IMG/VR virus record: IMGVR_UViG_3300031963_000027
Coordinates: 1-64,000 of that record
DNA length: 64,000 nucleotides
Source: a virus
Reading direction: 5' to 3' (one strand)
Shown here: one piece after another, positions 1 through 64,000 of the stretch
How the letters are laid out: every line of letters begins with the position of its first letter
Position numbering within the stretch: position 1 is the stretch's first letter
Translations under genes and position numbers: made by a program
The notes under the pieces: generated by a model
What the model was told of the DNA's origin: nothing
Databases searched by the model: none
The model's input: only the letters and a program-made list of their open reading frames with translations

Positions 1-650
1 TTTAAAGCTCCTGTTGGTATCTCTTTATCAACAAAGTTACTACCTGTTAAACCAGCAGCATTAACTTGTATAAATGTAACAGGTGTTGTACCTAATGTAC
101 CACCACTAGCAACATTACAAAGCCACATTGTATTTCCATAAACAGAACCACCAGATTCAACTGTAAATAAAGCGCCTGGGAATTCAGTCCAAACATCCAT
201 TTGAGTAATTCTAGTTAAAGGTGAACTAGATCCATTGAATGTATATAAACCATTTTCAGAGGGAGCTGTTTGTGCTCTTACAAATAGAATTTCAGTTGGA
301 TTTAAAGTAACTGTGTCAAATACTGCTGTAGCTGGATTGGTTAATGCAATATTACCTGTAGTAGCTGCTTTAGCACTTGGTTTAGAATCAAATAGGCTAT
401 TTAAATTAGATATTTGAGTGTCAACATAAGCTTGGTTTACAGCGTCTGTTGAGTTAGAAGGTGAAGCTAAATTAGTAATTCTTTGGCCACCTAAGTTAAC
501 AGCACCAGTAAATGTTACTGTACCATCTCTTTTAACAAAGTCAGCACCTTCAGCTAACTTATTAGTTGTAATACCAGCACCTGCTCCAATCTTACTATTA
601 TTAATAGCGCCATCTTGAATTTGTCTTGTTGCAATTTGTGTTAATGCCAT
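1..650 (-). CDS. Tail-fibre-like protein, partial (runs off left edge)
   Basis: The reverse strand is open from an ATG at 650 to the window edge, about 216 residues. The start reads MALTQIATRQIQDGAINNSK, followed by a stretch close to VNLGGQRITNLASPSNSTDA and VNQAYVDTQI. This is the repeat-like wording of phage tail fibres and tail collars (variables listed with 'identify/unknown number of factors' type low complexity). It is most likely an adhesion or receptor-binding structural protein of the virion. Gene order suggests a minus-strand operon with the next two genes. The C-terminus is missing, so receptor-binding domains cannot be judged. Confidence 0.75.
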   Translation of the reverse strand, partial: MALTQIATRQIQDGAINNSKIGAGAGITTNKLAEGADFVKRDGTVTFTGAVNLGGQRITNLASPSNSTDAVNQAYVDTQISNLNSLFDSKPSAKAATTGNIALTNPATAVFDTVTLNPTEILFVRAQTAPSENGLYTFNGSSSPLTRITQMDVWTEFPGALFTVESGGSVYGNTMWLCNVASGGTLGTTPVTFIQVNAAGLTGSNFVDKEIPTGAL

Positions 651-669
651 TTACTTATACTTTATATAA

Positions 670-1008
670 TTATAATTTTATGTAGTCTATTGTTGTAATA
701 TCTGTTATTAATGGAGGACTTACAAATGTTATAGTATTATTTCCTGCTGTAATGTAATCATTTATAATAGTTTGTCTAAGACCATTAACATATACTATTA
801 AAGTTGCTGGTATAAAGCTATTTATTGATGTAAATACAGGATTAATGCCATTAACTATACCTGCTGGTATCTCTGCATATACAAACTTATTAGCTAATTG
901 TGCAGGGTTTATAGTCCATAAAGTACCTTCCAAAGATACTGTAATATCTCCTTTGTTACCGTCAGTCACATTATTTCTTTGTGTAATAGCGTTTATAGTA
1001 ACTTGCAT
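670..1008 (-). CDS. Small tail-fibre-associated structural protein
   Basis: This 112-residue protein contains the pattern VYVNGLRQTIINDY, then an ITF..PP segment and a terminal IDYI. The order 'NG..Q....DY....itF...P...d.I.vdYi' is common in small phage tail-fibre or receptor-binding domains. It lies between two other minus-strand structural-looking genes with short spacers, consistent with co-transcription. No enzyme motif is seen. The role as a fibre accessory or adhesin module is inferred from this pattern and context. Confidence 0.6.
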   Translation of the reverse strand: MQVTINAITQRNNVTDGNKGDITVSLEGTLWTINPAQLANKFVYAEIPAGIVNGINPVFTSINSFIPATLIVYVNGLRQTIINDYITAGNNTITFVSPPLITDITTIDYIKL

Positions 1009-1032
1009 TGTAAATCTCTTTAATATTAATAA

Positions 1033-1452
1033 TTATCTTTTTTCTATTACTAATATATATTTGACTTCAATTATATTTGGATTTGTAAATTGAGCGCCCA
1101 CAGGTCCAGAGAATCCTGTTGGATTAGTTATTAGTACTTCTTCAATTTCAGTTAGATTAGTAAAGCCTGTTCTACTTGGTCCAACATCTAACGTAAATGT
1201 ATTAGTTAATAGTTCAAATGACTCATTTATATTGATTGTAAATGAGTTATTACTGTTAATTACTAAGTATCTTAAAGTGTATAAAGGATCTATGTTTACT
1301 GTTAATGTAAATGGATCTCCTTTTGCTATTGCTACAGAGTTAAATTGATATAGGTGATCAGGTGTTAACTCAAATGTCTTAGGTAATACCCACTTTATAT
1401 TTGTTGATACTCCATCTGTTATTTCACTAGCTATGTTATACTTTACAAGCAT
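1033..1452 (-). CDS. Predicted beta-rich virion protein, unknown function
   Basis: This 139-residue protein is rich in Thr, Asn, Val and Ile, with no Cys and no recognisable enzyme motif. Such composition is typical of beta-sandwich tail or fibre accessory proteins. It is the promoter-proximal gene of the leftmost minus-strand block and diverges from the plus-strand nuclease gene at 1521. The gap 1453-1520 should carry divergent promoters. I do not recognise a family; structural assignment is inferred from composition and neighbours. Confidence 0.5.
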   Translation of the reverse strand: MLVKYNIASEITDGVSTNIKWVLPKTFELTPDHLYQFNSVAIAKGDPFTLTVNIDPLYTLRYLVINSNNSFTININESFELLTNTFTLDVGPSRTGFTNLTEIEEVLITNPTGFSGPVGAQFTNPNIIEVKYILVIEKR

Positions 1453-1520
1453 TTATTTATCTAATATTTATCTACATTATTTACTACAAATAAAATAACT
1501 TTTTCAATCAATACAAATGT

Positions 1521-2018
1521 ATGCTGCTTGTTAATTGTCCTTATATATATGAAATGAATTGCACTAATGCAGGAGAGAAATGCTCTGAATGTATTGCTGG
1601 TGTTGGTACTGGTAAATTATATTATAAGCCCCTTAATAGAAAAATAAAGGACTTAAAAGATCATCCTGCTAAAGACATTAAAGCCAGTAATAGAGGTAAA
1701 GAATGTAATAAAAGAGGTAGAAAAGTAGAGGCTCAATTAGTAAAAGATTTTGGCTTAGAAGCCACTGAAGCTAGTGGAGCAAAGTTTAGAGATGGTGATG
1801 GTATATTACTACTTCCTAATGGTGATGAAATACATATATCTATTAAGAGTAGAACTACAGTAAATAAGTTAGCTATTACTCCAAAAGAATATAGAATAGA
1901 TGAAATACATTTAATTAATAGTAAAGAATATGGAACTATTGTTATAATGTCTAAACTTGTATTTGATCAGTTGGAGAATGGATATGTCAGACAAGAACAA
2001 GAGACAATACAGCCTTAA
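1521..2018 (+). CDS. PD-(D/E)XK-like nuclease, possible Holliday junction resolvase
   Basis: The 165-residue protein has an N-terminal Cys-rich segment (NCTNAGEKCSEC) and then GRKVEAQLVKDF, a DGDGI acidic site and HISIKSR. The spacing G..vE, D, (E)xIxIK resembles the catalytic core of small archaeal-Hjc-like and phage resolvases. It opens the plus-strand replication block just before RecA, which fits branch cleavage in recombination. The start could also be the ATG 30 bases downstream. Nuclease fold is moderately supported; substrate is inferred. Confidence 0.55.
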   Translation: MLLVNCPYIYEMNCTNAGEKCSECIAGVGTGKLYYKPLNRKIKDLKDHPAKDIKASNRGKECNKRGRKVEAQLVKDFGLEATEASGAKFRDGDGILLLPNGDEIHISIKSRTTVNKLAITPKEYRIDEIHLINSKEYGTIVIMSKLVFDQLENGYVRQEQETIQP

Positions 2019-2322
2019 AGAGCTTTCTGGTAAGTATAAAAGAAAGTTAAAGAGAATAAATAAGAGAGTATTAAAAGCTCAACTAAATAGAGAAATAATT
2101 AAAGAACTAGATAAAAATCCTGTTGATGATTTAGTTATGAGTGGGCGGATTACTGACGCTAATTATCAAGATTATAATACACTTGAACATGATGATTGGT
2201 TAAGGTATCTAGGAAGAACTTGGACATTAGAAGATGAGTTAGAATATTGTGATCAAGTGTATGAAGATTGCAACTTTGAACAAGAGGAGGATAAAATAAT
2301 TAAAGCTATGGAAGCTCTTTAA
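1978..2322 (+). CDS. Unknown small protein with possible stop-codon readthrough
   Basis: I chose the ATG at 1978, which overlaps the end of the nuclease gene; the ATG at 1984 is also possible. The N-terminus is very basic (KYKRKLKRINKR) and the rest acidic, about 114 residues. It ends at TAA 2320-2322, but the same frame stays open for 38 more codons to TAA 2437-2439. The extension reads as ordinary protein. It may be read through (TAA as Gln) or be a decayed 3' end. No family is recognised. Confidence 0.6.
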   Translation: MDMSDKNKRQYSLKELSGKYKRKLKRINKRVLKAQLNREIIKELDKNPVDDLVMSGRITDANYQDYNTLEHDDWLRYLGRTWTLEDELEYCDQVYEDCNFEQEEDKIIKAMEAL

Positions 2323-2439
2323 GATGTTAGAGACTATCAACAAGCTTTTATAGAGTTGAGTAGTGAAGGAAGGGTTAATAAATACTTCAAGGGAGGTATT
2401 AATACTTTTATAGAAGATTTTAATAATGCATTAGAATAA
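2320..2439 (+). other. In-frame extension beyond TAA stop
   Basis: Immediately after TAA 2320-2322 the same frame encodes 38 residues, starting DVRDYQQAFIELSSEG, and ends at TAA 2437-2439. It has no start codon of its own nearby. Protein-like composition suggests it was or is part of the preceding gene. See the finding on in-frame stops. Confidence 0.45.
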
Positions 2440-2482
2440 TTAAGTTTGCCTCTTAAGGTTAATCTTATTAGGTATTATGTAA

Positions 2483-3499
2483 GTGGATTTAAAAGAGTAT
2501 GTAAAGCTAACTGAAAAGGTAGTTGGTAAAAAGCAAGTTTGTATTGGTAACCAAGTTGAAGTTGAAAGATTTAAACTTGAATCTCCTTCTATAAATCACT
2601 TGTTAGGTGGCGGCGTTCCACATGGTACTATTATTGAAATATATGGGCCAGAACAAACAACTAAGTCATTGTTAGCTATGTATATAGCAGCTCAACTACA
2701 AAAACAAACTGATAGATTTGTTGGCTATGTACAGGCTGCAGAGTTTGGCTATACTTCTTGTCATGCTACTAATATAGGATTAGACCCAGATAAAGTATTA
2801 TTAGTAGATGCAACAAGTGCTGAAGAAGCCTTACAATGTACTAGATCATTTCTTACTGAAGACTTCTGTGCTGTCATTATTGATAGTGTTGCTGGCTTAG
2901 TTCCAGAGAAGTTAACAGATGAAAGTAAAGAGATTGGTGATGTATTTGTAATGGGTATTAGAGCTAGACTGTTAAGTGAAAATCTTCCACAGTTTAGTGT
3001 TAAATGTAAAAAGAATGATGTAGTACTTATTCTTATTAATCAGGTTAGAAATACTAACTTAAGTGGATATGGTAATCCAGAAGGTAGTATGGGTGGTAAG
3101 GGTTTACCTTATTGGGCTTCTATTAGACTAATGACAACTAAGAAGGCTCTTAAATCACCAGATGAAGAAGGCATTAATAACTTTGATGTTCAGATTAAAT
3201 GTATAAAATCTAAATATGGTAAAGCACTAAGAAGCATTGAAATGCAAGTAGATCTTGAACAAGATAGTATTGATAAAACTATTACTAATACTAATTACAA
3301 TAAGTATATAGATGTAATTAGAATGGCCAAGAAGGAGGAACTAATAAAGGTTGCTGGTTCTTGGATCACATTAAGTTTGCCAAATTTAAGCTCTGAAGAG
3401 CCAATTAAAGTTCAAGGGGAAAACAACTTAGAAGCTAAACTAAGAGAAGATCCTGAACTATTTGAAGCTTTAAGAGATGCTGTTAATTCTAAATGTTAA
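2483..3499 (+). CDS. recA: RecA/UvsX-like recombinase
   Basis: This 338-residue protein has the RecA core: Walker A GPEQTTKS at about residues 55-62, a Walker B strand AVIIDSVAGLVP near 130, and the QVRN element of the L2 region (LINQVRNTN). It forms a filament on single-stranded DNA and drives strand exchange in phage recombination-dependent replication. The start is a GTG at 2483; no upstream in-frame ATG is available. It lies beside a nuclease, polymerase and helicases, as in T4-like replication modules. Its length is near that of bacterial RecA, with a shorter C-terminal part. Confidence 0.93.
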   Translation: MDLKEYVKLTEKVVGKKQVCIGNQVEVERFKLESPSINHLLGGGVPHGTIIEIYGPEQTTKSLLAMYIAAQLQKQTDRFVGYVQAAEFGYTSCHATNIGLDPDKVLLVDATSAEEALQCTRSFLTEDFCAVIIDSVAGLVPEKLTDESKEIGDVFVMGIRARLLSENLPQFSVKCKKNDVVLILINQVRNTNLSGYGNPEGSMGGKGLPYWASIRLMTTKKALKSPDEEGINNFDVQIKCIKSKYGKALRSIEMQVDLEQDSIDKTITNTNYNKYIDVIRMAKKEELIKVAGSWITLSLPNLSSEEPIKVQGENNLEAKLREDPELFEALRDAVNSKC

Positions 3500-3528
3500 T
3501 TTAAAAAAATAAGGACTGAAATTTAATT

Positions 3529-3792
3529 ATGGAACCTACTAATAATACTTCATTGGTTGATCTTATTCAAAATGACCCTGAGGTTATTACCGTTGCTGAA
3601 GCTAAATCTTCAAAGACTAAATCTTCTAGACAAGTTAATCTAACTACTATTCTTGCTCAATTGTCAGAGTTTACTTCTGAGGAAATCATGAGTTATCCTA
3701 TTAATACTATTAGAGGTATTAAAACTCAAGGTAATAGAATTTCTAGTGTTTATGCTAAAGGCGTTGAAGAGTTGAATAATTCTGATGGCTAA
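3529..3792 (+). CDS. Unknown 87-residue protein
   Basis: A small soluble protein with a Ser/Lys-rich linker (AKSSKTKSSRQ) followed by a helical second half. No motif is recognised. Its stop overlaps the start of the next gene, so it is translated in the RecA-polymerase operon. The position suggests an accessory replication or recombination role, but nothing in the sequence shows this. Confidence 0.6.
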   Translation: MEPTNNTSLVDLIQNDPEVITVAEAKSSKTKSSRQVNLTTILAQLSEFTSEEIMSYPINTIRGIKTQGNRISSVYAKGVEELNNSDG

Positions 3793-4234
3793 AACAAGCA
3801 ATCCAATTCAAACAACAATAAAAGATTTTAAAAATCTTTTTACTAAAGAAGGCTTGAAGAAGATTTCTATTGATGATTTACTTTTATTGAAAGCCACTTT
3901 AGATTATGGAAATGAAAGGCTGAATGAACTGTCAGAGATACTTTCTTCTGCATCTTTGGGTGTGTCTCCTAATAAGAATGCCAGAAATAACTATGCAAGG
4001 AATAATACTTCTTATGTAACTGGTTCTGTGCAGCCAATATTACCCTCAACAACTGGAAATGAGTTAGCACAAGTTAATTCAATAAGTAATTTTGATACTT
4101 CTGCAGTTGGTTTATATGATGCAGAAGCAGAGGCTAGAGCACAAAATGAGTTGTTCTTACAAACGGTTTCAGAACAACTGCCAGATGAAGTTGAAGTATT
4201 AGAAGAAATCTTTGGCTCAGTAGAAGATGCATAA
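3785..4234 (+). CDS. Unknown 149-residue protein
   Basis: This protein begins with a helical basic region, has a low-complexity Asn/Ser/Thr centre, and ends in an acidic helix (DEVEVLEEIFGSVEDA). Acidic tails of this kind often mediate binding to replication partners, but no family is recognised. It overlaps its neighbours on both sides by 8 bases, indicating translational coupling to the DNA polymerase gene downstream. Confidence 0.6.
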   Translation: MAKTSNPIQTTIKDFKNLFTKEGLKKISIDDLLLLKATLDYGNERLNELSEILSSASLGVSPNKNARNNYARNNTSYVTGSVQPILPSTTGNELAQVNSISNFDTSAVGLYDAEAEARAQNELFLQTVSEQLPDEVEVLEEIFGSVEDA

Positions 4235-6329
4235 TAGTAATATATATTCTTATATTACTACTCAAGAGTTGTTAGAACAAATAATAGATGTTCTAACAAC
4301 TCTTTCAAAAGAAGAAGTGGTAAATGTTGGTATTGACTTTGAAGGCTATGTTAAAGATGAATATAGACTTGTAAGCTCAGGTTTAGATTGCTACTGTAAT
4401 AAGCTAAGACTTATAAGTATTAATTGGATTGGTAATGATGGCCCAACAGTTGTAGTTGAATTAAATACTGTTGATATACTGCCCTTCTTAAATCTAATAA
4501 AGAATAATAATAGATTTATTGTATGGGCGCATAATGCAACCTTTGAAATAAGACAGATTAAACATCACTATAATATTGAAATGAACAATATATACTGTTC
4601 AATGGTTATGTTTAATACTTTATATGTATCTATTGGATGGAGACAAAGTAAGTTGGCAATTGGTAGTAGTTTAGGCTCTATCATGAGACACTTTGCAGGA
4701 GTTGTAATGGATAAAACATTACAAACATCTGATTGGTCTAGCCCTATTCTTAGTAAAGCTCAGTTGGAATATTCAGCAATGGATGTTAATACTAAGTGGT
4801 TAGAATTATGTATAAATGTTAAAGAAAGTCTTATAAGTTATTATGAACAAGAGTATGCATTTAATCTAGATCAAGATGCAATGAGAATCTTAGCTATTGT
4901 TGAGTATGTTGGTTTTAATATTGATAAAGTTAAGATGAATAGCTTTATTAAAGAATTAGAACAACTATCTAATGATACTAAGATTAAGTTAGCAAGACAA
5001 TTAGATCAGCCATTATCAGTGTCTTTAGTTGAAGATGAGGATGGTATCTTACAACAATCTTTAACAGTATCTCCTATAGTAACAACTATTTTTAATAATC
5101 CTAAGAAGTTAGGTACTATTATTAATAGTAAGTTCAAAGTTAATTTAACTGCTTTGAACGCTGCTATTATGAAAGAGTTTCTTTCTAATCAAGATGATGA
5201 TGAAGATGAGGAAGACACTGATGATGTAGATTTAGAAATGATATCTAATAAGCAAGATGCAAAGGAGGTTATAAATACTTTTATTGTATATAAAAGACAG
5301 GAAAAACTAATAACAGAGATTAGTAAATATAACTCTATTGTTAGTCCAATAACTGGTGCTTTACATGCTACTACTAATCCTGTGGGGGCTGGAACTGGTA
5401 GAATGTCATCTTCTTCTAGTATTATTGTTGGTGATAAAAAGTTTAAGATGAATTTACAACAGGTAATTGCTAGAGGCAATTATGACATTAGAAGCGGTTT
5501 TATAGCTAGACAAGATTATGTTATTGCTGGCATTGACTTTAGTTCACAAGAAGTATTAACTGCAATGGCTTATGCTAAAGATGAAGCGGGTTTAGCACCC
5601 TTTTATCAAAAGAAAAAACAGTTATATCTATTAGATAATAATGGAAATCAAATACTTAATAAGAAAGGTAAACCTGTAGAAGATCCTTATACTGATCCTC
5701 ATACTGTAGCTGCTATGGGCTTATGTCCAGCTTTAAAGAATTATCCAGCAGAACTTATTAGAGAAATGGCTGAGGGTAATCATAAGAATTTTAAATATAC
5801 TTATAATAATAAAGATCTATTATATTTAGATGTATATAATAAATCTATAAATGATCTACAAACCTATTTAGGATGTAGTATTGAAGAAGCTACTAATATT
5901 ATTAATATATTAAGTAGTATACCTTCTTCTACAGACTTCAGATTTCAAGGGAAGATTTTAAACTTTAGTGTTATTTATGGTAAGACTGAACAAGGTTTAT
6001 CTGAAGACTTAAAATGTTCTGTTGAAGATGCAGCTAAAGTATTACATAGTTATTTTAGTCAATTCTTTAAGCTTAAAGAGTGGCTTGATAATAGTGCTAA
6101 AGAAGCAATTAGATGTAAAAGAATAAGGCTACCAACTGGCAGATGGTTATGGGTAGATGAATCTAATTCAAAGGGAAATGATGCTTCAGCTCAAAGAAAG
6201 GGTCCAAATGGATATGTTCAAGGATTTTGTGCTGATCAACTAAAAGTAACCCTGCCATATGTTAGAAAGTATTTAGAAGAAGTAAATAATAGATACAAAG
6301 TTAGAAATTGTATTGTAGCTTTAGTGCAT
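4227..6329 (+). CDS. polA: Family A DNA polymerase, exon 1
   Basis: Exon 1 encodes 701 residues. The N-terminal 3'-5' exonuclease domain shows VGIDFEGY (Exo I), WAHNATFEIRQ (Exo II) and a YSAMDVNTKW element (Exo III). The polymerase domain has motif A GIDFSSQEV near residue 434 and motif B KILNFSVIYGK near 576. Motif C is split: exon 1 ends at ALVH and exon 2 begins DEIVYEL, restoring the catalytic VHDE. Without splicing the product ends 8 codons later and lacks the catalytic Asp. No 5'-3' exonuclease domain is present. It is the replicative polymerase of this phage, next to its clamp and clamp loader. Confidence 0.93.
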
Positions 6330-7362
6330 AGCCCTTATCATTGTGCACTTTAAACCCTGTTATGCTATAATTAAAATATAGTTTTAGTTTAATGTAATGG
6401 AAACAATTTATTTGCGTGGAAAAGAAGTTTTATTAGACAAGTCAACAGTAGATTTACTTGACTTATTAAATGTCAAATTATTTATTGCACCTTCAGAAGA
6501 TTATGTAGGATGCTACTTTAATAGACGAAGTATGTATTTACATCAATTTTTGATGTGTCCTTTAAAAGGATATGTTGTTGATCATCTTGATAGAAATAAA
6601 TTAAATAACTGTCTTTCTAATTTGAAAGTAGTTACATATTCTGTAAACATACATAACAGATTAAGGGCTAAACCTTTAAGTGGTTATTATGGAATTAGAG
6701 AAAAGATTCTTAAAGATGGTACTACTTCATATGCAGTATTAATAGCTAATTCAGGAATTACTTATCATAGAACCTTCTCAAATATTGAATCAGCAATAAA
6801 GTATTATGACTTAAAAGCTTTAGAATTATTTGAGAGCAGTGCTGTTTTAAACAACCCAGATACAATATTTTCTTTAGAAGAATTAAATTCTTTAGAAGAA
6901 GAAAGTAGAATTACTTCTCTAAGAGGTAAAAACTCTAGAAAGTTAAATGGGGATAAAAAGGGTGGCTTTTCTTTTAAAACTGAAAGAAATAGATGGGAAG
7001 TAAGAACCTGGAATGGAAACAAAATGAAGCGTAAATATTTTCATACCAAACAAGAAGCAGAAGATTATTTTAAAGTGGCTTTGCTGGAAACCCCTTAGAG
7101 CTTCTTAACTACAAAGCAATTAGGAATAATATACTTGATAGTTATAAAAACTAAGAAGATTGGGCAATCAGCAGGGGGATATAAAGATCTTGTATCTCCT
7201 TCAACGACTATCAAAAAGGTACATAATTATTATGTATAACTGAGTAGAGTAAGGTACAGTGTATCTGAAAAGCAGGGAGTATAGAAATATACTATGATAT
7301 AGTCTGATCTTATATGAAAGTATAAGAGTGTTAAAGGAAACGTTTAGCATGTAACATAAATG
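6330..7362 (+). mobile_element. Group I intron in DNA polymerase motif C
   Basis: The intron interrupts the codons for the VH|DE motif. Exon 1 ends in T (CAT) and the intron ends in G, as group I introns require. The 3' part after 7098 carries core-like elements, including CAATCAGCAGG and TTCAACGACTATC, matching the P7 and P3/P8 region style of phage group I introns. It houses an HNH endonuclease gene. A very similar core occurs in the second intron (59757-61054). Polymerase motif C is a known insertion hotspot. Boundaries rest on restored protein and terminal bases. Confidence 0.85.
6397..7098 (+). CDS. HNH homing endonuclease with AP2-like domain
   Basis: The 233-residue intron-encoded protein has an HNH core (YVVDHLDRNKLNNCLSNL, then VTYSVNIHNR) in its first half. 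The C-terminus (KGGFSFKTERNRWEV, followed by a KYFHTKQEAEDYF stretch) resembles AP2-type DNA-binding domains often joined to phage HNH enzymes. It would cut intronless alleles of the polymerase gene and spread the intron. It ends at TAG 7096-7098, directly before the intron core, so TAG very likely acts as a true stop here. Confidence 0.87.
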   Translation: METIYLRGKEVLLDKSTVDLLDLLNVKLFIAPSEDYVGCYFNRRSMYLHQFLMCPLKGYVVDHLDRNKLNNCLSNLKVVTYSVNIHNRLRAKPLSGYYGIREKILKDGTTSYAVLIANSGITYHRTFSNIESAIKYYDLKALELFESSAVLNNPDTIFSLEELNSLEEESRITSLRGKNSRKLNGDKKGGFSFKTERNRWEVRTWNGNKMKRKYFHTKQEAEDYFKVALLETP

Positions 7363-7524
7363 GATGAAATTGTATATGAGTTGCATAAAGACTCAGCAGA
7401 AGAAGTGGGAAATAAACTAAGAGATATGATGGAAACAATACAAGGTGATATGTTAAAGCAATACTTTGATTGTGAGACTGGTGGTTTTAGTAGTTTAACA
7501 ATTGCTCCTTGTTGGAAGAAATAA
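7363..7524 (+). CDS. polA: Family A DNA polymerase, exon 2
   Basis: Exon 2 supplies the last 53 residues, beginning DEIVYELHKDSAEEV. The first two residues complete polymerase motif C. It ends in TAA 7522-7524. The spliced protein would be about 754 residues, usual for a phage polymerase with exonuclease and polymerase domains only. The exon has no start codon of its own in good context and depends on intron removal. Confidence 0.88.
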   Translation, partial: DEIVYELHKDSAEEVGNKLRDMMETIQGDMLKQYFDCETGGFSSLTIAPCWKK

Positions 7525-7525
7525 T

Positions 7526-7819
7526 ATGACAGAAGATATAAGTATTAAGAAACTATATAAGTTTAACTTAAACCATCTTTATGGTATCTTAGAAGGTTTA
7601 TTTGTCTCAACATAGGTAGAAGTTAAAAATATTATTGGTTCTACTTTATATTTAGGAGAAGTTGCTGGTAAACATAGTGAGGTTATAAAAGTCTTAGAAT
7701 AGGACCATTTAATAGAGTTAGATGTAAGTCAACTTACTATTGAAAACTTATTAAATGCTAATAATAGAGAGACTAATATTTGTGGTTGTAATCCTTTTGA
7801 CTATTTAGAAGAAAGATAA
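7526..7819 (+). CDS. Unknown small protein with two in-frame TAG codons
   Basis: Starting at ATG 7526 the frame runs to TAA 7817-7819, 97 codons, interrupted only by TAG at 7613-7615 and 7700-7702. The region around the second TAG reads LGEVAGKHSEVIKVLE-x-DHLIEL, a pattern I associate with small conserved phage proteins (GKHSEV). If TAG is read as Gln, the protein is intact. Three pieces without frameshift argue against simple decay. Function is unknown. Confidence 0.6.
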
Positions 7820-7865
7820 GTTATACTTTAAGTCTGTATTTAATGAAAAATACTTGAAATAAATT

Positions 7866-8435
7866 ATGACAAATTTAAATAAAATTACTAGCTTAGATTA
7901 TATTAGAGATACAATTTATAACTCTAAGTTTTCTACTTGGCTGATTAATAATTATTTGACCAGTCTTTTAACTAAAGATGATTGGAAATTAAAAACAGTT
8001 GATAGTAATATATTCTTTGATTTAAATGTTTCTACTGGTGTTAGTTTTATAAGAACTAAGTTTAATGTAGGAGTTATTCATATTGCAACTGAATCTGACT
8101 TAGATCAGGTGATTGAAAAGATTATGGAATATGGAGAAAGACCTGATTTAATAGCTAATCTTTTTTCAGAGACTATTAACTCAAATGGTGTTGTGTTTTT
8201 ACAGCTAACTTATGAGACAAACATATATCAAGGTATGGACTTAGTTCCTTTCTTTAATCTTATCTTTGATCAAATTGAAATAATTAAAGAAGATGTTAGA
8301 TATATGCTTAACTTAAAGATTGTAGATCCTAAGAACTTAGCTAGAAGTGATGAGTATGAAGATGATGATAGTGAAGATGATGATGGCTTAAGTGATGATC
8401 TTATAAGTCCTTATGACGTAAAAGGAGATTCTTAA
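7866..8435 (+). CDS. Unknown protein with acidic C-terminal tail
   Basis: This 189-residue protein has a folded N-terminal part and a strongly acidic tail (YEDDDSEDDDGLSDD). Acidic tails are typical of phage single-stranded DNA-binding and replication partner proteins, so such a role is possible. I see no OB-fold signature. It directly precedes the sliding clamp gene, overlapping it by one base. Confidence 0.6.
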   Translation: MTNLNKITSLDYIRDTIYNSKFSTWLINNYLTSLLTKDDWKLKTVDSNIFFDLNVSTGVSFIRTKFNVGVIHIATESDLDQVIEKIMEYGERPDLIANLFSETINSNGVVFLQLTYETNIYQGMDLVPFFNLIFDQIEIIKEDVRYMLNLKIVDPKNLARSDEYEDDDSEDDDGLSDDLISPYDVKGDS

Positions 8436-9562
8436 TGTTATTTACAATTACAGATATCACTAGATTCAAAAATACTGCTAAACAGGCAATAAGCTTAGCA
8501 AATAATAAAACTGCATCCTCCTTAGAACAATGTGTAGAAGTAACTGTCATAGGTGATCAGTTAAGCTTTACTGCTGTTAATAGTAATTATGGTGCTAAGT
8601 TCTTATATCCCTTAGAAGGTAATAGCAATGTAGATGGAACCTGCTTAATTCACTTTACCAAGTTGTCATTGTTACTAAGTAAAATACCAACAAAAGCATC
8701 TTACTTAAAAGTTAGTTTAAAGAATAATGTATTAAACTTTAGTCTTTTAAATATGGGTTCTATTGGTGAATCTATTTGGATTGATAATACTAGTCTGCAT
8801 AATTCAGACTTCTTAGATGAGAATAAATATATTGTATTAGATGAAGACAATACTACTCTTATTCCTCATTTATTATCTGTTAGTGATATTGCTAAGACTT
8901 GTGATAGCAGTGTTATTGGCTTTAAAGGTGACAGCAAAGAGTTAGTCATTAGTGGCAAGTTTGGCATAACAGGTAATAACTTGTTTATGTCTAAATTAGA
9001 CTCTATTGGAAATATAACTTTTGCTATTAAACCTGTTCTATTAAATAGTAGTTTATCCTTTCTAGGCAGCTCTGTAACTATAGGTTATAACAATAATAAT
9101 AAGTGGCTAATGTTTAGCTCTGATAAAGGAGTTGTATGTTATAAGAGTCTTAGTTCTATAGTTAATATAGAAAAGACTATTAATAATATATATGCATTAG
9201 AAGCTGGTGGATGTATTACAGTTAAGAGATCAGAGTTAGACTTGGCTATTGGTTTTCACACTGAAGGTGATTATATTTGTTTAAATAGTGATAAAAGTAA
9301 TACTTTACTAGAGGTTTTTAGTACCACTAGTAAAGAGCCAGCAAAGTTAAAGCCAGAGTTATATGATGGTAATTTTGTTGATGTTAGATTAGAAGTTAAT
9401 CACATTAAACAAGCACTTAGCCTTACTAATAATAACTGTCCAGGAGTTACTATTAATCAAAGAGTTACAGCTCTAGTTGATACAGATATTACTATTTTAG
9501 TAATAAATAGTCCTGATAGTGGGGCTATTGAAACAACAACAATTGTATATACATGTATATAA
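8435..9562 (+). CDS. dnaN: DNA sliding clamp (DnaN-like)
   Basis: At 375 residues the length matches bacterial beta clamps (three similar domains). The sequence has the alternating strand and turn style of DnaN, including an N-terminal helix with KNTAKQAISLANNKT and later paired beta strands, but identity is low. It lies between polymerase and clamp loader genes, which supports a processivity clamp that encircles DNA. Assignment rests on length, context and general fold pattern more than exact motifs. Confidence 0.6.
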   Translation: MLFTITDITRFKNTAKQAISLANNKTASSLEQCVEVTVIGDQLSFTAVNSNYGAKFLYPLEGNSNVDGTCLIHFTKLSLLLSKIPTKASYLKVSLKNNVLNFSLLNMGSIGESIWIDNTSLHNSDFLDENKYIVLDEDNTTLIPHLLSVSDIAKTCDSSVIGFKGDSKELVISGKFGITGNNLFMSKLDSIGNITFAIKPVLLNSSLSFLGSSVTIGYNNNNKWLMFSSDKGVVCYKSLSSIVNIEKTINNIYALEAGGCITVKRSELDLAIGFHTEGDYICLNSDKSNTLLEVFSTTSKEPAKLKPELYDGNFVDVRLEVNHIKQALSLTNNNCPGVTINQRVTALVDTDITILVINSPDSGAIETTTIVYTCI

Positions 9563-9566
9563 ATTT

Positions 9567-9740
9567 ATGTTAAGTCCAGAACAAAGAGCTTTGTATAGAT
9601 CTCAGTTAATTGCTTATTACTTTAATAAGCAAAAGAATAAAGATGAAAATACTATGGCTAAAATTAGAAGGCAGATTGTTAATCAAGATGATAAAGCATT
9701 AACTGATAATTATAATTTAATTCCTGACATGCCTAAATGA
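9567..9740 (+). CDS. Unknown 57-residue basic protein
   Basis: I start this gene at ATG 9567, just after the clamp stop. The product begins MLSPEQRALYRSQLIAYYF and is rich in Lys, Arg and Gln. No domain is recognised. The stop TGA overlaps the next start (ATGA), indicating coupled translation. Confidence 0.6.
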   Translation: MLSPEQRALYRSQLIAYYFNKQKNKDENTMAKIRRQIVNQDDKALTDNYNLIPDMPK

Positions 9741-9952
9741 AAAATGAATTATTAGTTCAACTATTAGACTCTAAATTGCATACAGATCAAGCAGCAATAG
9801 TTGAACAAGCTTTACTAGATATCTTAATTAATGAGAGAGCAGAAACTGCCCTTGTTAGAATAAAAGATGAAGTATATAGAGAAGTAGAAGATATGTCTAG
9901 ACAAGATATTATTAACTTGTTAAAGGAAAAATTAGAATGTCATGATGAATAA
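9737..9952 (+). CDS. Unknown 71-residue helical protein
   Basis: A short, acidic, helical protein (LLDSKLHTDQAAIVEQ followed by amphipathic helices). It resembles the next gene product in length and general layout: both start with a helix around LL..L.t.q and end in a helix before the C-terminus. The two may be distant paralogues. Function is unknown. Confidence 0.6.
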   Translation: MKNELLVQLLDSKLHTDQAAIVEQALLDILINERAETALVRIKDEVYREVEDMSRQDIINLLKEKLECHDE

Positions 9953-10166
9953 TACAACATTAAGTATTAACTTGCTTAAAGAATTATTAAATACTGATTT
10001 AACTTCAGAGCAGCTTAAATTATTAGATACATTTTTAATTGATAATCTAGTTAAAGATGCAGTAGATCCTTTTAAACAAAGGATTGAAAAAAGTGTTATA
10101 ACTGGCGCTAGAGCAATGACACATGATATTAAAACTGATGAACTAATAAAATATTTAGGTATTTAA
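9942..10166 (+). CDS. Unknown 74-residue helical protein
   Basis: This gene overlaps the preceding one by 11 bases. Its product has INLLKELLNTDLTSEQLK and a later KQRIEKSVITGAR helix, echoing the arrangement of the previous protein. No catalytic or binding motif is visible. It lies in the replication operon between the clamp and UDG-like genes. Confidence 0.6.
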   Translation: MMNNTTLSINLLKELLNTDLTSEQLKLLDTFLIDNLVKDAVDPFKQRIEKSVITGARAMTHDIKTDELIKYLGI

Positions 10167-10167
10167 A

Positions 10168-10797
10168 TTGACTTATAGAGCTATAGGATTACCTAATACT
10201 TGTTCTAATTGTCATTTATCTAATCCCAGAATACCACCAATTTGGGGGCAAGCAGAAATACCTCTTAGTAATATAAGAGGTATTATTATATCTGCTTATA
10301 GTGGCAAAGAAGAAGAGAAAGAAAAGAAAGTATTAGTTGAAGCGCCTGGATATTTGAATGCTGGTGGATTTCTTAGAAGAGTTATTAGAAGTATTACAGA
10401 TGATATTGATATAGATAATAACTTCTTTTTTACAAATGCTCTTAGTTGTAGTGTTAAAAACAATAAGAAGGAAACAAAAACTTGTATAGAGAAGTGTGGT
10501 AATTGGACACAGTTTGAAATATCTAAATGTAATAGTAAAGCTCCAATATTAGTGGCTTCTTCAGAGGCTGTTACTCAATTATTTGGTAGTAAAGCTAGTA
10601 TAAGTAAGCTAAGAAATGAAGTAGGATTGACATATGCTGGCAGACCATGTGTGGTTACTTGGAATCCAATTACTCCTCTTAGATACTTGCCAAAGAATGA
10701 AGATGAAACTCCTGTTTTACCAGTGCCAATATATAGTCATACTTGGTTATTTAAACAGGATATGATAAGATTTTTAACTTTGGCTGGAGTTATATGA
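10168..10797 (+). CDS. Uracil-DNA glycosylase-like protein
   Basis: The start is a TTG at 10168, directly after the previous stop. The 209-residue product has an N-terminal CSNCHLSN pair, then EAPGYLNAGGFLRRV and FFTNALSCSVKNNKKET, and a second Cys pair (TCIEKC). The order G...G..LR, TN...C and four cysteines resembles the Fe-S family 4/5 uracil-DNA glycosylases. It may remove uracil or act as a DNA-binding UDG-fold replication protein. The Cys set suggests a 4Fe-4S cluster. Activity is inferred. Confidence 0.7.
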   Translation: MTYRAIGLPNTCSNCHLSNPRIPPIWGQAEIPLSNIRGIIISAYSGKEEEKEKKVLVEAPGYLNAGGFLRRVIRSITDDIDIDNNFFFTNALSCSVKNNKKETKTCIEKCGNWTQFEISKCNSKAPILVASSEAVTQLFGSKASISKLRNEVGLTYAGRPCVVTWNPITPLRYLPKNEDETPVLPVPIYSHTWLFKQDMIRFLTLAGVI

Positions 10798-11846
10798 TTA
10801 ATTGGAATGATTATAAGGGACAATCTAATGCTGTTTCTTATATGAAGAAATGTGTTAGTAAGAATAGGTTTCCTTCTGCATTGCTTATTACTGGGCCACC
10901 AGGGGTGGGTAAAAGTTTATTAACAGAGTTAAGTATTAGATCTTTATTGTGTTCTAGTAAGGAAGAAAAGCCTTGTGGAGAATGTGTTTATTGTAATACT
11001 AATATTAGAGAGTTAGATAATGTTAAATGGAGACAGATATCTAACTTAGATGGCATGACAGACTTATTGGGTGAAATAAACCTCTGGGCTAAAGAAGCAC
11101 CTTTATATTTAAATGATATTGGCTTTACCAGAAAGTTTGTTGTGTTAGATGAAATACAGTTGTTAAATAGTACTCACATACAAAGTCTGTTAGGTTATAT
11201 AGATACAACTCCTGAAACAACCACTTGGATTCTTATATCAATGGATCTAAGTAAGCTATCTAATACAATCTTAGATGCTTTATCTAGTAGATGTAAGGAG
11301 CTAGAATTAAATAGTCATACAACTAAAGACTGTATTGATTATGTGTTGGATAACTGGCCATATAACTACAAAGATGCAAAACTATTAGCTCTATTATCTG
11401 ATGGTAATATGAGAAAAATTAGTAGTCTGATAGAGTATTGTGCAGGAGTTGATAGTACTAGAAGTATTAGCAACATCCTTATTGGTGGAGCTACAGATAG
11501 ACAATCTTTTTGGCACGCTTTATATAATAAAAACTATAAAGCCGCAATTAATATTTGTGAATTGTGGTTGAGAAATACAAATCCAACAGTGCTGCTTAAG
11601 ATATTAATAGATGATATAATAGAACAAATTACTAATAATCCTTCAGTAGATTTAATACATGATTTAGATCTATTAATTAAATATAATTCAAACAATATTA
11701 AAGTCTCTTTACCAAACTATATAAGTTTGTTAAGAGGTTTCAAACAACAAGAAAATAGAGAAGTTATCCAAAAGATAAGAACTTTAGATAGCTTTTATAG
11801 TTTTAAATCGTTGGAGGATTATTATATTGAGCATTGTATATATTAA
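10794..11846 (+). CDS. Clamp loader AAA+ ATPase (DnaX/HolB-like)
   Basis: The 350-residue protein has Walker A TGPPGVGKS near residues 33-42, a zinc-binding set CSSKEEKPCGECVYC (53-67) and a Walker B VVLDEIQLL near 118. This arrangement is that of bacterial DnaX and delta-prime clamp loader subunits. It would open and load the sliding clamp encoded upstream. An SRC-like motif appears as ALSSRCKEL, the arginine finger in clamp loaders. The gene overlaps both neighbours, so it is part of one operon. Confidence 0.88.
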   Translation: MINWNDYKGQSNAVSYMKKCVSKNRFPSALLITGPPGVGKSLLTELSIRSLLCSSKEEKPCGECVYCNTNIRELDNVKWRQISNLDGMTDLLGEINLWAKEAPLYLNDIGFTRKFVVLDEIQLLNSTHIQSLLGYIDTTPETTTWILISMDLSKLSNTILDALSSRCKELELNSHTTKDCIDYVLDNWPYNYKDAKLLALLSDGNMRKISSLIEYCAGVDSTRSISNILIGGATDRQSFWHALYNKNYKAAINICELWLRNTNPTVLLKILIDDIIEQITNNPSVDLIHDLDLLIKYNSNNIKVSLPNYISLLRGFKQQENREVIQKIRTLDSFYSFKSLEDYYIEHCIY

Positions 11847-12519
11847 ATCCTCTGAGGATTTATACTTTTGCTATAAGTATAATCCTATTATAATTACTAC
11901 TACTGTTGAAGCTAATTATATTGATAATATAAATAGAAGCAGCCCTTCTTATAATGATGAAGGGCTTATAAATTATAGTTGCTATTTAATAAGAAAGTAT
12001 AAAGGAAAGCTTGTACAACATAAATCAAATAATCTAATATTTGTTGTTGATGATAAGCTATCTAAAAGTAGGTTGGGCTTTAGTGACTTTAATTATTTAT
12101 TGCAAGATAAGTTAGAACTATTTGATTTGGCAGGGTTTAACTTTTTTACTGATCTATGTAAAAAATGGTCTAACCCTAAAAAATGGGTAGAAGAATTAGA
12201 ATATTTGGAGTCTTTAAATGAAGTAATAACTGTTAAGACTTTAAATATTTTATATGTTAATAGTAGAGTAGATGTGTGGAAATATCTCAATTCTATTGGT
12301 AGAGATGGTAATAATTATAGCCTTATTTTAAGTTTGGAATCTAATACTTTGTGGTATTTATTTATGATAAAAGGTGTACTAAGCACCGTTAGAAATATAG
12401 ATCCACAGGTTTTATCTTATTTTGAGTTGTTAAAACTAAGAGTGTTAGATAATAATTTGAGTCTTAAGTTTGCATTAATTTACTTAGAAATATATGCACA
12501 AACAAGAGAACAATTTTAA
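11827..12519 (+). CDS. Unknown 230-residue protein, possible clamp-loader partner
   Basis: The start is TTG at 11827, inside the clamp loader gene, reading MSIVYIKSSED. The product is aromatic-rich with a helical C-terminal half. Its position right after the AAA+ loader and its size suggest a delta-like subunit that has lost its ATPase motifs, but no Walker or collar signature is clear. Treat the role as an inference from context. Confidence 0.55.
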   Translation: MSIVYIKSSEDLYFCYKYNPIIITTTVEANYIDNINRSSPSYNDEGLINYSCYLIRKYKGKLVQHKSNNLIFVVDDKLSKSRLGFSDFNYLLQDKLELFDLAGFNFFTDLCKKWSNPKKWVEELEYLESLNEVITVKTLNILYVNSRVDVWKYLNSIGRDGNNYSLILSLESNTLWYLFMIKGVLSTVRNIDPQVLSYFELLKLRVLDNNLSLKFALIYLEIYAQTREQF

Positions 12520-12521
12520 TA

Positions 12522-13673
12522 ATGGCTGAAACTATTGCACAAGTAGATGAATTTATGAGACTAGCTGCTGAGCTAGGTATTGAAGATACATCTAGTAAGA
12601 CTAATATTAGTACTGGAAAGAAGGATTTTGGTGGAATTACACCTTATAATATAGTTCCTAAAGATTTCTATAAGGTTACAAAGCAAAAAGTATTTACCTT
12701 TGAATATCCCTATGTTAAGGCTTCTACACCTGAACAAGAAGCTAGTGGTAAGAATTTACTAACAGCCTTCTATGATAAAGAGTTAGATAGAGAAATTGTG
12801 CCAACTTCTATCAAAGGTTATGCTGTAGAGTTTAATGATAGACATAGTTTGAGTGAGTTTAGTGATGGAAAATATACTAACTATTGTTCTGTTATTGGAC
12901 AAAAGGTAGGAGATATGGTTACCAATGAACCAATCATTGTTCCAGTTAAATGGATGTATAGCAAGGGAAGTACTACTGGACATAGAATTCCTAGTGATTC
13001 ATTTGCTAATCAAAATGCAGTTGGTTCTAATGGCATGTTATGTGTTGATTGTATTAAACAAGGATGCAATCAAAACTTGGCAAAAGATGGTAAGCCAAAC
13101 TGGTGTAAAGAAAAGGGTGTAGTAGTTATGTATATAACACACCTTGGAGTATTTAATAAGAAGTCTCAGTCAGTTGTTTATACTGCAGTCTCTGATATTT
13201 TCTTTGCAAGTAGTTGGGATTTAGCTGCAAAGAATCAAACAGCTATTAGAATGAACTTTATTCCTACTTATATTGATTTGAGTGGTTCTCATATTCAAGG
13301 CTCCTTTGCTGATCCTGCTACAAATCAAGAAGCAATTGATGGCTTTGGTGGCTTCTTTGAAAAGGTAAAGAAAGCATCTGCTGCTTCTAACTTCTTTAAC
13401 TTGATTCAATGGAAATTAGAAGTTAATGTATTTAATAAGCCTGGTCAAAGCTATTCAACTCTGTCTTTTAATTCAGATGGTGGATATGATACTGCTGAAT
13501 TAGGTCTTATTGTACAACACTGGAAAGCTAATAAGCCTGAGTTTGTATTACAAGAAGTACCATTTAATAAGTTTACTACAGAGTTAAGAGGAAACTATGC
13601 ACCTCCTTCTGAAGAAGAAGTTAAAGAACAAAAAGAACAAACAGAAGCTAAGTTAGACATAAGTAATTTTTAA
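12522..13673 (+). CDS. Conserved phage protein with Cys4 site, possible ssDNA-binding role
   Basis: The 383-residue protein contains CVDCIKQGCNQ, then NWCKEKGVVVMY, a compact set of cysteines that could bind zinc, followed by beta-rich sequence and an acidic, Glu/Lys-rich C-terminal tail. This is the layout of phage single-stranded DNA-binding proteins such as gp32 (zinc site plus acidic tail), but sequence similarity is not evident to me. It sits between clamp loader and helicase genes. Confidence 0.6.
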   Translation: MAETIAQVDEFMRLAAELGIEDTSSKTNISTGKKDFGGITPYNIVPKDFYKVTKQKVFTFEYPYVKASTPEQEASGKNLLTAFYDKELDREIVPTSIKGYAVEFNDRHSLSEFSDGKYTNYCSVIGQKVGDMVTNEPIIVPVKWMYSKGSTTGHRIPSDSFANQNAVGSNGMLCVDCIKQGCNQNLAKDGKPNWCKEKGVVVMYITHLGVFNKKSQSVVYTAVSDIFFASSWDLAAKNQTAIRMNFIPTYIDLSGSHIQGSFADPATNQEAIDGFGGFFEKVKKASAASNFFNLIQWKLEVNVFNKPGQSYSTLSFNSDGGYDTAELGLIVQHWKANKPEFVLQEVPFNKFTTELRGNYAPPSEEEVKEQKEQTEAKLDISNF

Positions 13674-14863
13674 TGAATAATAAAGTATTAGATTTATCTA
13701 ATACTTCTTTTAAGGGGGAGCTATTAAACTCCCCCTTACCTTTTATAAAAGGTTGGACTTCTAACTTATATTTACATCAAATGGAGTCTATAGTAGAAGT
13801 ATTAACTAAGGGTAGTGGTGTTTTAAAACTAACAACTGGTACAGGCAAAACTAGAATAATTGCAGAACTGTGTAGAAAAACACAAGTAAAACATATATTA
13901 GTTGTTGTTAGTAAGATAGACTTATTAGTTCAAATAAATGATGTCTTGGTTGACTATCTAAAAGATACAAACTTAACTATAACAACTATTGGTGATGGTA
14001 ATAAATATCCTATATGGGCTAATATTACTGTGGGTTTAGTTGGTACTTTAACTAAGATTAATAATTTAGATTTAATTGATTATGTCATATATGATGAGTG
14101 TCATAAATATATAAATCAGTCTGGCATTGATTTATATAATATGTTAGTTAATGTTAAATGTATTACAGCTTTATCAGCTACTCCATATACAGAAGATGTA
14201 GAAACTAATAACTTAATTACTAAGTTATATGGTCCTTTATTATATGAACTAACGGAGAAACAAGCTATTGCATTAGGTTGTATATCTACTCCAAAAATTA
14301 ATATATATAAGGCTCCAATTGGTTATTGTAGTCGTAAGTTTATTAACTGTACCTTTAGTAATTTTGCTTATAATAAACAAATAGATAGTCTAATTATAAA
14401 TAATAAGGGCAGAAATGATCTTATTGTTGAACTAGTTCAACTTGATAAGTCTACTGTTATTATTGTTAATAAGGTTAATACTGAAAAGAATAATCATGCG
14501 GTAATATTAAAAGATTTAATAGAAAAAGCTTATCCACATAAACTTGTATACATTGTTAAAGGTGGAGATACAAAAGGACTTAGTAGTATAAGCAACCCTA
14601 ATTGTATATTAATTGCAGGCCCTAATATAATAACTGAAGGAACAGACATGCCTTCATTAGAAGTAGTTGTATTAGCTGCAGCTAACTCTTCTCCAACATT
14701 GTTATTACAAAGAGTTGGTAGAGTTTTAAGAAAGAGTTTTACTAAAACATATGGGGAAGTTATAGACTTTATAGATCCTATTGGCTGGCCTGCAAGCCAA
14801 AGTAAAAAGAGAATAGATACATATACTGAAGTATATGGTAAAGAAAATATAGTATTTCATTAG
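13673..14863 (+). CDS. SF2 helicase, UvsW-like
   Basis: The 396-residue protein has Walker A TTGTGKT near residue 60, a DEAH-type box YDECHKYI, SATPYTED (motif III) and QRVGRVLRKS (motif VI). It is an ATP-dependent SF2 helicase of the UvsW/RecG-like phage type, likely involved in branch migration and fork restart. It overlaps the previous gene by one base. A strong hairpin lies at codons 14-22. The stop is TAG 14861-14863. Confidence 0.88.
   Translation: MNNKVLDLSNTSFKGELLNSPLPFIKGWTSNLYLHQMESIVEVLTKGSGVLKLTTGTGKTRIIAELCRKTQVKHILVVVSKIDLLVQINDVLVDYLKDTNLTITTIGDGNKYPIWANITVGLVGTLTKINNLDLIDYVIYDECHKYINQSGIDLYNMLVNVKCITALSATPYTEDVETNNLITKLYGPLLYELTEKQAIALGCISTPKINIYKAPIGYCSRKFINCTFSNFAYNKQIDSLIINNKGRNDLIVELVQLDKSTVIIVNKVNTEKNNHAVILKDLIEKAYPHKLVYIVKGGDTKGLSSISNPNCILIAGPNIITEGTDMPSLEVVVLAAANSSPTLLLQRVGRVLRKSFTKTYGEVIDFIDPIGWPASQSKKRIDTYTEVYGKENIVFH
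13712..13737 (+). promoter_or_regulatory. GC-rich hairpin early in helicase gene
   Basis: AAGGGGGAG (13712-13720) pairs perfectly with CTCCCCCTT (13729-13737) around an 8-base loop. In this AT-rich genome a run of five G:C pairs 40 bases after a start codon stands out. It could slow translation or act as a transcription attenuator. No U-run follows. Confidence 0.45.
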
Positions 14864-14928
14864 AAGATTTATTATAAAAATATTAAGTGGTTATTAAGGA
14901 TGTTAAATATTTAAATATAAAAGTACTA

Positions 14929-16113
14929 ATGAATACTACAATAAAGGTTGTAACTGGTCCTAGTGGCAGTGGTAAAAGTTTTAAGCTTAAGCAAGAGATG
15001 AGTATTAATAATCTTAGATTGACAGCTAGTACTGGAATTGCTAGTGTAAATTTAAGTGAAAGTGCTTGTACTATTCATTCTTTGTTAGGTGCCATTGATT
15101 CAACAAATCTACTTAAGTCTTTTGTTTCAGGTAAGCTAACAAAAAGATTAAACAACTTATTTGAAGATTATAATGGTATTGCAATTGATGAGTTTGGCAT
15201 GTTACCTAGGGACTATATTGATACTTTGATTAAAGTATTAGATATGTATGGAGGTACAACACATAGAAGTCTAGAGTTATACTTGACTGGAGATATTGCT
15301 CAACTACCACCTGTTAAAGGAGAGCCATACTTTAAAAGTATGTATAAAGATAGATTCAATACTGAAGTACTAACAGTTATACATAGACAAACAAATAAAG
15401 ATTTTCAAGACGCTTTAAATGATCTAAGACTCGGAAAGACACAGAAGATAAAACAAATGTTATTAGATAATAATTGTTTTGTTAAAGACATTGAATCAGA
15501 TTTTTTAGGCATAACTTTATTTAGTACTAAAGCTAAAGTTGAAGCCTATAACTTAGCTAGACTAAAGGCGATTGATAACTATCAAGAGTATACTTATAAA
15601 GGATATAAGTTAGGTAAGGTTGATAATAGTTGGAATTCTTTTCTAGATCCTGTTGTGTTAAAGGTTGGAGTATTAGTTAGATGTATTACAAATACTGTAA
15701 CTGATGGGGGCCTTATAGCTAATGGAGATATGGGGGTTGTTGAAGAGTTATTTAAGGATAGTGTTCTTGTTAATTTACTTAGAACTGGCAAATCTATATT
15801 AGTTAAATATGTAAAGAAGAAGGTGTTAAATCCTGATACTATGTTAGAAGAAGGTAGTATTAACTATATCCCTCTAAGACTAAGTTTTGCTTGTACCATT
15901 CATAGTACACAAGGAATAACTACAGATGCTTTACAAATTAGTATGGGCCAACAAGATACCTTTATGGGTAGAACAAGTGGCATGGCATATGTAGGGCTTT
16001 CTAGAAATACTAATATAGAAAATATTAGAGTTATTGGTAATCCAGATTATTTTGAGAGCTGCTGTTTCATTGATCCAGAATACTTAAGGTTTATAAGTGG
16101 GAAATCTAATTAA
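14929..16113 (+). CDS. SF1B helicase, Dda/RecD-like
   Basis: I start at ATG 14929 because it gives the usual short N-terminus before Walker A (MNTTIKVVTGPSGSGKS); an upstream GTG at 14887 is open but less likely. Other motifs are AIDEFGMLP (motif II), TGDIAQLPPV (motif III) and CTIHSTQGIT with YVGLSRN (motifs V and VI). The 394-residue protein is a 5'-3' helicase like T4 Dda, used in origin opening and clearing proteins from forks. It overlaps the primase gene. Confidence 0.88.
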   Translation: MNTTIKVVTGPSGSGKSFKLKQEMSINNLRLTASTGIASVNLSESACTIHSLLGAIDSTNLLKSFVSGKLTKRLNNLFEDYNGIAIDEFGMLPRDYIDTLIKVLDMYGGTTHRSLELYLTGDIAQLPPVKGEPYFKSMYKDRFNTEVLTVIHRQTNKDFQDALNDLRLGKTQKIKQMLLDNNCFVKDIESDFLGITLFSTKAKVEAYNLARLKAIDNYQEYTYKGYKLGKVDNSWNSFLDPVVLKVGVLVRCITNTVTDGGLIANGDMGVVEELFKDSVLVNLLRTGKSILVKYVKKKVLNPDTMLEEGSINYIPLRLSFACTIHSTQGITTDALQISMGQQDTFMGRTSGMAYVGLSRNTNIENIRVIGNPDYFESCCFIDPEYLRFISGKSN

Positions 16114-17266
16114 TGATATTAAAAATAAGGTAAAAATAAGTGATCTATTATCAACAGGATATAGTAAAAGAATAGACTGTCCTTGCTGTAAAAGGATTAA
16201 ATCTGCCTCTGTAATAAATAATGAGTTTGTATACTGTTATAGTGCTTCTTGTAACTTTAAAGCAGATGTAATTGCTCTAAATGCTCTTCTAACTTTTGGT
16301 GATAAAGATAGACTTAAAGACTCTATAAAAGATTTAACAACTAAGTTTAATATAGCAAGAAGAAACTCTTTATCAGAAGAAGATAAGCAAAAGAATTTAT
16401 TTTATACAAGCATAAACAGTATTTATATTAATGATCTAAAAGGGCCCTCTTTAAACTATTTAGTTAATAGAGGTCTTACAAAAGATGTAATAGATATAAT
16501 AGGTATTGGTTATGCTACTGGCACTTCTCTTAGAGGTGAATTTAATAGATCAGATTTAATTAAATATGGTTTATTCAAAAACAATAAAGAGTTTTTTATT
16601 GATAGGATAATCTTCCCTTTAATGTCAAATAAGATTGAATCTTTTGTTGGTAGATATGTTGGACCAGAAAATGATTTTATACCTAGATATAAGAACCTTC
16701 AAACTAGTATAAGTACATTAATATTAGAACAATTTATAGATCTATATAATAGTAATAGTATTTACATTGCTGAAGGTTTTATGGATACTATTTCTTTATA
16801 TCAATTAGGTATGCAGTCTGTAGGAATATTAGGTGTTCAAGGTTTATTAAATCATATTAGTAAACTTAAAAAATTTAATAATATATGCTTTTGTTTTGAT
16901 AGTGATAAAGATGAAAGAGGTAACTATAAATCTTATAATTGTTTAATTCCTCAAATAATAAATCTGATTATACTAAATCCTAAAAATAACTATTATGTAT
17001 TTTTACCTGATGGAGCAAAGGATATTAATGAGTTATTATGTAAGGGGCTTTTAACAAAAGAGCTAGTTGAATCTAAAAAGATTAGATTTAATGACTTTCT
17101 TGTTCAGTTGTATATTGATGATTTATCTAAGCATGTTGAACTTATTAAATTAATAGAAGTAACTAATGACGAGGCTAATAGAGAAGTAATGTATAATAGT
17201 GTAGGAAAAACTAACTATCAATATGCTACTAAAATATTAGACTTTTATGACTCCAAACATTATTAA
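16097..17266 (+). CDS. dnaG: DnaG-type primase
   Basis: The start is GTG 16097. The N-terminus has a zinc ribbon (CPCCKRIK ... CYSASCNFK) and the centre has a TOPRIM domain: YIAEGFMDTISL (Glu) and FCFDSDKDERG (DxD). At 389 residues it lacks the C-terminal helicase-binding domain of bacterial DnaG, as many phage primases do. It makes RNA primers for lagging-strand synthesis. No separate DnaB-like helicase is seen in this window. Confidence 0.9.
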   Translation: MGNLINDIKNKVKISDLLSTGYSKRIDCPCCKRIKSASVINNEFVYCYSASCNFKADVIALNALLTFGDKDRLKDSIKDLTTKFNIARRNSLSEEDKQKNLFYTSINSIYINDLKGPSLNYLVNRGLTKDVIDIIGIGYATGTSLRGEFNRSDLIKYGLFKNNKEFFIDRIIFPLMSNKIESFVGRYVGPENDFIPRYKNLQTSISTLILEQFIDLYNSNSIYIAEGFMDTISLYQLGMQSVGILGVQGLLNHISKLKKFNNICFCFDSDKDERGNYKSYNCLIPQIINLIILNPKNNYYVFLPDGAKDINELLCKGLLTKELVESKKIRFNDFLVQLYIDDLSKHVELIKLIEVTNDEANREVMYNSVGKTNYQYATKILDFYDSKHY

Positions 17267-17930
17267 TTGTATATCAGTTCAGTGTGGATCTGCTGATGAT
17301 TTATATATACCTTTTGTATTAATTGCAGTGTCTATTAAAGAAGATGAACATGTAATAAACTTAATTAATAATCTATTAAGACCAAGATTACAAAAGATGT
17401 GCGTCTATGAACATAGAGTATTACATAGGTTATATCCTCACTACTTAATTATAATAAATGAGATTATAAGTAGAAATTTATTAACTCACTCTTGTGTTGA
17501 TCTAGTATTTGATGATGAAGTTTCTTTTTACAGTAATATGTGGGAAGTTACTTTTAAAAGGTTTAATAGATTAAAAAAGACTTTAAATAAAGAAGGTTTA
17601 AACTATTATTATTTTAGTGTTAAGAATGAACATATAGTTAAAGATAGTTATAGCTTTACTCAAATAATAAATGGAGATACACATCCTTATATGTTATTTA
17701 CATATTTCTGGTCTTTATTACTTAGACTAGAAAAGATAAGATTAGATTGTGTTTTATTAGGTGTTCCTAGATTTACCATAAATGAAGTATCAAAGCTTGG
17801 CTTATTTCCCAAATGTATAATGAAAGAAAGAACTAAAGTTGTTCTGATTAATGCTTCTATAAAGAATAGATTAAAACAATGTCCCTTGTGGATGGCTAAT
17901 AATTATTTAAGGAATAGTAGAAATAAATGA
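17247..17930 (+). CDS. Unknown 227-residue protein
   Basis: This gene overlaps the primase gene by 20 bases. The product is rich in aromatic and basic residues and appears helical in its second half. Size and position are compatible with a helicase loader or primase partner, but no motif shows it. It ends in TGA overlapping the next ATG. Confidence 0.55.
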   Translation: MTPNIINCISVQCGSADDLYIPFVLIAVSIKEDEHVINLINNLLRPRLQKMCVYEHRVLHRLYPHYLIIINEIISRNLLTHSCVDLVFDDEVSFYSNMWEVTFKRFNRLKKTLNKEGLNYYYFSVKNEHIVKDSYSFTQIINGDTHPYMLFTYFWSLLLRLEKIRLDCVLLGVPRFTINEVSKLGLFPKCIMKERTKVVLINASIKNRLKQCPLWMANNYLRNSRNK

Positions 17931-18310
17931 ACCCAAAAGTTAATAAGCTACTAAGTTTTTTAACACTGCAGCCTAGAACCAATGCATTAAATTGTTTTAT
18001 TGGTTATGTAAATTTATTAAATTTTGTAGACGAAGAGATAACATGGGATTATGTTATTGATCATATAATCAAAATTGATAAAGCAGTTCTTGATATATTT
18101 GAAAAGGATATAAATAAGGATCTTCTAAAGCAATATGGTGTTATATTTAATGATTGTTATAATTTTATTAATGAAGAAGAACCTATAAGCTTTATAAAAG
18201 AAGCGGCATTTAATAATGTTAGGGTTGCTAATATACAAGATTACATAGCATATTTAGTAGCTCGGAGACTGTTATTAAATGAGTATGAAAAAGATAAAGC
18301 AGTTGGTTGA
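17927..18310 (+). CDS. Unknown 127-residue helical protein
   Basis: The protein is acidic and predicted to be mostly helical, with no recognisable motif. ATGA overlap with the upstream gene suggests coupled translation in the replication operon. The next gene starts within its last 11 codons. Confidence 0.55.
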   Translation: MNPKVNKLLSFLTLQPRTNALNCFIGYVNLLNFVDEEITWDYVIDHIIKIDKAVLDIFEKDINKDLLKQYGVIFNDCYNFINEEEPISFIKEAAFNNVRVANIQDYIAYLVARRLLLNEYEKDKAVG

Positions 18311-18626
18311 CAAAGATAAACTAATAAAAGAAAATTGTTTAGTTAATCAGGCTGAGTTTGGAGGTGTTCCTAAAGATGTAGAACACGCTCAAAGAAGAAG
18401 TGATTTGAGAGCAATCCCAATTGAATATATTTGGATTGCTATTGTATATGGCACTAAAAAGAGGGCTATAAAGGCCCTCTCTTTTACTATTTATGATAAG
18501 GATTTAATAAATACTAAATATATTAAATATATAAGTACATTGAGAGGAGTGTGTGTAATTATTGATTATGATAATTATATTATTACTACTTATTGGTTAT
18601 TTAAAGCTAAAAGAAGATTTAATTAA
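18279..18626 (+). CDS. Unknown 115-residue protein, last gene of replication block
   Basis: The product is basic with a beta-rich second half (YISTLRGVCVIIDYDNYIITTYW). It converges on the minus-strand fibre gene, sharing 4 bases at their 3' ends. A GAGGGC/GCCCTC hairpin lies inside its reading frame at 18461-18479. Function is unknown. Confidence 0.55.
   Translation: MSMKKIKQLVDKDKLIKENCLVNQAEFGGVPKDVEHAQRRSDLRAIPIEYIWIAIVYGTKKRAIKALSFTIYDKDLINTKYIKYISTLRGVCVIIDYDNYIITTYWLFKAKRRFN
18461..18486 (+). terminator. Possible terminator hairpin inside convergent gene end
   Basis: GAGGGC (18461-18466) pairs with GCCCTC (18474-18479), flanked by A-rich sequence upstream and TCTTTTA downstream, so it could end transcription in either direction. 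It lies within the last plus-strand gene, near convergence with the minus-strand fibre gene. Because it is coding sequence, function is uncertain. Confidence 0.35.
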
Positions 18627-21481
18627 TCACTCCTAGCTACATAACTGAAATAACCAGCTAATGTTTTACCTACATCAGCAGTAGAACATAATATTAAACC
18701 ATTTCTATATACAATTACTTGTCCAGTTGTAAGAGATGCTTGAGTAGGAATTGTTTCTACAGTTTCTCTAAAAATACCTGTAATAGGTGTTCCATCTATA
18801 GTAAATCTCATTAAGTTTGGAGCATATTCTGGTAATATTGAATGCCATAAAGCATTTTCTGTTGTAGCAGAAACTGCACTACTTAATCCTAAGTTTCCTG
18901 GTGCTCCATCAACTACTACTCCATAATTATTAGGGGCTGTAATTATAGTTGGAGTTAATGTTACTTTTTCAAAATAGGGTTGTATATATGCTGTTATATT
19001 CTCAATATATAAAGATGTATCATTTGTTTTCATAAAACCTTGACATACATATTGATCATATACTTCATTAGCTACAAATGATGTTCCAGTTGCAGTATTT
19101 TCAAATCTAACATTTATTCCATCAATTAAATCTATAAAAGAACTACTAGTAGTTCTAGTATCACTTCCAGTTGTATCAGTGAAATCTCCTGTATTATTGT
19201 TATAAGTTACAGAAGGAATCCAGTTAGTACCATTCCATTTATACCAAATCCAACTAGATAAAGTATTACTACTTCCAGTTGTAAGATAATTTGAACTAAC
19301 TGTATCTGCTAAAACTATACCATTAGGTAATGACACTCTTTTAATATGCATTCTAGGATATTTTGTATTTTCATTATAACTTCCAACAGAAGCTCCTGTA
19401 CTACTTAACTGTATGTTTCCATTAGCATTATTAGATACAAAATTACCCCAATAATCCTGTGCAACACAAGCATTTCCAAATAAGTTAGTCGTATTTATTG
19501 TTCCATCTAATTGTCTATATGATTCAGTTCCATACTGAGGTAATAAATTTAATTGTGATAAATCTCCTGGATTCTGTCTAATAATAGTACTACTGTTAAA
19601 GGATAATAAAGTGCCATCACCACTCCATAATCTATTATCACTTCCTTTAGACCAAGCATAATTAGCTTGATGTTCTCCCACATATATTTGTACTGTTGTT
19701 ATATTATTAGCACTTGAGCCCCCAGCTAAACTCCACCAATATACTCTAGCTCCTCTTAATCCATTAGTAACTGTATTATCTCTAACACAGATAGCCATCC
19801 TAGTATCAGCATGTATTTTATTAATATGTATATTAAGCCAATTAGAAGTTGTTAAAGCAACAGTTGTAAAGTTTAAATTAGTAGTATAACTACTAGCAGA
19901 ACTAGTTAAAGTTAGAGCAGTTGTAGCTAAATTCATAAAAGCATAAACTACTCCATTAACATTAACATCAACTGCATATGTAGGGGTTGTTGATTCTTGT
20001 GTTATAACAGGACTGTTTATGTTTGTTATATTAATTTTCCATAATCCAGTAACAGAATCAGCAACATAAATTAAGTTTCTTGCTTGATCTAATGCAAACT
20101 GTCTAAATTGTGTAATAGATAATGTAAATGGAGAAGGTCTTGTACTGTCAAAATCCCAATGTTGACCTGTAAATTGATTAATTATACTAAGTCCATTTTG
20201 ATCTGCTTGTACTGTTAAATAGTTATCCCAAGCAATAATAGGTGCTACATATTGCCAACCATGACAATTAGGATAAGGTTGTAATGCAGCATATATATAT
20301 GGATGAAATGATGTACCAGATCCACTATAAGTAAAATTTGCATCAGCAGAATGTCCTCCAAATCTTTTAACTCCAAGTACAAATTTTGCAGTTCCAACAG
20401 GGCCTCCTTCAGTTATTCTTATTCTATATATAGAAGGCCATTTTTCAGTCCATGGATCTTCTGAAAACTGTAAAACACCTGTTCCACTAGGATTATTATC
20501 AGGTATAAACATGCCAGCTAAATCATCTCTAGGATTTGCACTATAAGCAAAAGCTGACTGCAAATTAGAACTGGAAGTTACATTATTTAAAGTTGTATGT
20601 TTATGAGCTGAAAAAGTATTTCCAGGATCTGATTCTGGTCTGTTTCCTGTTGCAGTTTTTGTTGTAAAATTATTTCCACATAAATAACCATTAAATATTC
20701 TTCCATTTGAAAATCTAGAATTATTATTGTCTCTTGGTATAGTCCAATATTGTTTACATCTATAAAATAAAGTATTTTGATTCTGACCTGATATAAAAGT
20801 TCCAGATGCTGGTTGGCTAAAACCATCTGTGCTTCCTGTTCTACTAAGCCTATTACTTACAAACAACAACTGCCAGTTATATTCATCTAAAGAAGCTGGA
20901 ACTACTGTGTTATATAAGAAGTTATATCTTTCAAATGTAGTATTAACTAATGCATCACAAACATCATTTATCCATCTTGGATATTTAATTATAGAAACTC
21001 CAGGAACTGTTGCATTTTGTACTGTTACTCTATAAGTTAAATTTATAATTTGTTCTGCCTGTTGAGTACAAGGAGTATTAAGTAACAAATATGCCCAAGG
21101 AGCTACTGTTGTATTTGCAACTTGACCTACACTAGATTGAGTTAATCCAACTGTTTGAAATGTTCTAGGAGTTACTACTGCATCTAACCTTTGTGTTATT
21201 ACAAAATAAGGTGGATTAGCATTTTGAAAAGCTTGAATTGCAGGTTGTCCAGAACCTTGATAAGCGGTTCCACTACATTGAATTGATGTTTTAGATCTCA
21301 CAGGAGTAGCAGTTTCTGTGCTTATAAATATATTTCTTCCTGCCCACTGAAATATATTATCATTCTTTACCATTTCAGTATAAGCAAAATTAGTAATTAT
21401 ATTATCTTGCTCTCTTTTTTCTATTACTTTGCCAGTAATTTCATCTACTATTTCTAAAGTTAAATGGCCTGATAATTTCAT
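18623..21481 (-). CDS. Large tail-fibre or adhesin-like virion protein
   Basis: This 952-residue protein is poor in charged residues and rich in Asn, Thr, Ser and Gly, typical of phage fibres. The N-terminus (MKLSGHLTLEIVDEITGKVI, then an NIITNF element) is of a kind seen at the start of phage tail structural proteins, likely the baseplate-attachment part. The centre has beta-propeller-like wording with repeated DxxxxLIYVADS and W-rich turns. It is likely the receptor-binding or host-range protein. It forms a minus-strand pair with the next gene. Confidence 0.65.
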   Translation of the reverse strand: MKLSGHLTLEIVDEITGKVIEKREQDNIITNFAYTEMVKNDNIFQWAGRNIFISTETATPVRSKTSIQCSGTAYQGSGQPAIQAFQNANPPYFVITQRLDAVVTPRTFQTVGLTQSSVGQVANTTVAPWAYLLLNTPCTQQAEQIINLTYRVTVQNATVPGVSIIKYPRWINDVCDALVNTTFERYNFLYNTVVPASLDEYNWQLLFVSNRLSRTGSTDGFSQPASGTFISGQNQNTLFYRCKQYWTIPRDNNNSRFSNGRIFNGYLCGNNFTTKTATGNRPESDPGNTFSAHKHTTLNNVTSSSNLQSAFAYSANPRDDLAGMFIPDNNPSGTGVLQFSEDPWTEKWPSIYRIRITEGGPVGTAKFVLGVKRFGGHSADANFTYSGSGTSFHPYIYAALQPYPNCHGWQYVAPIIAWDNYLTVQADQNGLSIINQFTGQHWDFDSTRPSPFTLSITQFRQFALDQARNLIYVADSVTGLWKINITNINSPVITQESTTPTYAVDVNVNGVVYAFMNLATTALTLTSSASSYTTNLNFTTVALTTSNWLNIHINKIHADTRMAICVRDNTVTNGLRGARVYWWSLAGGSSANNITTVQIYVGEHQANYAWSKGSDNRLWSGDGTLLSFNSSTIIRQNPGDLSQLNLLPQYGTESYRQLDGTINTTNLFGNACVAQDYWGNFVSNNANGNIQLSSTGASVGSYNENTKYPRMHIKRVSLPNGIVLADTVSSNYLTTGSSNTLSSWIWYKWNGTNWIPSVTYNNNTGDFTDTTGSDTRTTSSSFIDLIDGINVRFENTATGTSFVANEVYDQYVCQGFMKTNDTSLYIENITAYIQPYFEKVTLTPTIITAPNNYGVVVDGAPGNLGLSSAVSATTENALWHSILPEYAPNLMRFTIDGTPITGIFRETVETIPTQASLTTGQVIVYRNGLILCSTADVGKTLAGYFSYVARSD

Positions 21482-21490
21482 TTATTTGTT

Positions 21491-22462
21491 TTATCCTATA
21501 ATTATTGAAGTGAAAGGTATCCTATTAAATGATAAATAAGAAGCGCCTTTATTAAAATTACTACTGCTTATATTATCATTATTATCTGATAAGTTTTGTA
21601 CTGTAAAAGGTACCCTATTAAATGATAATAAAGAGCCACCTTTATTAAAATTACTACTACTACTTATATCTTCTAAGTTAAATATGTTTTGTACTGTAAA
21701 AGGTACTCTATTAAATGTTAATAAAGAAGCGCCCTTATTAAAAGTTTTAGCATATTCATCAGCTATATAATTAGGGTAAGACATTAATATTTGCTGATTA
21801 CTGCCTTCTAATTCTTGAGATAATACTTTAATGTCTAACCATCTTTTTATAAAAGTATAGTTAGTATTAACATTTAAATTAAGTCTAGTGTCAGGCGTTG
21901 TTAAGTCTGTTATTGATTTAAATACTGATACAGAAGTTGTATTGTTATTTGAGTCTATTACATCAATAAATTGTGCAAATGTATTTCTATAAGTGTAATT
22001 TACACTGTTTAATCTAATTCCTGTTGTTTGATTATTATTAGTATATTGTATAACTTGAGGACCATCTGGAGGATAGGGTGCTAAAGTTATAGTGATAGGA
22101 TCATTTAATGTATTGTTATAAGCTAATAAAGAACCTCCTTTACTAAAATTATTAATGTTATCAACTAATAAAGGAACGATATCTACAAATTTGTAATTAT
22201 TAGTGTCTCCATTTAAAGTTACTCTAAGTCTAATATTACTTTGTATATTATTTGGAATAATAATAATTACATTTTTACTTGTGTTATTTGGAATTATAGT
22301 TACAGGATCTGTTAGGGGATTAGGCTCTATTTGCTCCCATAAATAAGTAGTTGCATTAGATACAGGAGATAAAGTAGCCGTTATGGGACTGCCACATAAT
22401 ACATACTGTGGTTCTAAAAACCAATCAGATTGATATGTTGGAAAGAATAAATATCTTTTCAC
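21491..22462 (-). CDS. Virion-like protein with three C-terminal repeats
   Basis: The 323-residue protein begins with an Ig/PKD-like segment (SPVSNATTYLWEQ). Its C-terminus has three near-identical units of the form FNKG(A/G)SLL(T/S)FNRVPFT, spaced by Ser/Asn linkers of about 30 residues; a related NFSKGGSLLAYNNT occurs upstream. Such repeats are usual in phage decoration or adhesin proteins. It is the promoter-proximal gene of the pair, 9 bases before the 952-residue fibre gene. Confidence 0.6.
   Translation of the reverse strand: MKRYLFFPTYQSDWFLEPQYVLCGSPITATLSPVSNATTYLWEQIEPNPLTDPVTIIPNNTSKNVIIIIPNNIQSNIRLRVTLNGDTNNYKFVDIVPLLVDNINNFSKGGSLLAYNNTLNDPITITLAPYPPDGPQVIQYTNNNQTTGIRLNSVNYTYRNTFAQFIDVIDSNNNTTSVSVFKSITDLTTPDTRLNLNVNTNYTFIKRWLDIKVLSQELEGSNQQILMSYPNYIADEYAKTFNKGASLLTFNRVPFTVQNIFNLEDISSSSNFNKGGSLLSFNRVPFTVQNLSDNNDNISSSNFNKGASYLSFNRIPFTSIIIG
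21520..21740 (-). repeat. Three tandem coding repeats
   Basis: The three units encoding FNKG..LL.FNR(V/I)PFT occur at about 90 and 120 base spacing at the 3' end of the 323-residue gene. The DNA copies are also similar (ACTGTAAAAGGTACyCTATTA is shared), suggesting recent duplication or gene conversion. Confidence 0.65.
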
Positions 22463-22517
22463 TTTTGTTCTAATTTAATATATACTCTACAGTATTAACA
22501 ATATGTAAAGTATTTGT

Positions 22518-23039
22518 ATGCAATCTAGTAATAAAATTGTTAAAGATAATAACAAGTATGTAATAAGTTTAGATCCTGGTTTAGAAGGTGCCTTGTGCCT
22601 TTATAATTTGACTACAGATAAAGTAATAGAAGTTCTTAATACTCCTACTTATAAAAAAGATAAAAAGACTTGGCTACATGGTAAAAACATATATACTAAA
22701 CTACAAGAATGGAGTTTATTAACTAATAAAGTTATTATTGAAACTCAAACTATAATGAGTGGTAGAGATGGTACTAAATCAGCAAAAACCACTATGAAAA
22801 ACTTTGGAATGTTGTTGGGAATATTGTCTACATTAGATTTTGAAATAATTGAAGTTGAACCTAGAGTTTGGCAATCAATAGTTCTTAAAAATGTTATTGA
22901 TCCAGGATTGCCTCTTAAACTTAAACCAACAAAAAGAAAGAGTATGGTATTAACAAGAGATTTTAATCCTAAAAATGATGGGCAAGCAGATGCAATAGCA
23001 ATTGCTCTATACTATAAAACTCTTTTAACTAAAAATTAA
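22518..23039 (+). CDS. RuvC-like Holliday junction resolvase
   Basis: The 173-residue protein has the RuvC fold signature: ISLDPGLEGALCLY (first Asp), VIIETQTIM (Glu), and a C-terminal DGQADAIAIALYY (last acidic pair). It cuts four-way junctions to resolve recombination and packaging intermediates. Length equals that of bacterial RuvC. It begins the second plus-strand block, diverging from the minus-strand virion genes. Confidence 0.88.
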   Translation: MQSSNKIVKDNNKYVISLDPGLEGALCLYNLTTDKVIEVLNTPTYKKDKKTWLHGKNIYTKLQEWSLLTNKVIIETQTIMSGRDGTKSAKTTMKNFGMLLGILSTLDFEIIEVEPRVWQSIVLKNVIDPGLPLKLKPTKRKSMVLTRDFNPKNDGQADAIAIALYYKTLLTKN

Positions 23040-23096
23040 AAGAGTTTTATATTAATAGTTATAGACATAAAATAACCTTATAAATCCTTATAAATA

Positions 23097-23891
23097 ATGA
23101 AGTTAATAAGACTAGATACAATAAAAAATAAAATTAATCAGTTTCCTATTAAAGCATCTGTTTTTTTACGTCTGAAAAAACAAATAACTTTAGAAGAAAT
23201 TGATGGAGTTTTATTTTGTCTCAATGTAAAATTAAAGGATCATGTTTTAGATCATGATTTTTGTAGAGATGTTTATAATGTATTGCTAAAAGTAAGATTA
23301 GATAATAATTATTATTTTATGCAAAACTCAGAGGCTCAATATTATACATATTCAGCTCCTTTTACAATGTCTATAGAAGAGTATATAAAAATAACTAGCA
23401 AGTCATTTTATAAAGGACTTGTTACAAAGGATCAAGTTAAAGTGTTAGATTATCTTCTACCTGATTCTATTTTTAATAACATATATACAGCAGATGGTGA
23501 CTTGACATTTGAAATAAATAAAGAATGTCTTTATTTATTTGTTAGATTAATGCCATATTCTGAATCAGATTTAACTGGCTTAATTATGTTTCTTAATACT
23601 GATCTAGTATATATGATCAGTGAAAGAAATAATAAGGAGAAATGTTCTAGTCTAGGCTTTATAATTAAATTAAAAGATAGATATCTCTTAAAAGATTTTA
23701 AATATAGCCCTGAGGATACTTGGTCACCCTTAAACTTAAATCCACATATTAGATATAAAATTAAAAAACAATTTATAAATGATAAGTTGTTTGACAATGT
23801 ATCTTTTAAATACAGTGTAGAGTATAGTTTATTATATATAAATGACAATACTTTGTTAGATAAATATGATTTAAAAGTATTAGACATTTAA
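23097..23891 (+). CDS. Unknown 264-residue protein
   Basis: The product is rich in Leu, Lys, Tyr and Asp, with no recognised motif. A TATAAATA element (23089-23096) abuts the ATG; if this is a late promoter, the transcript would start inside the reading frame, so the annotated start may be too far upstream. Function is unknown. Confidence 0.55.
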   Translation: MKLIRLDTIKNKINQFPIKASVFLRLKKQITLEEIDGVLFCLNVKLKDHVLDHDFCRDVYNVLLKVRLDNNYYFMQNSEAQYYTYSAPFTMSIEEYIKITSKSFYKGLVTKDQVKVLDYLLPDSIFNNIYTADGDLTFEINKECLYLFVRLMPYSESDLTGLIMFLNTDLVYMISERNNKEKCSSLGFIIKLKDRYLLKDFKYSPEDTWSPLNLNPHIRYKIKKQFINDKLFDNVSFKYSVEYSLLYINDNTLLDKYDLKVLDI

Positions 23892-23945
23892 TATGCTTTT
23901 TAAGTTTTATTAGTTAAGTAGCAAATTACTATATTTACTATAACA

Positions 23946-24110
23946 ATGTGACTAGAAAAAGATTTTATTTATTTGGCAAATCATATATGTCAGATAAGCA
24001 ATGAGAAGGAAAGACAAATCATTTTAGACTTTTGTTTGTCAGTTTTACCTAATACAACTAAAAGTTTTAATAGTGTAACCTTTAAAAAATATATAGCTCA
24101 AAGAACATAA
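23946..24110 (+). CDS. Small unknown protein with TGA as second codon
   Basis: ATG 23946 is followed at once by TGA (23949-23951) and then 52 open codons to TAA 24108-24110. The product after the TGA begins LEKDFIYLANHICQISNEK and looks like a normal helical protein. If TGA is read as Trp the gene is intact. A different, non-ATG start is possible. Function is unknown. Confidence 0.4.
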
Positions 24111-24139
24111 TTTAATAAAAATAATAGGAAATACATATC

Positions 24140-24490
24140 ATGGCTAAACCAGTAAAAGGTAATAAAAATAAAAGACCAGCTTCTGATGAGAGAAGACTTA
24201 AGTCGGCACATCTTAATAATCTAAAGAGAAATGTTGCTATTATTTCTAGTAGAGAGTCTACTCCTGATGGGTTTAAAGTAACCTTTGTTAGTAAAGAAAA
24301 GATCAGAATTAAAGGGCCAGGTGCTCAGGCTATTAAACTAGCAACTCATAAGAATAGAGAAGATGTAATTGAAGCGGTAGCTCAAAGAAATTGGACAAGA
24401 GTAGTAACACTTATTCCAATGGAAGCTGCAGCTTCCATTGACTATAAAAATACACAAGAACAAGAAGTAACTACAAAGAAAGTAAAATAG
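24140..24490 (+). CDS. Unknown 116-residue basic protein
   Basis: The N-terminus is highly basic (MAKPVKGNKNKRPASDERR), suggesting nucleic-acid binding, followed by a small beta-rich region and a Lys/Glu tail. The gene ends with tandem TAG TGA stops. A perfect 16-bp inverted repeat follows at 24499. No family is recognised. Confidence 0.6.
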   Translation: MAKPVKGNKNKRPASDERRLKSAHLNNLKRNVAIISSRESTPDGFKVTFVSKEKIRIKGPGAQAIKLATHKNREDVIEAVAQRNWTRVVTLIPMEAAASIDYKNTQEQEVTTKKVK

Positions 24491-24498
24491 TGATCTAA

Positions 24499-24553
24499 TT
24501 GATAAGTTAACACATTACATAAAATTGTAATAAAAGCTGTGTTAACTTATCAA
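24499..24553 (+). terminator. Perfect 16-bp inverted repeat, terminator-like
   Basis: TTGATAAGTTAACACA (24499-24514) is the exact reverse complement of 24538-24553, with a 23-base loop. It sits between the basic-protein gene and the reductase gene. There is no U-run, so it may stabilise an mRNA 3' end or act as a protein-binding site rather than a Rho-independent terminator. Confidence 0.5.
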
Positions 24554-24601
24554 TACATTTAAGTTTGTCTTTAAAAGATAAAATTATTATTACTTATTTA
24601 T

Positions 24602-27600
24602 ATGTTAGTTGAATTTGAGTTAAATAAAGAAGAACAAGATATTAAACCTGACTTTGGTCCTGTAGGTTCTATTGTTGATATTAGAACATATAGAAGATGG
24701 CTGCCAAATAAAAAAAGAAGAGAGACATTTGTAGAAAGAAATGCAAGAGTAGTAGATGCTAATTTAGACCTTGTTAAAGATATTATTAGTGATCAAGAGT
24801 ATGAGTTAGAAAGATCTACTATGATGGATCATATGAATAAATTACTAGCTCTGCCTTCTGGTAGAAGTATGTGGATTGCAGGCACTGAAGCTAATAAAAA
24901 ACATCCTGCTTCATCCTTCAATTGTTCAGCTTTAGCTATTAATAGAATAGAAGCTTTTACAACTGTATTTGAACTGTTAATGCTTGGTACTGGTGTTGGA
25001 TTTAGAGTGTTTGGCTCTGATATTAATGAGCTGTCAAATATTAAGAAGTTTGATATATTGTTTGATTCTTATAACCCAAAGCCTAAACATGAGAGAATTG
25101 AAAGTACCATTGTAAGTTATTCTAAGAATGCAACTATTGTACAGGTTGGGGATAGTAGAGAAGGATGGATACATGCTTTACACGCTCTCTTAGAAATAGC
25201 TTTTTGTATAAATAAAGATACGTCTATCTCATTTAATTTTGATTCTGTTAGACCATTAGGTGAGAGAATTAATGGTTTTGGTGGCACGGCTAGTGGTCAT
25301 GAAGCATTAAAGAATTTGCTTAAAGATGTCTTTGATATCTTTAATGAATGTCCGGATAGTAAGCTTAGAAGTATTGATTGTTTAGATATTTGTTGTGCTA
25401 TTGCTAAGGGTGTTGTAGCTGGTAATACTAGAAGATCTGCATTACTTTGTCTCTTTGAAGAAGGTGATGACCTAATGGCCAATGCTAAGGTAAACCTATT
25501 TGATGATCCTACTTTAAAGGGTAAGTATTATAGAATTCAAAGTAATAATACTGAAGCATTAGGCACCCCTTATTTATCTGAATTAAGAGAGTTTCTAGAA
25601 GCCAATCCAGATGTTTCTAAAGAAGATTTATTCAAGTTTATTGATAAGTACAAACCTTCTGTTGAATGGTTAAAAGAAAGATTTAAAGTAATTGCTAATG
25701 CTGGTGATCCAGGCTTTGCTAACTATTTGAAGATGGTTGGTAAGAAGTGGTTAGCTGTTAGAAAGCACAGACCTGATTTTGATGTTAAGAAAATCTGGGA
25801 ATATTTTTGTGATATTTGTACGAACCCATGCCACGAAATAATTTTGTCTGTAGGTTATAAAGATGGTAAAGGAACTGGATTTTGCAATTTAACAACTCTT
25901 CCAATTAATAAATTTGTTATTAAAAAATGTAATAATAATGATTTATGTGCAGTTACTGGTTATAAGCTAGATGAGAAAGCTTTAGAACAAGCTATTAAAC
26001 TTACAGTTAGAATAGCTACAAGACAAACCTTTGTTACTATGCCTAGAGCTGAACTAGATGATACTCAGAAAGCTGAAAGATTGTTGGGAGTGTCAGTCAC
26101 TGGTTGGATTCAATTATTTAATAAACTAGATTTGTCTTATACAGAACAAGAAGACTTAATGACTAAGTTAAATGACTGGGCTAATGATGAAGCAACTACA
26201 TATGCTAATAAGTTAGGTATTGAAAGACCCTTAATGGTGTGTTGTATTAAACCAGAGGGGTGCGGAAAAATTTCACATATAAGAACAACAACTGAAGGTT
26301 TATTAAGAGTTGATGAGATCGGAGATGTATCTAAATTAGGTTTTAATAAAGTTGATACAAACAATACAACAACTAAAGGATTTTCTATTAGAAGTGTATA
26401 TAATAACGGCTTATCTAAAGTTGTAAAAATTAAACTAAACAATGGAAGAGAATTAGTATTTACACTCCAACATCCTTTTAGTGTAAATGGTTTATGGAAA
26501 AATGCTGTTAATTTAAAGAAAGGCGATGTATTAGATATTGAATTAGATACTTATAATAAAGTAACTAATGAATTACTAGCAAATTACAGTGCTAAATATA
26601 ATCATTTAAGAAAAGAAGATTTATTATTTCCTAAAGAAATAACTAATGATTTATCTTGGTGGGTTGCTAGTGTATTTGCTAATGGTAGTGTAACTAATCA
26701 TGCAATTAGTTTCTATTCAGGATATATAGAAGTAGTACAAAAGTTTGTTGATTTAAGCAATAGTTTATTTAATATTTCTACTGTTGCTACAAAAGATAAA
26801 ATAAAAGATATGTATAGGGTAAATATTAATTCTACAGATTTAGTTGAATATTTAAAGCTTAATGGTTTATTAAAGACAAAAAACTTTACTATTCCTCTTA
26901 TTATTAGAAGATCTAGTAGAGAAGCTTTACTATCTTTTATTTGTGGTTATTTAGATAATGATGGCTGCTTTAAAAACAAAGGATGTAGTATTACTACAAA
27001 GAATGAAAACTTTGCAAGAATGTTACAAGAAGTTGGAGAAGCAGTAGGGCTATCATTTAGTTGTTATGATTATACAAGAGAAACAACTAAAAGTATTGGC
27101 ATTTATTATGACTTACAGTTAAGTAGAACTTATTCAACTAATAGAGCTATTGATTTTATTAACAGTAATAGTATTAAAGCTAAATTAAATGGCTTTATTA
27201 TTTCAAGTGATAAGAGTCATAAAAATCCTTATAAGGTTGATAGTGTTGAAGTATTAGAAGAGTTAATTAACACTTATGATATAGAAGTAGATGATCCTCA
27301 TTGGTATTATCAAGGTGGTATTAAATCGCATAATACTGGCTCTAAAGTATTAGGCTCTTCTAGTGGAGTTCATTGGGATTGGGCACCTTATTATATTAAT
27401 AGAATTCAAATGGGCGCTAATGATGCTCTTGCTAAGACATTAAAAGATCAGGGCTTTAGCTGGATTCCAACTCCTTATGATTTACTTAAACTATATAATG
27501 ATCAAGTTGAAGTGTTTAGTAATAATAATGTTATTAGATTATTTCAAAGGTTATTAGTTAGGTTTAATATTACTAAATCAAAATATGAGCCAAAGTTTAA

Positions 27601-28123
27601 AGATGTTTGGAGTAGAATTGAACACTTTAGATCTCTAACTGATAAGGATAAACAAGAAGCCTTTAACAATTCTAATGCAGTTTTATTTGAGTTTCCTGTT
27701 AACTCTGGTATGGTTGAATCTCAAGGTAGTGTAAGTGCTAGTAGACAGTTGCAAAATGTACTTAGATTTACTGATTGTTATGTTGATCATATGGTGTCTT
27801 CTACTATTACAGCTAAAGAAGATGAATGGGATAACTTAGCAGAAGAGTTACATCAAGAAAAGAATTGGTTTAGATTTATTAATGCGGCCTTCTTATCTTA
27901 TTACAGTGGTAATCATCCTCTTCTTCCTAATGAAGAAATAACAGAAGAAGTCTATAACAAGATGATGTCTTCTTTCAAGCAGTCTGAGTGGGTTAAAGAT
28001 GGCAAGTTCTATGTCAATGAAGATCTATTAGCTAAATTAGAACAAGCAGCTTTAAGAGCTAATGTTGATATTGATGATGTTGATTTAGGTGCTTCTTGTC
28101 AAGGGGCATGTCCCGTCCGTTAA
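24602..28123 (+). CDS. nrdJ: Adenosylcobalamin-dependent ribonucleotide reductase with intein
   Basis: The 1173-residue precursor contains class II reductase landmarks: LPSGRSMWIAGT, FNCSALAI, the thiyl-site TNPCHEI (Cys near 410), KPEG (substrate site) and a C-terminal SCQGACPVR with the redox Cys pair. Removing a 358-residue intein leaves 815 residues, close to the monomeric Lactobacillus-type enzyme. It reduces ribonucleotides to deoxyribonucleotides using vitamin B12 and needs no oxygen. The candidate cobalamin adenosyltransferase at 30768 could supply the cofactor. Confidence 0.92.
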   Translation: MLVEFELNKEEQDIKPDFGPVGSIVDIRTYRRWLPNKKRRETFVERNARVVDANLDLVKDIISDQEYELERSTMMDHMNKLLALPSGRSMWIAGTEANKKHPASSFNCSALAINRIEAFTTVFELLMLGTGVGFRVFGSDINELSNIKKFDILFDSYNPKPKHERIESTIVSYSKNATIVQVGDSREGWIHALHALLEIAFCINKDTSISFNFDSVRPLGERINGFGGTASGHEALKNLLKDVFDIFNECPDSKLRSIDCLDICCAIAKGVVAGNTRRSALLCLFEEGDDLMANAKVNLFDDPTLKGKYYRIQSNNTEALGTPYLSELREFLEANPDVSKEDLFKFIDKYKPSVEWLKERFKVIANAGDPGFANYLKMVGKKWLAVRKHRPDFDVKKIWEYFCDICTNPCHEIILSVGYKDGKGTGFCNLTTLPINKFVIKKCNNNDLCAVTGYKLDEKALEQAIKLTVRIATRQTFVTMPRAELDDTQKAERLLGVSVTGWIQLFNKLDLSYTEQEDLMTKLNDWANDEATTYANKLGIERPLMVCCIKPEGCGKISHIRTTTEGLLRVDEIGDVSKLGFNKVDTNNTTTKGFSIRSVYNNGLSKVVKIKLNNGRELVFTLQHPFSVNGLWKNAVNLKKGDVLDIELDTYNKVTNELLANYSAKYNHLRKEDLLFPKEITNDLSWWVASVFANGSVTNHAISFYSGYIEVVQKFVDLSNSLFNISTVATKDKIKDMYRVNINSTDLVEYLKLNGLLKTKNFTIPLIIRRSSREALLSFICGYLDNDGCFKNKGCSITTKNENFARMLQEVGEAVGLSFSCYDYTRETTKSIGIYYDLQLSRTYSTNRAIDFINSNSIKAKLNGFIISSDKSHKNPYKVDSVEVLEELINTYDIEVDDPHWYYQGGIKSHNTGSKVLGSSSGVHWDWAPYYINRIQMGANDALAKTLKDQGFSWIPTPYDLLKLYNDQVEVFSNNNVIRLFQRLLVRFNITKSKYEPKFKDVWSRIEHFRSLTDKDKQEAFNNSNAVLFEFPVNSGMVESQGSVSASRQLQNVLRFTDCYVDHMVSSTITAKEDEWDNLAEELHQEKNWFRFINAAFLSYYSGNHPLLPNEEITEEVYNKMMSSFKQSEWVKDGKFYVNEDLLAKLEQAALRANVDIDDVDLGASCQGACPVR
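26261..27334 (+). mobile_element. Intein with LAGLIDADG-type domain in reductase
   Basis: The intein starts at Cys 554 (after KPEG) and ends in SHN at residue 911, followed by Thr as the +1 extein residue. It has splicing blocks at both ends (CGKISH... near the start; YDIEVDDPHWYYQGGIKSHN at the end). Two LAGLIDADG-like helices (ASVFANGSV and ICGYLDNDGCF) mark a homing endonuclease domain. Insertion is at the conserved PEG-T substrate loop, a known hotspot in reductases. Confidence 0.88.
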
Positions 28124-28144
28124 GCATAAATACTTAATAACTTA

Positions 28145-28552
28145 ATGAAGACATATTATATGGTTACAGCAAATCTTACCTTCTTTATAAATATAGAAGA
28201 AGGTAAGATTCCTTTTTATCAAGAGTTGGCAGAAAATCTAATGAATAATAGAGGCTTTGGTTCAGATCAATATAACTTTACTATGATTAATAAAAAGAGA
28301 AGTCAGGGTATTGATCTAACTCAGGCTTATATTAATTTATATTTAGAGTTCTATAATGAATCTGCTTTAGAGATTAGAGTCTATCAAGTAAAAGAAGATA
28401 CTTCATGGAGTAAAAAAGGTAGTTGGTGCTTTGAGAATATATTAACTAATATATTTCCAGACAGTTGTGATACATATCAATTTAATGCTTCTAAAGAGAG
28501 TGCTTGGAATAGCTTTATAAAATATTTAAATAGTTCTACTCTAATACATTAA
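28145..28552 (+). CDS. Unknown 135-residue protein
   Basis: The product has mixed composition with several Trp and Tyr residues and no recognised motif. It directly follows the reductase gene and may share its transcript. Function is unknown. Confidence 0.55.
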   Translation: MKTYYMVTANLTFFINIEEGKIPFYQELAENLMNNRGFGSDQYNFTMINKKRSQGIDLTQAYINLYLEFYNESALEIRVYQVKEDTSWSKKGSWCFENILTNIFPDSCDTYQFNASKESAWNSFIKYLNSSTLIH

Positions 28553-28553
28553 A

Positions 28554-28700
28554 ATGAGAATAATTAAAGCTAGAAGATTAGATAATATTGTTATTGATTT
28601 ACCAGATAACTTAGAAAGTTTGAAGTATATTATTAATAATAAATTCTATTTTTCTAGCTTTTGGTATGAGATAAATGAAGTTAATAAGAAACAAGCATAA
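28554..28700 (+). CDS. Unknown 48-residue protein
   Basis: A clean small reading frame beginning MRIIKARRLDNIVIDLP, one base after the previous stop. It shows basic N-terminal residues and aromatic residues near the end (FYFSSFWYEI). Tight spacing and codon use match its neighbours, supporting a real gene. Function is unknown. Confidence 0.5.
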   Translation: MRIIKARRLDNIVIDLPDNLESLKYIINNKFYFSSFWYEINEVNKKQA

Positions 28701-28735
28701 AGCAAAAATAAAAAAAATATAAGCCACTACATTAC

Positions 28736-28944
28736 ATGACTCATAAAGATTGTATTAGTGAAAGTGGCTGTCTTTATACAGAGGTAATATATTAGTAGAT
28801 ATTCTTTGTAGATTAAATATTCATAGTTGGATATTTGGCTATAGATATGGATGGGTGGTTGCTAAGAAGTGTGTTAGATGTGATAAAACACACTTCTTTT
28901 ATTATGATGTAATTGATAATATAATGTTTTACAATGACAAATAA
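28736..28944 (+). pseudogene. Small gene with broken frame
   Basis: A frame starting ATG 28736 (MTHKDCISESGCLY) closes early, while another frame carries a protein-like stretch (ILVDILCRLNIHSWIFGY, then VAKKCVRCDKTHFFYY with a C..C pair) to TAA 28942-28944 without its own start. A one-base change joins them. It may be a decayed gene, a sequencing indel, or a gene with an unusual start. Confidence 0.35.
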
Positions 28945-28947
28945 ATA

Positions 28948-29139
28948 ATGGAAGAACTACAAACTATAGATGATATTGTTAAATATTTGTTAGATATTAA
29001 AAGTAAGTATGGAAACTTACAAGTTGCAGATATAATTTGGGAAACTGCTGATAGACAAATGAATGAGCTAATTGCTATTAAACCTTGTGTAGTTACTAAT
29101 CCTATAACTAAAAAAGATTATTTGGTAATATTTGATTGA
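28948..29139 (+). CDS. Unknown 63-residue protein
   Basis: The product begins MEELQTIDDIVKYLLDI and resembles short phage proteins that start with a helix followed by a 'G(N)LxVadi.W' strand. It is compact, with no catalytic motif. It overlaps or abuts its neighbours in one operon. Confidence 0.55.
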   Translation: MEELQTIDDIVKYLLDIKSKYGNLQVADIIWETADRQMNELIAIKPCVVTNPITKKDYLVIFD

Positions 29140-29140
29140 T

Positions 29141-29464
29141 ATGAAAGATACTAAATTATTAATTACATATAGTTCAAGTTGGGCTGATGAAATAAATATT
29201 CAATGCTCTTTACTTATGCTTTTAAATGAATGGATTGAAATATGTAGAGATGCTAAGTTGGCATTTGCAAAGTATAAAAGCTGTTGTCATAGAGTTGGTA
29301 GTAATCAAGAGATTGATTATTATAGCTATCAACAATGGTTAGATTGTTACTCAATTAAAGAATTAACTAATGCTGAGTATAAAGTGTTTAAGAAGTTTGA
29401 AAGAGTGATTGATAACAATAAATTCTTTATACCAGAGTACTATGAAGAGGATGTTTATATATAA
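29141..29464 (+). CDS. Unknown 107-residue protein
   Basis: I start at ATG 29141 (MKDTKLLITYSSSW); the upstream TTG at 29132 is less likely. The product is rich in Tyr, Trp and Cys, helical at the end. Function is unknown. Confidence 0.5.
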   Translation: MKDTKLLITYSSSWADEINIQCSLLMLLNEWIEICRDAKLAFAKYKSCCHRVGSNQEIDYYSYQQWLDCYSIKELTNAEYKVFKKFERVIDNNKFFIPEYYEEDVYI

Positions 29465-29490
29465 GGACTAAAGAAGAGTGTTTAGAAGAT

Positions 29491-29748
29491 TTGCTAACTC
29501 TTGATGAAGTAATTGATAGTTTCTTACATAGAGAACTTGTAGATGGTCAAACCTTAATTGACTTTCTTAAAGAGGGTACTAAGGTACCTCTTGTTGATTT
29601 TCATAAAAATATAAAGTTTCTTAATGCACTTAAAACAATGGCGGATAAAGAAGCTGCCACAAGAAGAATGAGTAAAGGTAGTGGCAAAAACTTAAGGTCT
29701 TTACAAAATGTTTTTAGTGAGTTTAGTACACCAATAAATTATGACTAA
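29491..29748 (+). CDS. Unknown 85-residue protein
   Basis: The frame is open upstream without ATG, so the TTG at 29491 is the best visible start (MLTLDEVIDSFLHREL). The C-terminal part is basic and Ser/Gly-rich (RRMSKGSGKNLRSLQN). It overlaps the RNA ligase gene by 8 bases. Function is unknown. Confidence 0.5.
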   Translation: MLTLDEVIDSFLHRELVDGQTLIDFLKEGTKVPLVDFHKNIKFLNALKTMADKEAATRRMSKGSGKNLRSLQNVFSEFSTPINYD

Positions 29749-30406
29749 GTTAAAAGCGCCAAGAATATATCATCTACCTTGGTCTGAAGTATTAAGTAAG
29801 GATGATAAGTTTATTAGATCAACTAATATATTTAAAGATAAAGAGGTTATTGTTACTTTAAAATTTGATGGTGAGAATACTTCTTTGTACAACGATGGAA
29901 CATTTCATGCTAAGTCTTTAGATAGTAAAGCACATGAGTCTAGAGACTGGTTACATATTTGGTGGAGAGAAAAACTATATACTAGTAATTATTTGTTGTT
30001 GCATGGTAAGTTGCCTGATTTAAGATTAGTTGGTGAAAATATGAAAGGCTTTCATACAATCCAATATAATAACTTAGAAGCTTTGTTTCTATTACATAGC
30101 GCATGGAATGGCACCACATGTTTGTCATGGGAAGAAACACTTAATATAGCTTTTATATTAAATATAAAAACTCCACCTGTATTGTATAAAGGTGTTTATA
30201 ATGAAGCAGCTATAAAGGAATTAAACAACTTAGAAAAGTATAATGATGATTTAGTTGAAGGCTATGTCATTAGAAATGCTGGTGAATTTGACTATAAAGA
30301 TTCAATAAACAATGTTGCTAAATTTGTATCTAGCAGGTTTGAAATTAAAGGCGATCACTGGTCTAAAGGTAAAATAACTTTTAATAAAACTAAATATGAA
30401 ATATAG
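29741..30406 (+). CDS. RNA ligase (nucleotidyltransferase superfamily)
   Basis: The 221-residue protein has motif I LKFDGENTSLY (KxDGxx with the lysine that takes AMP), then LVGENMKGFH, LVEGYVIRN (motif IV) and VAKFVSSRFEIKGDHW (motif V). These define covalent RNA ligases of the Rnl2/DRB0094-like type. It would seal nicked RNA, for example tRNAs cut by host defence nucleases. A second ligase occurs in the Pnkp-like protein at 59670-63394. Confidence 0.85.
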   Translation: MTKLKAPRIYHLPWSEVLSKDDKFIRSTNIFKDKEVIVTLKFDGENTSLYNDGTFHAKSLDSKAHESRDWLHIWWREKLYTSNYLLLHGKLPDLRLVGENMKGFHTIQYNNLEALFLLHSAWNGTTCLSWEETLNIAFILNIKTPPVLYKGVYNEAAIKELNNLEKYNDDLVEGYVIRNAGEFDYKDSINNVAKFVSSRFEIKGDHWSKGKITFNKTKYEI

Positions 30407-30689
30407 ATATAATTGTTATACAAGAAAGATTGGAGATAGAGAAGAAAAATATTACTGTATTGAGTACAATAAAACTGATGGAGACTATGACTCAGATTGG
30501 TTTGAATTAGAAGACTTTACTGAGGACATGTGTAAAGATGTAGCTGAACTATTAAATGCTAAATATGCTTCAGAGCCTTATTATAAATATAAAAAGTCTA
30601 ATAATGCTTATGTTTATGTAAAGGGTATATGTAAAGGTATAAATGAAAGAATAGCAGCTTTAGATCCTATAGATCCTAAAGATTTATAA
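30396..30689 (+). CDS. Unknown 97-residue protein
   Basis: The gene overlaps the RNA ligase stop by 11 bases. The product has many Tyr, Lys and Asp residues (YKYKKSNNAYVYVKG) and no recognisable motif. Function is unknown. Confidence 0.55.
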   Translation: MKYRYNCYTRKIGDREEKYYCIEYNKTDGDYDSDWFELEDFTEDMCKDVAELLNAKYASEPYYKYKKSNNAYVYVKGICKGINERIAALDPIDPKDL

Positions 30690-30747
30690 GTCTTAATTAA
30701 TTTGCTGTTTATATTATTTAAGTTTGTTTATTTAAGAAATTAAATAA

Positions 30748-30755
30748 TATAAATA
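30748..30755 (+). promoter_or_regulatory. T4-like late promoter element TATAAATA
   Basis: TATAAATA lies 12 bases before the ATG at 30768. This exact octamer is the T4 late promoter -10 element, and it recurs before other genes here (38013, 41617, 56788). In an AT-rich genome it may also occur by chance. Confidence 0.3.
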
Positions 30756-30767
30756 GTGAGTTAAAAA

Positions 30768-31361
30768 ATGGCTAAAAGAGTTACAAGTAAAGTAGTAGGA
30801 CTTGGTAGTAAAGGATTTACTCATGCTCACAATGGTGAAGATAATGAACCTATTACTCTTAGAAAAGATCATATTACTTGTATAGTACAAGCTCAAGTAG
30901 ATTTAACTAATGCTTGGTTAGGTAATGTTAAAAGATTTTATAAGGCTGATGATTTTGAATATTTTCTATTAGATACTTTACAAGACTGTATGATGAACAT
31001 AGGAGCAATGATTTTTACTCCTAAATATGCTTGTTATGAGGTTAATACAGAAAATGTTATTAATACTCTATTAGAAAGACTAACTGTAATAAATAATAAT
31101 TTATTACCTACAGAATTCATTAAATATGGTGCTGATGAGATAAGTTCTTTTTGGGGCCTCTTAACAACTCAAGTTAGATTGTTAGAGACTCAATGGGTAA
31201 AATGGATGAATGAAGCTTCTATTGTTGATAGTAAAAGAGATCAATATGAACTACAAGAAGAACTAATAAACTTAATTAGTAAGTGGTCTTATAGTGAATG
31301 TAGATATTATTGTAAAATGAAAGGTTTACTAGTTAATACTTGGGAATCCAAACATGATTAG
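30768..31361 (+). CDS. Putative PduO-type cobalamin adenosyltransferase
   Basis: The 197-residue helical protein has GSKGFTHAHNGEDNEPITLR, then QVDLTNAWLG and LQDCMMNIGAMIF. The order resembles PduO enzymes (tGDkGfT...G....kd..v...g.VDELNs.lG, then QndLfdlGael), but key glycine-rich residues differ. PduO enzymes adenosylate cob(I)alamin to coenzyme B12, the cofactor of the reductase at 24602. The match is weak and by eye; context makes it plausible. Confidence 0.45.
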   Translation: MAKRVTSKVVGLGSKGFTHAHNGEDNEPITLRKDHITCIVQAQVDLTNAWLGNVKRFYKADDFEYFLLDTLQDCMMNIGAMIFTPKYACYEVNTENVINTLLERLTVINNNLLPTEFIKYGADEISSFWGLLTTQVRLLETQWVKWMNEASIVDSKRDQYELQEELINLISKWSYSECRYYCKMKGLLVNTWESKHD

Positions 31362-31653
31362 AATGCATAATAGCAATAACATTGCAGGTAAAGGACAGCT
31401 AATGAATACAGGTTTTGAAGATCTAAAAGAAAAAATGGACAAACAAGAAATATCTAATAAACAAATAATTACAATACTTTATAAAAATTGGAAGGGTAAT
31501 TTAGGTATTAGACATATTATTCCTTGCGGTCCTTTAAGATGGGGTACAACAGAGTATCACAAAGAAGAGCAATGGCTTATGGAAGTATATGACTTAGATA
31601 AAGGCGATATTAGAACTTATGCATTTAAAGATATTAAATATGTAGAGGATTAG
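31354..31653 (+). CDS. Unknown 99-residue protein
   Basis: The gene overlaps the preceding stop by 8 bases. The product (EDLKEKMDKQEISNKQIIT ... LRWGTTEYHKEEQWLMEVY) looks like a small regulator or DNA mimic-like acidic protein, but no fold is recognised. It ends at TAG, followed by a GTG start. Confidence 0.5.
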   Translation: MIRMHNSNNIAGKGQLMNTGFEDLKEKMDKQEISNKQIITILYKNWKGNLGIRHIIPCGPLRWGTTEYHKEEQWLMEVYDLDKGDIRTYAFKDIKYVED

Positions 31654-31654
31654 A

Positions 31655-31810
31655 GTGTTAGGATCATTACTTCCAGGAACTGATAAGAATATAATAAACT
31701 CATTAGAAGCTTATATAGCATATCAAAAAAGATTGATATCTAAATTGTCTAAAGAAGTTCAGCAGCAAAAGAATATGGTTAAAGAACTTAAAGCATATAT
31801 TAATAGTTAA
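31655..31810 (+). CDS. Unknown 51-residue coiled-coil-like protein
   Basis: The start is GTG 31655, one base after the previous TAG. The product (GSLLPGTDKNIINSLEAYI, then a KEVQQQKNMVKELKAY helix) has a heptad-like second half. The tight TAG-GTG spacing suggests reinitiation. Function is unknown. Confidence 0.45.
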   Translation: MLGSLLPGTDKNIINSLEAYIAYQKRLISKLSKEVQQQKNMVKELKAYINS

Positions 31811-31816
31811 TAATAA

Positions 31817-32123
31817 ATGAAAAGGTCTAAAGAGATTAAGAGTATTTTTAGAAAAAGCTAAGATAGAATGTTATTACTTTACAAGAGAAGACTTAAAAGC
31901 TTTATTTGAATTGTATTATAAAGTTAAGGATATACATATCGGCTTTGAATGGGAATATAGTGGTATATATAAAATGGATATACCTTCAATAAATAACTGT
32001 CCATCAAAGCCAGATAAGTATGATGAATGGTCTGATAGATTAAATGACATGTTTAATGCTGGTGCAATTCCAAAAGGTATATATTTAATAGAATCAGATT
32101 ATTATTGTGATTGTATTGGTTAA
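31817..32123 (+). CDS. Unknown protein, N-terminus uncertain
   Basis: The body is open in frame from 31821 to TAA 32121-32123, containing IHIGFEWEYSGIYKMDIPSI. No good start exists in this frame: ATG 31817 is one base off, and the next start is TTG 31911. A single extra or missing base would join ATG 31817 to the body. The body is well formed, so the gene is probably real. Confidence 0.5.
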
Positions 32124-32133
32124 TAAAAAAAAT

Positions 32134-32343
32134 ATGACTACTAATAAGAATATTGTTTCTATACATAGTCCAACATATGATGAGGTTATATACACATATG
32201 TTATGTCTGATGAGCAGTTAGAAGAATATAACCATATAACTAGAAATGGCACTTTAATGAATCTTAGAGTCTTTGGTGAGTTGAATATGAAGGGCCTTTT
32301 AAATAAAAGAATTAAACAAAATGTTAGTAGTATAAAACTATGA
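32134..32343 (+). CDS. Unknown 69-residue protein
   Basis: The start at ATG 32134 is chosen because the upstream TTG would run into the previous gene. The product (MTTNKNIVSIHSPTYDEVIY) has no recognised motif. It overlaps the next gene by 4 bases. Confidence 0.5.
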   Translation: MTTNKNIVSIHSPTYDEVIYTYVMSDEQLEEYNHITRNGTLMNLRVFGELNMKGLLNKRIKQNVSSIKL

Positions 32344-32666
32344 ATGGTGTACTTACAATTGATGCTAGCTATAATGATGTAGCTGGTCTTATTTTTAGGG
32401 ATAAAGAAGTAAAAGCATTTTGTATATCTCATTTAAATGCATTACAAATGGGTGAGAGTAATACAGTATATACTGCTCAAGAGCTAGTATTATACATGTT
32501 TAGAGCTTTACTTTATAAAGATTATAAGCATTTACAAAGTCAAGTTGTGTTTAAATTTGATGGTGTTGAAGTAAAGTTTGATAAGAATATGAGAACAAGG
32601 GCTGAGTATCCTTATTCAGTTTATGATGAATGTTTATGTATATTAGTTGGTGGCGCTGATGGATAG
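32340..32666 (+). CDS. Unknown 108-residue protein
   Basis: A clean reading frame with ATGA overlap upstream, ending at TAG. The product has a helical centre (HLNALQMGESNTVYTAQEL) and a beta-rich end. Function is unknown. An intergenic stretch of about 70 bases follows. Confidence 0.5.
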   Translation: MNGVLTIDASYNDVAGLIFRDKEVKAFCISHLNALQMGESNTVYTAQELVLYMFRALLYKDYKHLQSQVVFKFDGVEVKFDKNMRTRAEYPYSVYDECLCILVGGADG

Positions 32667-32739
32667 ACTGCTTACTTATTAATTTGACATACTCACTACT
32701 TCCATTATATAATTTGTATTAGTTAATTAAAATACTAAT

Positions 32740-33330
32740 ATGAATTATATAAAAATACTATGTCAATGTTGTGGAAATCCTAAAGATATAGTCAAAGGAG
32801 AATACAACAGAAAATTGAGATTAGGAACTAAGTTTTATTGTTCTAAGAAATGTTCCTATGAAGATAATAAACATTTACTTATAGAAGGATCTATAGAATA
32901 TTCAAAGTCTGAAAAAGGTATTAAACATCTAAATAACATAAGACCTATAAGACCTGCTGAACCCTTTAATTATTTCTTAAGAATAAAAACTAGAAGGACT
33001 AAACAAGAATTTAAGATTTCAATTGAATATCTAAAGGAGTTATGGGCTAAACAGAATGGTCTGTGTGCTATATCTAATTTACCTTTAGAATTACCTCATG
33101 GTGTTGAGGGATTTAGCACCGTAAAACCTTTTAATGGTGCTTCTTTAGACAGAATTAATTCTAATTATGGTTACATTGAAGGTAATGTACAATTTGTTTG
33201 TATGGGTATTAATTTTATGAAAAATGATTGGAATCAAGATTATATTAAAGATTGGATATTAGCAATGTCTAAGTCAGTACTTGACAAATATAAAGAAGTA
33301 TTAGATAATAATAAAGTTATTGAAGTCTAA
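32740..33330 (+). CDS. HNH homing endonuclease with zinc ribbons
   Basis: The 196-residue protein has two Cys pairs at the N-terminus (CQCCGN ... YCSKKC) and an HNH-like core (GASLDRINSNYGYIEGNVQ, then FVCMGINFMKND). This is the layout of free-standing phage HNH enzymes. It lies immediately upstream of the tmRNA, a place where such enzymes often drive their own spread. No intron is evident around it. Confidence 0.8.
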   Translation: MNYIKILCQCCGNPKDIVKGEYNRKLRLGTKFYCSKKCSYEDNKHLLIEGSIEYSKSEKGIKHLNNIRPIRPAEPFNYFLRIKTRRTKQEFKISIEYLKELWAKQNGLCAISNLPLELPHGVEGFSTVKPFNGASLDRINSNYGYIEGNVQFVCMGINFMKNDWNQDYIKDWILAMSKSVLDKYKEVLDNNKVIEV

Positions 33331-33375
33331 AAAGTAGTCTGGTACACGGCGGCTTCAATGCCCCCAGATCCACTT

Positions 33376-33449
33376 ATTTCAGTAGTGTAACGGTAGCATA
33401 AGAGTCTCCAAAACTTTTGGTAATAGTTCAAATCTATTCTGATTTGCCA
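33376..33449 (+). tRNA. tRNA-Trp (CCA) inside permuted tmRNA
   Basis: The anticodon arm is AGAGT-CTCCAAA-ACTTT (anticodon CCA) and the T-arm is AATAG-TTCAAAT-CTATT. The acceptor has two U:U mismatches (ATTTCAG with CTGATTT). CCA is encoded at 33447-33449. It lies between the two pieces of the tmRNA, so processing of one RNA would release the other. Confidence 0.85.
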
Positions 33450-33538
33450 AGGGTCTGAAAGGTTTCGATGCTAGAAATAACTAATTAGACATGCTTAGTA
33501 GTTTTATGAATGAAAAGCTAGATGACAGAAAAATAAAT

Positions 33539-33592
33539 GGCAACGTTAAAAATAATATTGTTAGCTTCTCTAAAGCACCTGTTTTAGCCTAA
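33539..33592 (+). other. tmRNA proteolysis-tag reading frame
   Basis: GGC 33539 to TAA 33590-33592 encodes GNVKNNIVSFSKAPVLA, ending in hydrophobic VLA like known degradation tags (usually LAA or VAA). The resume codon is inferred; one codon upstream is also possible. Confidence 0.55.
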
Positions 33593-33603
33593 CAATAAAT
33601 GAA

Positions 33604-33634
33604 AGGAGTAGTAGAAAATACTACTCCTTTTTAA
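33604..33634 (+). terminator. Rho-independent terminator after tmRNA
   Basis: GGAGTAGTA and TACTACTCC form a 9-bp stem with a 5-base loop, followed by TTTTT. This is the clearest classical terminator in the window and ends the HNH-tmRNA unit. Confidence 0.85.
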
Positions 33635-33659
33635 GTCTTAAATTATTTAAAAGAAATTA

Positions 33660-33962
33660 ATGAATAATAAAAAACTAAAGAAAAGACATTTTAGTAAAGA
33701 AATAAGACTCTGCTTTGTTAATAATAAAGCAGACTTAATTAGTAAACTTATTGAAATTTTAACTCAAGAGTTACCAGAAGATATTGATAGTATAAAAAAG
33801 TTTGGTTTTAATTTAGATAATAGTTTGCCTCTTTTAAATTGTGATTTTCATGTTGATTATTCAGGCTTTGAAACCTCAGAAGAATATAGAGAAAGACTAA
33901 AACTATTAACTGAATTAGCTGATGAGTTTAATTATTTAGAGAAAAATCATGGCCAGAACTAA
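33660..33962 (+). CDS. Unknown 100-residue protein
   Basis: The product starts MNNKKLKKRHFSKEIRLCF and has a basic head and helical, acidic end (EYRERLKLLTELADEF). It begins a plus-strand run after the tmRNA terminator. It overlaps the next gene. No family is recognised. Confidence 0.55.
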   Translation: MNNKKLKKRHFSKEIRLCFVNNKADLISKLIEILTQELPEDIDSIKKFGFNLDNSLPLLNCDFHVDYSGFETSEEYRERLKLLTELADEFNYLEKNHGQN

Positions 33963-34326
33963 AAAAGTAAAAGATATTATAGTTGAACCAACTATTGAAC
34001 AAAGTGAATATATATCTATTTCTAGTATGTTTGCTGGTAAAGATTTACTTAAGGATAGTTCTAATTTAAATACAAAATTAAATCCTGAGAATCACTACTT
34101 TCAGGACATTCATAGACTAGATCCAGAAGGAGACTTGCCCTTTTATTATGTAATTCATTTTGATAATTTACAATATAAGGGTGGTCCTTATAAAACTATC
34201 TATCAAGCTAATAGAGATTGTGCAATTAAGTTATATGAGTTATATAACTTAGAAGAAACCCCTATCATTGAATGTGAAAAAAAGGTTATTAAGAAAGATG
34301 AAAACAATACAGAAATGGATATATAG
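33949..34326 (+). CDS. Unknown 125-residue protein
   Basis: The protein has a central beta-rich part (LPFYYVIHFDNLQYKGGPYK) and basic ends. The GPYKT..QA sequence recalls small single-domain phage proteins that bind nucleic acid, but this is not certain. It overlaps the next gene by 29 bases. Confidence 0.5.
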   Translation: MARTKKVKDIIVEPTIEQSEYISISSMFAGKDLLKDSSNLNTKLNPENHYFQDIHRLDPEGDLPFYYVIHFDNLQYKGGPYKTIYQANRDCAIKLYELYNLEETPIIECEKKVIKKDENNTEMDI

Positions 34327-34645
34327 TCTATTATTTGCACTAAGCTTAAATGTTTATGCTTTTCCTGCACTATCTACTAATGTAAGAGAAGTAAGAGAAG
34401 TAATAGAAGTATCACAAAAGAAGCATATACAAGCAGAACATATTAAAGGCTTTGATACATATGATCATCCAATTGATTATCATATAGAAGAACAATATAT
34501 CTTAAGATTTAAAGATAGAAATGGTTTTTTTGTTGTTCCAAAAAGAGTATATGATAAAACAGAAGTTGGAGATATGTTCACAACAGAAGATGACCAATTG
34601 TATTATTGTAGATATATAGATAACTGTTATGATTCAACTCTCTAA
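34298..34645 (+). CDS. Secreted or periplasmic protein with signal peptide
   Basis: I start at ATG 34298, giving MKTIQKWIYSLLFALSLNVYAF: a basic head, a hydrophobic core and AYAF-like cleavage region. The mature part has paired beta strands and two late cysteines (YYCRY, NCYD), so it may form a disulphide outside the cytoplasm. Possible envelope or superinfection role; function is not shown by sequence. Confidence 0.65.
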   Translation: MKTIQKWIYSLLFALSLNVYAFPALSTNVREVREVIEVSQKKHIQAEHIKGFDTYDHPIDYHIEEQYILRFKDRNGFFVVPKRVYDKTEVGDMFTTEDDQLYYCRYIDNCYDSTL

Positions 34646-34901
34646 ACTAAGAGATATTAAAAAGGTAATATCTCTTAGTTTCTATGAAAATAGAATTGAT
34701 CTTTTTAGAATACTATATAACTTGAATAAGTTATTAGAAAAGGTAGAACAAGATTTAAACTATATGCTTCCTAATATTTATATAGATAGTCCTCAAGCTA
34801 ACTGTATTTCTATAAAAGCGTTTAAAGATCATATTGAATTAAAGTTTTTTAAGTCAGTTGCAACTTCTAATTATATATATATACAATGTAAGATTTTATA
34901 A
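34629..34901 (+). CDS. Unknown protein, probably N-terminal part of frameshifted gene
   Basis: The product (LRDIKKVISLSFYENRIDLF) ends with SNYIYIQCKIL. The next frame (+1) continues as YKGGYFINNNKHKASYKDLL. Deleting one T in GATTTTATAA (34890s) fuses them into one coherent protein. It is therefore likely the N-terminal part of the next gene. Programmed shifting, decay or sequencing error are all possible. Confidence 0.5.
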   Translation: MIQLSKLRDIKKVISLSFYENRIDLFRILYNLNKLLEKVEQDLNYMLPNIYIDSPQANCISIKAFKDHIELKFFKSVATSNYIYIQCKIL

Positions 34902-35622
34902 AGGTGGTTATTTCATTAATAACAACAAACATAAAGCATCTTATAAAGATTTACTAAAGTTTATTGATTCCTTTTACAACATTAAACAAAGATCTTTGGC
35001 TTATAGTTTAGACACATTATGTCCAGGCTTATACATTTGGTTTTTTAATACATATATTATACTTGGCGGTGACATATGCCCTGCTAACTATAACTATGTT
35101 ATACCTACTAAATTAGGCTTTGGATTTGTATTTCCTAGTCTTGATCATTGGCACACACCATTTAAACAATTTAAAAAAAATATGACGTTAGAAGAGTTAC
35201 TTAAATATAATAATCCTTTAGATGGTTTAGAAGCTATTTATAAAGAATATAATTTATTAGGTGTAGAAGAAGAGAATGATCCTAATGCACCTAATATAAG
35301 TCAAGAAGAAAAAGAGCTTAGACAACAAAATCTAATTATGAAAAAGAAATATGGATGGGCTTTCTCTGATCTTTGGAACTTAGATGACGTTATATTTAAG
35401 TTTATTCTTCCCAGATTATATGTGTTTTATAAAGAAGATGTTGAAGGTAGACAGGATGTTTATCTTGATGAAGGAAGTTGGGCAGACATTGTTAAAGATA
35501 TCTTAAGAATGATTCTACTTAATCTAGAACATGATGGTAGTGGCTTTACTCCTAAAGAAAGTATGATTCATATTAATGGTATGACTTTATTAGCAAGGTA
35601 TATTAGAAGACTATGGATTTAA
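34858..35622 (+). CDS. Unknown protein with WNLDD domain, paralogue of next gene
   Basis: The C-terminal 100 residues contain YGWAFSDLWNLDD, LPRLYVFYK and EGSWADIVKDIL. The next gene has the same elements in the same order, so the two are tandem paralogues. The first 14 residues overlap the upstream gene in another frame and are probably not translated as drawn. Function is unknown. Confidence 0.55.
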   Translation: MQLLIIYIYNVRFYKGGYFINNNKHKASYKDLLKFIDSFYNIKQRSLAYSLDTLCPGLYIWFFNTYIILGGDICPANYNYVIPTKLGFGFVFPSLDHWHTPFKQFKKNMTLEELLKYNNPLDGLEAIYKEYNLLGVEEENDPNAPNISQEEKELRQQNLIMKKKYGWAFSDLWNLDDVIFKFILPRLYVFYKEDVEGRQDVYLDEGSWADIVKDILRMILLNLEHDGSGFTPKESMIHINGMTLLARYIRRLWI

Positions 35623-36020
35623 CAACTTTATTAGCCTTTGAGGATTATAAAGAAGGATTAAAAGCCCTCTATGAAAGATATGATTTAACATTAGGATATA
35701 AGGATTATGATGCCTCTGAAGAAGAAACTATACAATATCTAAATAGTAATTATGGTTGGAATACAACTGAACTGTGGAATTTGGATGATACAATAACTAG
35801 ATTTCTTGTTTCTAGATTATATGTATTTTATAAGTTAGATGACAGTACTTCTCAAGAGTTTGAAGAAGGTAGTTGGGGTGATATTTTAAAAAGTATATTA
35901 GAAGGATTATTAATGATGTTGTATACCAAAGAAGGGTTTGAACAACCTAATAGAGATGAAAAGATTATTAATGATGCAACTATGCTATTAGGTAAATATT
36001 TTAGAAGATTATGGAATTAA
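35613..36020 (+). CDS. Unknown protein, WNLDD paralogue
   Basis: This 135-residue protein matches the upstream product: NYGWNTTELWNLDDTITRF, then SRLYVFYKLDD, EGSWGDILKSIL and a terminal YFRRLWN. The duplication appears old because linkers differ. Mostly helical and acidic. The family is unknown to me, but it may be specific to phages. Confidence 0.6.
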   Translation: MDLTTLLAFEDYKEGLKALYERYDLTLGYKDYDASEEETIQYLNSNYGWNTTELWNLDDTITRFLVSRLYVFYKLDDSTSQEFEEGSWGDILKSILEGLLMMLYTKEGFEQPNRDEKIINDATMLLGKYFRRLWN

Positions 36021-36023
36021 ATA

Positions 36024-36797
36024 ATGAGATTTCAACCTCTTAGTGATATTCATTTAGAGTTTTATAAAGATAGTAGTACTGTAAAAATAAAAGATACTGA
36101 TAGTGACTGTATTATTTTAGCTGGTGATATACATACTAAAACAAGAGCTATTAAATGGTTGTTAGATCAAAAGATTAATAAGCCAATATTTTATATATGT
36201 GGTAATCATGAGTTTTATGGAACTAACTGGCCTAGAAATATAGATAAGTTAAAAGAAGCTGCCAAAGACACAAATATACATGTATTAGAAAATGATTATT
36301 ATATTTTTAAAGATTGGATAATCTTAGGCTGTACTTTGTGGACAGATTATAAATTATTAGAACCTATTGTTCCTCAACAATTAGCAATGTCTGCTTGTTT
36401 TAAAGGAATGAATGATTTTTATAAAATTAGAAATAGTAATTTTGGCTATAAAAAGATTATACCCTCTGATTTATTACATGCTCATTATGAATCTGTTGAT
36501 TTTTTAAAGACATACTTAGAAGTATTTAATGGATGTAATATAGCTGTATTAACACATCATACTCCTTCTATAAAATGTATTGATCCTACATATCATAAAG
36601 ATATTTTAAGTGCCGCTTATGCTTCTAACTTAGATGAGTTTGTTGCTTATAGTGGGGCTAAGATTTGGTTTACAGGTCATACTCATTATAAGTATAAAAA
36701 GTTTATGCTTGGAGACACATTATTGGTATCTAATCCAATGGGTTATTTAAATTATATTAATGAAGATTTTGATCCTAAACAAGTAGAAGAAGTGTAA
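36024..36797 (+). CDS. Calcineurin-like metallophosphoesterase
   Basis: The 257-residue protein shows all five metal-binding blocks: LSDIHLEF (DxH), LAGDIHTK (GD), ICGNHEFY (GNHE), LTHHTPS (H) and WFTGHTHYKY (GHxH). It hydrolyses phosphate esters; substrate (nucleic acid end, cyclic nucleotide or other) is not shown. It could act with the RNA repair enzymes. It overlaps the next gene by one base. Confidence 0.88.
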   Translation: MRFQPLSDIHLEFYKDSSTVKIKDTDSDCIILAGDIHTKTRAIKWLLDQKINKPIFYICGNHEFYGTNWPRNIDKLKEAAKDTNIHVLENDYYIFKDWIILGCTLWTDYKLLEPIVPQQLAMSACFKGMNDFYKIRNSNFGYKKIIPSDLLHAHYESVDFLKTYLEVFNGCNIAVLTHHTPSIKCIDPTYHKDILSAAYASNLDEFVAYSGAKIWFTGHTHYKYKKFMLGDTLLVSNPMGYLNYINEDFDPKQVEEV

Positions 36798-37144
36798 TGA
36801 GTAATCATTTAGAAGAAGAAACAAAAGATAATATTATAAGACATTTAATAATAAAGATTGATGTTTTAAAAGAAGATAAAAGAGCACTCTATAAAGTAAT
36901 TGAAGATGCACAACAAAAGATTTATAAATTAAAACATATTATTAATGATTTTACAAATCTTACTGTTAAGCCTAAATTTGAAATTGGAGATAAAGTAAAT
37001 ATATTTCTTGATAGTGATACTACTTATGTAATTCAAGACTATATGTATGAACAGTCTTACCCAGTCTATAATATAATTCCTCTTGGTAGCACAAGTGAAG
37101 ATGATATTGAAACAGTCTCAGAAATGGACTTAATAAAAATATAA
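36797..37144 (+). CDS. Unknown 115-residue coiled-coil protein
   Basis: The N-terminal half is a long charged helix (IIKIDVLKEDKRALYKVIED). The second half has KPKFEIGDKVNIFLDSD, which resembles a small SH3-like beta barrel. The gene at 38484 encodes a protein with the same layout (helix then KYKRKDIVSIVGEGDERY), so they may be paralogues. Confidence 0.55.
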   Translation: MSNHLEEETKDNIIRHLIIKIDVLKEDKRALYKVIEDAQQKIYKLKHIINDFTNLTVKPKFEIGDKVNIFLDSDTTYVIQDYMYEQSYPVYNIIPLGSTSEDDIETVSEMDLIKI

Positions 37145-37167
37145 ATACAATAGAAAGTCATTAATAT

Positions 37168-37341
37168 ATGAATAAAAAAGATGTTTTTATGATAAGTATA
37201 AATAAAGAAGATGTAAGACAAATTGTAAATGAGCAGATTGAATTACATGAAAGCAAAGGAAGAAAGTATGGATATCTAGGCTTATGTATATTTCTTTCTA
37301 CATATATGTTTCTTTTATATCTAATTGTGGCTAAACAATGA
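37168..37341 (+). CDS. Small membrane protein, 57 residues
   Basis: A clean small frame from ATG 37168 to TGA. The product has an amphipathic N-terminus and a C-terminal membrane helix (LGLCIFLSTYMFLLYLIV). It overlaps the next gene (ATGA). Small single-pass proteins of this kind are common near phage lysis or superinfection genes, but no function is shown. Confidence 0.55.
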   Translation: MNKKDVFMISINKEDVRQIVNEQIELHESKGRKYGYLGLCIFLSTYMFLLYLIVAKQ

Positions 37342-37991
37342 AGGATCTTATAATTAATGCATATCCTTGTAAATATCTAATTGCAGTTCAAGATAGTTCT
37401 GAGAACTATGTAATTGAGTCTAAAAGTATATTTAATTGGGTAATTACTAAGAAGGATGATACTAATAATGTATTAGAAAAGGATCTTTCTTGGGTCAACT
37501 ATTTATCAGCAAAGGACAAAAATAATTACTTATTTAACACTTTTGAAGATGCTTTTGCCTTTCTTAAGTTATATATACATCATCAAGAAATAATAAATCA
37601 TCAATTAGAGATGCATAAAAAAGAACTACACTTACTAAAACAAGAGTTTGATGTAGATCCTATTTATGCTGTTGGTGATCTTTATTTAGATCTTGATGTT
37701 TGTATATCTCCAACAGATATTGAAGATATATTAAAAAGATATTCAGTCTTTATTAGTGGCATTGTAAATAAAAGTGGTAATCCTTTTGGTGGTGTGCAAA
37801 TTACAATTAGATACCTCTCTGAGTTGTTATTTATTGAAGATACTTTAAAAAAGATTCAAAAAGATAACAACTATGAGATTGTAAATTACTTTAATTTTAG
37901 TCAACCCTCAATATCAAAGACAGCCCCTTTATGTTATTATTGGCAGGTTTGTGACACTTATACTAGACATTTTACTTTTATTAAAAAGTAA
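37338..37991 (+). CDS. Unknown 217-residue protein
   Basis: The protein has a helical hydrophilic N-terminal part, then a section beginning VDPIYAVGDLYLDLDVCISP. No family is recognised. ATGA overlap with the membrane-protein gene suggests one transcript. Confidence 0.5.
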   Translation: MKDLIINAYPCKYLIAVQDSSENYVIESKSIFNWVITKKDDTNNVLEKDLSWVNYLSAKDKNNYLFNTFEDAFAFLKLYIHHQEIINHQLEMHKKELHLLKQEFDVDPIYAVGDLYLDLDVCISPTDIEDILKRYSVFISGIVNKSGNPFGGVQITIRYLSELLFIEDTLKKIQKDNNYEIVNYFNFSQPSISKTAPLCYYWQVCDTYTRHFTFIKK

Positions 37992-38012
37992 AAAAATTAA
38001 GTTTGATTTTAA

Positions 38013-38020
38013 TATAAATA
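38013..38020 (+). promoter_or_regulatory. T4-like late promoter element TATAAATA
   Basis: TATAAATA lies 24 bases upstream of ATG 38044 in an AT-rich gap. Spacing is suitable for a late promoter. Chance occurrence cannot be excluded. Confidence 0.35.
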
Positions 38021-38043
38021 AATAATTTACTTAATAAAAAATC

Positions 38044-38472
38044 ATGTCTAGAAAAATAACTGTTACTCAAGATCAAATCAATAACATTTTAGATACTGCT
38101 GAAACACAAGAAACTATTTTTTGGAATAAAGAACTATTAATAAGTTATAGAATTTATAATGGCTTTACTATTACAGGAAGGGGAGCTTGTGTTGATCCTA
38201 ATTACTTTGATATACAATTAGGTAGAAAGTATGCTAGAGAAGATGCTGCTAATCAACTATGGCAGTTAGAAGGTTATTTATTACAGAATAAAATGCATAA
38301 TGAAAAAGCATCTAACTGTAATAATGAGTGTAAGTGTTCTTCTAAAAAAGAACCTAGAACAAGAGAAGAATGGACTGCTCTATTTAGTTCTTATGACTTT
38401 GTAGATGAGCAAGGACATTCTTTAACTATGTGTACAGACTTTATTGATCTTGTTGAATTAGCTGTTAGATAA
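38044..38472 (+). CDS. Phage Gp49-like family protein
   Basis: The core LISYRIYNGFTITGRGACVDP, followed by NYFDIQLGRKYAREDAA and LWQLEGYLL, fits the Gp49/Gp66 family of small phage proteins (N4 Gp49 type). The residue order 'yr..nGFt..G.s.cvdp..fd...Gr..ar..A...lW.leGy' is well kept. Its function is unknown in the literature I recall. A Cys/Lys-rich linker (CNNECKCSSKK) and a 30-residue tail follow. Confidence 0.75.
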   Translation: MSRKITVTQDQINNILDTAETQETIFWNKELLISYRIYNGFTITGRGACVDPNYFDIQLGRKYAREDAANQLWQLEGYLLQNKMHNEKASNCNNECKCSSKKEPRTREEWTALFSSYDFVDEQGHSLTMCTDFIDLVELAVR

Positions 38473-38483
38473 AAAGTTATTAT

Positions 38484-38804
38484 ATGAAAGATGTAAGCCT
38501 TCAAAGAGAGATGTTGACTCTTTTAAATAATAAAATAGAAGATTTAAAAGAGCAAATTAGATTAAAAGATGTAATAAATAAAGAATTAACAAAGATAATA
38601 GAACAACAAGAGACTATAATAAAGTCTCTTGTTTTAACAATAAAAACTCCTAAATATAAAAGAAAGGATATTGTTTCTATTGTAGGAGAAGGTGATGAAA
38701 GATATACTGTTGAAGGTTGTTCTTCTTATTTTCCTGTTTATACTTTAACTAGTATTATAGATAATTCTGTAAGAGAATCTATATTAGAATGTGAAATAGT
38801 TTGA
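38484..38804 (+). CDS. Unknown 106-residue coiled-coil protein
   Basis: This protein has a long N-terminal helix (LNNKIEDLKEQIRLKDVINK) and a C-terminal beta-rich part (KYKRKDIVSIVGEGDERYTV). Its layout matches the gene at 36797, suggesting an old duplication. Function is unknown. Confidence 0.5.
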   Translation: MKDVSLQREMLTLLNNKIEDLKEQIRLKDVINKELTKIIEQQETIIKSLVLTIKTPKYKRKDIVSIVGEGDERYTVEGCSSYFPVYTLTSIIDNSVRESILECEIV

Positions 38805-38834
38805 CATGTTAATGTAAATGTGTTATAAGTATAT

Positions 38835-38935
38835 TAATACTATATTAGTAAAGTAGAAGCTAATTAAGTTTAGTGCCAGAAGTTAATATCTGGTACAAGT
38901 AAAAATCTTGTTGCTTGCGATGATATATAGTATTA
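38835..38935 (+). ncRNA. Structured RNA element with 11-bp outer stem
   Basis: TAATACTATAT (38835-38845) pairs with ATATAGTATTA (38925-38935). Inside, GTGCCAGA (38873-38880) pairs with TCTGGTAC, and ACAAG-TAAAAAT-CTTGT follows. It lies right before tRNA-Pro but has no TTCRA T-loop, so it is not a normal tRNA. It might be a small RNA or a degenerate tRNA-like gene. Confidence 0.4.
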
Positions 38936-38942
38936 ATAATAA

Positions 38943-39016
38943 GTGGGTATAGCTCAGAAGAAAAGAGTGCTGGCTTTGGGAGCCAGAGGCCGCAGGTTTA
39001 AGCCCTGCTACCCGCA
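38943..39016 (+). tRNA. tRNA-Pro (TGG)
   Basis: A standard cloverleaf: acceptor GTGGGTA with TACCCGC, anticodon arm CTGGC-TTTGGGA-GCCAG. The T-arm is GCAGG-TTTAAGC-CCTGC. It reads CCA/CCG and is unusually GC-rich for this genome. Confidence 0.9.
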
Positions 39017-39022
39017 TTTATT

Positions 39023-39062
39023 AAAAAAAAGAGAGTTGTTAAACACTAACTCTCTTTTTTTT
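39023..39062 (+). terminator. Bidirectional terminator after tRNA-Pro
   Basis: GAGAGTT (39031-39037) pairs with AACTCTC (39048-39054), with eight As before and eight Ts after. It can end both the plus-strand tRNA transcript and the minus-strand HNH gene transcript. Confidence 0.75.
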
Positions 39063-39066
39063 GTAT

Positions 39067-39798
39067 TTACTTTTTCTTTTTATAATCAACTTCTAATTTA
39101 ATACATCTTTTTTTTACAGCATTATCACTTACATCAAATATCTTTCCTATATAAACCATAGGATATTTATCTACTAATTCTTGTAGTTCTTCTTTTGTAA
39201 CTTCAAATTTTAAAGGACGTGAAAAGTTTACTTTATTATTTATCTTAGAGCATTTACCACATCTTGTAGATTTTATATGTATATTACAGTTACAATCTAC
39301 ACATTTGTTTTGAATGATCTCTTTTCTTCTTCCTCTACCAGCATAAGTTTCTGTTTGAGTGTGACAGTTAGGACATAAGAATCTAAGATTTTCTAATCTA
39401 TTATCACTATTAATTCCATTAATATGATCTAATTGAAGAACTAATTCTTGATTATTCCAATGTCCAGGGTTATTACAAATAGAACATTTATATTTTAATA
39501 GATTTTCTTTTACTAATCTTCTTTTTAGATCTTGTCTGCTATATGTGGAATTTTCTACTAATATTTTATCTAAATCAAGAGCATTAATCCCTCCAAAAGA
39601 TTTTGCTTTTCTATTTTTATTTAACTTGTCTAAAGATAAACTATCTTCTTTTATTCTATTGTTTAATTCTTTGTAATTATTTCCATGAAGAGACATATCA
39701 ATTTTTAAAAGAACTTCAGCTAAAGTATTACAGCTATTTAATATATCTTGTAATTTATCTTTATCTAATTTCCAAATTGTATTATGCATACTTTTCAT
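39067..39798 (-). CDS. HNH endonuclease with C-terminal HTH-like part
   Basis: The 243-residue minus-strand protein has zinc-binding Cys pairs (YKCSICNNPG ... FLCPNCHTQ) around the HNH core LVLQLDHINGINSDNRLENL. The C-terminus (VDKYPMVYIGKIFDVSDNAV, then KKRC) resembles a helix-turn-helix seen in phage HNH enzymes. It is free-standing and opposite to its neighbours, as typical of mobile endonuclease genes. Confidence 0.87.
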   Translation of the reverse strand: MKSMHNTIWKLDKDKLQDILNSCNTLAEVLLKIDMSLHGNNYKELNNRIKEDSLSLDKLNKNRKAKSFGGINALDLDKILVENSTYSRQDLKRRLVKENLLKYKCSICNNPGHWNNQELVLQLDHINGINSDNRLENLRFLCPNCHTQTETYAGRGRRKEIIQNKCVDCNCNIHIKSTRCGKCSKINNKVNFSRPLKFEVTKEELQELVDKYPMVYIGKIFDVSDNAVKKRCIKLEVDYKKKK

Positions 39799-39909
39799 AA
39801 TAATTGAATCTTGTAGTAATTAACAGCAATTATACTACAAGGTTTAATAACTTGTCAAATAATATTAACTTGACAAACATATTACTTTAATGTATTATAT
39901 TAAAATATG

Positions 39910-39982
39910 GCGGGGTGTGGTAGTAGTAACCAATCACTCTCATAAGGTGAAATCAAGGCAGTGTGCAAATCCTGCCCCCGCA
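39910..39982 (+). tRNA. tRNA-Met (CAT)
   Basis: Acceptor GCGGGGT with CCCCCGC, anticodon arm TCACT-CTCATAA-GGTGA. The T-loop is altered (TGCAAAT) and the T-stem is imperfect. It may be elongator Met, or Ile after lysidine modification. The next tRNA shares the same unusual T-arm. Confidence 0.75.
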
Positions 39983-40020
39983 ATTTAACTATATTACTAA
40001 TATTAATTTAGTTATTCTTA

Positions 40021-40112
40021 GTAAGATGTGGTAGTAGAATATGTAGTAATACATTAACCAGTCTCCGCTTATATTGGAGAGATCAAGGCATGGTGCAAAT
40101 CCTGTTCTTACA
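40021..40112 (+). tRNA. tRNA-Ile (TAT) with enlarged D-loop
   Basis: Acceptor GTAAGAT with TTCTTAC, anticodon arm CTCCG-CTTATAT-TGGAG gives TAT, reading the AUA codon abundant here. The D-loop carries an extra small hairpin (ATGTA GTAA TACAT). T-arm deviates as in the preceding tRNA (TGCAAAT loop). Confidence 0.65.
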
Positions 40113-40229
40113 ATTAACTATAGTAAAATATAGTTAAACTTATACTTAATAAATTATGGCTAAATGAGATTTATACTGCTATTAGAAATAATAATGAGGC
40201 CAAATCTCTTTTTTATTAGGTATATTTAA
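40113..40229 (+). other. Gap without recognised gene
   Basis: No reading frame or clear RNA fold stands out here. The sequence is AT-rich between tRNA-Ile and the next structured element. Confidence 0.4.
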
Positions 40230-40313
40230 TATTATTACTGAACCTATAATTTATAGATACTTGGGAGAAGAACCCATGTAGGAAACATTAGTTGTCTATA
40301 ATGTGTAATAATA
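40230..40313 (+). ncRNA. Structured tRNA-like element
   Basis: TATTATTAC (40230-40238) pairs with GTAATAATA (40305-40313). Inside is ACATTA-GTTGTCTA-TAATGT, in the place of a T-arm, and a GGG/CCC hairpin. No anticodon arm is evident. Its length is about that of a tRNA. Confidence 0.35.
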
Positions 40314-40324
40314 TAAAACATATA

Positions 40325-40431
40325 AATAAAGTTGACTGAGTTTGGTTGAAAGTTGATACTAACTAGATTGCTTAAGTGAGGTTAGATACTCTATACTTAA
40401 GCAACCAAGGGTTCAAATCCCTTACTTTATT
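40325..40431 (+). tRNA. Class II tRNA-like element without clear anticodon
   Basis: The acceptor (ATAAAGT/ACTTTAT) and T-arm (AAGGG-TTCAAAT-CCCTT) are perfect, and the D-arm resembles Ser/Leu tRNAs. A long variable arm (TTGCTTAAGT with ACTTAAGCAA) is 10 bp. The anticodon position (TTGATACTAACTAGATT) gives no good stem. It may be a degenerate Ser/Leu tRNA or a tRNA-like RNA. Confidence 0.5.
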
Positions 40432-40440
40432 TATATAAAA

Positions 40441-40548
40441 ATATCTTTATCAGATCCAACGCTAGTGCAAGACTAGGGGTTTAGTAAAGTGGATGGTTTA
40501 CTTGTAATTTGTCAGCCATAAAGTCCGGCCCTATTGGTATAAAGATAT
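40441..40548 (+). ncRNA. Structured RNA element with 10-bp outer stem
   Basis: ATATCTTTAT (40441-40450) pairs perfectly with ATAAAGATAT (40539-40548). Inside, TAGGG pairs with CCCTA. No TTCRA T-loop is present. It follows the class II tRNA-like element and probably belongs to the same RNA cluster. Confidence 0.35.
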
Positions 40549-40606
40549 ATGAAGTACAGCAAAGGTTTAGGGTTTTAACAAAGTATATTTGTGGCCTGTT
40601 AATGTG

Positions 40607-40747
40607 ATGGCTGGAACTTCTAAAACTAGAACCTATAAAGAATAGGAACAGCTATTAGATGGTGAACTTGGCAAGCCTTTTGTATTTAAACAGAATAAAA
40701 CTGTTTGTAATGCAGAAGAAAGATTTACATCTGTTTGGAATTATTAA
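40607..40747 (+). CDS. Small unknown protein with in-frame TAG
   Basis: From ATG 40607 the frame runs to TAA 40745-40747, 46 codons, with one TAG at 40643-40645. The product (MAGTSKTRTYKE-x-EQLLDGELGKPFVF) looks like a normal small phage protein; TAG as Gln gives KEQEQLL. Function is unknown. Confidence 0.5.
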
Positions 40748-40750
40748 TAT

Positions 40751-40960
40751 ATGGACCCAATCTCTATAGGAGTTGCTATGTTTATTGGTTGTTTGTTTTT
40801 TAAAACACAGCAAGATATGTTTATTGAGGAACAAAAGAAGTCTGCTTCTAAACCACAACAACAGACTTCTTCTCAACAACAAAGAAAACCACCACAAACA
40901 AATAAGACTATTACTAAATGTCCTCATTGTGGTGGTAGTTTAGATAATGAAAAAGATTAA
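40751..40960 (+). CDS. Small membrane protein with zinc-ribbon end
   Basis: The 69-residue protein has an N-terminal hydrophobic helix (ISIGVAMFIGCLFF), a Gln/Lys-rich linker and a C-terminal CPHCGG element. One more Cys pair would be needed for a full zinc site, so it might pair with a partner. Function is unknown. Confidence 0.55.
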   Translation: MDPISIGVAMFIGCLFFKTQQDMFIEEQKKSASKPQQQTSSQQQRKPPQTNKTITKCPHCGGSLDNEKD

Positions 40961-40961
40961 T

Positions 40962-41504
40962 TTAAGGGCTTAGTTTTTTAAGATATTTGGCTACTGTTTT
41001 ATCTGAAACACCTAAATATTCTGCAACTGCTAATTTAGTTTTTAATTTAGAATATAAATCTAATAAATCAATAGATTCCCAATCTAATTTCTTTTTACTT
41101 TGTTGAGAACATTTTGTAGAACAATATTTATGAGATTTTAATTTTGTATTATTACATAAAGGACATTTATCATAATATTGCTTAAACTTATAATCCGCAA
41201 ATTCTTCATTGAATGAAGTAAATATATTAGGTAAAATAGCTTTATCATTATGTATTTCTCTATGACAATTAGAACAAAGCAATATGCATTTTCTAAGTTC
41301 TTTTATAACTGTTTCCCAGGAACCACAGTTTGCTCTAAGTTTACTTAAACTATGTTCTTTTTCATTTGGATCTATATGATGTAATTCTAAAGCCTCATGA
41401 CATTTATTGTAACTACATATTTGACAACAGCCTCCCATAGATTCTACAATTCTAGATTTAGAATTCTTTCTCCAGTTTTTTACTTGTTCAGATTTTATAG
41501 TCAT
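40962..41504 (-). CDS. HNH endonuclease with HTH tail
   Basis: The 180-residue minus-strand protein has CCQICSYN and the core LELHHIDPNEKEHSLSKL, then LLCSNCHREIH, a complete HNH with zinc sites. A second Cys cluster (CPLCNN ... YCSTKCS) and a C-terminal AVAEYLGVSDKTVAKYLKK helix-turn-helix follow. It is likely a mobile, free-standing endonuclease next to tRNA genes. Confidence 0.87.
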   Translation of the reverse strand: MTIKSEQVKNWRKNSKSRIVESMGGCCQICSYNKCHEALELHHIDPNEKEHSLSKLRANCGSWETVIKELRKCILLCSNCHREIHNDKAILPNIFTSFNEEFADYKFKQYYDKCPLCNNTKLKSHKYCSTKCSQQSKKKLDWESIDLLDLYSKLKTKLAVAEYLGVSDKTVAKYLKKLSP

Positions 41505-41616
41505 ATATTTATCTGTACTTGTATTAATACAATAACAAATAATGTTATTAAAATGTATTCAGATTCATATAATACAAATCTTTGACAAGTGTTTATTATT
41601 AATATATAATAAACAC

Positions 41617-41624
41617 TATAAATA
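41617..41624 (+). promoter_or_regulatory. T4-like late promoter element before tRNA-His
   Basis: TATAAATA just precedes the tRNA-His gene. It is immediately after an 8-bp hairpin (GTTTATTA/TAATAAAC), which may end upstream transcription. Confidence 0.3.
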
Positions 41625-41627
41625 TAA

Positions 41628-41764
41628 TGTTTAGTAGCTCAGTTGGTAGAGCGTCTGACTGTGGCTTTTTAGTTTAATGTAAAACTATAGTTAACTATAT
41701 TATAGGTTCAATTCCTATAAAGGTCTTAATCAGAATGTCCCTGGTTCGATTCCAGGCTAGACAG
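41628..41764 (+). tRNA. tRNA-His (GTG) with 64-base insert in anticodon loop
   Basis: Acceptor TGTTTAG/CTAGACA, standard D-arm, T-arm CCTGG-TTCGATT-CCAGG and anticodon stem TCTGA/TCAGA are all intact. The loop reads CTGTGGC then 64 extra bases before TCAGA. The insert sits at or next to the 37/38 position, where archaeal and eukaryal tRNA introns lie. It is too short for a group I intron. The insert itself holds a T-arm-like hairpin (TATAGG-TTCAATT-CCTATA). Confidence 0.8.
41666..41729 (+). other. Insert in tRNA-His, tRNA-like
   Basis: The insert has GTTT/AAAC (D-arm-like), a TATAG/CTATA palindrome and a perfect T-arm, with ends that pair partly (GCTTTTT with AAAGGTC). It therefore looks like a minimal tRNA nested in the anticodon loop. 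Confidence 0.45.
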
Positions 41765-41801
41765 TTGCTATTAAAACAATAGCAAACAAACAACTAACTA
41801 T

Positions 41802-41841
41802 AAAGGAGGTAACTGTGTTACTAGATATTATAATTGGTTAA
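41802..41841 (+). promoter_or_regulatory. Strong ribosome-binding site with mini-ORF
   Basis: AAAGGAGG (41802-41809) precedes GTG 41815, which opens an 8-codon frame ending at TAA 41841. Strong Shine-Dalgarno sequences are rare in this window. It could be a leader peptide or a decoy site. Confidence 0.35.
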
Positions 41842-41844
41842 AAC

Positions 41845-42005
41845 AAATAGTAGTGGTGGAAAGATATACACTCATATCATGCGTTAGGTTGTGGTCCTAA
41901 AGAAGCAGTAAAATGAAAGATGATTGACAAGTGTACATAGTTAATTAGATCGCATGTGGTATGGATTGGGCACAAGTATAGGGTTAAATTCCCTACCTAC
42001 TATTT
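41845..42005 (+). tRNA. tRNA-His-like element with long insert
   Basis: The outer stem AAATAGTAG/CTACTATTT, T-arm TAGGG-TTAAATT-CCCTA and an arm TTAGG-TTGTGGT-CCTAA (loop with GTG anticodon) are present. About 75 extra bases separate the anticodon arm from the T-arm, enclosed partly by GCG/CGC pairing. It may be a second, interrupted tRNA-His or a decayed copy. Confidence 0.45.
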
Positions 42006-42216
42006 CTCTTAAACATGTAGTAATAGATATACAAATATATATATATATGATTTTATAGAAGCTTCTATGAGTATGGCTGACTATAACATTGAGTATTATA
42101 CTATTAACTCTCATAGAGTATAATGCAGATTCAATAAGAAAGTGTTAACTATACCATATTTAGTCCTCTTTCTTATATATCCCTTTGTATATTACTACAT
42201 GTTTATTTTTCTACAA
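42006..42216 (+). ncRNA. AT-rich structured gap
   Basis: No gene is seen. Several stems occur, such as CTATGAG/CTCATAG and ATAAGAAAG/CTTTCTTAT. The pattern resembles the other tRNA-like elements, but no tRNA can be drawn with confidence. Confidence 0.3.
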
Positions 42217-42289
42217 TCTGGAAACGTCTAACGGTCTGACAGCACACTTTGACTGTGTACAATTGGAGGTTCAAATCCTTCTTCCAGAG
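42217..42289 (+). tRNA. tRNA-Gln (TTG)
   Basis: Acceptor TCTGGAA/TTCCAGA, anticodon arm GCACA-CTTTGAC-TGTGT and T-arm GGAGG-TTCAAAT-CCTTC form a proper cloverleaf. It reads CAA and CAG. A TTG anticodon could misread UAA/UAG by a first-position wobble, which may be relevant to in-frame stops. Confidence 0.85.
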
Positions 42290-42307
42290 TAGTTATTTAT
42301 ATATAAC

Positions 42308-42340
42308 AAGGAGGTTATTATGTCAGATATGGAATATTAA
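42308..42340 (+). promoter_or_regulatory. Strong Shine-Dalgarno with 6-codon ORF (MSDMEY)
   Basis: AAGGAGG precedes ATG 42320 by 5 bases. The frame ends at TAA 42338-42340, 7 bases before the next gene's ATG. This looks like a leader peptide for the following gene or an unfinished duplicate start. Confidence 0.4.
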
Positions 42341-42347
42341 TAAAACT

Positions 42348-42581
42348 ATGATAAAAGTAGATCTTAAATTTAATAAAGAGAGTGACGGTCAACATAGTTA
42401 TATACTATCTTTTACTTCTGATAAGAATAAAGATAAATATGCTGACATTGAGTTTGTTAATGATGGTGAAATATTAACAGGTAAAACAGATAGGATTAAT
42501 CCTTCTGAAATTAAAACTATTACAACAGAATCTTTGTTTGATGTATTAGAAGATTTAATTAAATTTATGAATAAAGATTAA
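42348..42581 (+). CDS. Unknown 77-residue protein
   Basis: I use ATG 42348 because the longer open frame overlaps tRNA-Gln. The product (MIKVDLKFNKESDGQHSYIL) has alternating strand-like segments and an acidic end. Its stop overlaps the next gene. Function is unknown. Confidence 0.55.
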   Translation: MIKVDLKFNKESDGQHSYILSFTSDKNKDKYADIEFVNDGEILTGKTDRINPSEIKTITTESLFDVLEDLIKFMNKD

Positions 42582-42826
42582 TGAAATTAAAGTATTTTTT
42601 TATTCTCTTTATCCGACTCTTTATAGTAGTCGGATTTTTAATGACTATTATTTATTTGTTAGCCCTTGCAACTAAATTGATAATAGGTAGTAATTTAATG
42701 ATTATTGCTGGCATATGTTTATATGTTGTATGTGTAGGGTTGATAGTTATCTTTTTAGAGGTAGCTAAAGACTTTTGGGTATTCTTGTGTAAATTTATTA
42801 GGCGGATGTTTAACTTGTATGATTAA
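42581..42826 (+). CDS. Small membrane protein with two or more transmembrane helices
   Basis: The 81-residue protein is very hydrophobic: LFIVVGFLMTIIYLL, then LMIIAGICLYVVCVGL and IVIFL. It lies directly before the SPFH lipoprotein gene, which also acts at the membrane, so they may work together. Function is unknown. Confidence 0.6.
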   Translation: MKLKYFFILFIRLFIVVGFLMTIIYLLALATKLIIGSNLMIIAGICLYVVCVGLIVIFLEVAKDFWVFLCKFIRRMFNLYD

Positions 42827-43682
42827 TAAAAAAGTAGTTATTCCTTTTTTTGCTGGTCTTGTTGGAGTTGTTAGTGTTGCTTGTGGTTCAGTTCCTGAAC
42901 CTGGAGAAACAGTATTAAAAGTATATAAAGCTGGTGATAATGCTGGGTTTGAAAAAGCAGAAATTGTTACTGGAAACTATGGAAATGACTTGAATGTAGT
43001 ATATTACAAAATTAATAATAAGATTGTTAATTATGTTTATACTAATAGTATGACAGAAGGTAGAGCAGCAGATGAATCTATTAAATTTAGAACATCTGAT
43101 GGTTTTGTAATGAGTTCTAATATAGGCATCTCTTATATTATTGTAGATCCTAAAAAGTTTCTATCTGTGCAGAAGATGGAAGATGAAAGCTTAACATTAG
43201 GGCCTCTATATATCCTACTTAGAGATAAAGTAAATAGTATTGGTAATACTTATTCCTTGAATGATCTAATTGCTATTCCTGGTCAAACTAATAAGCTTAA
43301 TAACACTTCAAAAACTCTTGCTGATTTCCAAGCAAATGTTCTAAAACAATTGAATGAAGAAACAGCTAAATATGGTGTTAAGGTACTTAGTGTTACTTTT
43401 GTAAATGGTTTTACTCCTCCTAAAGAAATTGCTGAGCAGGTTCTAAATAGTCAAATGCAGCTCATTGAGACTCAAAAACAGACTAGCCTTTCTCAAACTA
43501 AAGCAACTCAGTATGAAAGTGAATTGAGGGCTGCTAATGCTAAACTTCAACTAGCAAAGATTGAGGCGGAAACAAGAAAGCTTGATTCAGTTGGTGTAAC
43601 TAATGAATATGTAACTCTGCAAGTCATTGCTCTTCTTAAAGAGAAGTGGAATGGCAGCTTTGTTATTATTGATGGTAAGTAA
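42819..43682 (+). CDS. SPFH/band-7 domain lipoprotein
   Basis: The 287-residue protein has a lipoprotein signal with FFAGLVGVVSVACGS (lipobox-like before Cys). A band-7 core (TSDGFVMSSNIGISY, then IIVDPKKFL and EETAKYGVKVLSVTFVN) and a coiled-coil end (SQTKATQYESELRAANAK) follow. SPFH proteins form membrane rings and occur in large phages. It may protect the phage-infected membrane or scaffold phage proteins. Confidence 0.8.
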   Translation: MINKKVVIPFFAGLVGVVSVACGSVPEPGETVLKVYKAGDNAGFEKAEIVTGNYGNDLNVVYYKINNKIVNYVYTNSMTEGRAADESIKFRTSDGFVMSSNIGISYIIVDPKKFLSVQKMEDESLTLGPLYILLRDKVNSIGNTYSLNDLIAIPGQTNKLNNTSKTLADFQANVLKQLNEETAKYGVKVLSVTFVNGFTPPKEIAEQVLNSQMQLIETQKQTSLSQTKATQYESELRAANAKLQLAKIEAETRKLDSVGVTNEYVTLQVIALLKEKWNGSFVIIDGK

Positions 43683-43689
43683 TTAGTTT

Positions 43690-43730
43690 AATATTAACTC
43701 TGTTAGTATATAATTAACAGAGTTAATATT
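43690..43730 (+). terminator. Perfect 16-bp inverted repeat
   Basis: AATATTAACTCTGTTA (43690-43705) is the exact reverse complement of 43715-43730, with a 9-base loop. It follows the SPFH gene and precedes the next gene. There is no clear U-run. Confidence 0.55.
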
Positions 43731-43738
43731 ATAATAAT

Positions 43739-43948
43739 ATGATTGATACTATTGCTTCAAGTGAAGAATATGGATACATATATAAAAGAATTAGAATTAC
43801 AAATATAAGCTCTTTACCTCTTACTATATCTTTTAAATATAATATAGAAGTTGAAAAGAAAAAGGTTAAAAACTTATTAGCCAATAGACATGAATACAAA
43901 GCAAGTAGGACTGATTTAGATATATATGGAAACCAAATATTTCATTGA
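43739..43948 (+). CDS. Unknown 69-residue protein
   Basis: The product (MIDTIASSEEYGYIYKRIRI) is basic at its end. It starts just after the inverted repeat and overlaps the next gene by 23 bases. No family recognised. Confidence 0.5.
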   Translation: MIDTIASSEEYGYIYKRIRITNISSLPLTISFKYNIEVEKKKVKNLLANRHEYKASRTDLDIYGNQIFH

Positions 43949-44612
43949 TGACTTAGAAAAGTATAAAGAATGGCAAGAGGGTAAAGCTTCTGTATTTGAA
44001 GAGATAGAAAAAGAACTTGAAAATGAGGCTTTATCTCCATGTGGTAAATATAAATTAACTATTTATAAATATGTTACTGGGCCTAATACTTGGACTTATA
44101 CAGAAGGTATTGTAACTAGACTTAGTGATAATAAAGAGATAGTATCAGTTAAAAGAAACTACTCCTCTTTTTATCATTTCTTCTTTGATAAGTATCTTAT
44201 TGCTGGTGAGGATTATCAGGGTTATACTGTTGTTAATTTAGAGACAGAAACATCTAATGTTTACTTTCCAGAAGCTGCTTTTAAAGGACATGGTTTTTGT
44301 TGGGCGGCTATCTATGGAGTTGTTAATAACAAACTAATAGTAGAAGGTTGTTATTGGGGTGGCCCCTATGAAGTTGTTATTTATGACTTTAGTAATCCAG
44401 AAGTGTTACCTCTAACAGAACTAAATAGATTTGATGTTGATGGTTATGTTAGAGTAGAAGGTGATACAATAATCATTGAACAAGAATTAGAATATAGAAA
44501 GTCTGATGGTAAATTCTATAATGATTTATCAGATGATGAACAAAAGACATTAGATAATAACTTTCCTAAACTAAGTGCCTATAAAATAGTTCCATTAAGT
44601 ATAAAGATATAA
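43926..44612 (+). CDS. Unknown 228-residue protein
   Basis: The protein is acidic and beta-rich with several WxY and GxY turns (FCWAAIYGVVNNKLIVEG, CYWGGPYEVVIYDFSNP), which suggests a beta-propeller-like or sandwich fold. No catalytic motif is visible. It is followed by tRNA-Tyr. Confidence 0.55.
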   Translation: METKYFIDDLEKYKEWQEGKASVFEEIEKELENEALSPCGKYKLTIYKYVTGPNTWTYTEGIVTRLSDNKEIVSVKRNYSSFYHFFFDKYLIAGEDYQGYTVVNLETETSNVYFPEAAFKGHGFCWAAIYGVVNNKLIVEGCYWGGPYEVVIYDFSNPEVLPLTELNRFDVDGYVRVEGDTIIIEQELEYRKSDGKFYNDLSDDEQKTLDNNFPKLSAYKIVPLSIKI

Positions 44613-44620
44613 TATAATAA

Positions 44621-44704
44621 GGGTGAGTATCCAAGTGGCTAAAGGGCGCTAACTGTAAAATCAGTTGATTTTTATCTTCATAGGTTTGACTCCTATCTTG
44701 CCCA
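44621..44704 (+). tRNA. tRNA-Tyr (GTA)
   Basis: Class II tRNA with acceptor GGGTGAG/CTTGCCC, T-arm ATAGG-TTTGACT-CCTAT and a long variable arm. The anticodon loop CTGTAAAA has one extra A and the stem has an A:C mismatch. Bacterial tRNA-Tyr is the class II member with this loop. Confidence 0.8.
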
Positions 44705-44734
44705 TTTTTAAGTCTGTTTAATATTAAGTATAAT

Positions 44735-44797
44735 GCCCTAGTAGCATAGTGGTCAAATGCGCCTACCTTGTAAGTAGGAGATATCTGATCTAGGGCT
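44735..44797 (+). tRNA. tRNA-Thr (TGT) with shortened T-arm
   Basis: Acceptor GCCCTAG/CTAGGGC and anticodon arm CCTAC-CTTGTAA-GTAGG are perfect. Only about 16 bases lie between anticodon stem and acceptor, so the normal T-arm (TTCRA loop) is missing. Total length is 62. It resembles armless mitochondrial tRNAs or a deletion product. Confidence 0.7.
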
Positions 44798-44829
44798 TTT
44801 TTATTTAAATAAATAAGAATAAATTTAAT

Positions 44830-45144
44830 ATGATTGTAAAGACATTTGAACAAGAATTAAAAGATCTTCTTGCTAGATATATAGCTAGAATAGTATTTGA
44901 ATATGATGTTAATTATAAGTATCACAATGTTAAAGTGATTAATGATAATGAAGAAGTATTATTTGAATCTGAGAACTCAAAAGAAAGAATTACTATATTT
45001 AATGATATTGATATAAAAGATTATACAGACAAAGAAAAAGAAGTTATATTAAAAGACTTTAGTAATAAGCTATTATCTAATATAAAGGATATTCCACCTG
45101 AATTTGCTAAAATACTTTATGATAACTTTTGGGAATTAATATGA
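44830..45144 (+). CDS. Unknown 104-residue protein
   Basis: The product is helical at both ends with a charged centre (YTDKEKEVILKDFSNKLL). It overlaps the next gene by ATGA. Function unknown. Confidence 0.5.
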   Translation: MIVKTFEQELKDLLARYIARIVFEYDVNYKYHNVKVINDNEEVLFESENSKERITIFNDIDIKDYTDKEKEVILKDFSNKLLSNIKDIPPEFAKILYDNFWELI

Positions 45145-45620
45145 CAACATTTACACTTATAGCCTATAGACCTAATCATAATTCTTGGGATGAATATAAT
45201 GATTCTTCTAATTCTGATTTACAAATAAATATATCTGAATCATTAGATGAAATTGTTAAGCATATTGTTAATTATGAATTTAGTACTGAATGTAGAAAAT
45301 ATAATTATAGATATGATGATTGGGAATTAACTTTACTTATAGATGGTAAAGAAGAATATTGGGATGAAGAAGATGAGACTAATATTCAACATATGGCTCT
45401 TAGAGAAATATGTAATGATAAAGTTGCAGAAGGGATTGCTGCTACAAAACAACAAATAATAGAAAACAAAAGAAAGGCCGAAGAACAAAGAATTATAAAT
45501 GAACAGAGAAGAGCTGAAGAACAGAGGCTTTTACAAATTCAAATACAAGAAGAGAATAAAAGAAAAGAGTATGAGCTGTTTTTAAAGCTAAAAGAGAAAT
45601 ATAAAGATGTTAATTCCTAA
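45141..45620 (+). CDS. Unknown 159-residue protein with coiled-coil tail
   Basis: The start is ATG 45141, overlapping the previous stop. The first 100 residues have Trp- and Tyr-rich sequence (LIAYRPNHNSWDEYNDSS). The second part is a Glu/Arg/Gln-rich coiled coil (KAEEQRIINEQRRAEEQ). Role unknown; such tails often mediate oligomerisation. Confidence 0.55.
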   Translation: MTTFTLIAYRPNHNSWDEYNDSSNSDLQINISESLDEIVKHIVNYEFSTECRKYNYRYDDWELTLLIDGKEEYWDEEDETNIQHMALREICNDKVAEGIAATKQQIIENKRKAEEQRIINEQRRAEEQRLLQIQIQEENKRKEYELFLKLKEKYKDVNS

Positions 45621-45834
45621 TGAAACTATAAGAAGATATATTAATATTAATAAAGGCGTTGTTAATGCTAAAAGAGATAGAGTTTATATATTTATAAATG
45701 GTGTGCCAATTGGCACAGTTATAAATCATTCAATTGAAGAAGTATTTGAGCCTATATATAATACTAAGTTAGTCTGGAAGGTTAAAGTTGAAAAGTGGGC
45801 AAATGATGCAACTTTAAGAATTACATTAAAATAA
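45607..45834 (+). CDS. Unknown 75-residue protein
   Basis: The product (RRYININKGVVNAKRDRVYI, then TKLVWKVKVEKW) is basic and beta-rich. It overlaps the preceding gene by 14 bases. Function unknown. Confidence 0.5.
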   Translation: MLIPNETIRRYININKGVVNAKRDRVYIFINGVPIGTVINHSIEEVFEPIYNTKLVWKVKVEKWANDATLRITLK

Positions 45835-45880
45835 TTAATTGACTTAGTTTATTATATATGCTATAAGTAATATAATATTT

Positions 45881-45951
45881 GCGGGTGTAATTTAATGGTA
45901 AAATTATGGACTTCCACTCCATTTTTGCAAGTTCAAGTCTTGTCATCCGCT
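45881..45951 (+). tRNA. tRNA-Gly (TCC)
   Basis: Acceptor GCGGGTG/CATCCGC, anticodon arm ATGGA-CTTCCAC-TCCAT and T-arm GCAAG-TTCAAGT-CTTGT give a good cloverleaf. It reads GGA/GGG. Confidence 0.88.
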
Positions 45952-45953
45952 TA

Positions 45954-46044
45954 GGAGTTATGTACTCATGTATCTTGTAACTCAGTGGGTAGAGGAAATT
46001 GTGTCAATAGTTCAAGTCTCTTCATTATACATATACATAACTCC
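45954..46044 (+). tRNA. tRNA-like element lacking anticodon arm
   Basis: An outer 11-bp stem GGAGTTATGTA/TACATAACTCC encloses a canonical D-arm (TAACTCAGTGGGTAGAG) and a T-arm-like AATAG-TTCAAGT-CTCTT. Only about 10 bases lie between D-arm and T-arm, so there is no anticodon stem-loop. It cannot work as a normal tRNA. Confidence 0.45.
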
Positions 46045-46077
46045 ATAATTATATTATTTAGAAATAAGTAATATAAT

Positions 46078-46162
46078 GGAAGGCTGACCGAGTGGACTAT
46101 GGTGCTTGTCTTGAAAACAAGTAAAGGTAAAACTTTCTAGGGTTCAAATCCCTAGCCTTCCT
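46078..46162 (+). tRNA. tRNA-Ser (TGA)
   Basis: Class II tRNA: acceptor GGAAGGC/GCCTTCC, anticodon arm CTTGT-CTTGAAA-ACAAG, long variable arm and T-arm CTAGGG/CCCTAG around TTCAAAT. It reads UCA and UCG. Confidence 0.9.
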
Positions 46163-46173
46163 TTTTTTAAGTT

Positions 46174-46666
46174 GTAGAGATATGGCTGAGTGGCTGAGGT
46201 TCTTAATGTATAATTAAGGTTATATATAATAAAAATCTTAACTCAATGTCTAATAGAAAAACCTAATACTGTTTGCAGTATGTGTAATACTGCAATTTAC
46301 AGAAGACCATCATCCTTAATTAATTCAGAAGGTAAAGCTTATTGTAGCAGAGAATGTTATGGTAAATCTTGTCAAAAAGATAGTATTTTGTATTGTATGT
46401 AATAAAGAAATGCTTTCTAGTAAACATTCAAAAACTTGTTCTAAAGAATGTTTTAATATATCTCTTGCAGATCCCAATAGAAAGTTTTGCAAAGGAAGAA
46501 AGCCATATGCTTCAAATAAATATGGAAGTCGTTCTTTTAAGTATGCTTTTGTCATATTATTTGAACCATTGCTTTATATTATATTATAAATAGGTTCAAT
46601 TATAAAACTTTAAACCTCTAAGTTTTATAGTTTTTGGTTATCACTAGTTCAAATCTAGTTAGAGGT
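46174..46666 (+). tRNA. Leu-type tRNA gene interrupted by HNH remnant, degenerate
   Basis: The 5' part (ATATGGCTGAGTGGCTGAGG) has a Ser/Leu-type D-arm. The 3' part has T-arm ACTAG-TTCAAAT-CTAGT and acceptor strand TAGAGGT. About 400 bases with an HNH remnant lie between. GAGGTT before a CTTAATG loop (anticodon TAA, Leu) can pair with AACCTC at 46613-46618. The acceptor strands do not match, while TAGAGGT pairs with ACCTCTA 46614-46620. Probably a decayed or chimeric tRNA. Confidence 0.4.
46246..46589 (+). pseudogene. HNH endonuclease remnant with frameshifts
   Basis: Joining three frames gives zinc-ribbon sequence typical of phage HNH proteins: PNTVCSMCNTAIYRRPSSL, YCSRECYGKSC, CIVCNKEMLSSKHSKTCS, then RKFCKGRKPYASNKYGSRS. 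Each join is +1 at an A-run (AGAAAAAC, CAAAAAG). The catalytic HNH part is missing. It lies inside the Leu-type tRNA element. Confidence 0.65.
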
Positions 46667-46701
46667 ACTCATTACATATATAACTTTATACAATAATTAA
46701 G

Positions 46702-47133
46702 ATGAACAAATTTAATGCTACACTTGATGCCACACAATTTGAAGATGGATATTCTAGAATAAAAAATAGTTATAGAACTGCTATTTTTCCTTCTGAACCT
46801 GCTAAACCAAATCTAGAAGATCTAGAGTCAGTTAAATCTTGGGTCCTAGAACAAACAAATTATCTAGAAGATTTAAAGCTTGCAAGAACTACTCAGTCTC
46901 TTTATGATAATTATAACAGTGCACTTGATGATGAACTAGATTTGTTAAAAGAACAGTTTATAGCCATTAATATGTATAATATTAGTAAAGAAACTAAAGC
47001 TGCTATTCTTAATAAAGCCTGGAATGAGAAACATTCAGATGGTGAAAAGGCAGTTATTTTTTATACTAAACATTTACTTGAAGAATTGTTTTTTGATTAT
47101 AGAATTAAGGATTGTAATAACAATGATTGTTGA
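46702..47133 (+). CDS. Unknown 143-residue helical protein
   Basis: The protein is predicted to be almost all helical and ends in CNNNDC. No motif is recognised. It overlaps the next gene by 11 bases. Confidence 0.55.
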   Translation: MNKFNATLDATQFEDGYSRIKNSYRTAIFPSEPAKPNLEDLESVKSWVLEQTNYLEDLKLARTTQSLYDNYNSALDDELDLLKEQFIAINMYNISKETKAAILNKAWNEKHSDGEKAVIFYTKHLLEELFFDYRIKDCNNNDC

Positions 47134-47362
47134 TAAAGAAAGATTGACAGATGCTGAATATGTGGAAAGGTTGAAGTTTGAACTTCAACCTTTTTATTTA
47201 GTTGGTGTGAATTCTAAGAGTGAACTAACAACAGATGAACTATGTTTGTTTGTTAAAAGTTATATTCAAAATGAAAGATTGTGCGTTGATGTTATTAACA
47301 TTAATAAACCTAATAGAGCTATTTATACAACATATATAATTAGGCACTGGTATGAATTATAA
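47123..47362 (+). CDS. Unknown 79-residue protein
   Basis: I start at ATG 47123 (MIVDKERLTDAEYVERL). The product has a helical first half and Tyr-rich end. Function unknown. Confidence 0.5.
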   Translation: MIVDKERLTDAEYVERLKFELQPFYLVGVNSKSELTTDELCLFVKSYIQNERLCVDVININKPNRAIYTTYIIRHWYEL

Positions 47363-47383
47363 GCTATACTCTTTATAGTTTAT

Positions 47384-47575
47384 ATGAATGGTAGTTGTAT
47401 GAGAAATAAAAAGAATTTATTACTTAGACTACAGAAAGAAACAATAAAAGGCTGCCTTAAGAAAACTGTATATTCTAATAGATATACAGCAGAAATAGAG
47501 GCAGCTAAATTTAATAAGAGAACTTATAAGTGTTCTTATTGTAGCCTATTTCATTTAACTAGTCAGTTAGAATAA
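47384..47575 (+). CDS. Small zinc-finger-like protein
   Basis: The 63-residue basic protein ends with YKCSYCSLFHLTSQ, a CxxC...H arrangement found in small phage zinc proteins, usually with basic helices before it (KNLLLRLQKETIKG). Likely nucleic-acid binding. Its DNA target is unknown. Confidence 0.55.
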   Translation: MNGSCMRNKKNLLLRLQKETIKGCLKKTVYSNRYTAEIEAAKFNKRTYKCSYCSLFHLTSQLE

Positions 47576-47581
47576 TATACA

Positions 47582-47884
47582 ATGACAAAGAAATTTAGTA
47601 AGACAATAGCGAATGATATAGCTTGTACTTCTGTAGACTATGTGTTAGAAAGTATATTAAATCATGATACAGATAACAGACAGTATTCTTTAGAAACAAC
47701 TGCTGATAGTTTTACAGATAACTTTATGGAAGACTTGCAAGATTTAGATTTACTTGTAACTGAATATAGAATAAAAATTATATCAGAGTGTTTTGAAAAA
47801 CAACTAGAAAAGATTAGAAATAAAGTTAAATGTATTCAGAAGAATAATTTTAAAAGATATGCAATTAAAAAAGAAATACAATGA
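47582..47884 (+). CDS. Unknown 100-residue protein
   Basis: The helical product (SLETTADSFTDNFMEDLQDL, basic end) has no recognised motif. It overlaps the next gene by ATGA. Confidence 0.5.
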   Translation: MTKKFSKTIANDIACTSVDYVLESILNHDTDNRQYSLETTADSFTDNFMEDLQDLDLLVTEYRIKIISECFEKQLEKIRNKVKCIQKNNFKRYAIKKEIQ

Positions 47885-48318
47885 GTTTACATATACTTAT
47901 TAAAGGCAATGTATATGATTATGAAGAGATAGAAAGCAGTTATGATACTTTATTAAATATCAGTAATGATTGTTCTGCACAAGCTCAAGTTGATCATGCT
48001 AGATAATATTGAAGATATAAAGATAAAGAGCAGAAAATTGCAGTCTTAACTAATAGTGATTTCTTTAAGAAAGAAATTAATAATCTTATTATGTTGTCTA
48101 AGTTATCTTTACATAATAGATTAAAAGTTTGTCAAGAATATAAAGTCTATAAAGGCCTTTCTTTTTCTTCAAGAGATGATAGTAAGATTACTTGTTATGA
48201 CTTAGAGCATAAAGAGGACTGTGTATTAGAAGAATTTGGCTCTGTTGTTAAGAGTTTTGATGATGTAATTGACTTTCAAAATAAACTATATGATTACATA
48301 ATGTGGAGTTTAGATTAA
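47881..48318 (+). CDS. Unknown protein with in-frame TAA and TGA, paralogue of 49584 gene
   Basis: The frame from ATG 47881 runs to TAA 48316-48318, broken only by TAA 48004-48006 and TGA 48010-48012. It aligns throughout with the 49584 gene: ILIKGNVYDY and NDCSAQ near the start, YKDKE in the middle, DVIDFQNKLYDYIM at the end. At the two stops the paralogue has CAA (Gln) and TGG (Trp). Function is unknown. Confidence 0.65.
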
Positions 48319-48827
48319 TGACTTTAGTAAATAAGTGTAAAGCTAAAGAGTATGTTAAATGGATATTAGATGCAATTGAATGTGAAGATCAAACTAACAA
48401 AAACTTGTTTGGAATTAATACTTGTTTTTACTTAAATATGCCATTTGAACATCTTCAAAAATTAACAGAGGAATGTCCTATTGAAATAAAGGAAGAAGTT
48501 CAACAGGAGTTTTATGAATGTATTAAGCCCTATAAAAAACTATTTGATTATCCTACTGTACAAGGATTTAGTGATTGGCTAACTCAGTTAGCCAATTCTT
48601 ATATATGTATAGTATTAAGTGATATTGTAGATTTAGGTGATTCTAGAGACTATCCTAAAGGTTTATACACTACTTCTGAATACTTTGAAGATTTGTTTAA
48701 AGAGCATATTATATTTTATAAAAGTATTACAATAAATGATTTTCCCAAAGTTGCTGAAATATTTGATAATGGTATGTTAGAACTAAGAAATAAAATTAAG
48801 GAGCAAAGAGAGTTAGATAATATTTAA
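48318..48827 (+). CDS. Unknown 169-residue protein
   Basis: The ATG at 48318 overlaps the previous stop. The product is Leu/Glu-rich and helical, with C...W.LDAIE near the start. No family recognised. Confidence 0.5.
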   Translation: MTLVNKCKAKEYVKWILDAIECEDQTNKNLFGINTCFYLNMPFEHLQKLTEECPIEIKEEVQQEFYECIKPYKKLFDYPTVQGFSDWLTQLANSYICIVLSDIVDLGDSRDYPKGLYTTSEYFEDLFKEHIIFYKSITINDFPKVAEIFDNGMLELRNKIKEQRELDNI

Positions 48828-48828
48828 T

Positions 48829-49326
48829 ATGGCACAAACAACAGTTAAAAATTTAGAACAACAAGTTATTACATTAACTCAAACAGTTGATGAGTTGGTT
48901 CAATCTATTACTACTTTTAATAACACTGGTAATAGAAAATTAGATGAGGCGCTTAAAGTTAAAACTAGTACATTTGACATTGAACAAGCTATTAAAGATA
49001 AGATTTTAGTAGCTGTTAAAGACTCAATTACTAATATATTTACATTTAGTGAAAGAGATAATATTATTCCTTTTATAACTAAAGCTTTTCAAGCTAACAA
49101 AGAATTAATTAATAGTACTATTAATACTGGCATTACGGAGGCTTTTAAAGAGTTAGAAGTTGAACAATTAGTCAAAGAACAAGTTAAAAGTAAGGTGGCT
49201 AAATCTTTACTATCAGGTGTTGATAGTTTAGTTGATAGTAGTTTAAATGAGTTAAGAAAGGATGTTAGATTTAACTCCCAACTTGTTTTAGCAATTGATA
49301 AGTTTATTAAAGAGTATAACAAATAA
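48829..49326 (+). CDS. Unknown 165-residue coiled-coil protein
   Basis: The N-terminus has a heptad pattern (VKNLEQQVITLTQTVDEL), followed by helical repeats with many Val and Lys (VEQLVKEQVKSKVAKSLL). It may form a bundle or fibre. Function unknown. Confidence 0.55.
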   Translation: MAQTTVKNLEQQVITLTQTVDELVQSITTFNNTGNRKLDEALKVKTSTFDIEQAIKDKILVAVKDSITNIFTFSERDNIIPFITKAFQANKELINSTINTGITEAFKELEVEQLVKEQVKSKVAKSLLSGVDSLVDSSLNELRKDVRFNSQLVLAIDKFIKEYNK

Positions 49327-49327
49327 T

Positions 49328-49582
49328 ATGCCTAAAGAGATTTGGGATTATGGTTTAAATACTCATAATGAAGCTCTAATTATAGAAAAAGCAAAGTCTA
49401 AAAAAGATGGAGTTTATACTTTTAGAGGCGTTGGTTACAGAGTTAGAAATAATAAAGTAACTCATCTATCTACAAATGGCTCTATCTTAGAAAGATGTTA
49501 TGGTTTTAATGTTGTTATTGGCAAATATAAAGGCTTTAACAGTGAAGGGGTAAAGATGTTAAAAACAATTAAGGATGAATAA
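49328..49582 (+). CDS. Unknown 84-residue protein
   Basis: I start at ATG 49328 (MPKEIWDYGLNTHNEALI). The product has a compact beta-rich centre (YTFRGVGYRVRNNKVTHL). It may bind nucleic acid. Function unknown. Confidence 0.5.
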   Translation: MPKEIWDYGLNTHNEALIIEKAKSKKDGVYTFRGVGYRVRNNKVTHLSTNGSILERCYGFNVVIGKYKGFNSEGVKMLKTIKDE

Positions 49583-49583
49583 T

Positions 49584-50018
49584 ATGTCTCTACATCTATT
49601 TCTAAAGGGTAATGTTTATGATTATAAAAACATTGAAGACACTCATGATAGTATTTTAAAGTTAAGTAATGACTGTTCTGCACAGACTTAAGTTAATATT
49701 GCTAGACAATATTGGTTATACAAAGATAAAGAAGTTAGAGTAGCTGTTGTAACTAATAGTGATTACTTTTTAAAGGAAATTAATACTTTAATCATGTTAT
49801 ATCATCTATCAGATAAGGATAGATTAAAAATTATTAATTTATATCTTAATGAGTATAGTTCATCTTTGTTTGAGCATAATACTTTAAATATAACAGCATT
49901 TGATTTAGAGTTAAATGAGACTTGTGATTTAGATGAATTAGGCTTTGAATATAAAAGTTTAGATAAAGTTATAGACTTTCAGAATCAGGTTCAAGAAGCT
50001 ATTATGAGGAGAGATTAA
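49584..50018 (+). CDS. Unknown protein with in-frame TAA, paralogue of 47881 gene
   Basis: The frame from ATG 49584 runs to TAA 50016-50018, interrupted by one TAA at 49689-49691. That TAA aligns with CAA (Gln) of the 47881 copy. Shared segments include LFLKGNVYDYKNIE, SNDCSAQ and VIDFQNQVQEAIM. With TAA read as Gln the product has about 144 residues. Confidence 0.65.
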
Positions 50019-50019
50019 T

Positions 50020-50132
50020 ATGCCATTAACATTAAAAGATCTGACTCAAATTATCAGATATGAATGTAATATAATTCAACTCCTTTAAAAGATGTTGATC
50101 TTTCATTTGAAACTATTGAGCCAAATAAATAA
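50020..50132 (+). pseudogene. Small broken reading frame
   Basis: A start (MPLTLKDLTQIIRYECN) runs into TAA, while another frame continues as STPLKDVDLSFETIEPNK to a stop at 50130-50132. Joining them needs one missing base. Probably decayed, or a sequence indel. Confidence 0.35.
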
Positions 50133-50133
50133 T

Positions 50134-50379
50134 ATGAATAATGTAATAACAATTGGATTTGCAATTAAAGAATTAACTGAAGACAATTTTGTTAGTGGTC
50201 TTTATGTTTTAGATTCTAATAAATATATTTATTTAACAGTTAAACAATTAGGACAAAAGTTTCTTATCAGACTTCAAGAAGGAAACTTTTATTATTATTA
50301 TGATATTAAAGATAGAAGTCCTTTATATATACTTAAAGATGATAGTTTAATTAAAATACAAGTTAAAGTAAATAATTAA
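50134..50379 (+). CDS. Unknown 81-residue protein
   Basis: The start is ATG 50134; the upstream open frame overlaps the broken gene. The product has alternating strands (KYIYLTVKQLGQKFLIRLQE). Function unknown. It is the last gene before the RNA-rich gap. Confidence 0.5.
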   Translation: MNNVITIGFAIKELTEDNFVSGLYVLDSNKYIYLTVKQLGQKFLIRLQEGNFYYYYDIKDRSPLYILKDDSLIKIQVKVNN

Positions 50380-50399
50380 TTTGCATAAATAAATCAATT

Positions 50400-50880
50400 A
50401 AGTGTGCTATAATTAAAGAATAACAAGGCTCAGAGCTAGTAGTTATACTATTAGAGTTTCCACCCTAAACTAGAAATAGTGATAGTCCCTAAACAAGACA
50501 AGGGCCCAACGGTGACTTAATAACTACCTGACCCCAGCCAGCCCCTTATACCTGCTTCTCTTAGAGAATAATAAATTAAGAACTTTCCCTTTAGTATAGT
50601 AATATACTTTTGTTCTTAGAAATACTAGCTAGTCTAGTTGGCGCTATAAGTGTGATCCTGGATTCTGGGGCCTCTATTGAGGATAACATAGAAAGGATAT
50701 ATCAATTACATATAATAACAACATTAAATTAGAAATAGTTCAATGTTGTTATTTGTAGTTGGTATATCTCTTTCTTAGAATAGACAAGGGATTAATATAA
50801 GTAAAAGCAATTATCATTTCCTCTAGGTGTTAGGGCCTGGGTCAACAGATTTGATAGTTGCTTTTATTTGTATTTAAACT
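50400..50880 (+). ncRNA. Candidate long structured non-coding RNA
   Basis: No protein frame is seen for about 500 bases, and the segment has G+C-rich patches unlike coding DNA here (CTGACCCCAGCCAGCCCC). Several stems are clear: AAGAAC/GTTCTT;AACAACATT/AATGTTGTT with GATATA/TATATC outside; and AGCAATTATCA/TGATAGTTGCT near the 3' end followed by TTTT. It does not show RNase P, 6S, SRP or tmRNA signatures. Function unknown. Confidence 0.6.
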
Positions 50881-50918
50881 TATATAAATTCTATTGTTAT
50901 TCAGAATAAATAAAAATT

Positions 50919-51530
50919 ATGGCTTATATATACTCAGAGATTAAAGATTTGTTAGATGCTAGTGCATCATTTATTAGTGGCTCCTTTCCACATTCTTATA
51001 TTTGTTTTGATGTTACTAGACCATGTAACATTGCAATTAAAGAGTTGTTAGAAAAAAGTGGTTATTGGGAATTTGCACCTTATAGAAGTAAGAAGATAGT
51101 CATGTATCATCAAATAGTGGCATTCTTATTTGTTAGTAAGAAGAAAAAAGATGTGCAACAAGAACTTATAGTGCATCATCTCAGTGGTAACACAAGAGAC
51201 AATCACCCTTCTAATTTGATCTATCTCACAGAAGATGATCATGTGCTTGTTACTAAGTTTCAAAGAAAAGCTTGTACTTTTAAGCTTAGACAGTTTAGTA
51301 GATATAAAGGTCTTAGAACATCTATCAACTCAAAAGGCACCAAGGTTGTTAATTGGGTTAAGTTTATATTAGGTGTCATTGCAAAAACTGTTACTGCTAC
51401 TTTTAACTTTAGTGGTATGAAGTATAAGTATATGTTGGCGGCTTCATTTAGGAAAATTATGAAGTGGGCCTTTAATCTAGTTAATAAGATATTTAATGTT
51501 CAATCAGACTTAGTTAAAGTGGTAGTTTAA
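50919..51530 (+). CDS. HNH-like endonuclease with basic tail
   Basis: The 203-residue protein has an HNH-like core LIVHHLSGNTRDNHPSNLI followed by YLTEDDHVLV, close to phage HNH enzymes that use HH..gn..dN.p.NL..lt...H. The C-terminal 90 residues are basic and helical. No zinc-ribbon cysteines are present. It follows the structured RNA gap. Confidence 0.7.
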   Translation: MAYIYSEIKDLLDASASFISGSFPHSYICFDVTRPCNIAIKELLEKSGYWEFAPYRSKKIVMYHQIVAFLFVSKKKKDVQQELIVHHLSGNTRDNHPSNLIYLTEDDHVLVTKFQRKACTFKLRQFSRYKGLRTSINSKGTKVVNWVKFILGVIAKTVTATFNFSGMKYKYMLAASFRKIMKWAFNLVNKIFNVQSDLVKVVV

Positions 51531-51534
51531 AAAT

Positions 51535-51825
51535 ATGAAAGAATCAATTATAGAATTAGTAAAAGAATGTATTGACTGTGTTGATGTTGCCTCTCTTTTA
51601 AAGGATTTAGAGGTTCATATTCAAAGTAAAAGTACTAATAAGATTAAATTTAATTATTATGATGACTTCTGGGAGTTTGCAGATGAATTAAATGATCTGT
51701 CATTAGAAGATTTAAAAGAATTTGTTAACTTACTGGAAGATGAGTTTGTAGTATATCTATTAACATTACCTCAATCATTTAAGTTTAAATTGTATTCTGA
51801 GTTGATGATGGAACCTGGTACATAA
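51535..51825 (+). CDS. Unknown 96-residue acidic protein
   Basis: The product is acidic and helical (ELNDLSLEDLKEFVNLLEDE). No motif seen. It is 1 base upstream of the kinase gene. Function unknown. Confidence 0.5.
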   Translation: MKESIIELVKECIDCVDVASLLKDLEVHIQSKSTNKIKFNYYDDFWEFADELNDLSLEDLKEFVNLLEDEFVVYLLTLPQSFKFKLYSELMMEPGT

Positions 51826-51826
51826 T

Positions 51827-52537
51827 ATGACACAACAAATTGATAATAAATTAATAGTATTTGAAGGTCCTGATGGTATTGGCAAGACAACTCAAATAAA
51901 TAATTTATGTAACTGGTCAAATGATTTAATTATTGAGGATTTATATAATAAAGTAACTATTAAATCTTTTGTATTTAAAGAGCTTAATGAATCTGATTTT
52001 ATATTTAAAAGTTTGAGGAGTTTTATATATTCTTTATATAATAAAGTATCAACAAATGATTTAGCAGAGATCATTAAAATTAATAGATACTTAGTATATG
52101 ACAATTTGATTAGAGATTATGTAACAAATACAGAACCTTATGATTTAATTAAAGGAAAGTTATCTATTAAGAAGTATATTGCTCTTTGTGATAGATGGAA
52201 TATATCAACTTATTGTTATTTAAAAGCAAAAGATTATAAGGAAGATATTTGTTTATCTTATTTAACAGATGCTAATACTGTTATTCCTGGTTTGACTATT
52301 ATGTTAGTTGGTATGAATGGTGCCACTAGAACAAGTAATAGAGAAGCTAATAATAACATGTTTGAAGATGTTGGTGATGAGTTTAATGTAAAGCTGGCCC
52401 AAACTTATATTGACTTTGATACTAGTTTGTATGCTGGCAAAGTTGTTAAGATTAACAATGATGGGCTAACAAAAGATGAAACTAAAGACATTATAAGAGA
52501 AGTTGTAAAGTACTATCTAGTTAATTTATCAAAATGA
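51827..52537 (+). CDS. Thymidylate-kinase-like protein
   Basis: The 236-residue protein has a P-loop FEGPDGIGKTTQ near residues 12-23, typical of dTMP kinases, and ALCDRWNISTYCY in place of the DRW/DRY-box. It would phosphorylate dTMP or another deoxynucleotide for phage DNA synthesis. The C-terminal half is less conserved. The start may be a few codons upstream of typical. Confidence 0.8.
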   Translation: MTQQIDNKLIVFEGPDGIGKTTQINNLCNWSNDLIIEDLYNKVTIKSFVFKELNESDFIFKSLRSFIYSLYNKVSTNDLAEIIKINRYLVYDNLIRDYVTNTEPYDLIKGKLSIKKYIALCDRWNISTYCYLKAKDYKEDICLSYLTDANTVIPGLTIMLVGMNGATRTSNREANNNMFEDVGDEFNVKLAQTYIDFDTSLYAGKVVKINNDGLTKDETKDIIREVVKYYLVNLSK

Positions 52538-52671
52538 ACAAACATATTAAAGATAAAGACTATAAAAAGAATATAAAGAAATATGAAGAAGAAGAAACTT
52601 CTGTTTTTATATACTTAGTCCTTTTTATTCTCTTTGTTTTACCCAGTTTTTTATGTCTTTACACTAATTAG
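52534..52671 (+). CDS. Small membrane protein, 45 residues
   Basis: A short frame begins at ATG 52534 inside the previous stop. After a basic charged start it has one membrane helix (FIYLVLFILFVLPSFLCLY). It ends at TAG 52669-52671, followed by ATA TAA, so a readthrough would add one residue only. Confidence 0.5.
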   Translation: MNKHIKDKDYKKNIKKYEEEETSVFIYLVLFILFVLPSFLCLYTN

Positions 52672-52676
52672 ATATA

Positions 52677-52895
52677 ATGAAACAAAAACAAATTTATACT
52701 CCAAAGTATTGGATGTTTCATAGTTTATTATCAGATGATGTTTATATTGAAACTGCTTCTAAGAGTTTAGAAGAGTCTAAGATTAAAGCATCTATTTTAT
52801 ATAAGGAAGAGTATGATCATTATGAAAATCATAATCATACTTGTTTTGAATTTTGTCTGTTTGAAATAAAAAATATCGTTGTAAATAAAACCTAA
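52677..52895 (+). CDS. Unknown 72-residue protein
   Basis: The product (MKQKQIYTPKYWMFHSLLSD) is His/Tyr-rich with HYENHNHTCFEFC near the end, which could bind metal. Function unknown. It overlaps the photolyase-like gene by one base. Confidence 0.5.
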   Translation: MKQKQIYTPKYWMFHSLLSDDVYIETASKSLEESKIKASILYKEEYDHYENHNHTCFEFCLFEIKNIVVNKT

Positions 52896-54112
52896 TGAAA
52901 AACAAAAGCAAGGTAACTATTGTTATTGTTAATAATGCTCTAAGACTTCTTGATAACCCTTTGCTAGAAGACTTAGATGGACAAGTAATATTTGTTTTTG
53001 CTCTTACTCCTTATTATTTTAGTGTGGCTCATTATACTAAAATTCCTAGTGTAGGTGAGAATAGATTTAAGTATTTATTTGCTTGTTTGGCAAAGTTTAA
53101 ACAACTTCTTAAGGAGAAATTTAATGCTGATCTATTAGTATTAGAAGGTAGTTATAAGCAAGTTGTTGATGAGATTGTAAAGACTGCAGGGCATTTTAAT
53201 CAAATAGAAGTAAGGGTGTTACATCAGCCTTATCAATATGAGATTATGTATGAACAAGAGTTACTAGATGATCCTTATTACAACTTATTAGCTAATAGAG
53301 TTGACATTATTAATGAAGGTATGACTTTAGTTCCTTTTAATATTTTATGTAACTTATATCCACAATATAAAGGAAGATCTTTTAAAGATTTTCACTTTGC
53401 TTGTTTGAGAGAACAACATCATATTAAATTTGTTGATATTAGTAACATTAATGTTATTCCTGTCAGTGTTGATATAAAGTCAATAGAAGGAGATGCAGAT
53501 TGTAATAACTTCTATTATGATATGAAAGGTATAGAGAACTACAAAGACAATAAGTCAGCCATCACAGGTGCAAGCACTACAAAGATAGAAGCTGCTCTTT
53601 CTCTAGGTACTATGTCTAAAAAAATAGCTTATGGTCTTGCTTTAAACTATAAAACTAGTGATAGTGATAAAGGTGAATTTATTAGATCCCTTTTATGGGG
53701 CGACTATTGTTACATTATTGCTGAGTTTGAAGGTAATAAAATATTCTACAAAGACGGCCTAAGTAAGAATATAAATAAAACTAAAATTGAACCACTACCA
53801 GACTTTATTAAAGGCACTGGAACTGAAGTTAAGTTCTATAATAAAGCAATGGGTAAGCTTAGATCTGAAGGTTATTTACCTAATAGAGTAAGAATTATTC
53901 TTGGTTATTATGTTATTAAAGTTTTAAAATATTCTCCTTTAGCTTTGGCTGAATACTTTGAGCATTACTTAATTGGTTTTAATAATGCAAATAACTGGAT
54001 TGGCGCTCACTCTTGTAATGGCACAGGAGTAGATACCATTCCTGGAGGTAGACCTTTTAATATTAAAAGACAATTAGATGATTGGGATTTAAATAAGGAG
54101 TACCTTAGATGA
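52895..54112 (+). CDS. Photolyase/cryptochrome-like flavoprotein
   Basis: The 405-residue protein begins like photolyases (VIVNNALRLLDNPLLEDL, then VIFVFAL). The C-terminal FAD region has LRSEGYLPNRVRIILGYYVI, GFNNANNWIGAH and NGTGVDTIPGGRPFN, in line with the photolyase pattern 'NR.Rm...f......dWr.ge..F...l...d...N.GgWqw.a..G.d'. It may repair UV-damaged DNA by light. The central WR(D/E)FY motif is changed to SLLWGDYCYI. It is moderately diverged. Confidence 0.78.
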   Translation: MKNKSKVTIVIVNNALRLLDNPLLEDLDGQVIFVFALTPYYFSVAHYTKIPSVGENRFKYLFACLAKFKQLLKEKFNADLLVLEGSYKQVVDEIVKTAGHFNQIEVRVLHQPYQYEIMYEQELLDDPYYNLLANRVDIINEGMTLVPFNILCNLYPQYKGRSFKDFHFACLREQHHIKFVDISNINVIPVSVDIKSIEGDADCNNFYYDMKGIENYKDNKSAITGASTTKIEAALSLGTMSKKIAYGLALNYKTSDSDKGEFIRSLLWGDYCYIIAEFEGNKIFYKDGLSKNINKTKIEPLPDFIKGTGTEVKFYNKAMGKLRSEGYLPNRVRIILGYYVIKVLKYSPLALAEYFEHYLIGFNNANNWIGAHSCNGTGVDTIPGGRPFNIKRQLDDWDLNKEYLR

Positions 54113-54183
54113 TTATTGATTGGTTTATTGGAATTAGTTTTGTTTTAATTTTAGGTTATATTTTACTTAAGATATTTGAATAA
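54109..54183 (+). CDS. Tiny membrane protein, 24 residues
   Basis: A 24-residue frame (MIIDWFIGISFVLILGYILL) from ATG 54109 to TAA, with overlaps on both sides (ATGA, TAATG). It is a single predicted membrane helix. Very small; supported by tight gene spacing. Confidence 0.4.
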   Translation: MIIDWFIGISFVLILGYILLKIFE

Positions 54184-54281
54184 TGAGTAATGAAGCAAAA
54201 CAATTTCTTTTATATGTAGCGGGTTATTTATATAACCTTACAGATAATCATGAAGGCATGGGTAGAGAATGGCATATATAA
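54183..54281 (+). CDS. Tiny unknown protein, 32 residues
   Basis: The frame MSNEAKQFLLYVAGYLYNL continues to TAA 54279-54281. It overlaps the neighbouring genes on both sides. Codon use fits. Function unknown. Confidence 0.4.
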   Translation: MSNEAKQFLLYVAGYLYNLTDNHEGMGREWHI

Positions 54282-54391
54282 CAGAACATGATGGTGATTG
54301 TACTCAAAAGCCTTGGTCTTGTTGGCGCTGTTTTTGTTTTATAGAAAGTTACTTAGAAAAGCTTCAAATATTATTAAAAGGCGAGCTTTAG
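54269..54391 (+). CDS. Small Cys/Trp-rich protein, 40 residues
   Basis: The frame from ATG 54269 encodes PWSCWRCFCFIESYLEKL and ends at TAG 54389-54391. Three cysteines in seven residues suggest metal binding or a membrane-proximal motif. A read-through of TAG would end within three codons. Confidence 0.4.
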   Translation: MAYITEHDGDCTQKPWSCWRCFCFIESYLEKLQILLKGEL

Positions 54392-54416
54392 AAGATCACT
54401 TAAAAGGGTTAGAAGA

Positions 54417-54959
54417 ATGACAAACATTAGTCAATATGATATAGAATTAACAGCTAATACATGTGGTGTTTGTGCTTCTAAGAGAGCATTTAATATAGCT
54501 AGCTTATATTATCCTAAATCAGTATTAGAGTTATGTGTTGGTCCTTCTTTACCTGTATTAGCACATCATTATAGAGATTATAATATTCTTACTACTGGTA
54601 ATGATATTGATAAAAAGTATTTAAAACAATCTCCAAATAATATGTTAATTGGAGATTGCTTTTCTATTAATTATAATCCCTATGATGTTGTTGTATTTGC
54701 TCCACCTTTATCTAAAGGTTGTAGTGGTAAAAGAGAAGACAGTTTAAGTATTAATCAAGTCACTCCTAGTTATTATGACTTTATAAAGCTAAGAAAAGAG
54801 AAGGCAGTATTAGTATTGCCTGGGAGATCTAAGGCTACAAAACAAGACAGAGAGCAATATTATACATTAATTACACAATTGTATTATCACAATATTAATT
54901 TTATAGTGGTGCCTCTAATAAACAAAGTTGTTAAGTATTATGATGTGTATTTAATTTGA
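54417..54959 (+). CDS. Methyltransferase-fold-like protein
   Basis: The 180-residue protein has LELCVGPSLPVLAHHYRDYN followed by TGNDIDKKYL, matching motif I and acidic loop of class I SAM enzymes, and VVVFAPPLSKGC at the position of the NPPY/PP motif IV. The target could be DNA, RNA or protein. No target-recognition domain is visible, so it may need a partner. The PP motif hints at a nucleic acid substrate. Confidence 0.6.
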   Translation: MTNISQYDIELTANTCGVCASKRAFNIASLYYPKSVLELCVGPSLPVLAHHYRDYNILTTGNDIDKKYLKQSPNNMLIGDCFSINYNPYDVVVFAPPLSKGCSGKREDSLSINQVTPSYYDFIKLRKEKAVLVLPGRSKATKQDREQYYTLITQLYYHNINFIVVPLINKVVKYYDVYLI

Positions 54960-54971
54960 AGGATATTAGTA

Positions 54972-55613
54972 ATGTATAAATCAAAAAGATATAGACAAAG
55001 ACATAGAGTTGCTAAACTTTATACTTGTAAGAAGCATTGGCAATTAGATAAGTTATTAGATAGTTTTAGTAACATTGAAGATTTAGTGTTGGATGATTCT
55101 AGAGAGAATAGTTATGACATCTATCTTAACAATGCTATAGCTAAACTTAAACCTTTTCTACCCTTTATGATTAGATATTATGAGCTTAGATTATTACCTA
55201 AAGAAAGAGACTATAGAAGTGGCTTTGAAACCTATGATTATGTTAGTAACTATTCTATTCTGTCTAACCTAGAATATATAAGTGATAGATGGTGTGCTGC
55301 ATTTAGACTTAGATGGTTGATTAATCTAATTGATAAAGACTATACATATAAAGGTAAAGAACTAATCTATGAGTATGATAAAGTTATATCAGATAATAAG
55401 TATGGTTGTTGGAAAAGTGACATTACAAAAGCACCTATTGGTAAGTTTGTAATTGTAAGTTTAACTGATAGAGTTGGTTTCTATGTTGCTAAGAAAAGAA
55501 AAGATGGCACTTTTATAACTAAGGATGTAAATACAAAATGTAAAGTTGTATTATCAAATGTTAAAGAGTGGCTGTTTCCAAGATATAAAATCAATAGTTA
55601 TTATGATAGATAA
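54972..55613 (+). CDS. Unknown 213-residue basic protein
   Basis: The N-terminus is strongly basic (YKSKRYRQRHRVAKLYTCKK), and the rest is Tyr- and Arg-rich. No motif recognised. It overlaps the next gene by 11 bases. RNA or DNA binding is possible. Confidence 0.5.
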   Translation: MYKSKRYRQRHRVAKLYTCKKHWQLDKLLDSFSNIEDLVLDDSRENSYDIYLNNAIAKLKPFLPFMIRYYELRLLPKERDYRSGFETYDYVSNYSILSNLEYISDRWCAAFRLRWLINLIDKDYTYKGKELIYEYDKVISDNKYGCWKSDITKAPIGKFVIVSLTDRVGFYVAKKRKDGTFITKDVNTKCKVVLSNVKEWLFPRYKINSYYDR

Positions 55614-55962
55614 AGACATATTAGAACATTTACTGCAAGTTAATACTCCTATAATTATGTGCACATTGCAGGAGTTTAGACAACAGGTTGTACAATATAA
55701 CTGGCTCTTTGATAGAGAGCTTAATAAAGTGTTTATAGACCTACCAATTGGCTCACATGAATGTACTTTAGCTCTATTACAAATAGGTTATACTAAGCCT
55801 AAAGATATACATTGGATTGACTGGATTGATTTATTTGATCTTAACTTTGGGCCTCTTGCTGAGAAGTGGTTAAAACAAAATAGAGGAGCTTATATGACTT
55901 CTGTTAATGGTGATGTTGTTGGTAAATTAAGTGCTATAGAGAGAAGAATATTATGCTGTTAA
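55603..55962 (+). CDS. Unknown 119-residue protein
   Basis: I start at ATG 55603. The product has many Trp, Asp and Leu residues (IHWIDWIDLFDLNFG) and ends with CC. Function unknown. It overlaps both neighbours. Confidence 0.5.
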   Translation: MIDKDILEHLLQVNTPIIMCTLQEFRQQVVQYNWLFDRELNKVFIDLPIGSHECTLALLQIGYTKPKDIHWIDWIDLFDLNFGPLAEKWLKQNRGAYMTSVNGDVVGKLSAIERRILCC

Positions 55963-56279
55963 ATGTAAATAAACAGTTTGTAAAAGAATTAGAAGAGGCT
56001 TTAGAGTTAACTCTTTCAGGCCATCTTAAAGGTTATTATATTTTTGAAGATCTTAACAAAGTATTATTAGAAAGGATTTATTACGATAATAATGTTATGC
56101 ATAGAACCATTGCTGTAGTAGAAAAAAGAGCTACTGAATATTTACCTCCATTTAAAGTAATTTTTAATAATACTTTTTTATCTAATCCTGTTTGTAGTTG
56201 GATTGAATCATTATCAATCAAAGAACATATAGAGTTAATTCAATATGTATTAAGTAAAATTGGTACGAAGTATTATTAA
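55953..56279 (+). CDS. Unknown 108-residue protein
   Basis: The product starts MLLNVNKQFVKELEEALEL, with alternating helix and strand. No motif recognised. It ends one base before the next gene. Confidence 0.5.
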   Translation: MLLNVNKQFVKELEEALELTLSGHLKGYYIFEDLNKVLLERIYYDNNVMHRTIAVVEKRATEYLPPFKVIFNNTFLSNPVCSWIESLSIKEHIELIQYVLSKIGTKYY

Positions 56280-56280
56280 T

Positions 56281-56604
56281 ATGACAACAGTTGAATTTAA
56301 TGAGAAGTATGCAGCCTATTTACCTGAAGGTTGGTATGGTTTAGACATTAATGATGAAGAGGTTATTGCATGGCTTGATAATTTATTTGAACATTATTTA
56401 ACTAAAATTGAAGGCTTTGAATATCATCAAATTAAAACTAAATTTGGCATTAATGATATTAGATTTTATAGTAATTTAGATCATAGTAGTGTTATACAAA
56501 AGGCTTTAATATCAGCAATTGAAGCTAATATTAGTTCTATATTAAAACTAAAGCGTTCACAGATTACAACAGATAAAATTATTAAAGAATTATTAAAGAG
56601 TTAA
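56281..56604 (+). CDS. Unknown 107-residue protein
   Basis: I start at ATG 56281 (MTTVEFNEKYAAYLPEGWYG). The LPEGWYGLDI..EEVIAWLD pattern recalls small phage proteins with unknown role. It is acidic overall. Confidence 0.5.
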   Translation: MTTVEFNEKYAAYLPEGWYGLDINDEEVIAWLDNLFEHYLTKIEGFEYHQIKTKFGINDIRFYSNLDHSSVIQKALISAIEANISSILKLKRSQITTDKIIKELLKS

Positions 56605-56611
56605 AAGTTAA

Positions 56612-56767
56612 TTGTATAAATTAGGTCAGCTTTTAGGAAGAATATTAACTGCAAGTGTATTAACTTATTGTATCTTATGGATTGCTAGTAATATATTTAA
56701 TCTAGTATTTCCATTTTGGTCCTTCTTCTATGTTTGTTTTATCATTGCATTTATACTTTGGTATTAA
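56612..56767 (+). CDS. Small membrane protein, 51 residues
   Basis: The start is TTG 56612. The product is two predicted membrane helices (LTASVLTYCILWIASNIF and FYVCFIIAFILWY). It precedes a late-promoter-like element and the conserved 736-residue gene. Confidence 0.45.
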   Translation: MYKLGQLLGRILTASVLTYCILWIASNIFNLVFPFWSFFYVCFIIAFILWY

Positions 56768-56787
56768 GTGCAATCACAAGTTAAGTA

Positions 56788-56795
56788 TATAAATA
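56788..56795 (+). promoter_or_regulatory. T4-like late promoter element TATAAATA
   Basis: TATAAATA lies 21 bases upstream of the ATG at 56817, a plausible promoter distance for a gene of a highly expressed type. No separate -35 is required by T4 late promoters. Confidence 0.4.
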
Positions 56796-56816
56796 AGAAT
56801 AAATAAATAAATTAAT

Positions 56817-59027
56817 ATGTCTAAAAAATTATCATTTGAATCATTTGCATCATTGATTAGAGAACAGTTTGCTCTAATGTGTAAGACTGGTAAATTGTTT
56901 GTATCATCTGTTAGTGGTGATGCTTTATGGAATTTATACTTAAAGTCATTTGCACCAGAAGATGATCCAGTATTTAGAGATCCAAATAGTTCTAGTAACA
57001 ATTGCAATAGAGATCATCATTTTATTAAAACTTATGGCAATATTGTTGCCATAGATGATAACAATGAAATAGTTACAATGTTTGACATTGATGTTGAAGA
57101 TAGTAGTTATCACAATTCTGTCTTTAAAGTTAGAAATGCTTTAAAAGGTGCATCTATTAGTAGCGTATTTGCTATTCACTACGATGATCTTGTAAAGCAG
57201 CCTTATGAAAAGATTAAGAAGAATGCTGATACATTTCAACTTGGTTATAAGCTATCTACTAAACAGTACACACCAGAAGAAGTAGCTAAGTATGGTGTTG
57301 TTGTAGAGAATAAAGTATATACATTTTATCACTTTTATACTAACTTGCCTAAGCAGTATGTACTTACTGGTAATGAGTCTATTGGTACTTATCTAAGTAA
57401 GAGGAACAGCACTCATCAAGTGTTTGTTAAGGGTTTATCTATTCCACTTGAAACGCTGCAAGTTGTATCAGAACTAATGGCACAAGGCTCCCTATTAAGG
57501 GCTGATTTGTATAAGTACAAAGTAGATGAGTTTATTAATATTAAACAAGAGTATGACAGCTTAGAAGGTTCTACTTTAAATAAGGATAACTGGACTTGGA
57601 AGAGGTTTAGTGATATTCCTTTTGCTGGCTTTGCTAATGAGTTAGTTGGTACAACTTGTCTTGATCTTGCAGAGGGTAAAGACATTAATGTTGTGCAGAA
57701 GGAGTTTAACTTTAGAGTTGATCCTGCTAATCATATGAAAGCAAAGGTTGCTGTAACTGAAAGACAGAAGCAAGATGCTGCTAATAAGATTGTTGAGTTG
57801 GGTTATGAAGATTCATTTAAGAGGCGCTTTGCTACATTAGAAGATGCTCTTAATGGTAGTATCAATGAAGTAAGTCATATTAATATTAGTAAGAAGAAGG
57901 CTCCAGCTTCTAACTTATTTGCTAATGTTAAAACTGTTAATAGTGGCACCTTATCTAGACACAAGAAGGCTGAATTTGATGCTATAGAGACTGTTGACAT
58001 TCAAACATTCATTGATAGTATATTACCTAATAGTAAGTCTATTGCAATCTTCTTAGAAAATGGCTTTGGCAATAATCTAGTAACACTAACAACTGCAATT
58101 GATCCTACTTGTAAGAATCCTTTTAAATGGAAGGATAATATGTTCAGTTGGACTTATAATGGTAACTTAGCTGGTAGAAGTAACTTAACTCAAGCAGTTA
58201 TTAGTAAAGGTGGTAGAGTTGATGGTGTTTTTAGGTTTACTCATAGTTGGAATGAACTAGAACCTAATGATAGTCTTATGGATTTGCATGTATTTATGCC
58301 TGGTAATAGGGGCCCTTCTGCTAAAGTCTGTGATAACTATGGGGATTCTACTAATAGAGTTGGTTGGAATAGAAGAAATGATCCTACAAGTGGTGGTGTG
58401 CAAGATGTAGACTATACTTCTGCTGCTCCTGCTGGCTATATCCCTGTTGAGAATATTACATTTCCTTCTATGGATAAACTAAAAGATGGAAAGTATAAAT
58501 GTAAGATTCATAACTGGAGTAAGAGAAGAAGCTATGGTAGAGGTAAAGCTGAGATTGCATTTAATGATAAGTTGTATGAATACATTTATCCTGCTACTGG
58601 TCATAAAGAATGGGTTGATGTTGCTACTGTTACTCTAAGTAATAGTCAATGGTCAATTGAGCATCACTTAGAACCAGTTGCATCTAGCTCTAAAACTATG
58701 TGGGGTCTTGATTCTAATCAATTCCACAAAGTAAATCTAATCTCACTATCACCTAACTATTGGGGTGAAAATAGGGTAGGTATTAAGCATTACTTCTTCT
58801 TTTTAGATGGGTGTCATTCAGATAGTCCAATGAGATCCTTTCATATTGAAAACTTGAATGGTGAGCTTCTAGCACATAGAAAAGTGTTAGAGATTTATGG
58901 TATGACTGATAAGTTGGAGCCAACTACTAAACAGTTAGCAGGATTAGGCTTTACTGATGATAGTAAAGAAACTCTTATTGTTAAAGTTGAAGGCAGCTTT
59001 AAAAGGACTGTAAGAGTTAAGTTTTAA
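56817..59027 (+). CDS. Conserved large phage protein of unknown function
   Basis: The 736-residue protein has segments familiar from large phages: PVFRDPNSSSNNCNRDHHF, KTYGNIVAIDDNNEIVTMFD, FNFRVDPANHMKAK, FKRRFATLEDALNGS and a C-terminal beta-rich domain with WTYNGNLAGRSN. It resembles a conserved protein of staphylococcal and Bacillus giant phages whose role I do not know. Codon use is more regular than that of nearby small genes, suggesting high expression. It is followed by its usual 142-residue partner. Confidence 0.72.
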   Translation: MSKKLSFESFASLIREQFALMCKTGKLFVSSVSGDALWNLYLKSFAPEDDPVFRDPNSSSNNCNRDHHFIKTYGNIVAIDDNNEIVTMFDIDVEDSSYHNSVFKVRNALKGASISSVFAIHYDDLVKQPYEKIKKNADTFQLGYKLSTKQYTPEEVAKYGVVVENKVYTFYHFYTNLPKQYVLTGNESIGTYLSKRNSTHQVFVKGLSIPLETLQVVSELMAQGSLLRADLYKYKVDEFINIKQEYDSLEGSTLNKDNWTWKRFSDIPFAGFANELVGTTCLDLAEGKDINVVQKEFNFRVDPANHMKAKVAVTERQKQDAANKIVELGYEDSFKRRFATLEDALNGSINEVSHINISKKKAPASNLFANVKTVNSGTLSRHKKAEFDAIETVDIQTFIDSILPNSKSIAIFLENGFGNNLVTLTTAIDPTCKNPFKWKDNMFSWTYNGNLAGRSNLTQAVISKGGRVDGVFRFTHSWNELEPNDSLMDLHVFMPGNRGPSAKVCDNYGDSTNRVGWNRRNDPTSGGVQDVDYTSAAPAGYIPVENITFPSMDKLKDGKYKCKIHNWSKRRSYGRGKAEIAFNDKLYEYIYPATGHKEWVDVATVTLSNSQWSIEHHLEPVASSSKTMWGLDSNQFHKVNLISLSPNYWGENRVGIKHYFFFLDGCHSDSPMRSFHIENLNGELLAHRKVLEIYGMTDKLEPTTKQLAGLGFTDDSKETLIVKVEGSFKRTVRVKF

Positions 59028-59033
59028 GTTATA

Positions 59034-59070
59034 ATGTATGTGGTTGTAATCTGTTTTACAACTACTACAT
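59034..59070 (+). terminator. Hairpin after the 736-residue gene
   Basis: ATGTATGTGGTTGTAA (59034-59049) pairs with TTACAACTACTACAT (59056-59070) with one bulge and a G:U pair, 6-base loop. There is no clear U-run after it. Possible terminator or mRNA stabiliser. Confidence 0.4.
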
Positions 59071-59141
59071 TTAAGTTTGAAAGCTTAATAGATAAACACA
59101 AACAAAACAATAATTAAACAAAAAGGAACAATAATAATAAT

Positions 59142-59570
59142 ATGTCTGATTTATTTGTACAAGGTATTAGAAGTAAGGTAAGATTTCAACTTCCTCAAGG
59201 TGAGCTTACAATGGAACAACTGTTTGATCTTAAGCCTATTAAGAGTAGAACAGAGAAGAATGAAGATGGCACTCCTAAAGTAATTGATGTTCTTGCTGAT
59301 TATGAAGCTGAACTACAAAATGAAGTAGAATCTTTTGCTAAGATTACTAGAAGAGGTTCTAGTACTAGAAGTGCTGCCCAAAATGCAACTCAATTGAAGC
59401 TATCAATTGTCACTGCTATTCTTGATATTAGAGACAGTGAAGCAGAAGAAGCTGCTACTAAAGCTGCTGTTAGAGCACATAATGCAGAGATTGATGAACA
59501 ACTTGCTGAGCTTGATAGAAAAGACAGAGCTAATCTTACCAGAGAACAATTGCTTGCCATGAGAAAGTAA
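59142..59570 (+). CDS. Conserved phage partner protein, 142 residues
   Basis: The product begins SDLFVQGIRSKVRFQLPQGE and is followed by a helical, acidic, Glu/Arg-rich part. It follows the 736-residue protein, as its likely partner. No enzymatic motif. A good ribosome-binding context (AAAAGGAAC) precedes it. Confidence 0.6.
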   Translation: MSDLFVQGIRSKVRFQLPQGELTMEQLFDLKPIKSRTEKNEDGTPKVIDVLADYEAELQNEVESFAKITRRGSSTRSAAQNATQLKLSIVTAILDIRDSEAEEAATKAAVRAHNAEIDEQLAELDRKDRANLTREQLLAMRK

Positions 59571-59669
59571 TAGTACTTTCTAATCTATATAAACAATAAG
59601 GACTAAACTGTAATATACTTAGTCCTTTTGTTTATTATTTAATAATGTTGTTATAAGAAGAGTTTTAAT

Positions 59670-59756
59670 ATGACCAAGCCATTTAGTATTGTATGTGAAG
59701 ATTATACTGTTTATATGATGGTGGGACCATCAAATTGTGGTAGTACAAATTTTGCC
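59670..59756 (+). CDS. Pnkp-like RNA repair enzyme, exon 1
   Basis: Exon 1 encodes 29 residues ending in MVGPSNCGSTNFA, the start of a kinase P-loop, and would join exon 2 as ...NFAKSFISKEL. The intron ends in G at 61054 and exon 1 ends in C at 59756; the frame joins exactly. The usual P-loop lysine is Ser here. Without splicing, translation stops at TAG 59757-59759. Confidence 0.75.
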
Positions 59757-61054
59757 TAGTTTTATATGTTAATTTTAGAGTAAACTACTTTTATAAATTA
59801 TTATAAAAGTAGTTATGACATACTCTCAAGAATTAAGAAATATAGCTTTAGAAATGTATCAATCCGGAATTAGTTCAAGCAATATAGCTAATGAATTAAA
59901 TATAAATCCTAGAACCGTTTTAAACTGGATACCTAAAGAACTTATAAGATCTATAATACCTCCTTATTCTAAAGAAGTAATAGATAAAGTTTTAGATATG
60001 TATAATTCAGGCTTAAGTGCTAATAATATAGCAATTAAATTAGGATTAAATAAAAAAACCGTTCTAAGATGGATTCCTAAAAACCTTAAAAGATCTGTAA
60101 AGGATTATGATTTAGGTTATGAAAGAAACCATAACTTTTTTAGAGATATTAAATCTGAACAACAAGCTTATTTTTTAGGCTTAATAACCGCAGATGGAAG
60201 TATATCTAAAACAGGAACATTAGGCTTAGAATTAAAGCATTCTGATGGTTATTTAATAGAAAAATTTAGAGATCTTTTATCTCCTAATGCTAAAATAAGT
60301 TTTTCATCTAGAACTAAAGTATATAAAGGAAATTCTATAATAAGTGAAACTAGCTATCTTAAAATCACTTCTAGACATTATTTAGAAGATTTAGCAAGAT
60401 ATGATATTGTTCCTAATAAAACTTATCTAGATATAAGATTACCTATTTTTGATTCAAATTTAATGAATCATTATATAAGAGGTTTATTTGATGGAGATGG
60501 AAGTGTTTATACTCGTAGTAAATATAAATCTTTATTAACTGTTACTTTTGTTGGTGGAGAGCTTTTATTAAATCAAGTAAAAGACTATTTAAAATTAAAT
60601 TTAGATCTAAAAGGAAATCTTAATATAAGAGCAAGACAAACTAATTGTTTTGATTTTTCTTTAACTACTCAAGAAGATATACATAAGTTTAAAGAATACA
60701 TCTATAAAGATGCAACTATATTTCTTAAAAGAAAACATGCAAAATTTTATAATGAAATTATTGCCACATAAGTCTGTGAATTGCTGGGATAACTTGAAGG
60801 TTAATTAACTACAACATAATTAGTAATAATAAGTGTGAATGTTTAAAAATAATTAATTATAAGTCAATCAGCAGCCAAGTGTCCTAGTAATAGGATAAAG
60901 GTTCAACGCATAGTACATGGAGTCCTATTTATATAGGATAGTAAAGTACCAAGAGTGCAGACTACTAGTTAAACTTAACTGGTAAAGATATATGCTGGAC
61001 TACTAAGTGATTAGTAGAACTAAGGGATAAAAAGCCTTTAGGTTAACAAAATTG
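59757..61054 (+). mobile_element. Group I intron in Pnkp-like gene
   Basis: The 1298-base intron splits the P-loop codons. Its 3' part contains TTAACTACAACATAATTAG, CAATCAGCAGCC and TTCAACGCATAGTACATGG, which match the core of the polymerase intron and phage group I introns. It carries a LAGLIDADG endonuclease gene. The exon 1 end in C instead of U is unusual for group I introns. Confidence 0.8.
59815..60771 (+). CDS. LAGLIDADG homing endonuclease with two HTH repeats
   Basis: The 318-residue protein has two helix-turn-helix repeats (SSNIANELNINPRTVLNW and ANNIAIKLGLNKKTVLRW) and then two LAGLIDADG motifs, LGLITADGSI and RGLFDGDGSV. The double-motif form acts as a monomer to cut a long DNA site. 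It is encoded in the intron and likely drives homing into intronless Pnkp-like genes. Confidence 0.9.
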   Translation: MTYSQELRNIALEMYQSGISSSNIANELNINPRTVLNWIPKELIRSIIPPYSKEVIDKVLDMYNSGLSANNIAIKLGLNKKTVLRWIPKNLKRSVKDYDLGYERNHNFFRDIKSEQQAYFLGLITADGSISKTGTLGLELKHSDGYLIEKFRDLLSPNAKISFSSRTKVYKGNSIISETSYLKITSRHYLEDLARYDIVPNKTYLDIRLPIFDSNLMNHYIRGLFDGDGSVYTRSKYKSLLTVTFVGGELLLNQVKDYLKLNLDLKGNLNIRARQTNCFDFSLTTQEDIHKFKEYIYKDATIFLKRKHAKFYNEIIAT

Positions 61055-63394
61055 AAGAGTTTCATTTCAAAAGAATTAGAGTTACAACTAAAAGCTAATA
61101 ATACTGATGTTACTATTCTTTCATCTGATGATATTAGAAGAGAATTATTAGATGATTATAGTATTAATAAATATGATCCAAGAATGCTTGAAGTGTCTTC
61201 TCAAGCTTTTAATTTGTTATATGCTAAGCTTAGAAATTACATCAGTTATCCAGTAAATAAGAAGTTTGTAATCATTGATAATACTGGTTTGAACCAACAA
61301 TTTAGAACTGACATTCTTAACATCTGTAGAGATAATAATTATAAGGTTGTCTGTATCTTGTTTGATTATAAGAACGGAGAAGACTGGTTTGTTAATGATG
61401 GTGGTGATAAGTTTGTTATTCAAAAGCATTTAGACAGATTGCAGAAACATGTGTTTAAAGAACTGAAAGCTAAAGACTATCACAAAGTTATAAGAGTCAC
61501 AGATAGGATTGAAAGTGTTAATGTTACTTATATACAAGATAAGAATAACTTACTTGTAGATGGTAATAACTACACTGTCATTGGTGATGTTCATGGTTGT
61601 GTTGATGAGTTAAAACAGCTTATTAGTAACATTAAAGATGAACATAATGTGCCAATCTTGATGGGTGATTGGATTGATAGTAAACTTGGCAGCGTAAGTT
61701 GTAATGCAGCTATTATTGATTACTTATTAGATAATCCTCAAATACTACTTGTTAAAGGTAATCATGAAGAGAACTTATATAAGAATTTAAATGACTTAAC
61801 ACGGGAGAAATTAGATAATAAATTCTTTAATAGTAGACAATTAATCTATGACTTTCCAGAGTATAAGACTAAGTTTATAGAACTTTATAATAGAAGTTAT
61901 ACTAGTATTAGAGGTCAAGGCTTTATTGTTACTCATGCTCCTTGTAAGAGTAAGTACTTGTTAACAAGTCTTAATAAGATGACTAACTTATATTATACGA
62001 CTGAAGAGAAGTGTGATCTTATTAATGAGATATATACTGACAAGTATTATAATAGCTGCTGGCCTCTTCACTTATATGGTCATCTAACATTTGATAGACC
62101 TGTTAAGACTAGATTTAGTATTGGTCTTGACACTGGTGTTGGTTATGGTGGTGTGTTAACTGGTTATAATGTTGCTACTAGAAAGTTTATTATTGTTCAA
62201 TCTACCTTAGATAATAGTCTTAAACAACTTGATAATCTTACTAAGTTTAAGTATCCTGTACAAGACTTAGAAGTTAAGTTAGATGATGATGATACTAGAA
62301 AGTTAAGTAGTTTTATCAGAAACAAGGTGCCTTATATCAGTGGAACTATGTGTCCTGCTGATAAGACTGAAACAACCTTAGAAGATATTAAAACTGTGTT
62401 AGCCTACTATGCTTCTACTGGACAAACACAAGTGTTAATACAACCTAAATACATGGGTAGTAGAGCACAAGTATTATTAACTAGAAATAGTTATGAGGTG
62501 TTTACTAGAAGTGGCTTTAAGTTAAAACATACACCTGAATTAGACACTGCTATACAAGCACTAGAAGATAATGTATCCAATGAGTTAATGACTTGGCTTA
62601 ATAGTTTAGGGCCTTATACTTCAACATTATTAGATTGTGAGTTGATGCCTTGGTCTTATCTTGGTAAAGGTTTAATTGAGGATACATTTGAATCTTATTA
62701 TTATAGTCATAAGTTACACATTGAAGCTATGATTAAACATGGTTTTTATACTGATTTAGAATCTTATAAGATTAGTGATGATTATGTTAATAAGGTGCCA
62801 TCAGCAAACAAACAAGTTGGTAATCTTAATCAATGGAGAAACACTAGTAATCTAGATAATCTAAATATCTTTGGCACTGAACTAGATAAGTATGCCTCAA
62901 CTGAAGCACCTTACTTTGTTCCTTTTAATATTCTTAAAGTTGAGTCTGAAGATAAAATTCTTTATAGTAATAGTGAGTTTAATAGATTTAATAACTTTGA
63001 GTTGTTAAGCTTATTACAAACACCATTACATGTGGTTGATGTTAATGATTTAACAGAAGGGATAAAAGTACAAAACTTATATAGTCACCTCGAAGGTATT
63101 GTTGTTAAACCTTACTACAATATTGAAGGCCAAGCACCATATATTAAAGTTAGAAACATAGATTATTTAAGATTAGTTTATGGTCATGACTATACTTCTA
63201 AGTTGGATAAGTTCATTGATAAGAAAAACATTAAAGGTAAACTTAGGGTGTCTATTAATGAATGGCAACTTGGTAATGCTTTATTAGATATGCATTCCTC
63301 TGAGTTTGTTGAATCTAATAAAGAGTATGTTAATACTTTAATTAGACTAATGTTTGAGTTGAAAAAAGAACAAGGACTAGATCCAAAATTATAA
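61055..63394 (+). CDS. Pnkp-like RNA kinase/phosphatase/ligase, exon 2
   Basis: Exon 2 gives 779 residues (about 808 with exon 1). After the kinase part (SSDDIRRELLDD) comes a metallophosphatase: IGDVHGCVDEL, MGDWIDS, KGNHEEN, VTHAP and YGHL. The C-terminal ligase has QPKYMGSR (KxxGxR with the AMP lysine near residue 494), LLDCELMPW and EGIVVKPY. Such a set heals and seals broken RNA ends, as in bacterial Pnkp that repairs cut tRNAs. A Hen1 gene is not seen nearby. The kinase P-loop lysine is missing. Confidence 0.87.
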   Translation, partial: KSFISKELELQLKANNTDVTILSSDDIRRELLDDYSINKYDPRMLEVSSQAFNLLYAKLRNYISYPVNKKFVIIDNTGLNQQFRTDILNICRDNNYKVVCILFDYKNGEDWFVNDGGDKFVIQKHLDRLQKHVFKELKAKDYHKVIRVTDRIESVNVTYIQDKNNLLVDGNNYTVIGDVHGCVDELKQLISNIKDEHNVPILMGDWIDSKLGSVSCNAAIIDYLLDNPQILLVKGNHEENLYKNLNDLTREKLDNKFFNSRQLIYDFPEYKTKFIELYNRSYTSIRGQGFIVTHAPCKSKYLLTSLNKMTNLYYTTEEKCDLINEIYTDKYYNSCWPLHLYGHLTFDRPVKTRFSIGLDTGVGYGGVLTGYNVATRKFIIVQSTLDNSLKQLDNLTKFKYPVQDLEVKLDDDDTRKLSSFIRNKVPYISGTMCPADKTETTLEDIKTVLAYYASTGQTQVLIQPKYMGSRAQVLLTRNSYEVFTRSGFKLKHTPELDTAIQALEDNVSNELMTWLNSLGPYTSTLLDCELMPWSYLGKGLIEDTFESYYYSHKLHIEAMIKHGFYTDLESYKISDDYVNKVPSANKQVGNLNQWRNTSNLDNLNIFGTELDKYASTEAPYFVPFNILKVESEDKILYSNSEFNRFNNFELLSLLQTPLHVVDVNDLTEGIKVQNLYSHLEGIVVKPYYNIEGQAPYIKVRNIDYLRLVYGHDYTSKLDKFIDKKNIKGKLRVSINEWQLGNALLDMHSSEFVESNKEYVNTLIRLMFELKKEQGLDPKL

Positions 63395-63428
63395 ATAATA
63401 ATAATAATAATAAAGGAGAAATAACAAT

Positions 63429-63671
63429 ATGCCTTTCTGGAAAGCAAGAGTACTTGATCATGATGATTAAGGTAGAGAGTCTGAATCTGTATACTATGTA
63501 TCAGAACCAGATGAATTAGAAGCTTTACTTACTACATATGATGTTCATAGTATGAGTGATGATTTGCATGAAGGGACAGATGATGTTCCTAATGTTGATT
63601 TAAAAGAGATTAATGATGATACTGCTAGTAAATCAGGCGGCTAGATTAGTAACTTCTTTGGTAGGCAATAA
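63429..63671 (+). CDS. Small unknown protein with in-frame TAA and TAG
   Basis: A good ribosome-binding site (AAAGGAG) precedes ATG 63429. The frame runs to TAA 63669-63671, 80 codons, with TAA at 63468-63470 and TAG at 63642-63644. The sequence between reads smoothly (MPFWKARVLDHDD-x-GRESES; ASKSGG-x-ISNFFGRQ). Both could be Gln. Function unknown. Confidence 0.6.
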
Positions 63672-63676
63672 ATAAA

Positions 63677-63718
63677 CTATTACAAGTTAGTTGTAGCAAT
63701 ATAATTAACTTGTAATAG
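63677..63718 (+). terminator. Perfect 13-bp inverted repeat
   Basis: CTATTACAAGTTA (63677-63689) is the exact reverse complement of 63706-63718, with a 16-base loop. It follows the preceding gene like the repeats at 24499 and 43690. No U-run. Confidence 0.5.
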
Positions 63719-63740
63719 CTATAATAAGGTATTAATTAAT

Positions 63741-63969
63741 ATGTATTTAATTGTGGCTGGTTTAAGTGATTTAGATGATATTGATACTGCTAAGTATGCA
63801 GATATAAACACCAATAAAAAAGGCTTCTGTTGCTATTAGGTATGCTCAAATAATGACAAGTAGAACTGATGAAGGTACTTATGATAATGCTTTTGTTTAT
63901 GAGTTAAAGAGTAATAGTATTAAATTGTTATCAGCAAGTTATAGACGTAAAGAGAATGGTTTAATATGA
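63741..63969 (+). CDS. Unknown protein with +1 frameshift at A-run
   Basis: ATG 63741 opens IVAGLSDLDDIDTAKYADIN and then hits TAG 63837. The +1 frame continues as ASVAIRYAQIMTSRTDEG and ends at TGA 63967-63969. The switch falls at or near AATAAAAAAGG (63813-63823). Removing one base gives a coherent 76-residue protein. Programmed shift, slippage, decay or error are possible. Confidence 0.5.
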
Positions 63970-64000
63970 TAATTGACGTTAATTCTAGCAACTTTAACAT
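63966..64000 (+). CDS. Start of a gene cut by right window edge
   Basis: ATG 63966 overlaps the preceding TGA and reads MIIDVNSSNFN before the window ends. Nothing can be said of its function. Confidence 0.4.
   Translation, partial: MIIDVNSSNFN

Follow-up and report, generated by a model that had tools for sequence, protein, structure and literature searches.

The tRNA-Asn(GUU) gene of this phage is interrupted by a tRNA-shaped intron of 64 bases, the removal of which is predicted to leave a regular tRNA-Asn. By its sequence and fold the insert is a four-armed mini-tRNA without an anticodon. We consider it probable, on comparative grounds, that this inner unit is excised by RNase P and RNase Z and that the two halves are sealed by an RNA ligase to give tRNA-Asn. 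In textbook accounts the tRNA introns of bacteria and phages are group I ribozymes, and enzymatic tRNA splicing is considered archaeal and eukaryal. The window analysed here is the whole stretch of 64,000 nucleotides, positions 1 to 64,000 of IMG/VR record IMGVR_UViG_3300031963_000027.

Structure and identity of the interrupted tRNA-Asn gene

The locus (41628-41764) comprises 137 bases, a complete cloverleaf plus the insert in the anticodon loop (Table 1). The outer cloverleaf has an acceptor stem of 7 bp, a D stem of 4 bp, an anticodon stem of 5 bp and a T stem of 5 bp, all of them intact, in agreement with the preliminary description of this DNA, which had noted a 64-base insert with the tRNA arms preserved around it. 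In silico removal of 41663-41726 gives the loop CTGTTAA, and ARAGORN identifies the joined exons as tRNA-Asn(GTT); the product has the cloverleaf, the GUU anticodon, U33 and the discriminator G73 of a tRNA-Asn. G73 is common to 13 of the 14 interrupted Asn genes considered below. Excision of 41662-41725, a slip by one base, is equivalent and leaves the same loop. Because removal of the tRNA-shaped unit, among the registers tried, yields an intact cloverleaf with CUGUUAA, we place the insertion between nucleotides 35 and 36, within the Asn anticodon. The locus had previously been read as tRNA-His with an insert at 37/38, an assignment that does not survive exact removal of the tRNA-like unit and that needs the insert to be shifted by one base.

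The unspliced gene was missed by ARAGORN in its default mode. With introns allowed, the program called Lys(ctt), likewise a wrong identity. A search for the insert elsewhere, as had been proposed, found the identical sequence over 1 kb in three further IMG/VR contigs that come from other samples, and an assembly artefact was discarded on this ground. No DNA match to the region was found among GenBank phages, and when the Pnkp or the lipoprotein gene was used to look for close relatives, only the same phage came up and no close relative free of the insert. In 48 viral contigs the joined-arm pattern (34 bases, two of them degenerate) is present without interruption. A promoter-like site ends 17 nt 5' of the gene and an 8-bp hairpin begins at the base next after G73; with this predicted promoter and 3' hairpin, the tRNA-Asn gene looks like a transcription unit of its own.

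Table 1. Coordinates of the interrupted tRNA-Asn gene, its flanking elements and the candidate ligase genes in the window
Feature	Position	Strand	Properties and basis
Promoter-like site TTGACA-17-TATAAT	41582-41610	+	12/12 consensus matches
5' exon of tRNA-Asn	41628-41662	+	nt 1-35, ends ...CTGT; sequence
Mini-tRNA insert	41663-41726	+	64 nt; Rfam RF00005, 43.1 bits; fold
Inner acceptor stem, 7 bp	41663-41669/41719-41725	+	
Inner D-arm	41672-41685	+	
Anticodon-less inner arm	41687-41698	+	ATAG-TTAA-CTAT
Inner T-arm	41702-41718	+	
Inner discriminator	T41726	+	U in RNA
3' exon of tRNA-Asn	41727-41764	+	nt 36-73, begins TAATCAGA..., discriminator G73, CCA not encoded; sequence
Hairpin TTGCTATT/AATAGCAA	41765-41785	+	inverted repeat, 8/8 complementary
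Rnl2-like RNA ligase, 221 aa	29741-30406	+	PF09414, 78 bits against a cut-off of 27, E 1.2e-21
Probable 5' exon of Pnkp with start and P-loop (MVGPSNCG)	59670-59741	+	translation
Pnkp-type RNA repair enzyme	61052-63394	+	PF16542, 89.9 bits; PF00149

Two known classes of intron were considered for the insert and rejected. There is no bulge-helix-bulge at the exon-intron junction, which speaks against splicing of the BHB type. A group I intron would be larger (64 nt compared to more than about 200 nt), and cmscan revealed no group I family in the window. The preliminary description had rightly judged the insert too small for group I, whereas its comparison of the insertion site to that of archaeal and eukaryal tRNA introns fails on the missing bulge-helix-bulge and on the position inside the anticodon.

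Structure of the inner unit

Taken alone, the insert scores as a tRNA (RF00005, gathering threshold 29, E 8e-6 by cmscan). The RNA can be written as GGCUUUU-UA-GUUU-AAUGUA-AAAC-U-AUAG-UUAA-CUAU-AUU-AUAGG-UUCAAUU-CCUAU-AAAGGUC-U. Its arm in the anticodon position closes on UUAA, a loop of 4 nt and not the 7 nt of an anticodon loop, and ARAGORN called no tRNA on the inner unit. A resemblance of the insert to a small tRNA had already been proposed on the basis of a T-arm-like hairpin with TTCAATT and a D-like stem; the Rfam match bears this out, the T-arm had been read correctly, and the D-like stem proves to be a true D-arm in an insert with four arms. The ends of the inner unit coincide exactly with the exon borders. 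At the junction, the 5-bp stem is followed by a short internal loop and then by the 7-bp inner acceptor stem.

Compensatory changes across the insert

For this comparison, the exons of 14 different interrupted Asn genes were joined in silico and the products aligned over 73 columns. In this alignment 99% of the cells pair, compared to 39-44% in controls with slid partners. Both-sided changes were found in all 7 acceptor pairs, in 4 of the 5 anticodon-stem pairs and in 4 of the 5 T-stem pairs, and it is the anticodon stem that spans the insert. Since pairing is maintained by compensatory changes across the insert, we conclude that both exons are kept as one tRNA.

These data bear on the possibility that a tRNA-like element destroyed the tRNA-Asn gene and that its exons stay unjoined, which we regard as unlikely. 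The inner unit is itself degenerate, having no anticodon, and similar mini-tRNAs also occur free in intergenic regions of other phages, as a dead gene would allow. However, the exons retain all four stems, the 7-nt loop and G73, pairing is held across the insert in 14 genes from different phages, the borders are exact in most nested genes, and both the promoter-like site and the 3' hairpin are intact.

Nested tRNAs and mini-tRNAs in other phages

The nested design is not unique to this phage and is found in unrelated phages too. IMG/VR was searched with a pattern that requires a D-arm and two T-arms, the outer of which follows the inner too closely for tandem tRNAs. It matched 118 viral contigs, many of which contain nested tRNAs; in the window it was found once, and in 100 shuffles not at all. 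By cloverleaf score we hand-picked 22 nested genes in which outer and inner tRNA were both recognisable. Exact excision of the inner mature tRNA, including an encoded CCA, left a canonical 7-nt loop in 13 of these, and ARAGORN named the restored product: Asn (this phage, L026, L028, L077 and L078), Lys (L020, L039, L099 and L084, the register of the latter being reset by hand), Gln (L018 and L025), Ile(UAU) (L044) and Thr (L074). The number becomes 15 if CGA or CTA is counted as CCA-like, which adds L015 (Lys) and L064 (Pro), while the other 7 parsed genes are off by one to three bases. In L028, for example, an Asn gene split as CTGT/TAA contains a Gly(UCC) tRNA with CCA, in L020 a Lys gene split as CTTTT/AA contains an Asn(GUU) tRNA with CCA, and the Gln gene of L018 is split as CTT/TGAC. 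Because the insertion positions vary from 32/33 to 36/37 across the nested genes, we infer that the ends of the inner tRNA, and not a fixed position in the loop, define the borders.

A second search for Asn genes split at CTGT/TAA, in which the inner T-arm was not required, added L209, with an inner unit carrying CCA, and several mini-introns. L026 and L077 have an inner sequence in common, and compensatory changes set their outer acceptor stems apart; related inserts thus occur in diverged hosts. Not all inserts have the same borders. In the L103/L111/L117/L220 family a recognisable acceptor or stem starts about 5 nt inside the insert, and since the acceptor starts at this distance in L103, L111 and L117, a plain RNase P cut would miss the border there. 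The L192, L197 and L226 families have other folds. For all these inserts, a different nuclease at the 5' side or trimming would be required.

Among cultured phages we met a single nested case, Cellulophaga phage phi4:1 (L091, KC821632), in which the inner tRNA-Ile is annotated and the outer tRNA is not. The loop of its predicted spliced product is faulty, for which reason it was set aside as a cultured example; no RNA ligase was detected in phi4:1. Bacterial and archaeal genomes scanned with the same pattern gave mostly noise, with at least one clear nested Lys gene (L350) among the matches listed. Also among the matches listed there, five MAG contigs (L269, L270, L337, L339 and L341, one of them Kaiserbacteria) have a tRNA nested in another tRNA; here a long extra stem continues the anticodon stem, unlike the type with exact borders. 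As a separate observation, the region 3273-5707 of L025, a 233-kb phage contig, contains the nested Gln gene and at least three further long Rfam tRNA matches of 152-196 nt, that is, several interrupted tRNAs in one cluster, with a GOLLD RNA nearby.

Finally, a search with the D-arm and T-arm signature of the mini-tRNA only, for which no outer tRNA was required, returned 16 + 7 stretches. Mini-tRNAs were found within tRNA loops in this phage, in Leu genes split as CTT/AAAA (L025, L368 and L371) and in Asn genes (L078 and L209), and free-standing between genes in L363, L364, L374, L376 and L378. Several have an anticodon loop of 4-5 nt or are missing the anticodon arm. On this evidence we suggest that phages use reduced tRNAs as signals for RNA processing and that the ones located in tRNA genes behave as introns.

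RNA ligases and repair enzymes

The earlier proposal that the exons around a nested module could be joined by kinase, phosphatase and ligase proteins of the phage is supported by two genes in the window. The Rnl2-like ligase has motif I (KFDG) at residue 41 in addition to its domain match over the cut-off, as is characteristic of the Rnl2 type, and we propose it as a candidate exon ligase. The Pnkp-type open reading frame comprises the rest of the kinase, a metallophosphatase and a PNKP ligase domain with KYMG at residue 466; the best PDB match of the ligase domain is 4xru/4xrp, named 'Rnl' (E 4.6e-44). It is likewise a candidate enzyme for repair or ligation. The Pnkp gene itself seems to be interrupted in the kinase P-loop (region 59670-61100; the gene resumes at about 61040). 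The apparent insert encodes a LAGLIDADG_3 domain in 59815-60771, and Rfam assigned it to no group I family. Hen1 is the usual partner of Pnkp; no match to it (PF12623) was found in the phage record, which may be incomplete.

PF16542 was not found in the other nested records, and RtcB was absent from the 22 records tested, the latter in line with a route through 3'-OH and 5'-P ends. RNA ligases over the Pfam cut-off were present in 12 of 21 nested records of at least 86 kb, compared to 5 of 14 control records with ordinary tRNA-Asn (Fisher p 0.31); at E<=1e-3 the counts were 16 of 21 and 5 of 14 (Fisher p 0.03). The association of ligases with nested tRNAs is suggestive and, measured against the controls, weak. 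A link between RNA ligase and the splicing of nested tRNAs is plausible.

Proposed splicing route and alternatives

In the route that we propose, the inner unit would be treated as a tRNA while still in the precursor. A cut by RNase P at the 5' end of the unit would give a 5' exon ending in ...CUGU-OH, and a cut by RNase Z past the discriminator U would give a 3' exon starting with p-UAAUC.... The exon halves would remain paired via the acceptor and anticodon stems. RNase P leaves a 3'-OH on the upstream piece and RNase Z a 5'-P on the downstream piece. From these end types, halves produced in this way would be joinable by an ATP-dependent RNA ligase without end healing, most likely the phage's Rnl2-like enzyme or Pnkp, and the sealed product with its CUGUUAA loop would be a functional tRNA-Asn. 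Many of the inner units in other phages are complete tRNAs, and there a single transcript could give rise to two tRNAs. In the present phage the inner unit has lost its anticodon and could act only as a removable processing signal.

Alternatively, a dedicated splicing or anticodon-loop endonuclease of phage or host might remove the insert, with Pnkp healing and sealing the ends. The kinase, phosphatase and ligase parts of Pnkp would suit 2',3'-cP/5'-OH ends, and the inserts of the L103 and L192 families, L197 and L226 have no recognisable acceptor end at their start. Against such a nuclease, which we hold to be quite unlikely, stand the variation of the site from 32/33 to 36/37 although the ends of the inner tRNA keep their register, the lack of a bulge-helix-bulge and the fact that no specific nuclease was identified. 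A defence against anticodon nucleases is also conceivable: the interrupted anticodon could not be cut, or the halves could act as decoys, and the ligase would restore the tRNA late. tRNA-Lys is a classic target of anticodon nucleases, Asn and Lys are the interrupted tRNAs seen most often, and the phage has RNA ligases; this idea nevertheless leaves the tRNA shape of the insert and the match of its borders to mature tRNA ends unexplained, and as a competing explanation we find it very improbable, though as a possible purpose it is compatible with excision by RNase P and RNase Z. The least credible reading, tRNA-His with a canonical 37/38 intron, can be put aside. The 64-base excision one base downstream does give a loop (CTGTGAA), but the first base removed would be G2 of the inner acceptor stem, the G-1:C73 usual in tRNA-His is missing from the exons, RNAfold returns a cloverleaf for the Asn and not for the His product, and the 13 sister genes are all Asn split as CTGT/TAA.

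Returning to excision by RNase P and RNase Z, we give about even weight to the broader proposal that it represents an additional way of splicing tRNA, found widely among phages, in which a complete or reduced tRNA serves as the intron and a phage ligase reseals the exons. If so, complete nested tRNAs would provide two tRNAs per gene, reduced ones would be introns derived from tRNAs, and some phage RNA ligases would have a purpose besides the repair of damaged tRNA. The match between inner ends and exon borders in many phages makes this splicing route directly testable. For annotation, this splicing route would also mean that standard tRNA finders miss or misname interrupted tRNA genes in phage genomes.

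Relation to known systems

In the literature searched, tRNA-shaped inserts in phage tRNAs had been noted once before, in the Lak megaphages. Their tRNA introns, which may encode tRNA, were called enigmatic (Devoto et al. 2019, PMC6784885); tRNA genes with and without the insert both exist, and no mechanism was given (PMC6784885). The present case shares with them a small insert in a phage tRNA that is itself a tRNA. It differs in the phage, with a 128.6-kb record and protein similarity to Cellulophaga phi17:2/phi4:1, in the interrupted tRNA (Asn), in the lack of an anticodon in the inner tRNA, and in that the inner borders could be matched to those of the exons and a route of processing is proposed. 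We found no further report, mechanism or survey in the literature searched, which was openly accessible and included few preprints. The present work adds an inner tRNA without an anticodon, located in tRNA-Asn, together with a mechanism that can be tested and evidence of wide occurrence.

Archaeal and eukaryal tRNA introns (EndA/Sen, bulge-helix-bulge) are likewise small inserts in the anticodon loop whose exons require enzymatic ligation; in contrast, the insert described here lies at 35/36 without a bulge-helix-bulge and is itself a cloverleaf. Group I introns also interrupt the anticodon loops of bacterial and phage tRNAs, but are far above 64 nt in size, and the present insert has no Rfam group I match. 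Permuted tmRNA loses an internal segment through the ordinary processing of tRNA ends, as is proposed here, but the tmRNA pieces stay separate, whereas the interrupted tRNA-Asn requires ligation. In the T4 Pnkp/Rnl1 and bacterial Pnkp/Hen1 repair systems a ligase seals a break in the anticodon loop of a tRNA; in the route proposed here, excision of the nested tRNA would itself produce the break as a programmed step, and the resulting 3'-OH/5'-P ends would not have to be healed.

Other RNA and gene elements in the window

A probable permuted tmRNA was observed at 33323-33592 (RF04321, 32.2 bits, below the gathering threshold of 47; E 7e-5 on the local stretch). Its intervening gap is filled by a tRNA-Trp gene (33376-33449), with GGGTCTG one base past the CCA of the tRNA-Trp and CAGATCC-A three bases ahead of it, and a possible tag reading frame ends in ...GNVKNNIVSFSKAPVLA-stop. 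Together with the tRNA-Asn gene, the phage would have two structural RNAs that enclose a tRNA.

The stretch 41846-42010 resembles a remnant of a Leu-like class II tRNA, with the acceptor AAATAGTAG/CTACTATTT and an anticodon stem ATGCG/CGCAT that encloses about 67 bases. It could be an interrupted Leu(UAG); a second interrupted tRNA had been suspected there by eye, and folding of 41846-42010 was no better than that of shuffles. At 44735-44797 a tRNA-Thr(UGU)-like element (Rfam 46.3 bits) has perfect acceptor, D and anticodon arms, and an 11-nt linker where the T-arm is absent. A free-standing mini-tRNA-like element of 54 nt (46614-46667), with acceptor ACCTCTA/TAGAGGT and a T-arm, is located just upstream of the open reading frame at 46702 and scores 22.5 bits, below gathering. 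Finally, residues 11-569 of a 1173-aa open reading frame (24602-28123) match ribonucleotide reductase and its middle part weakly matches terminase and endonuclease families; the reading frame perhaps contains an intein.
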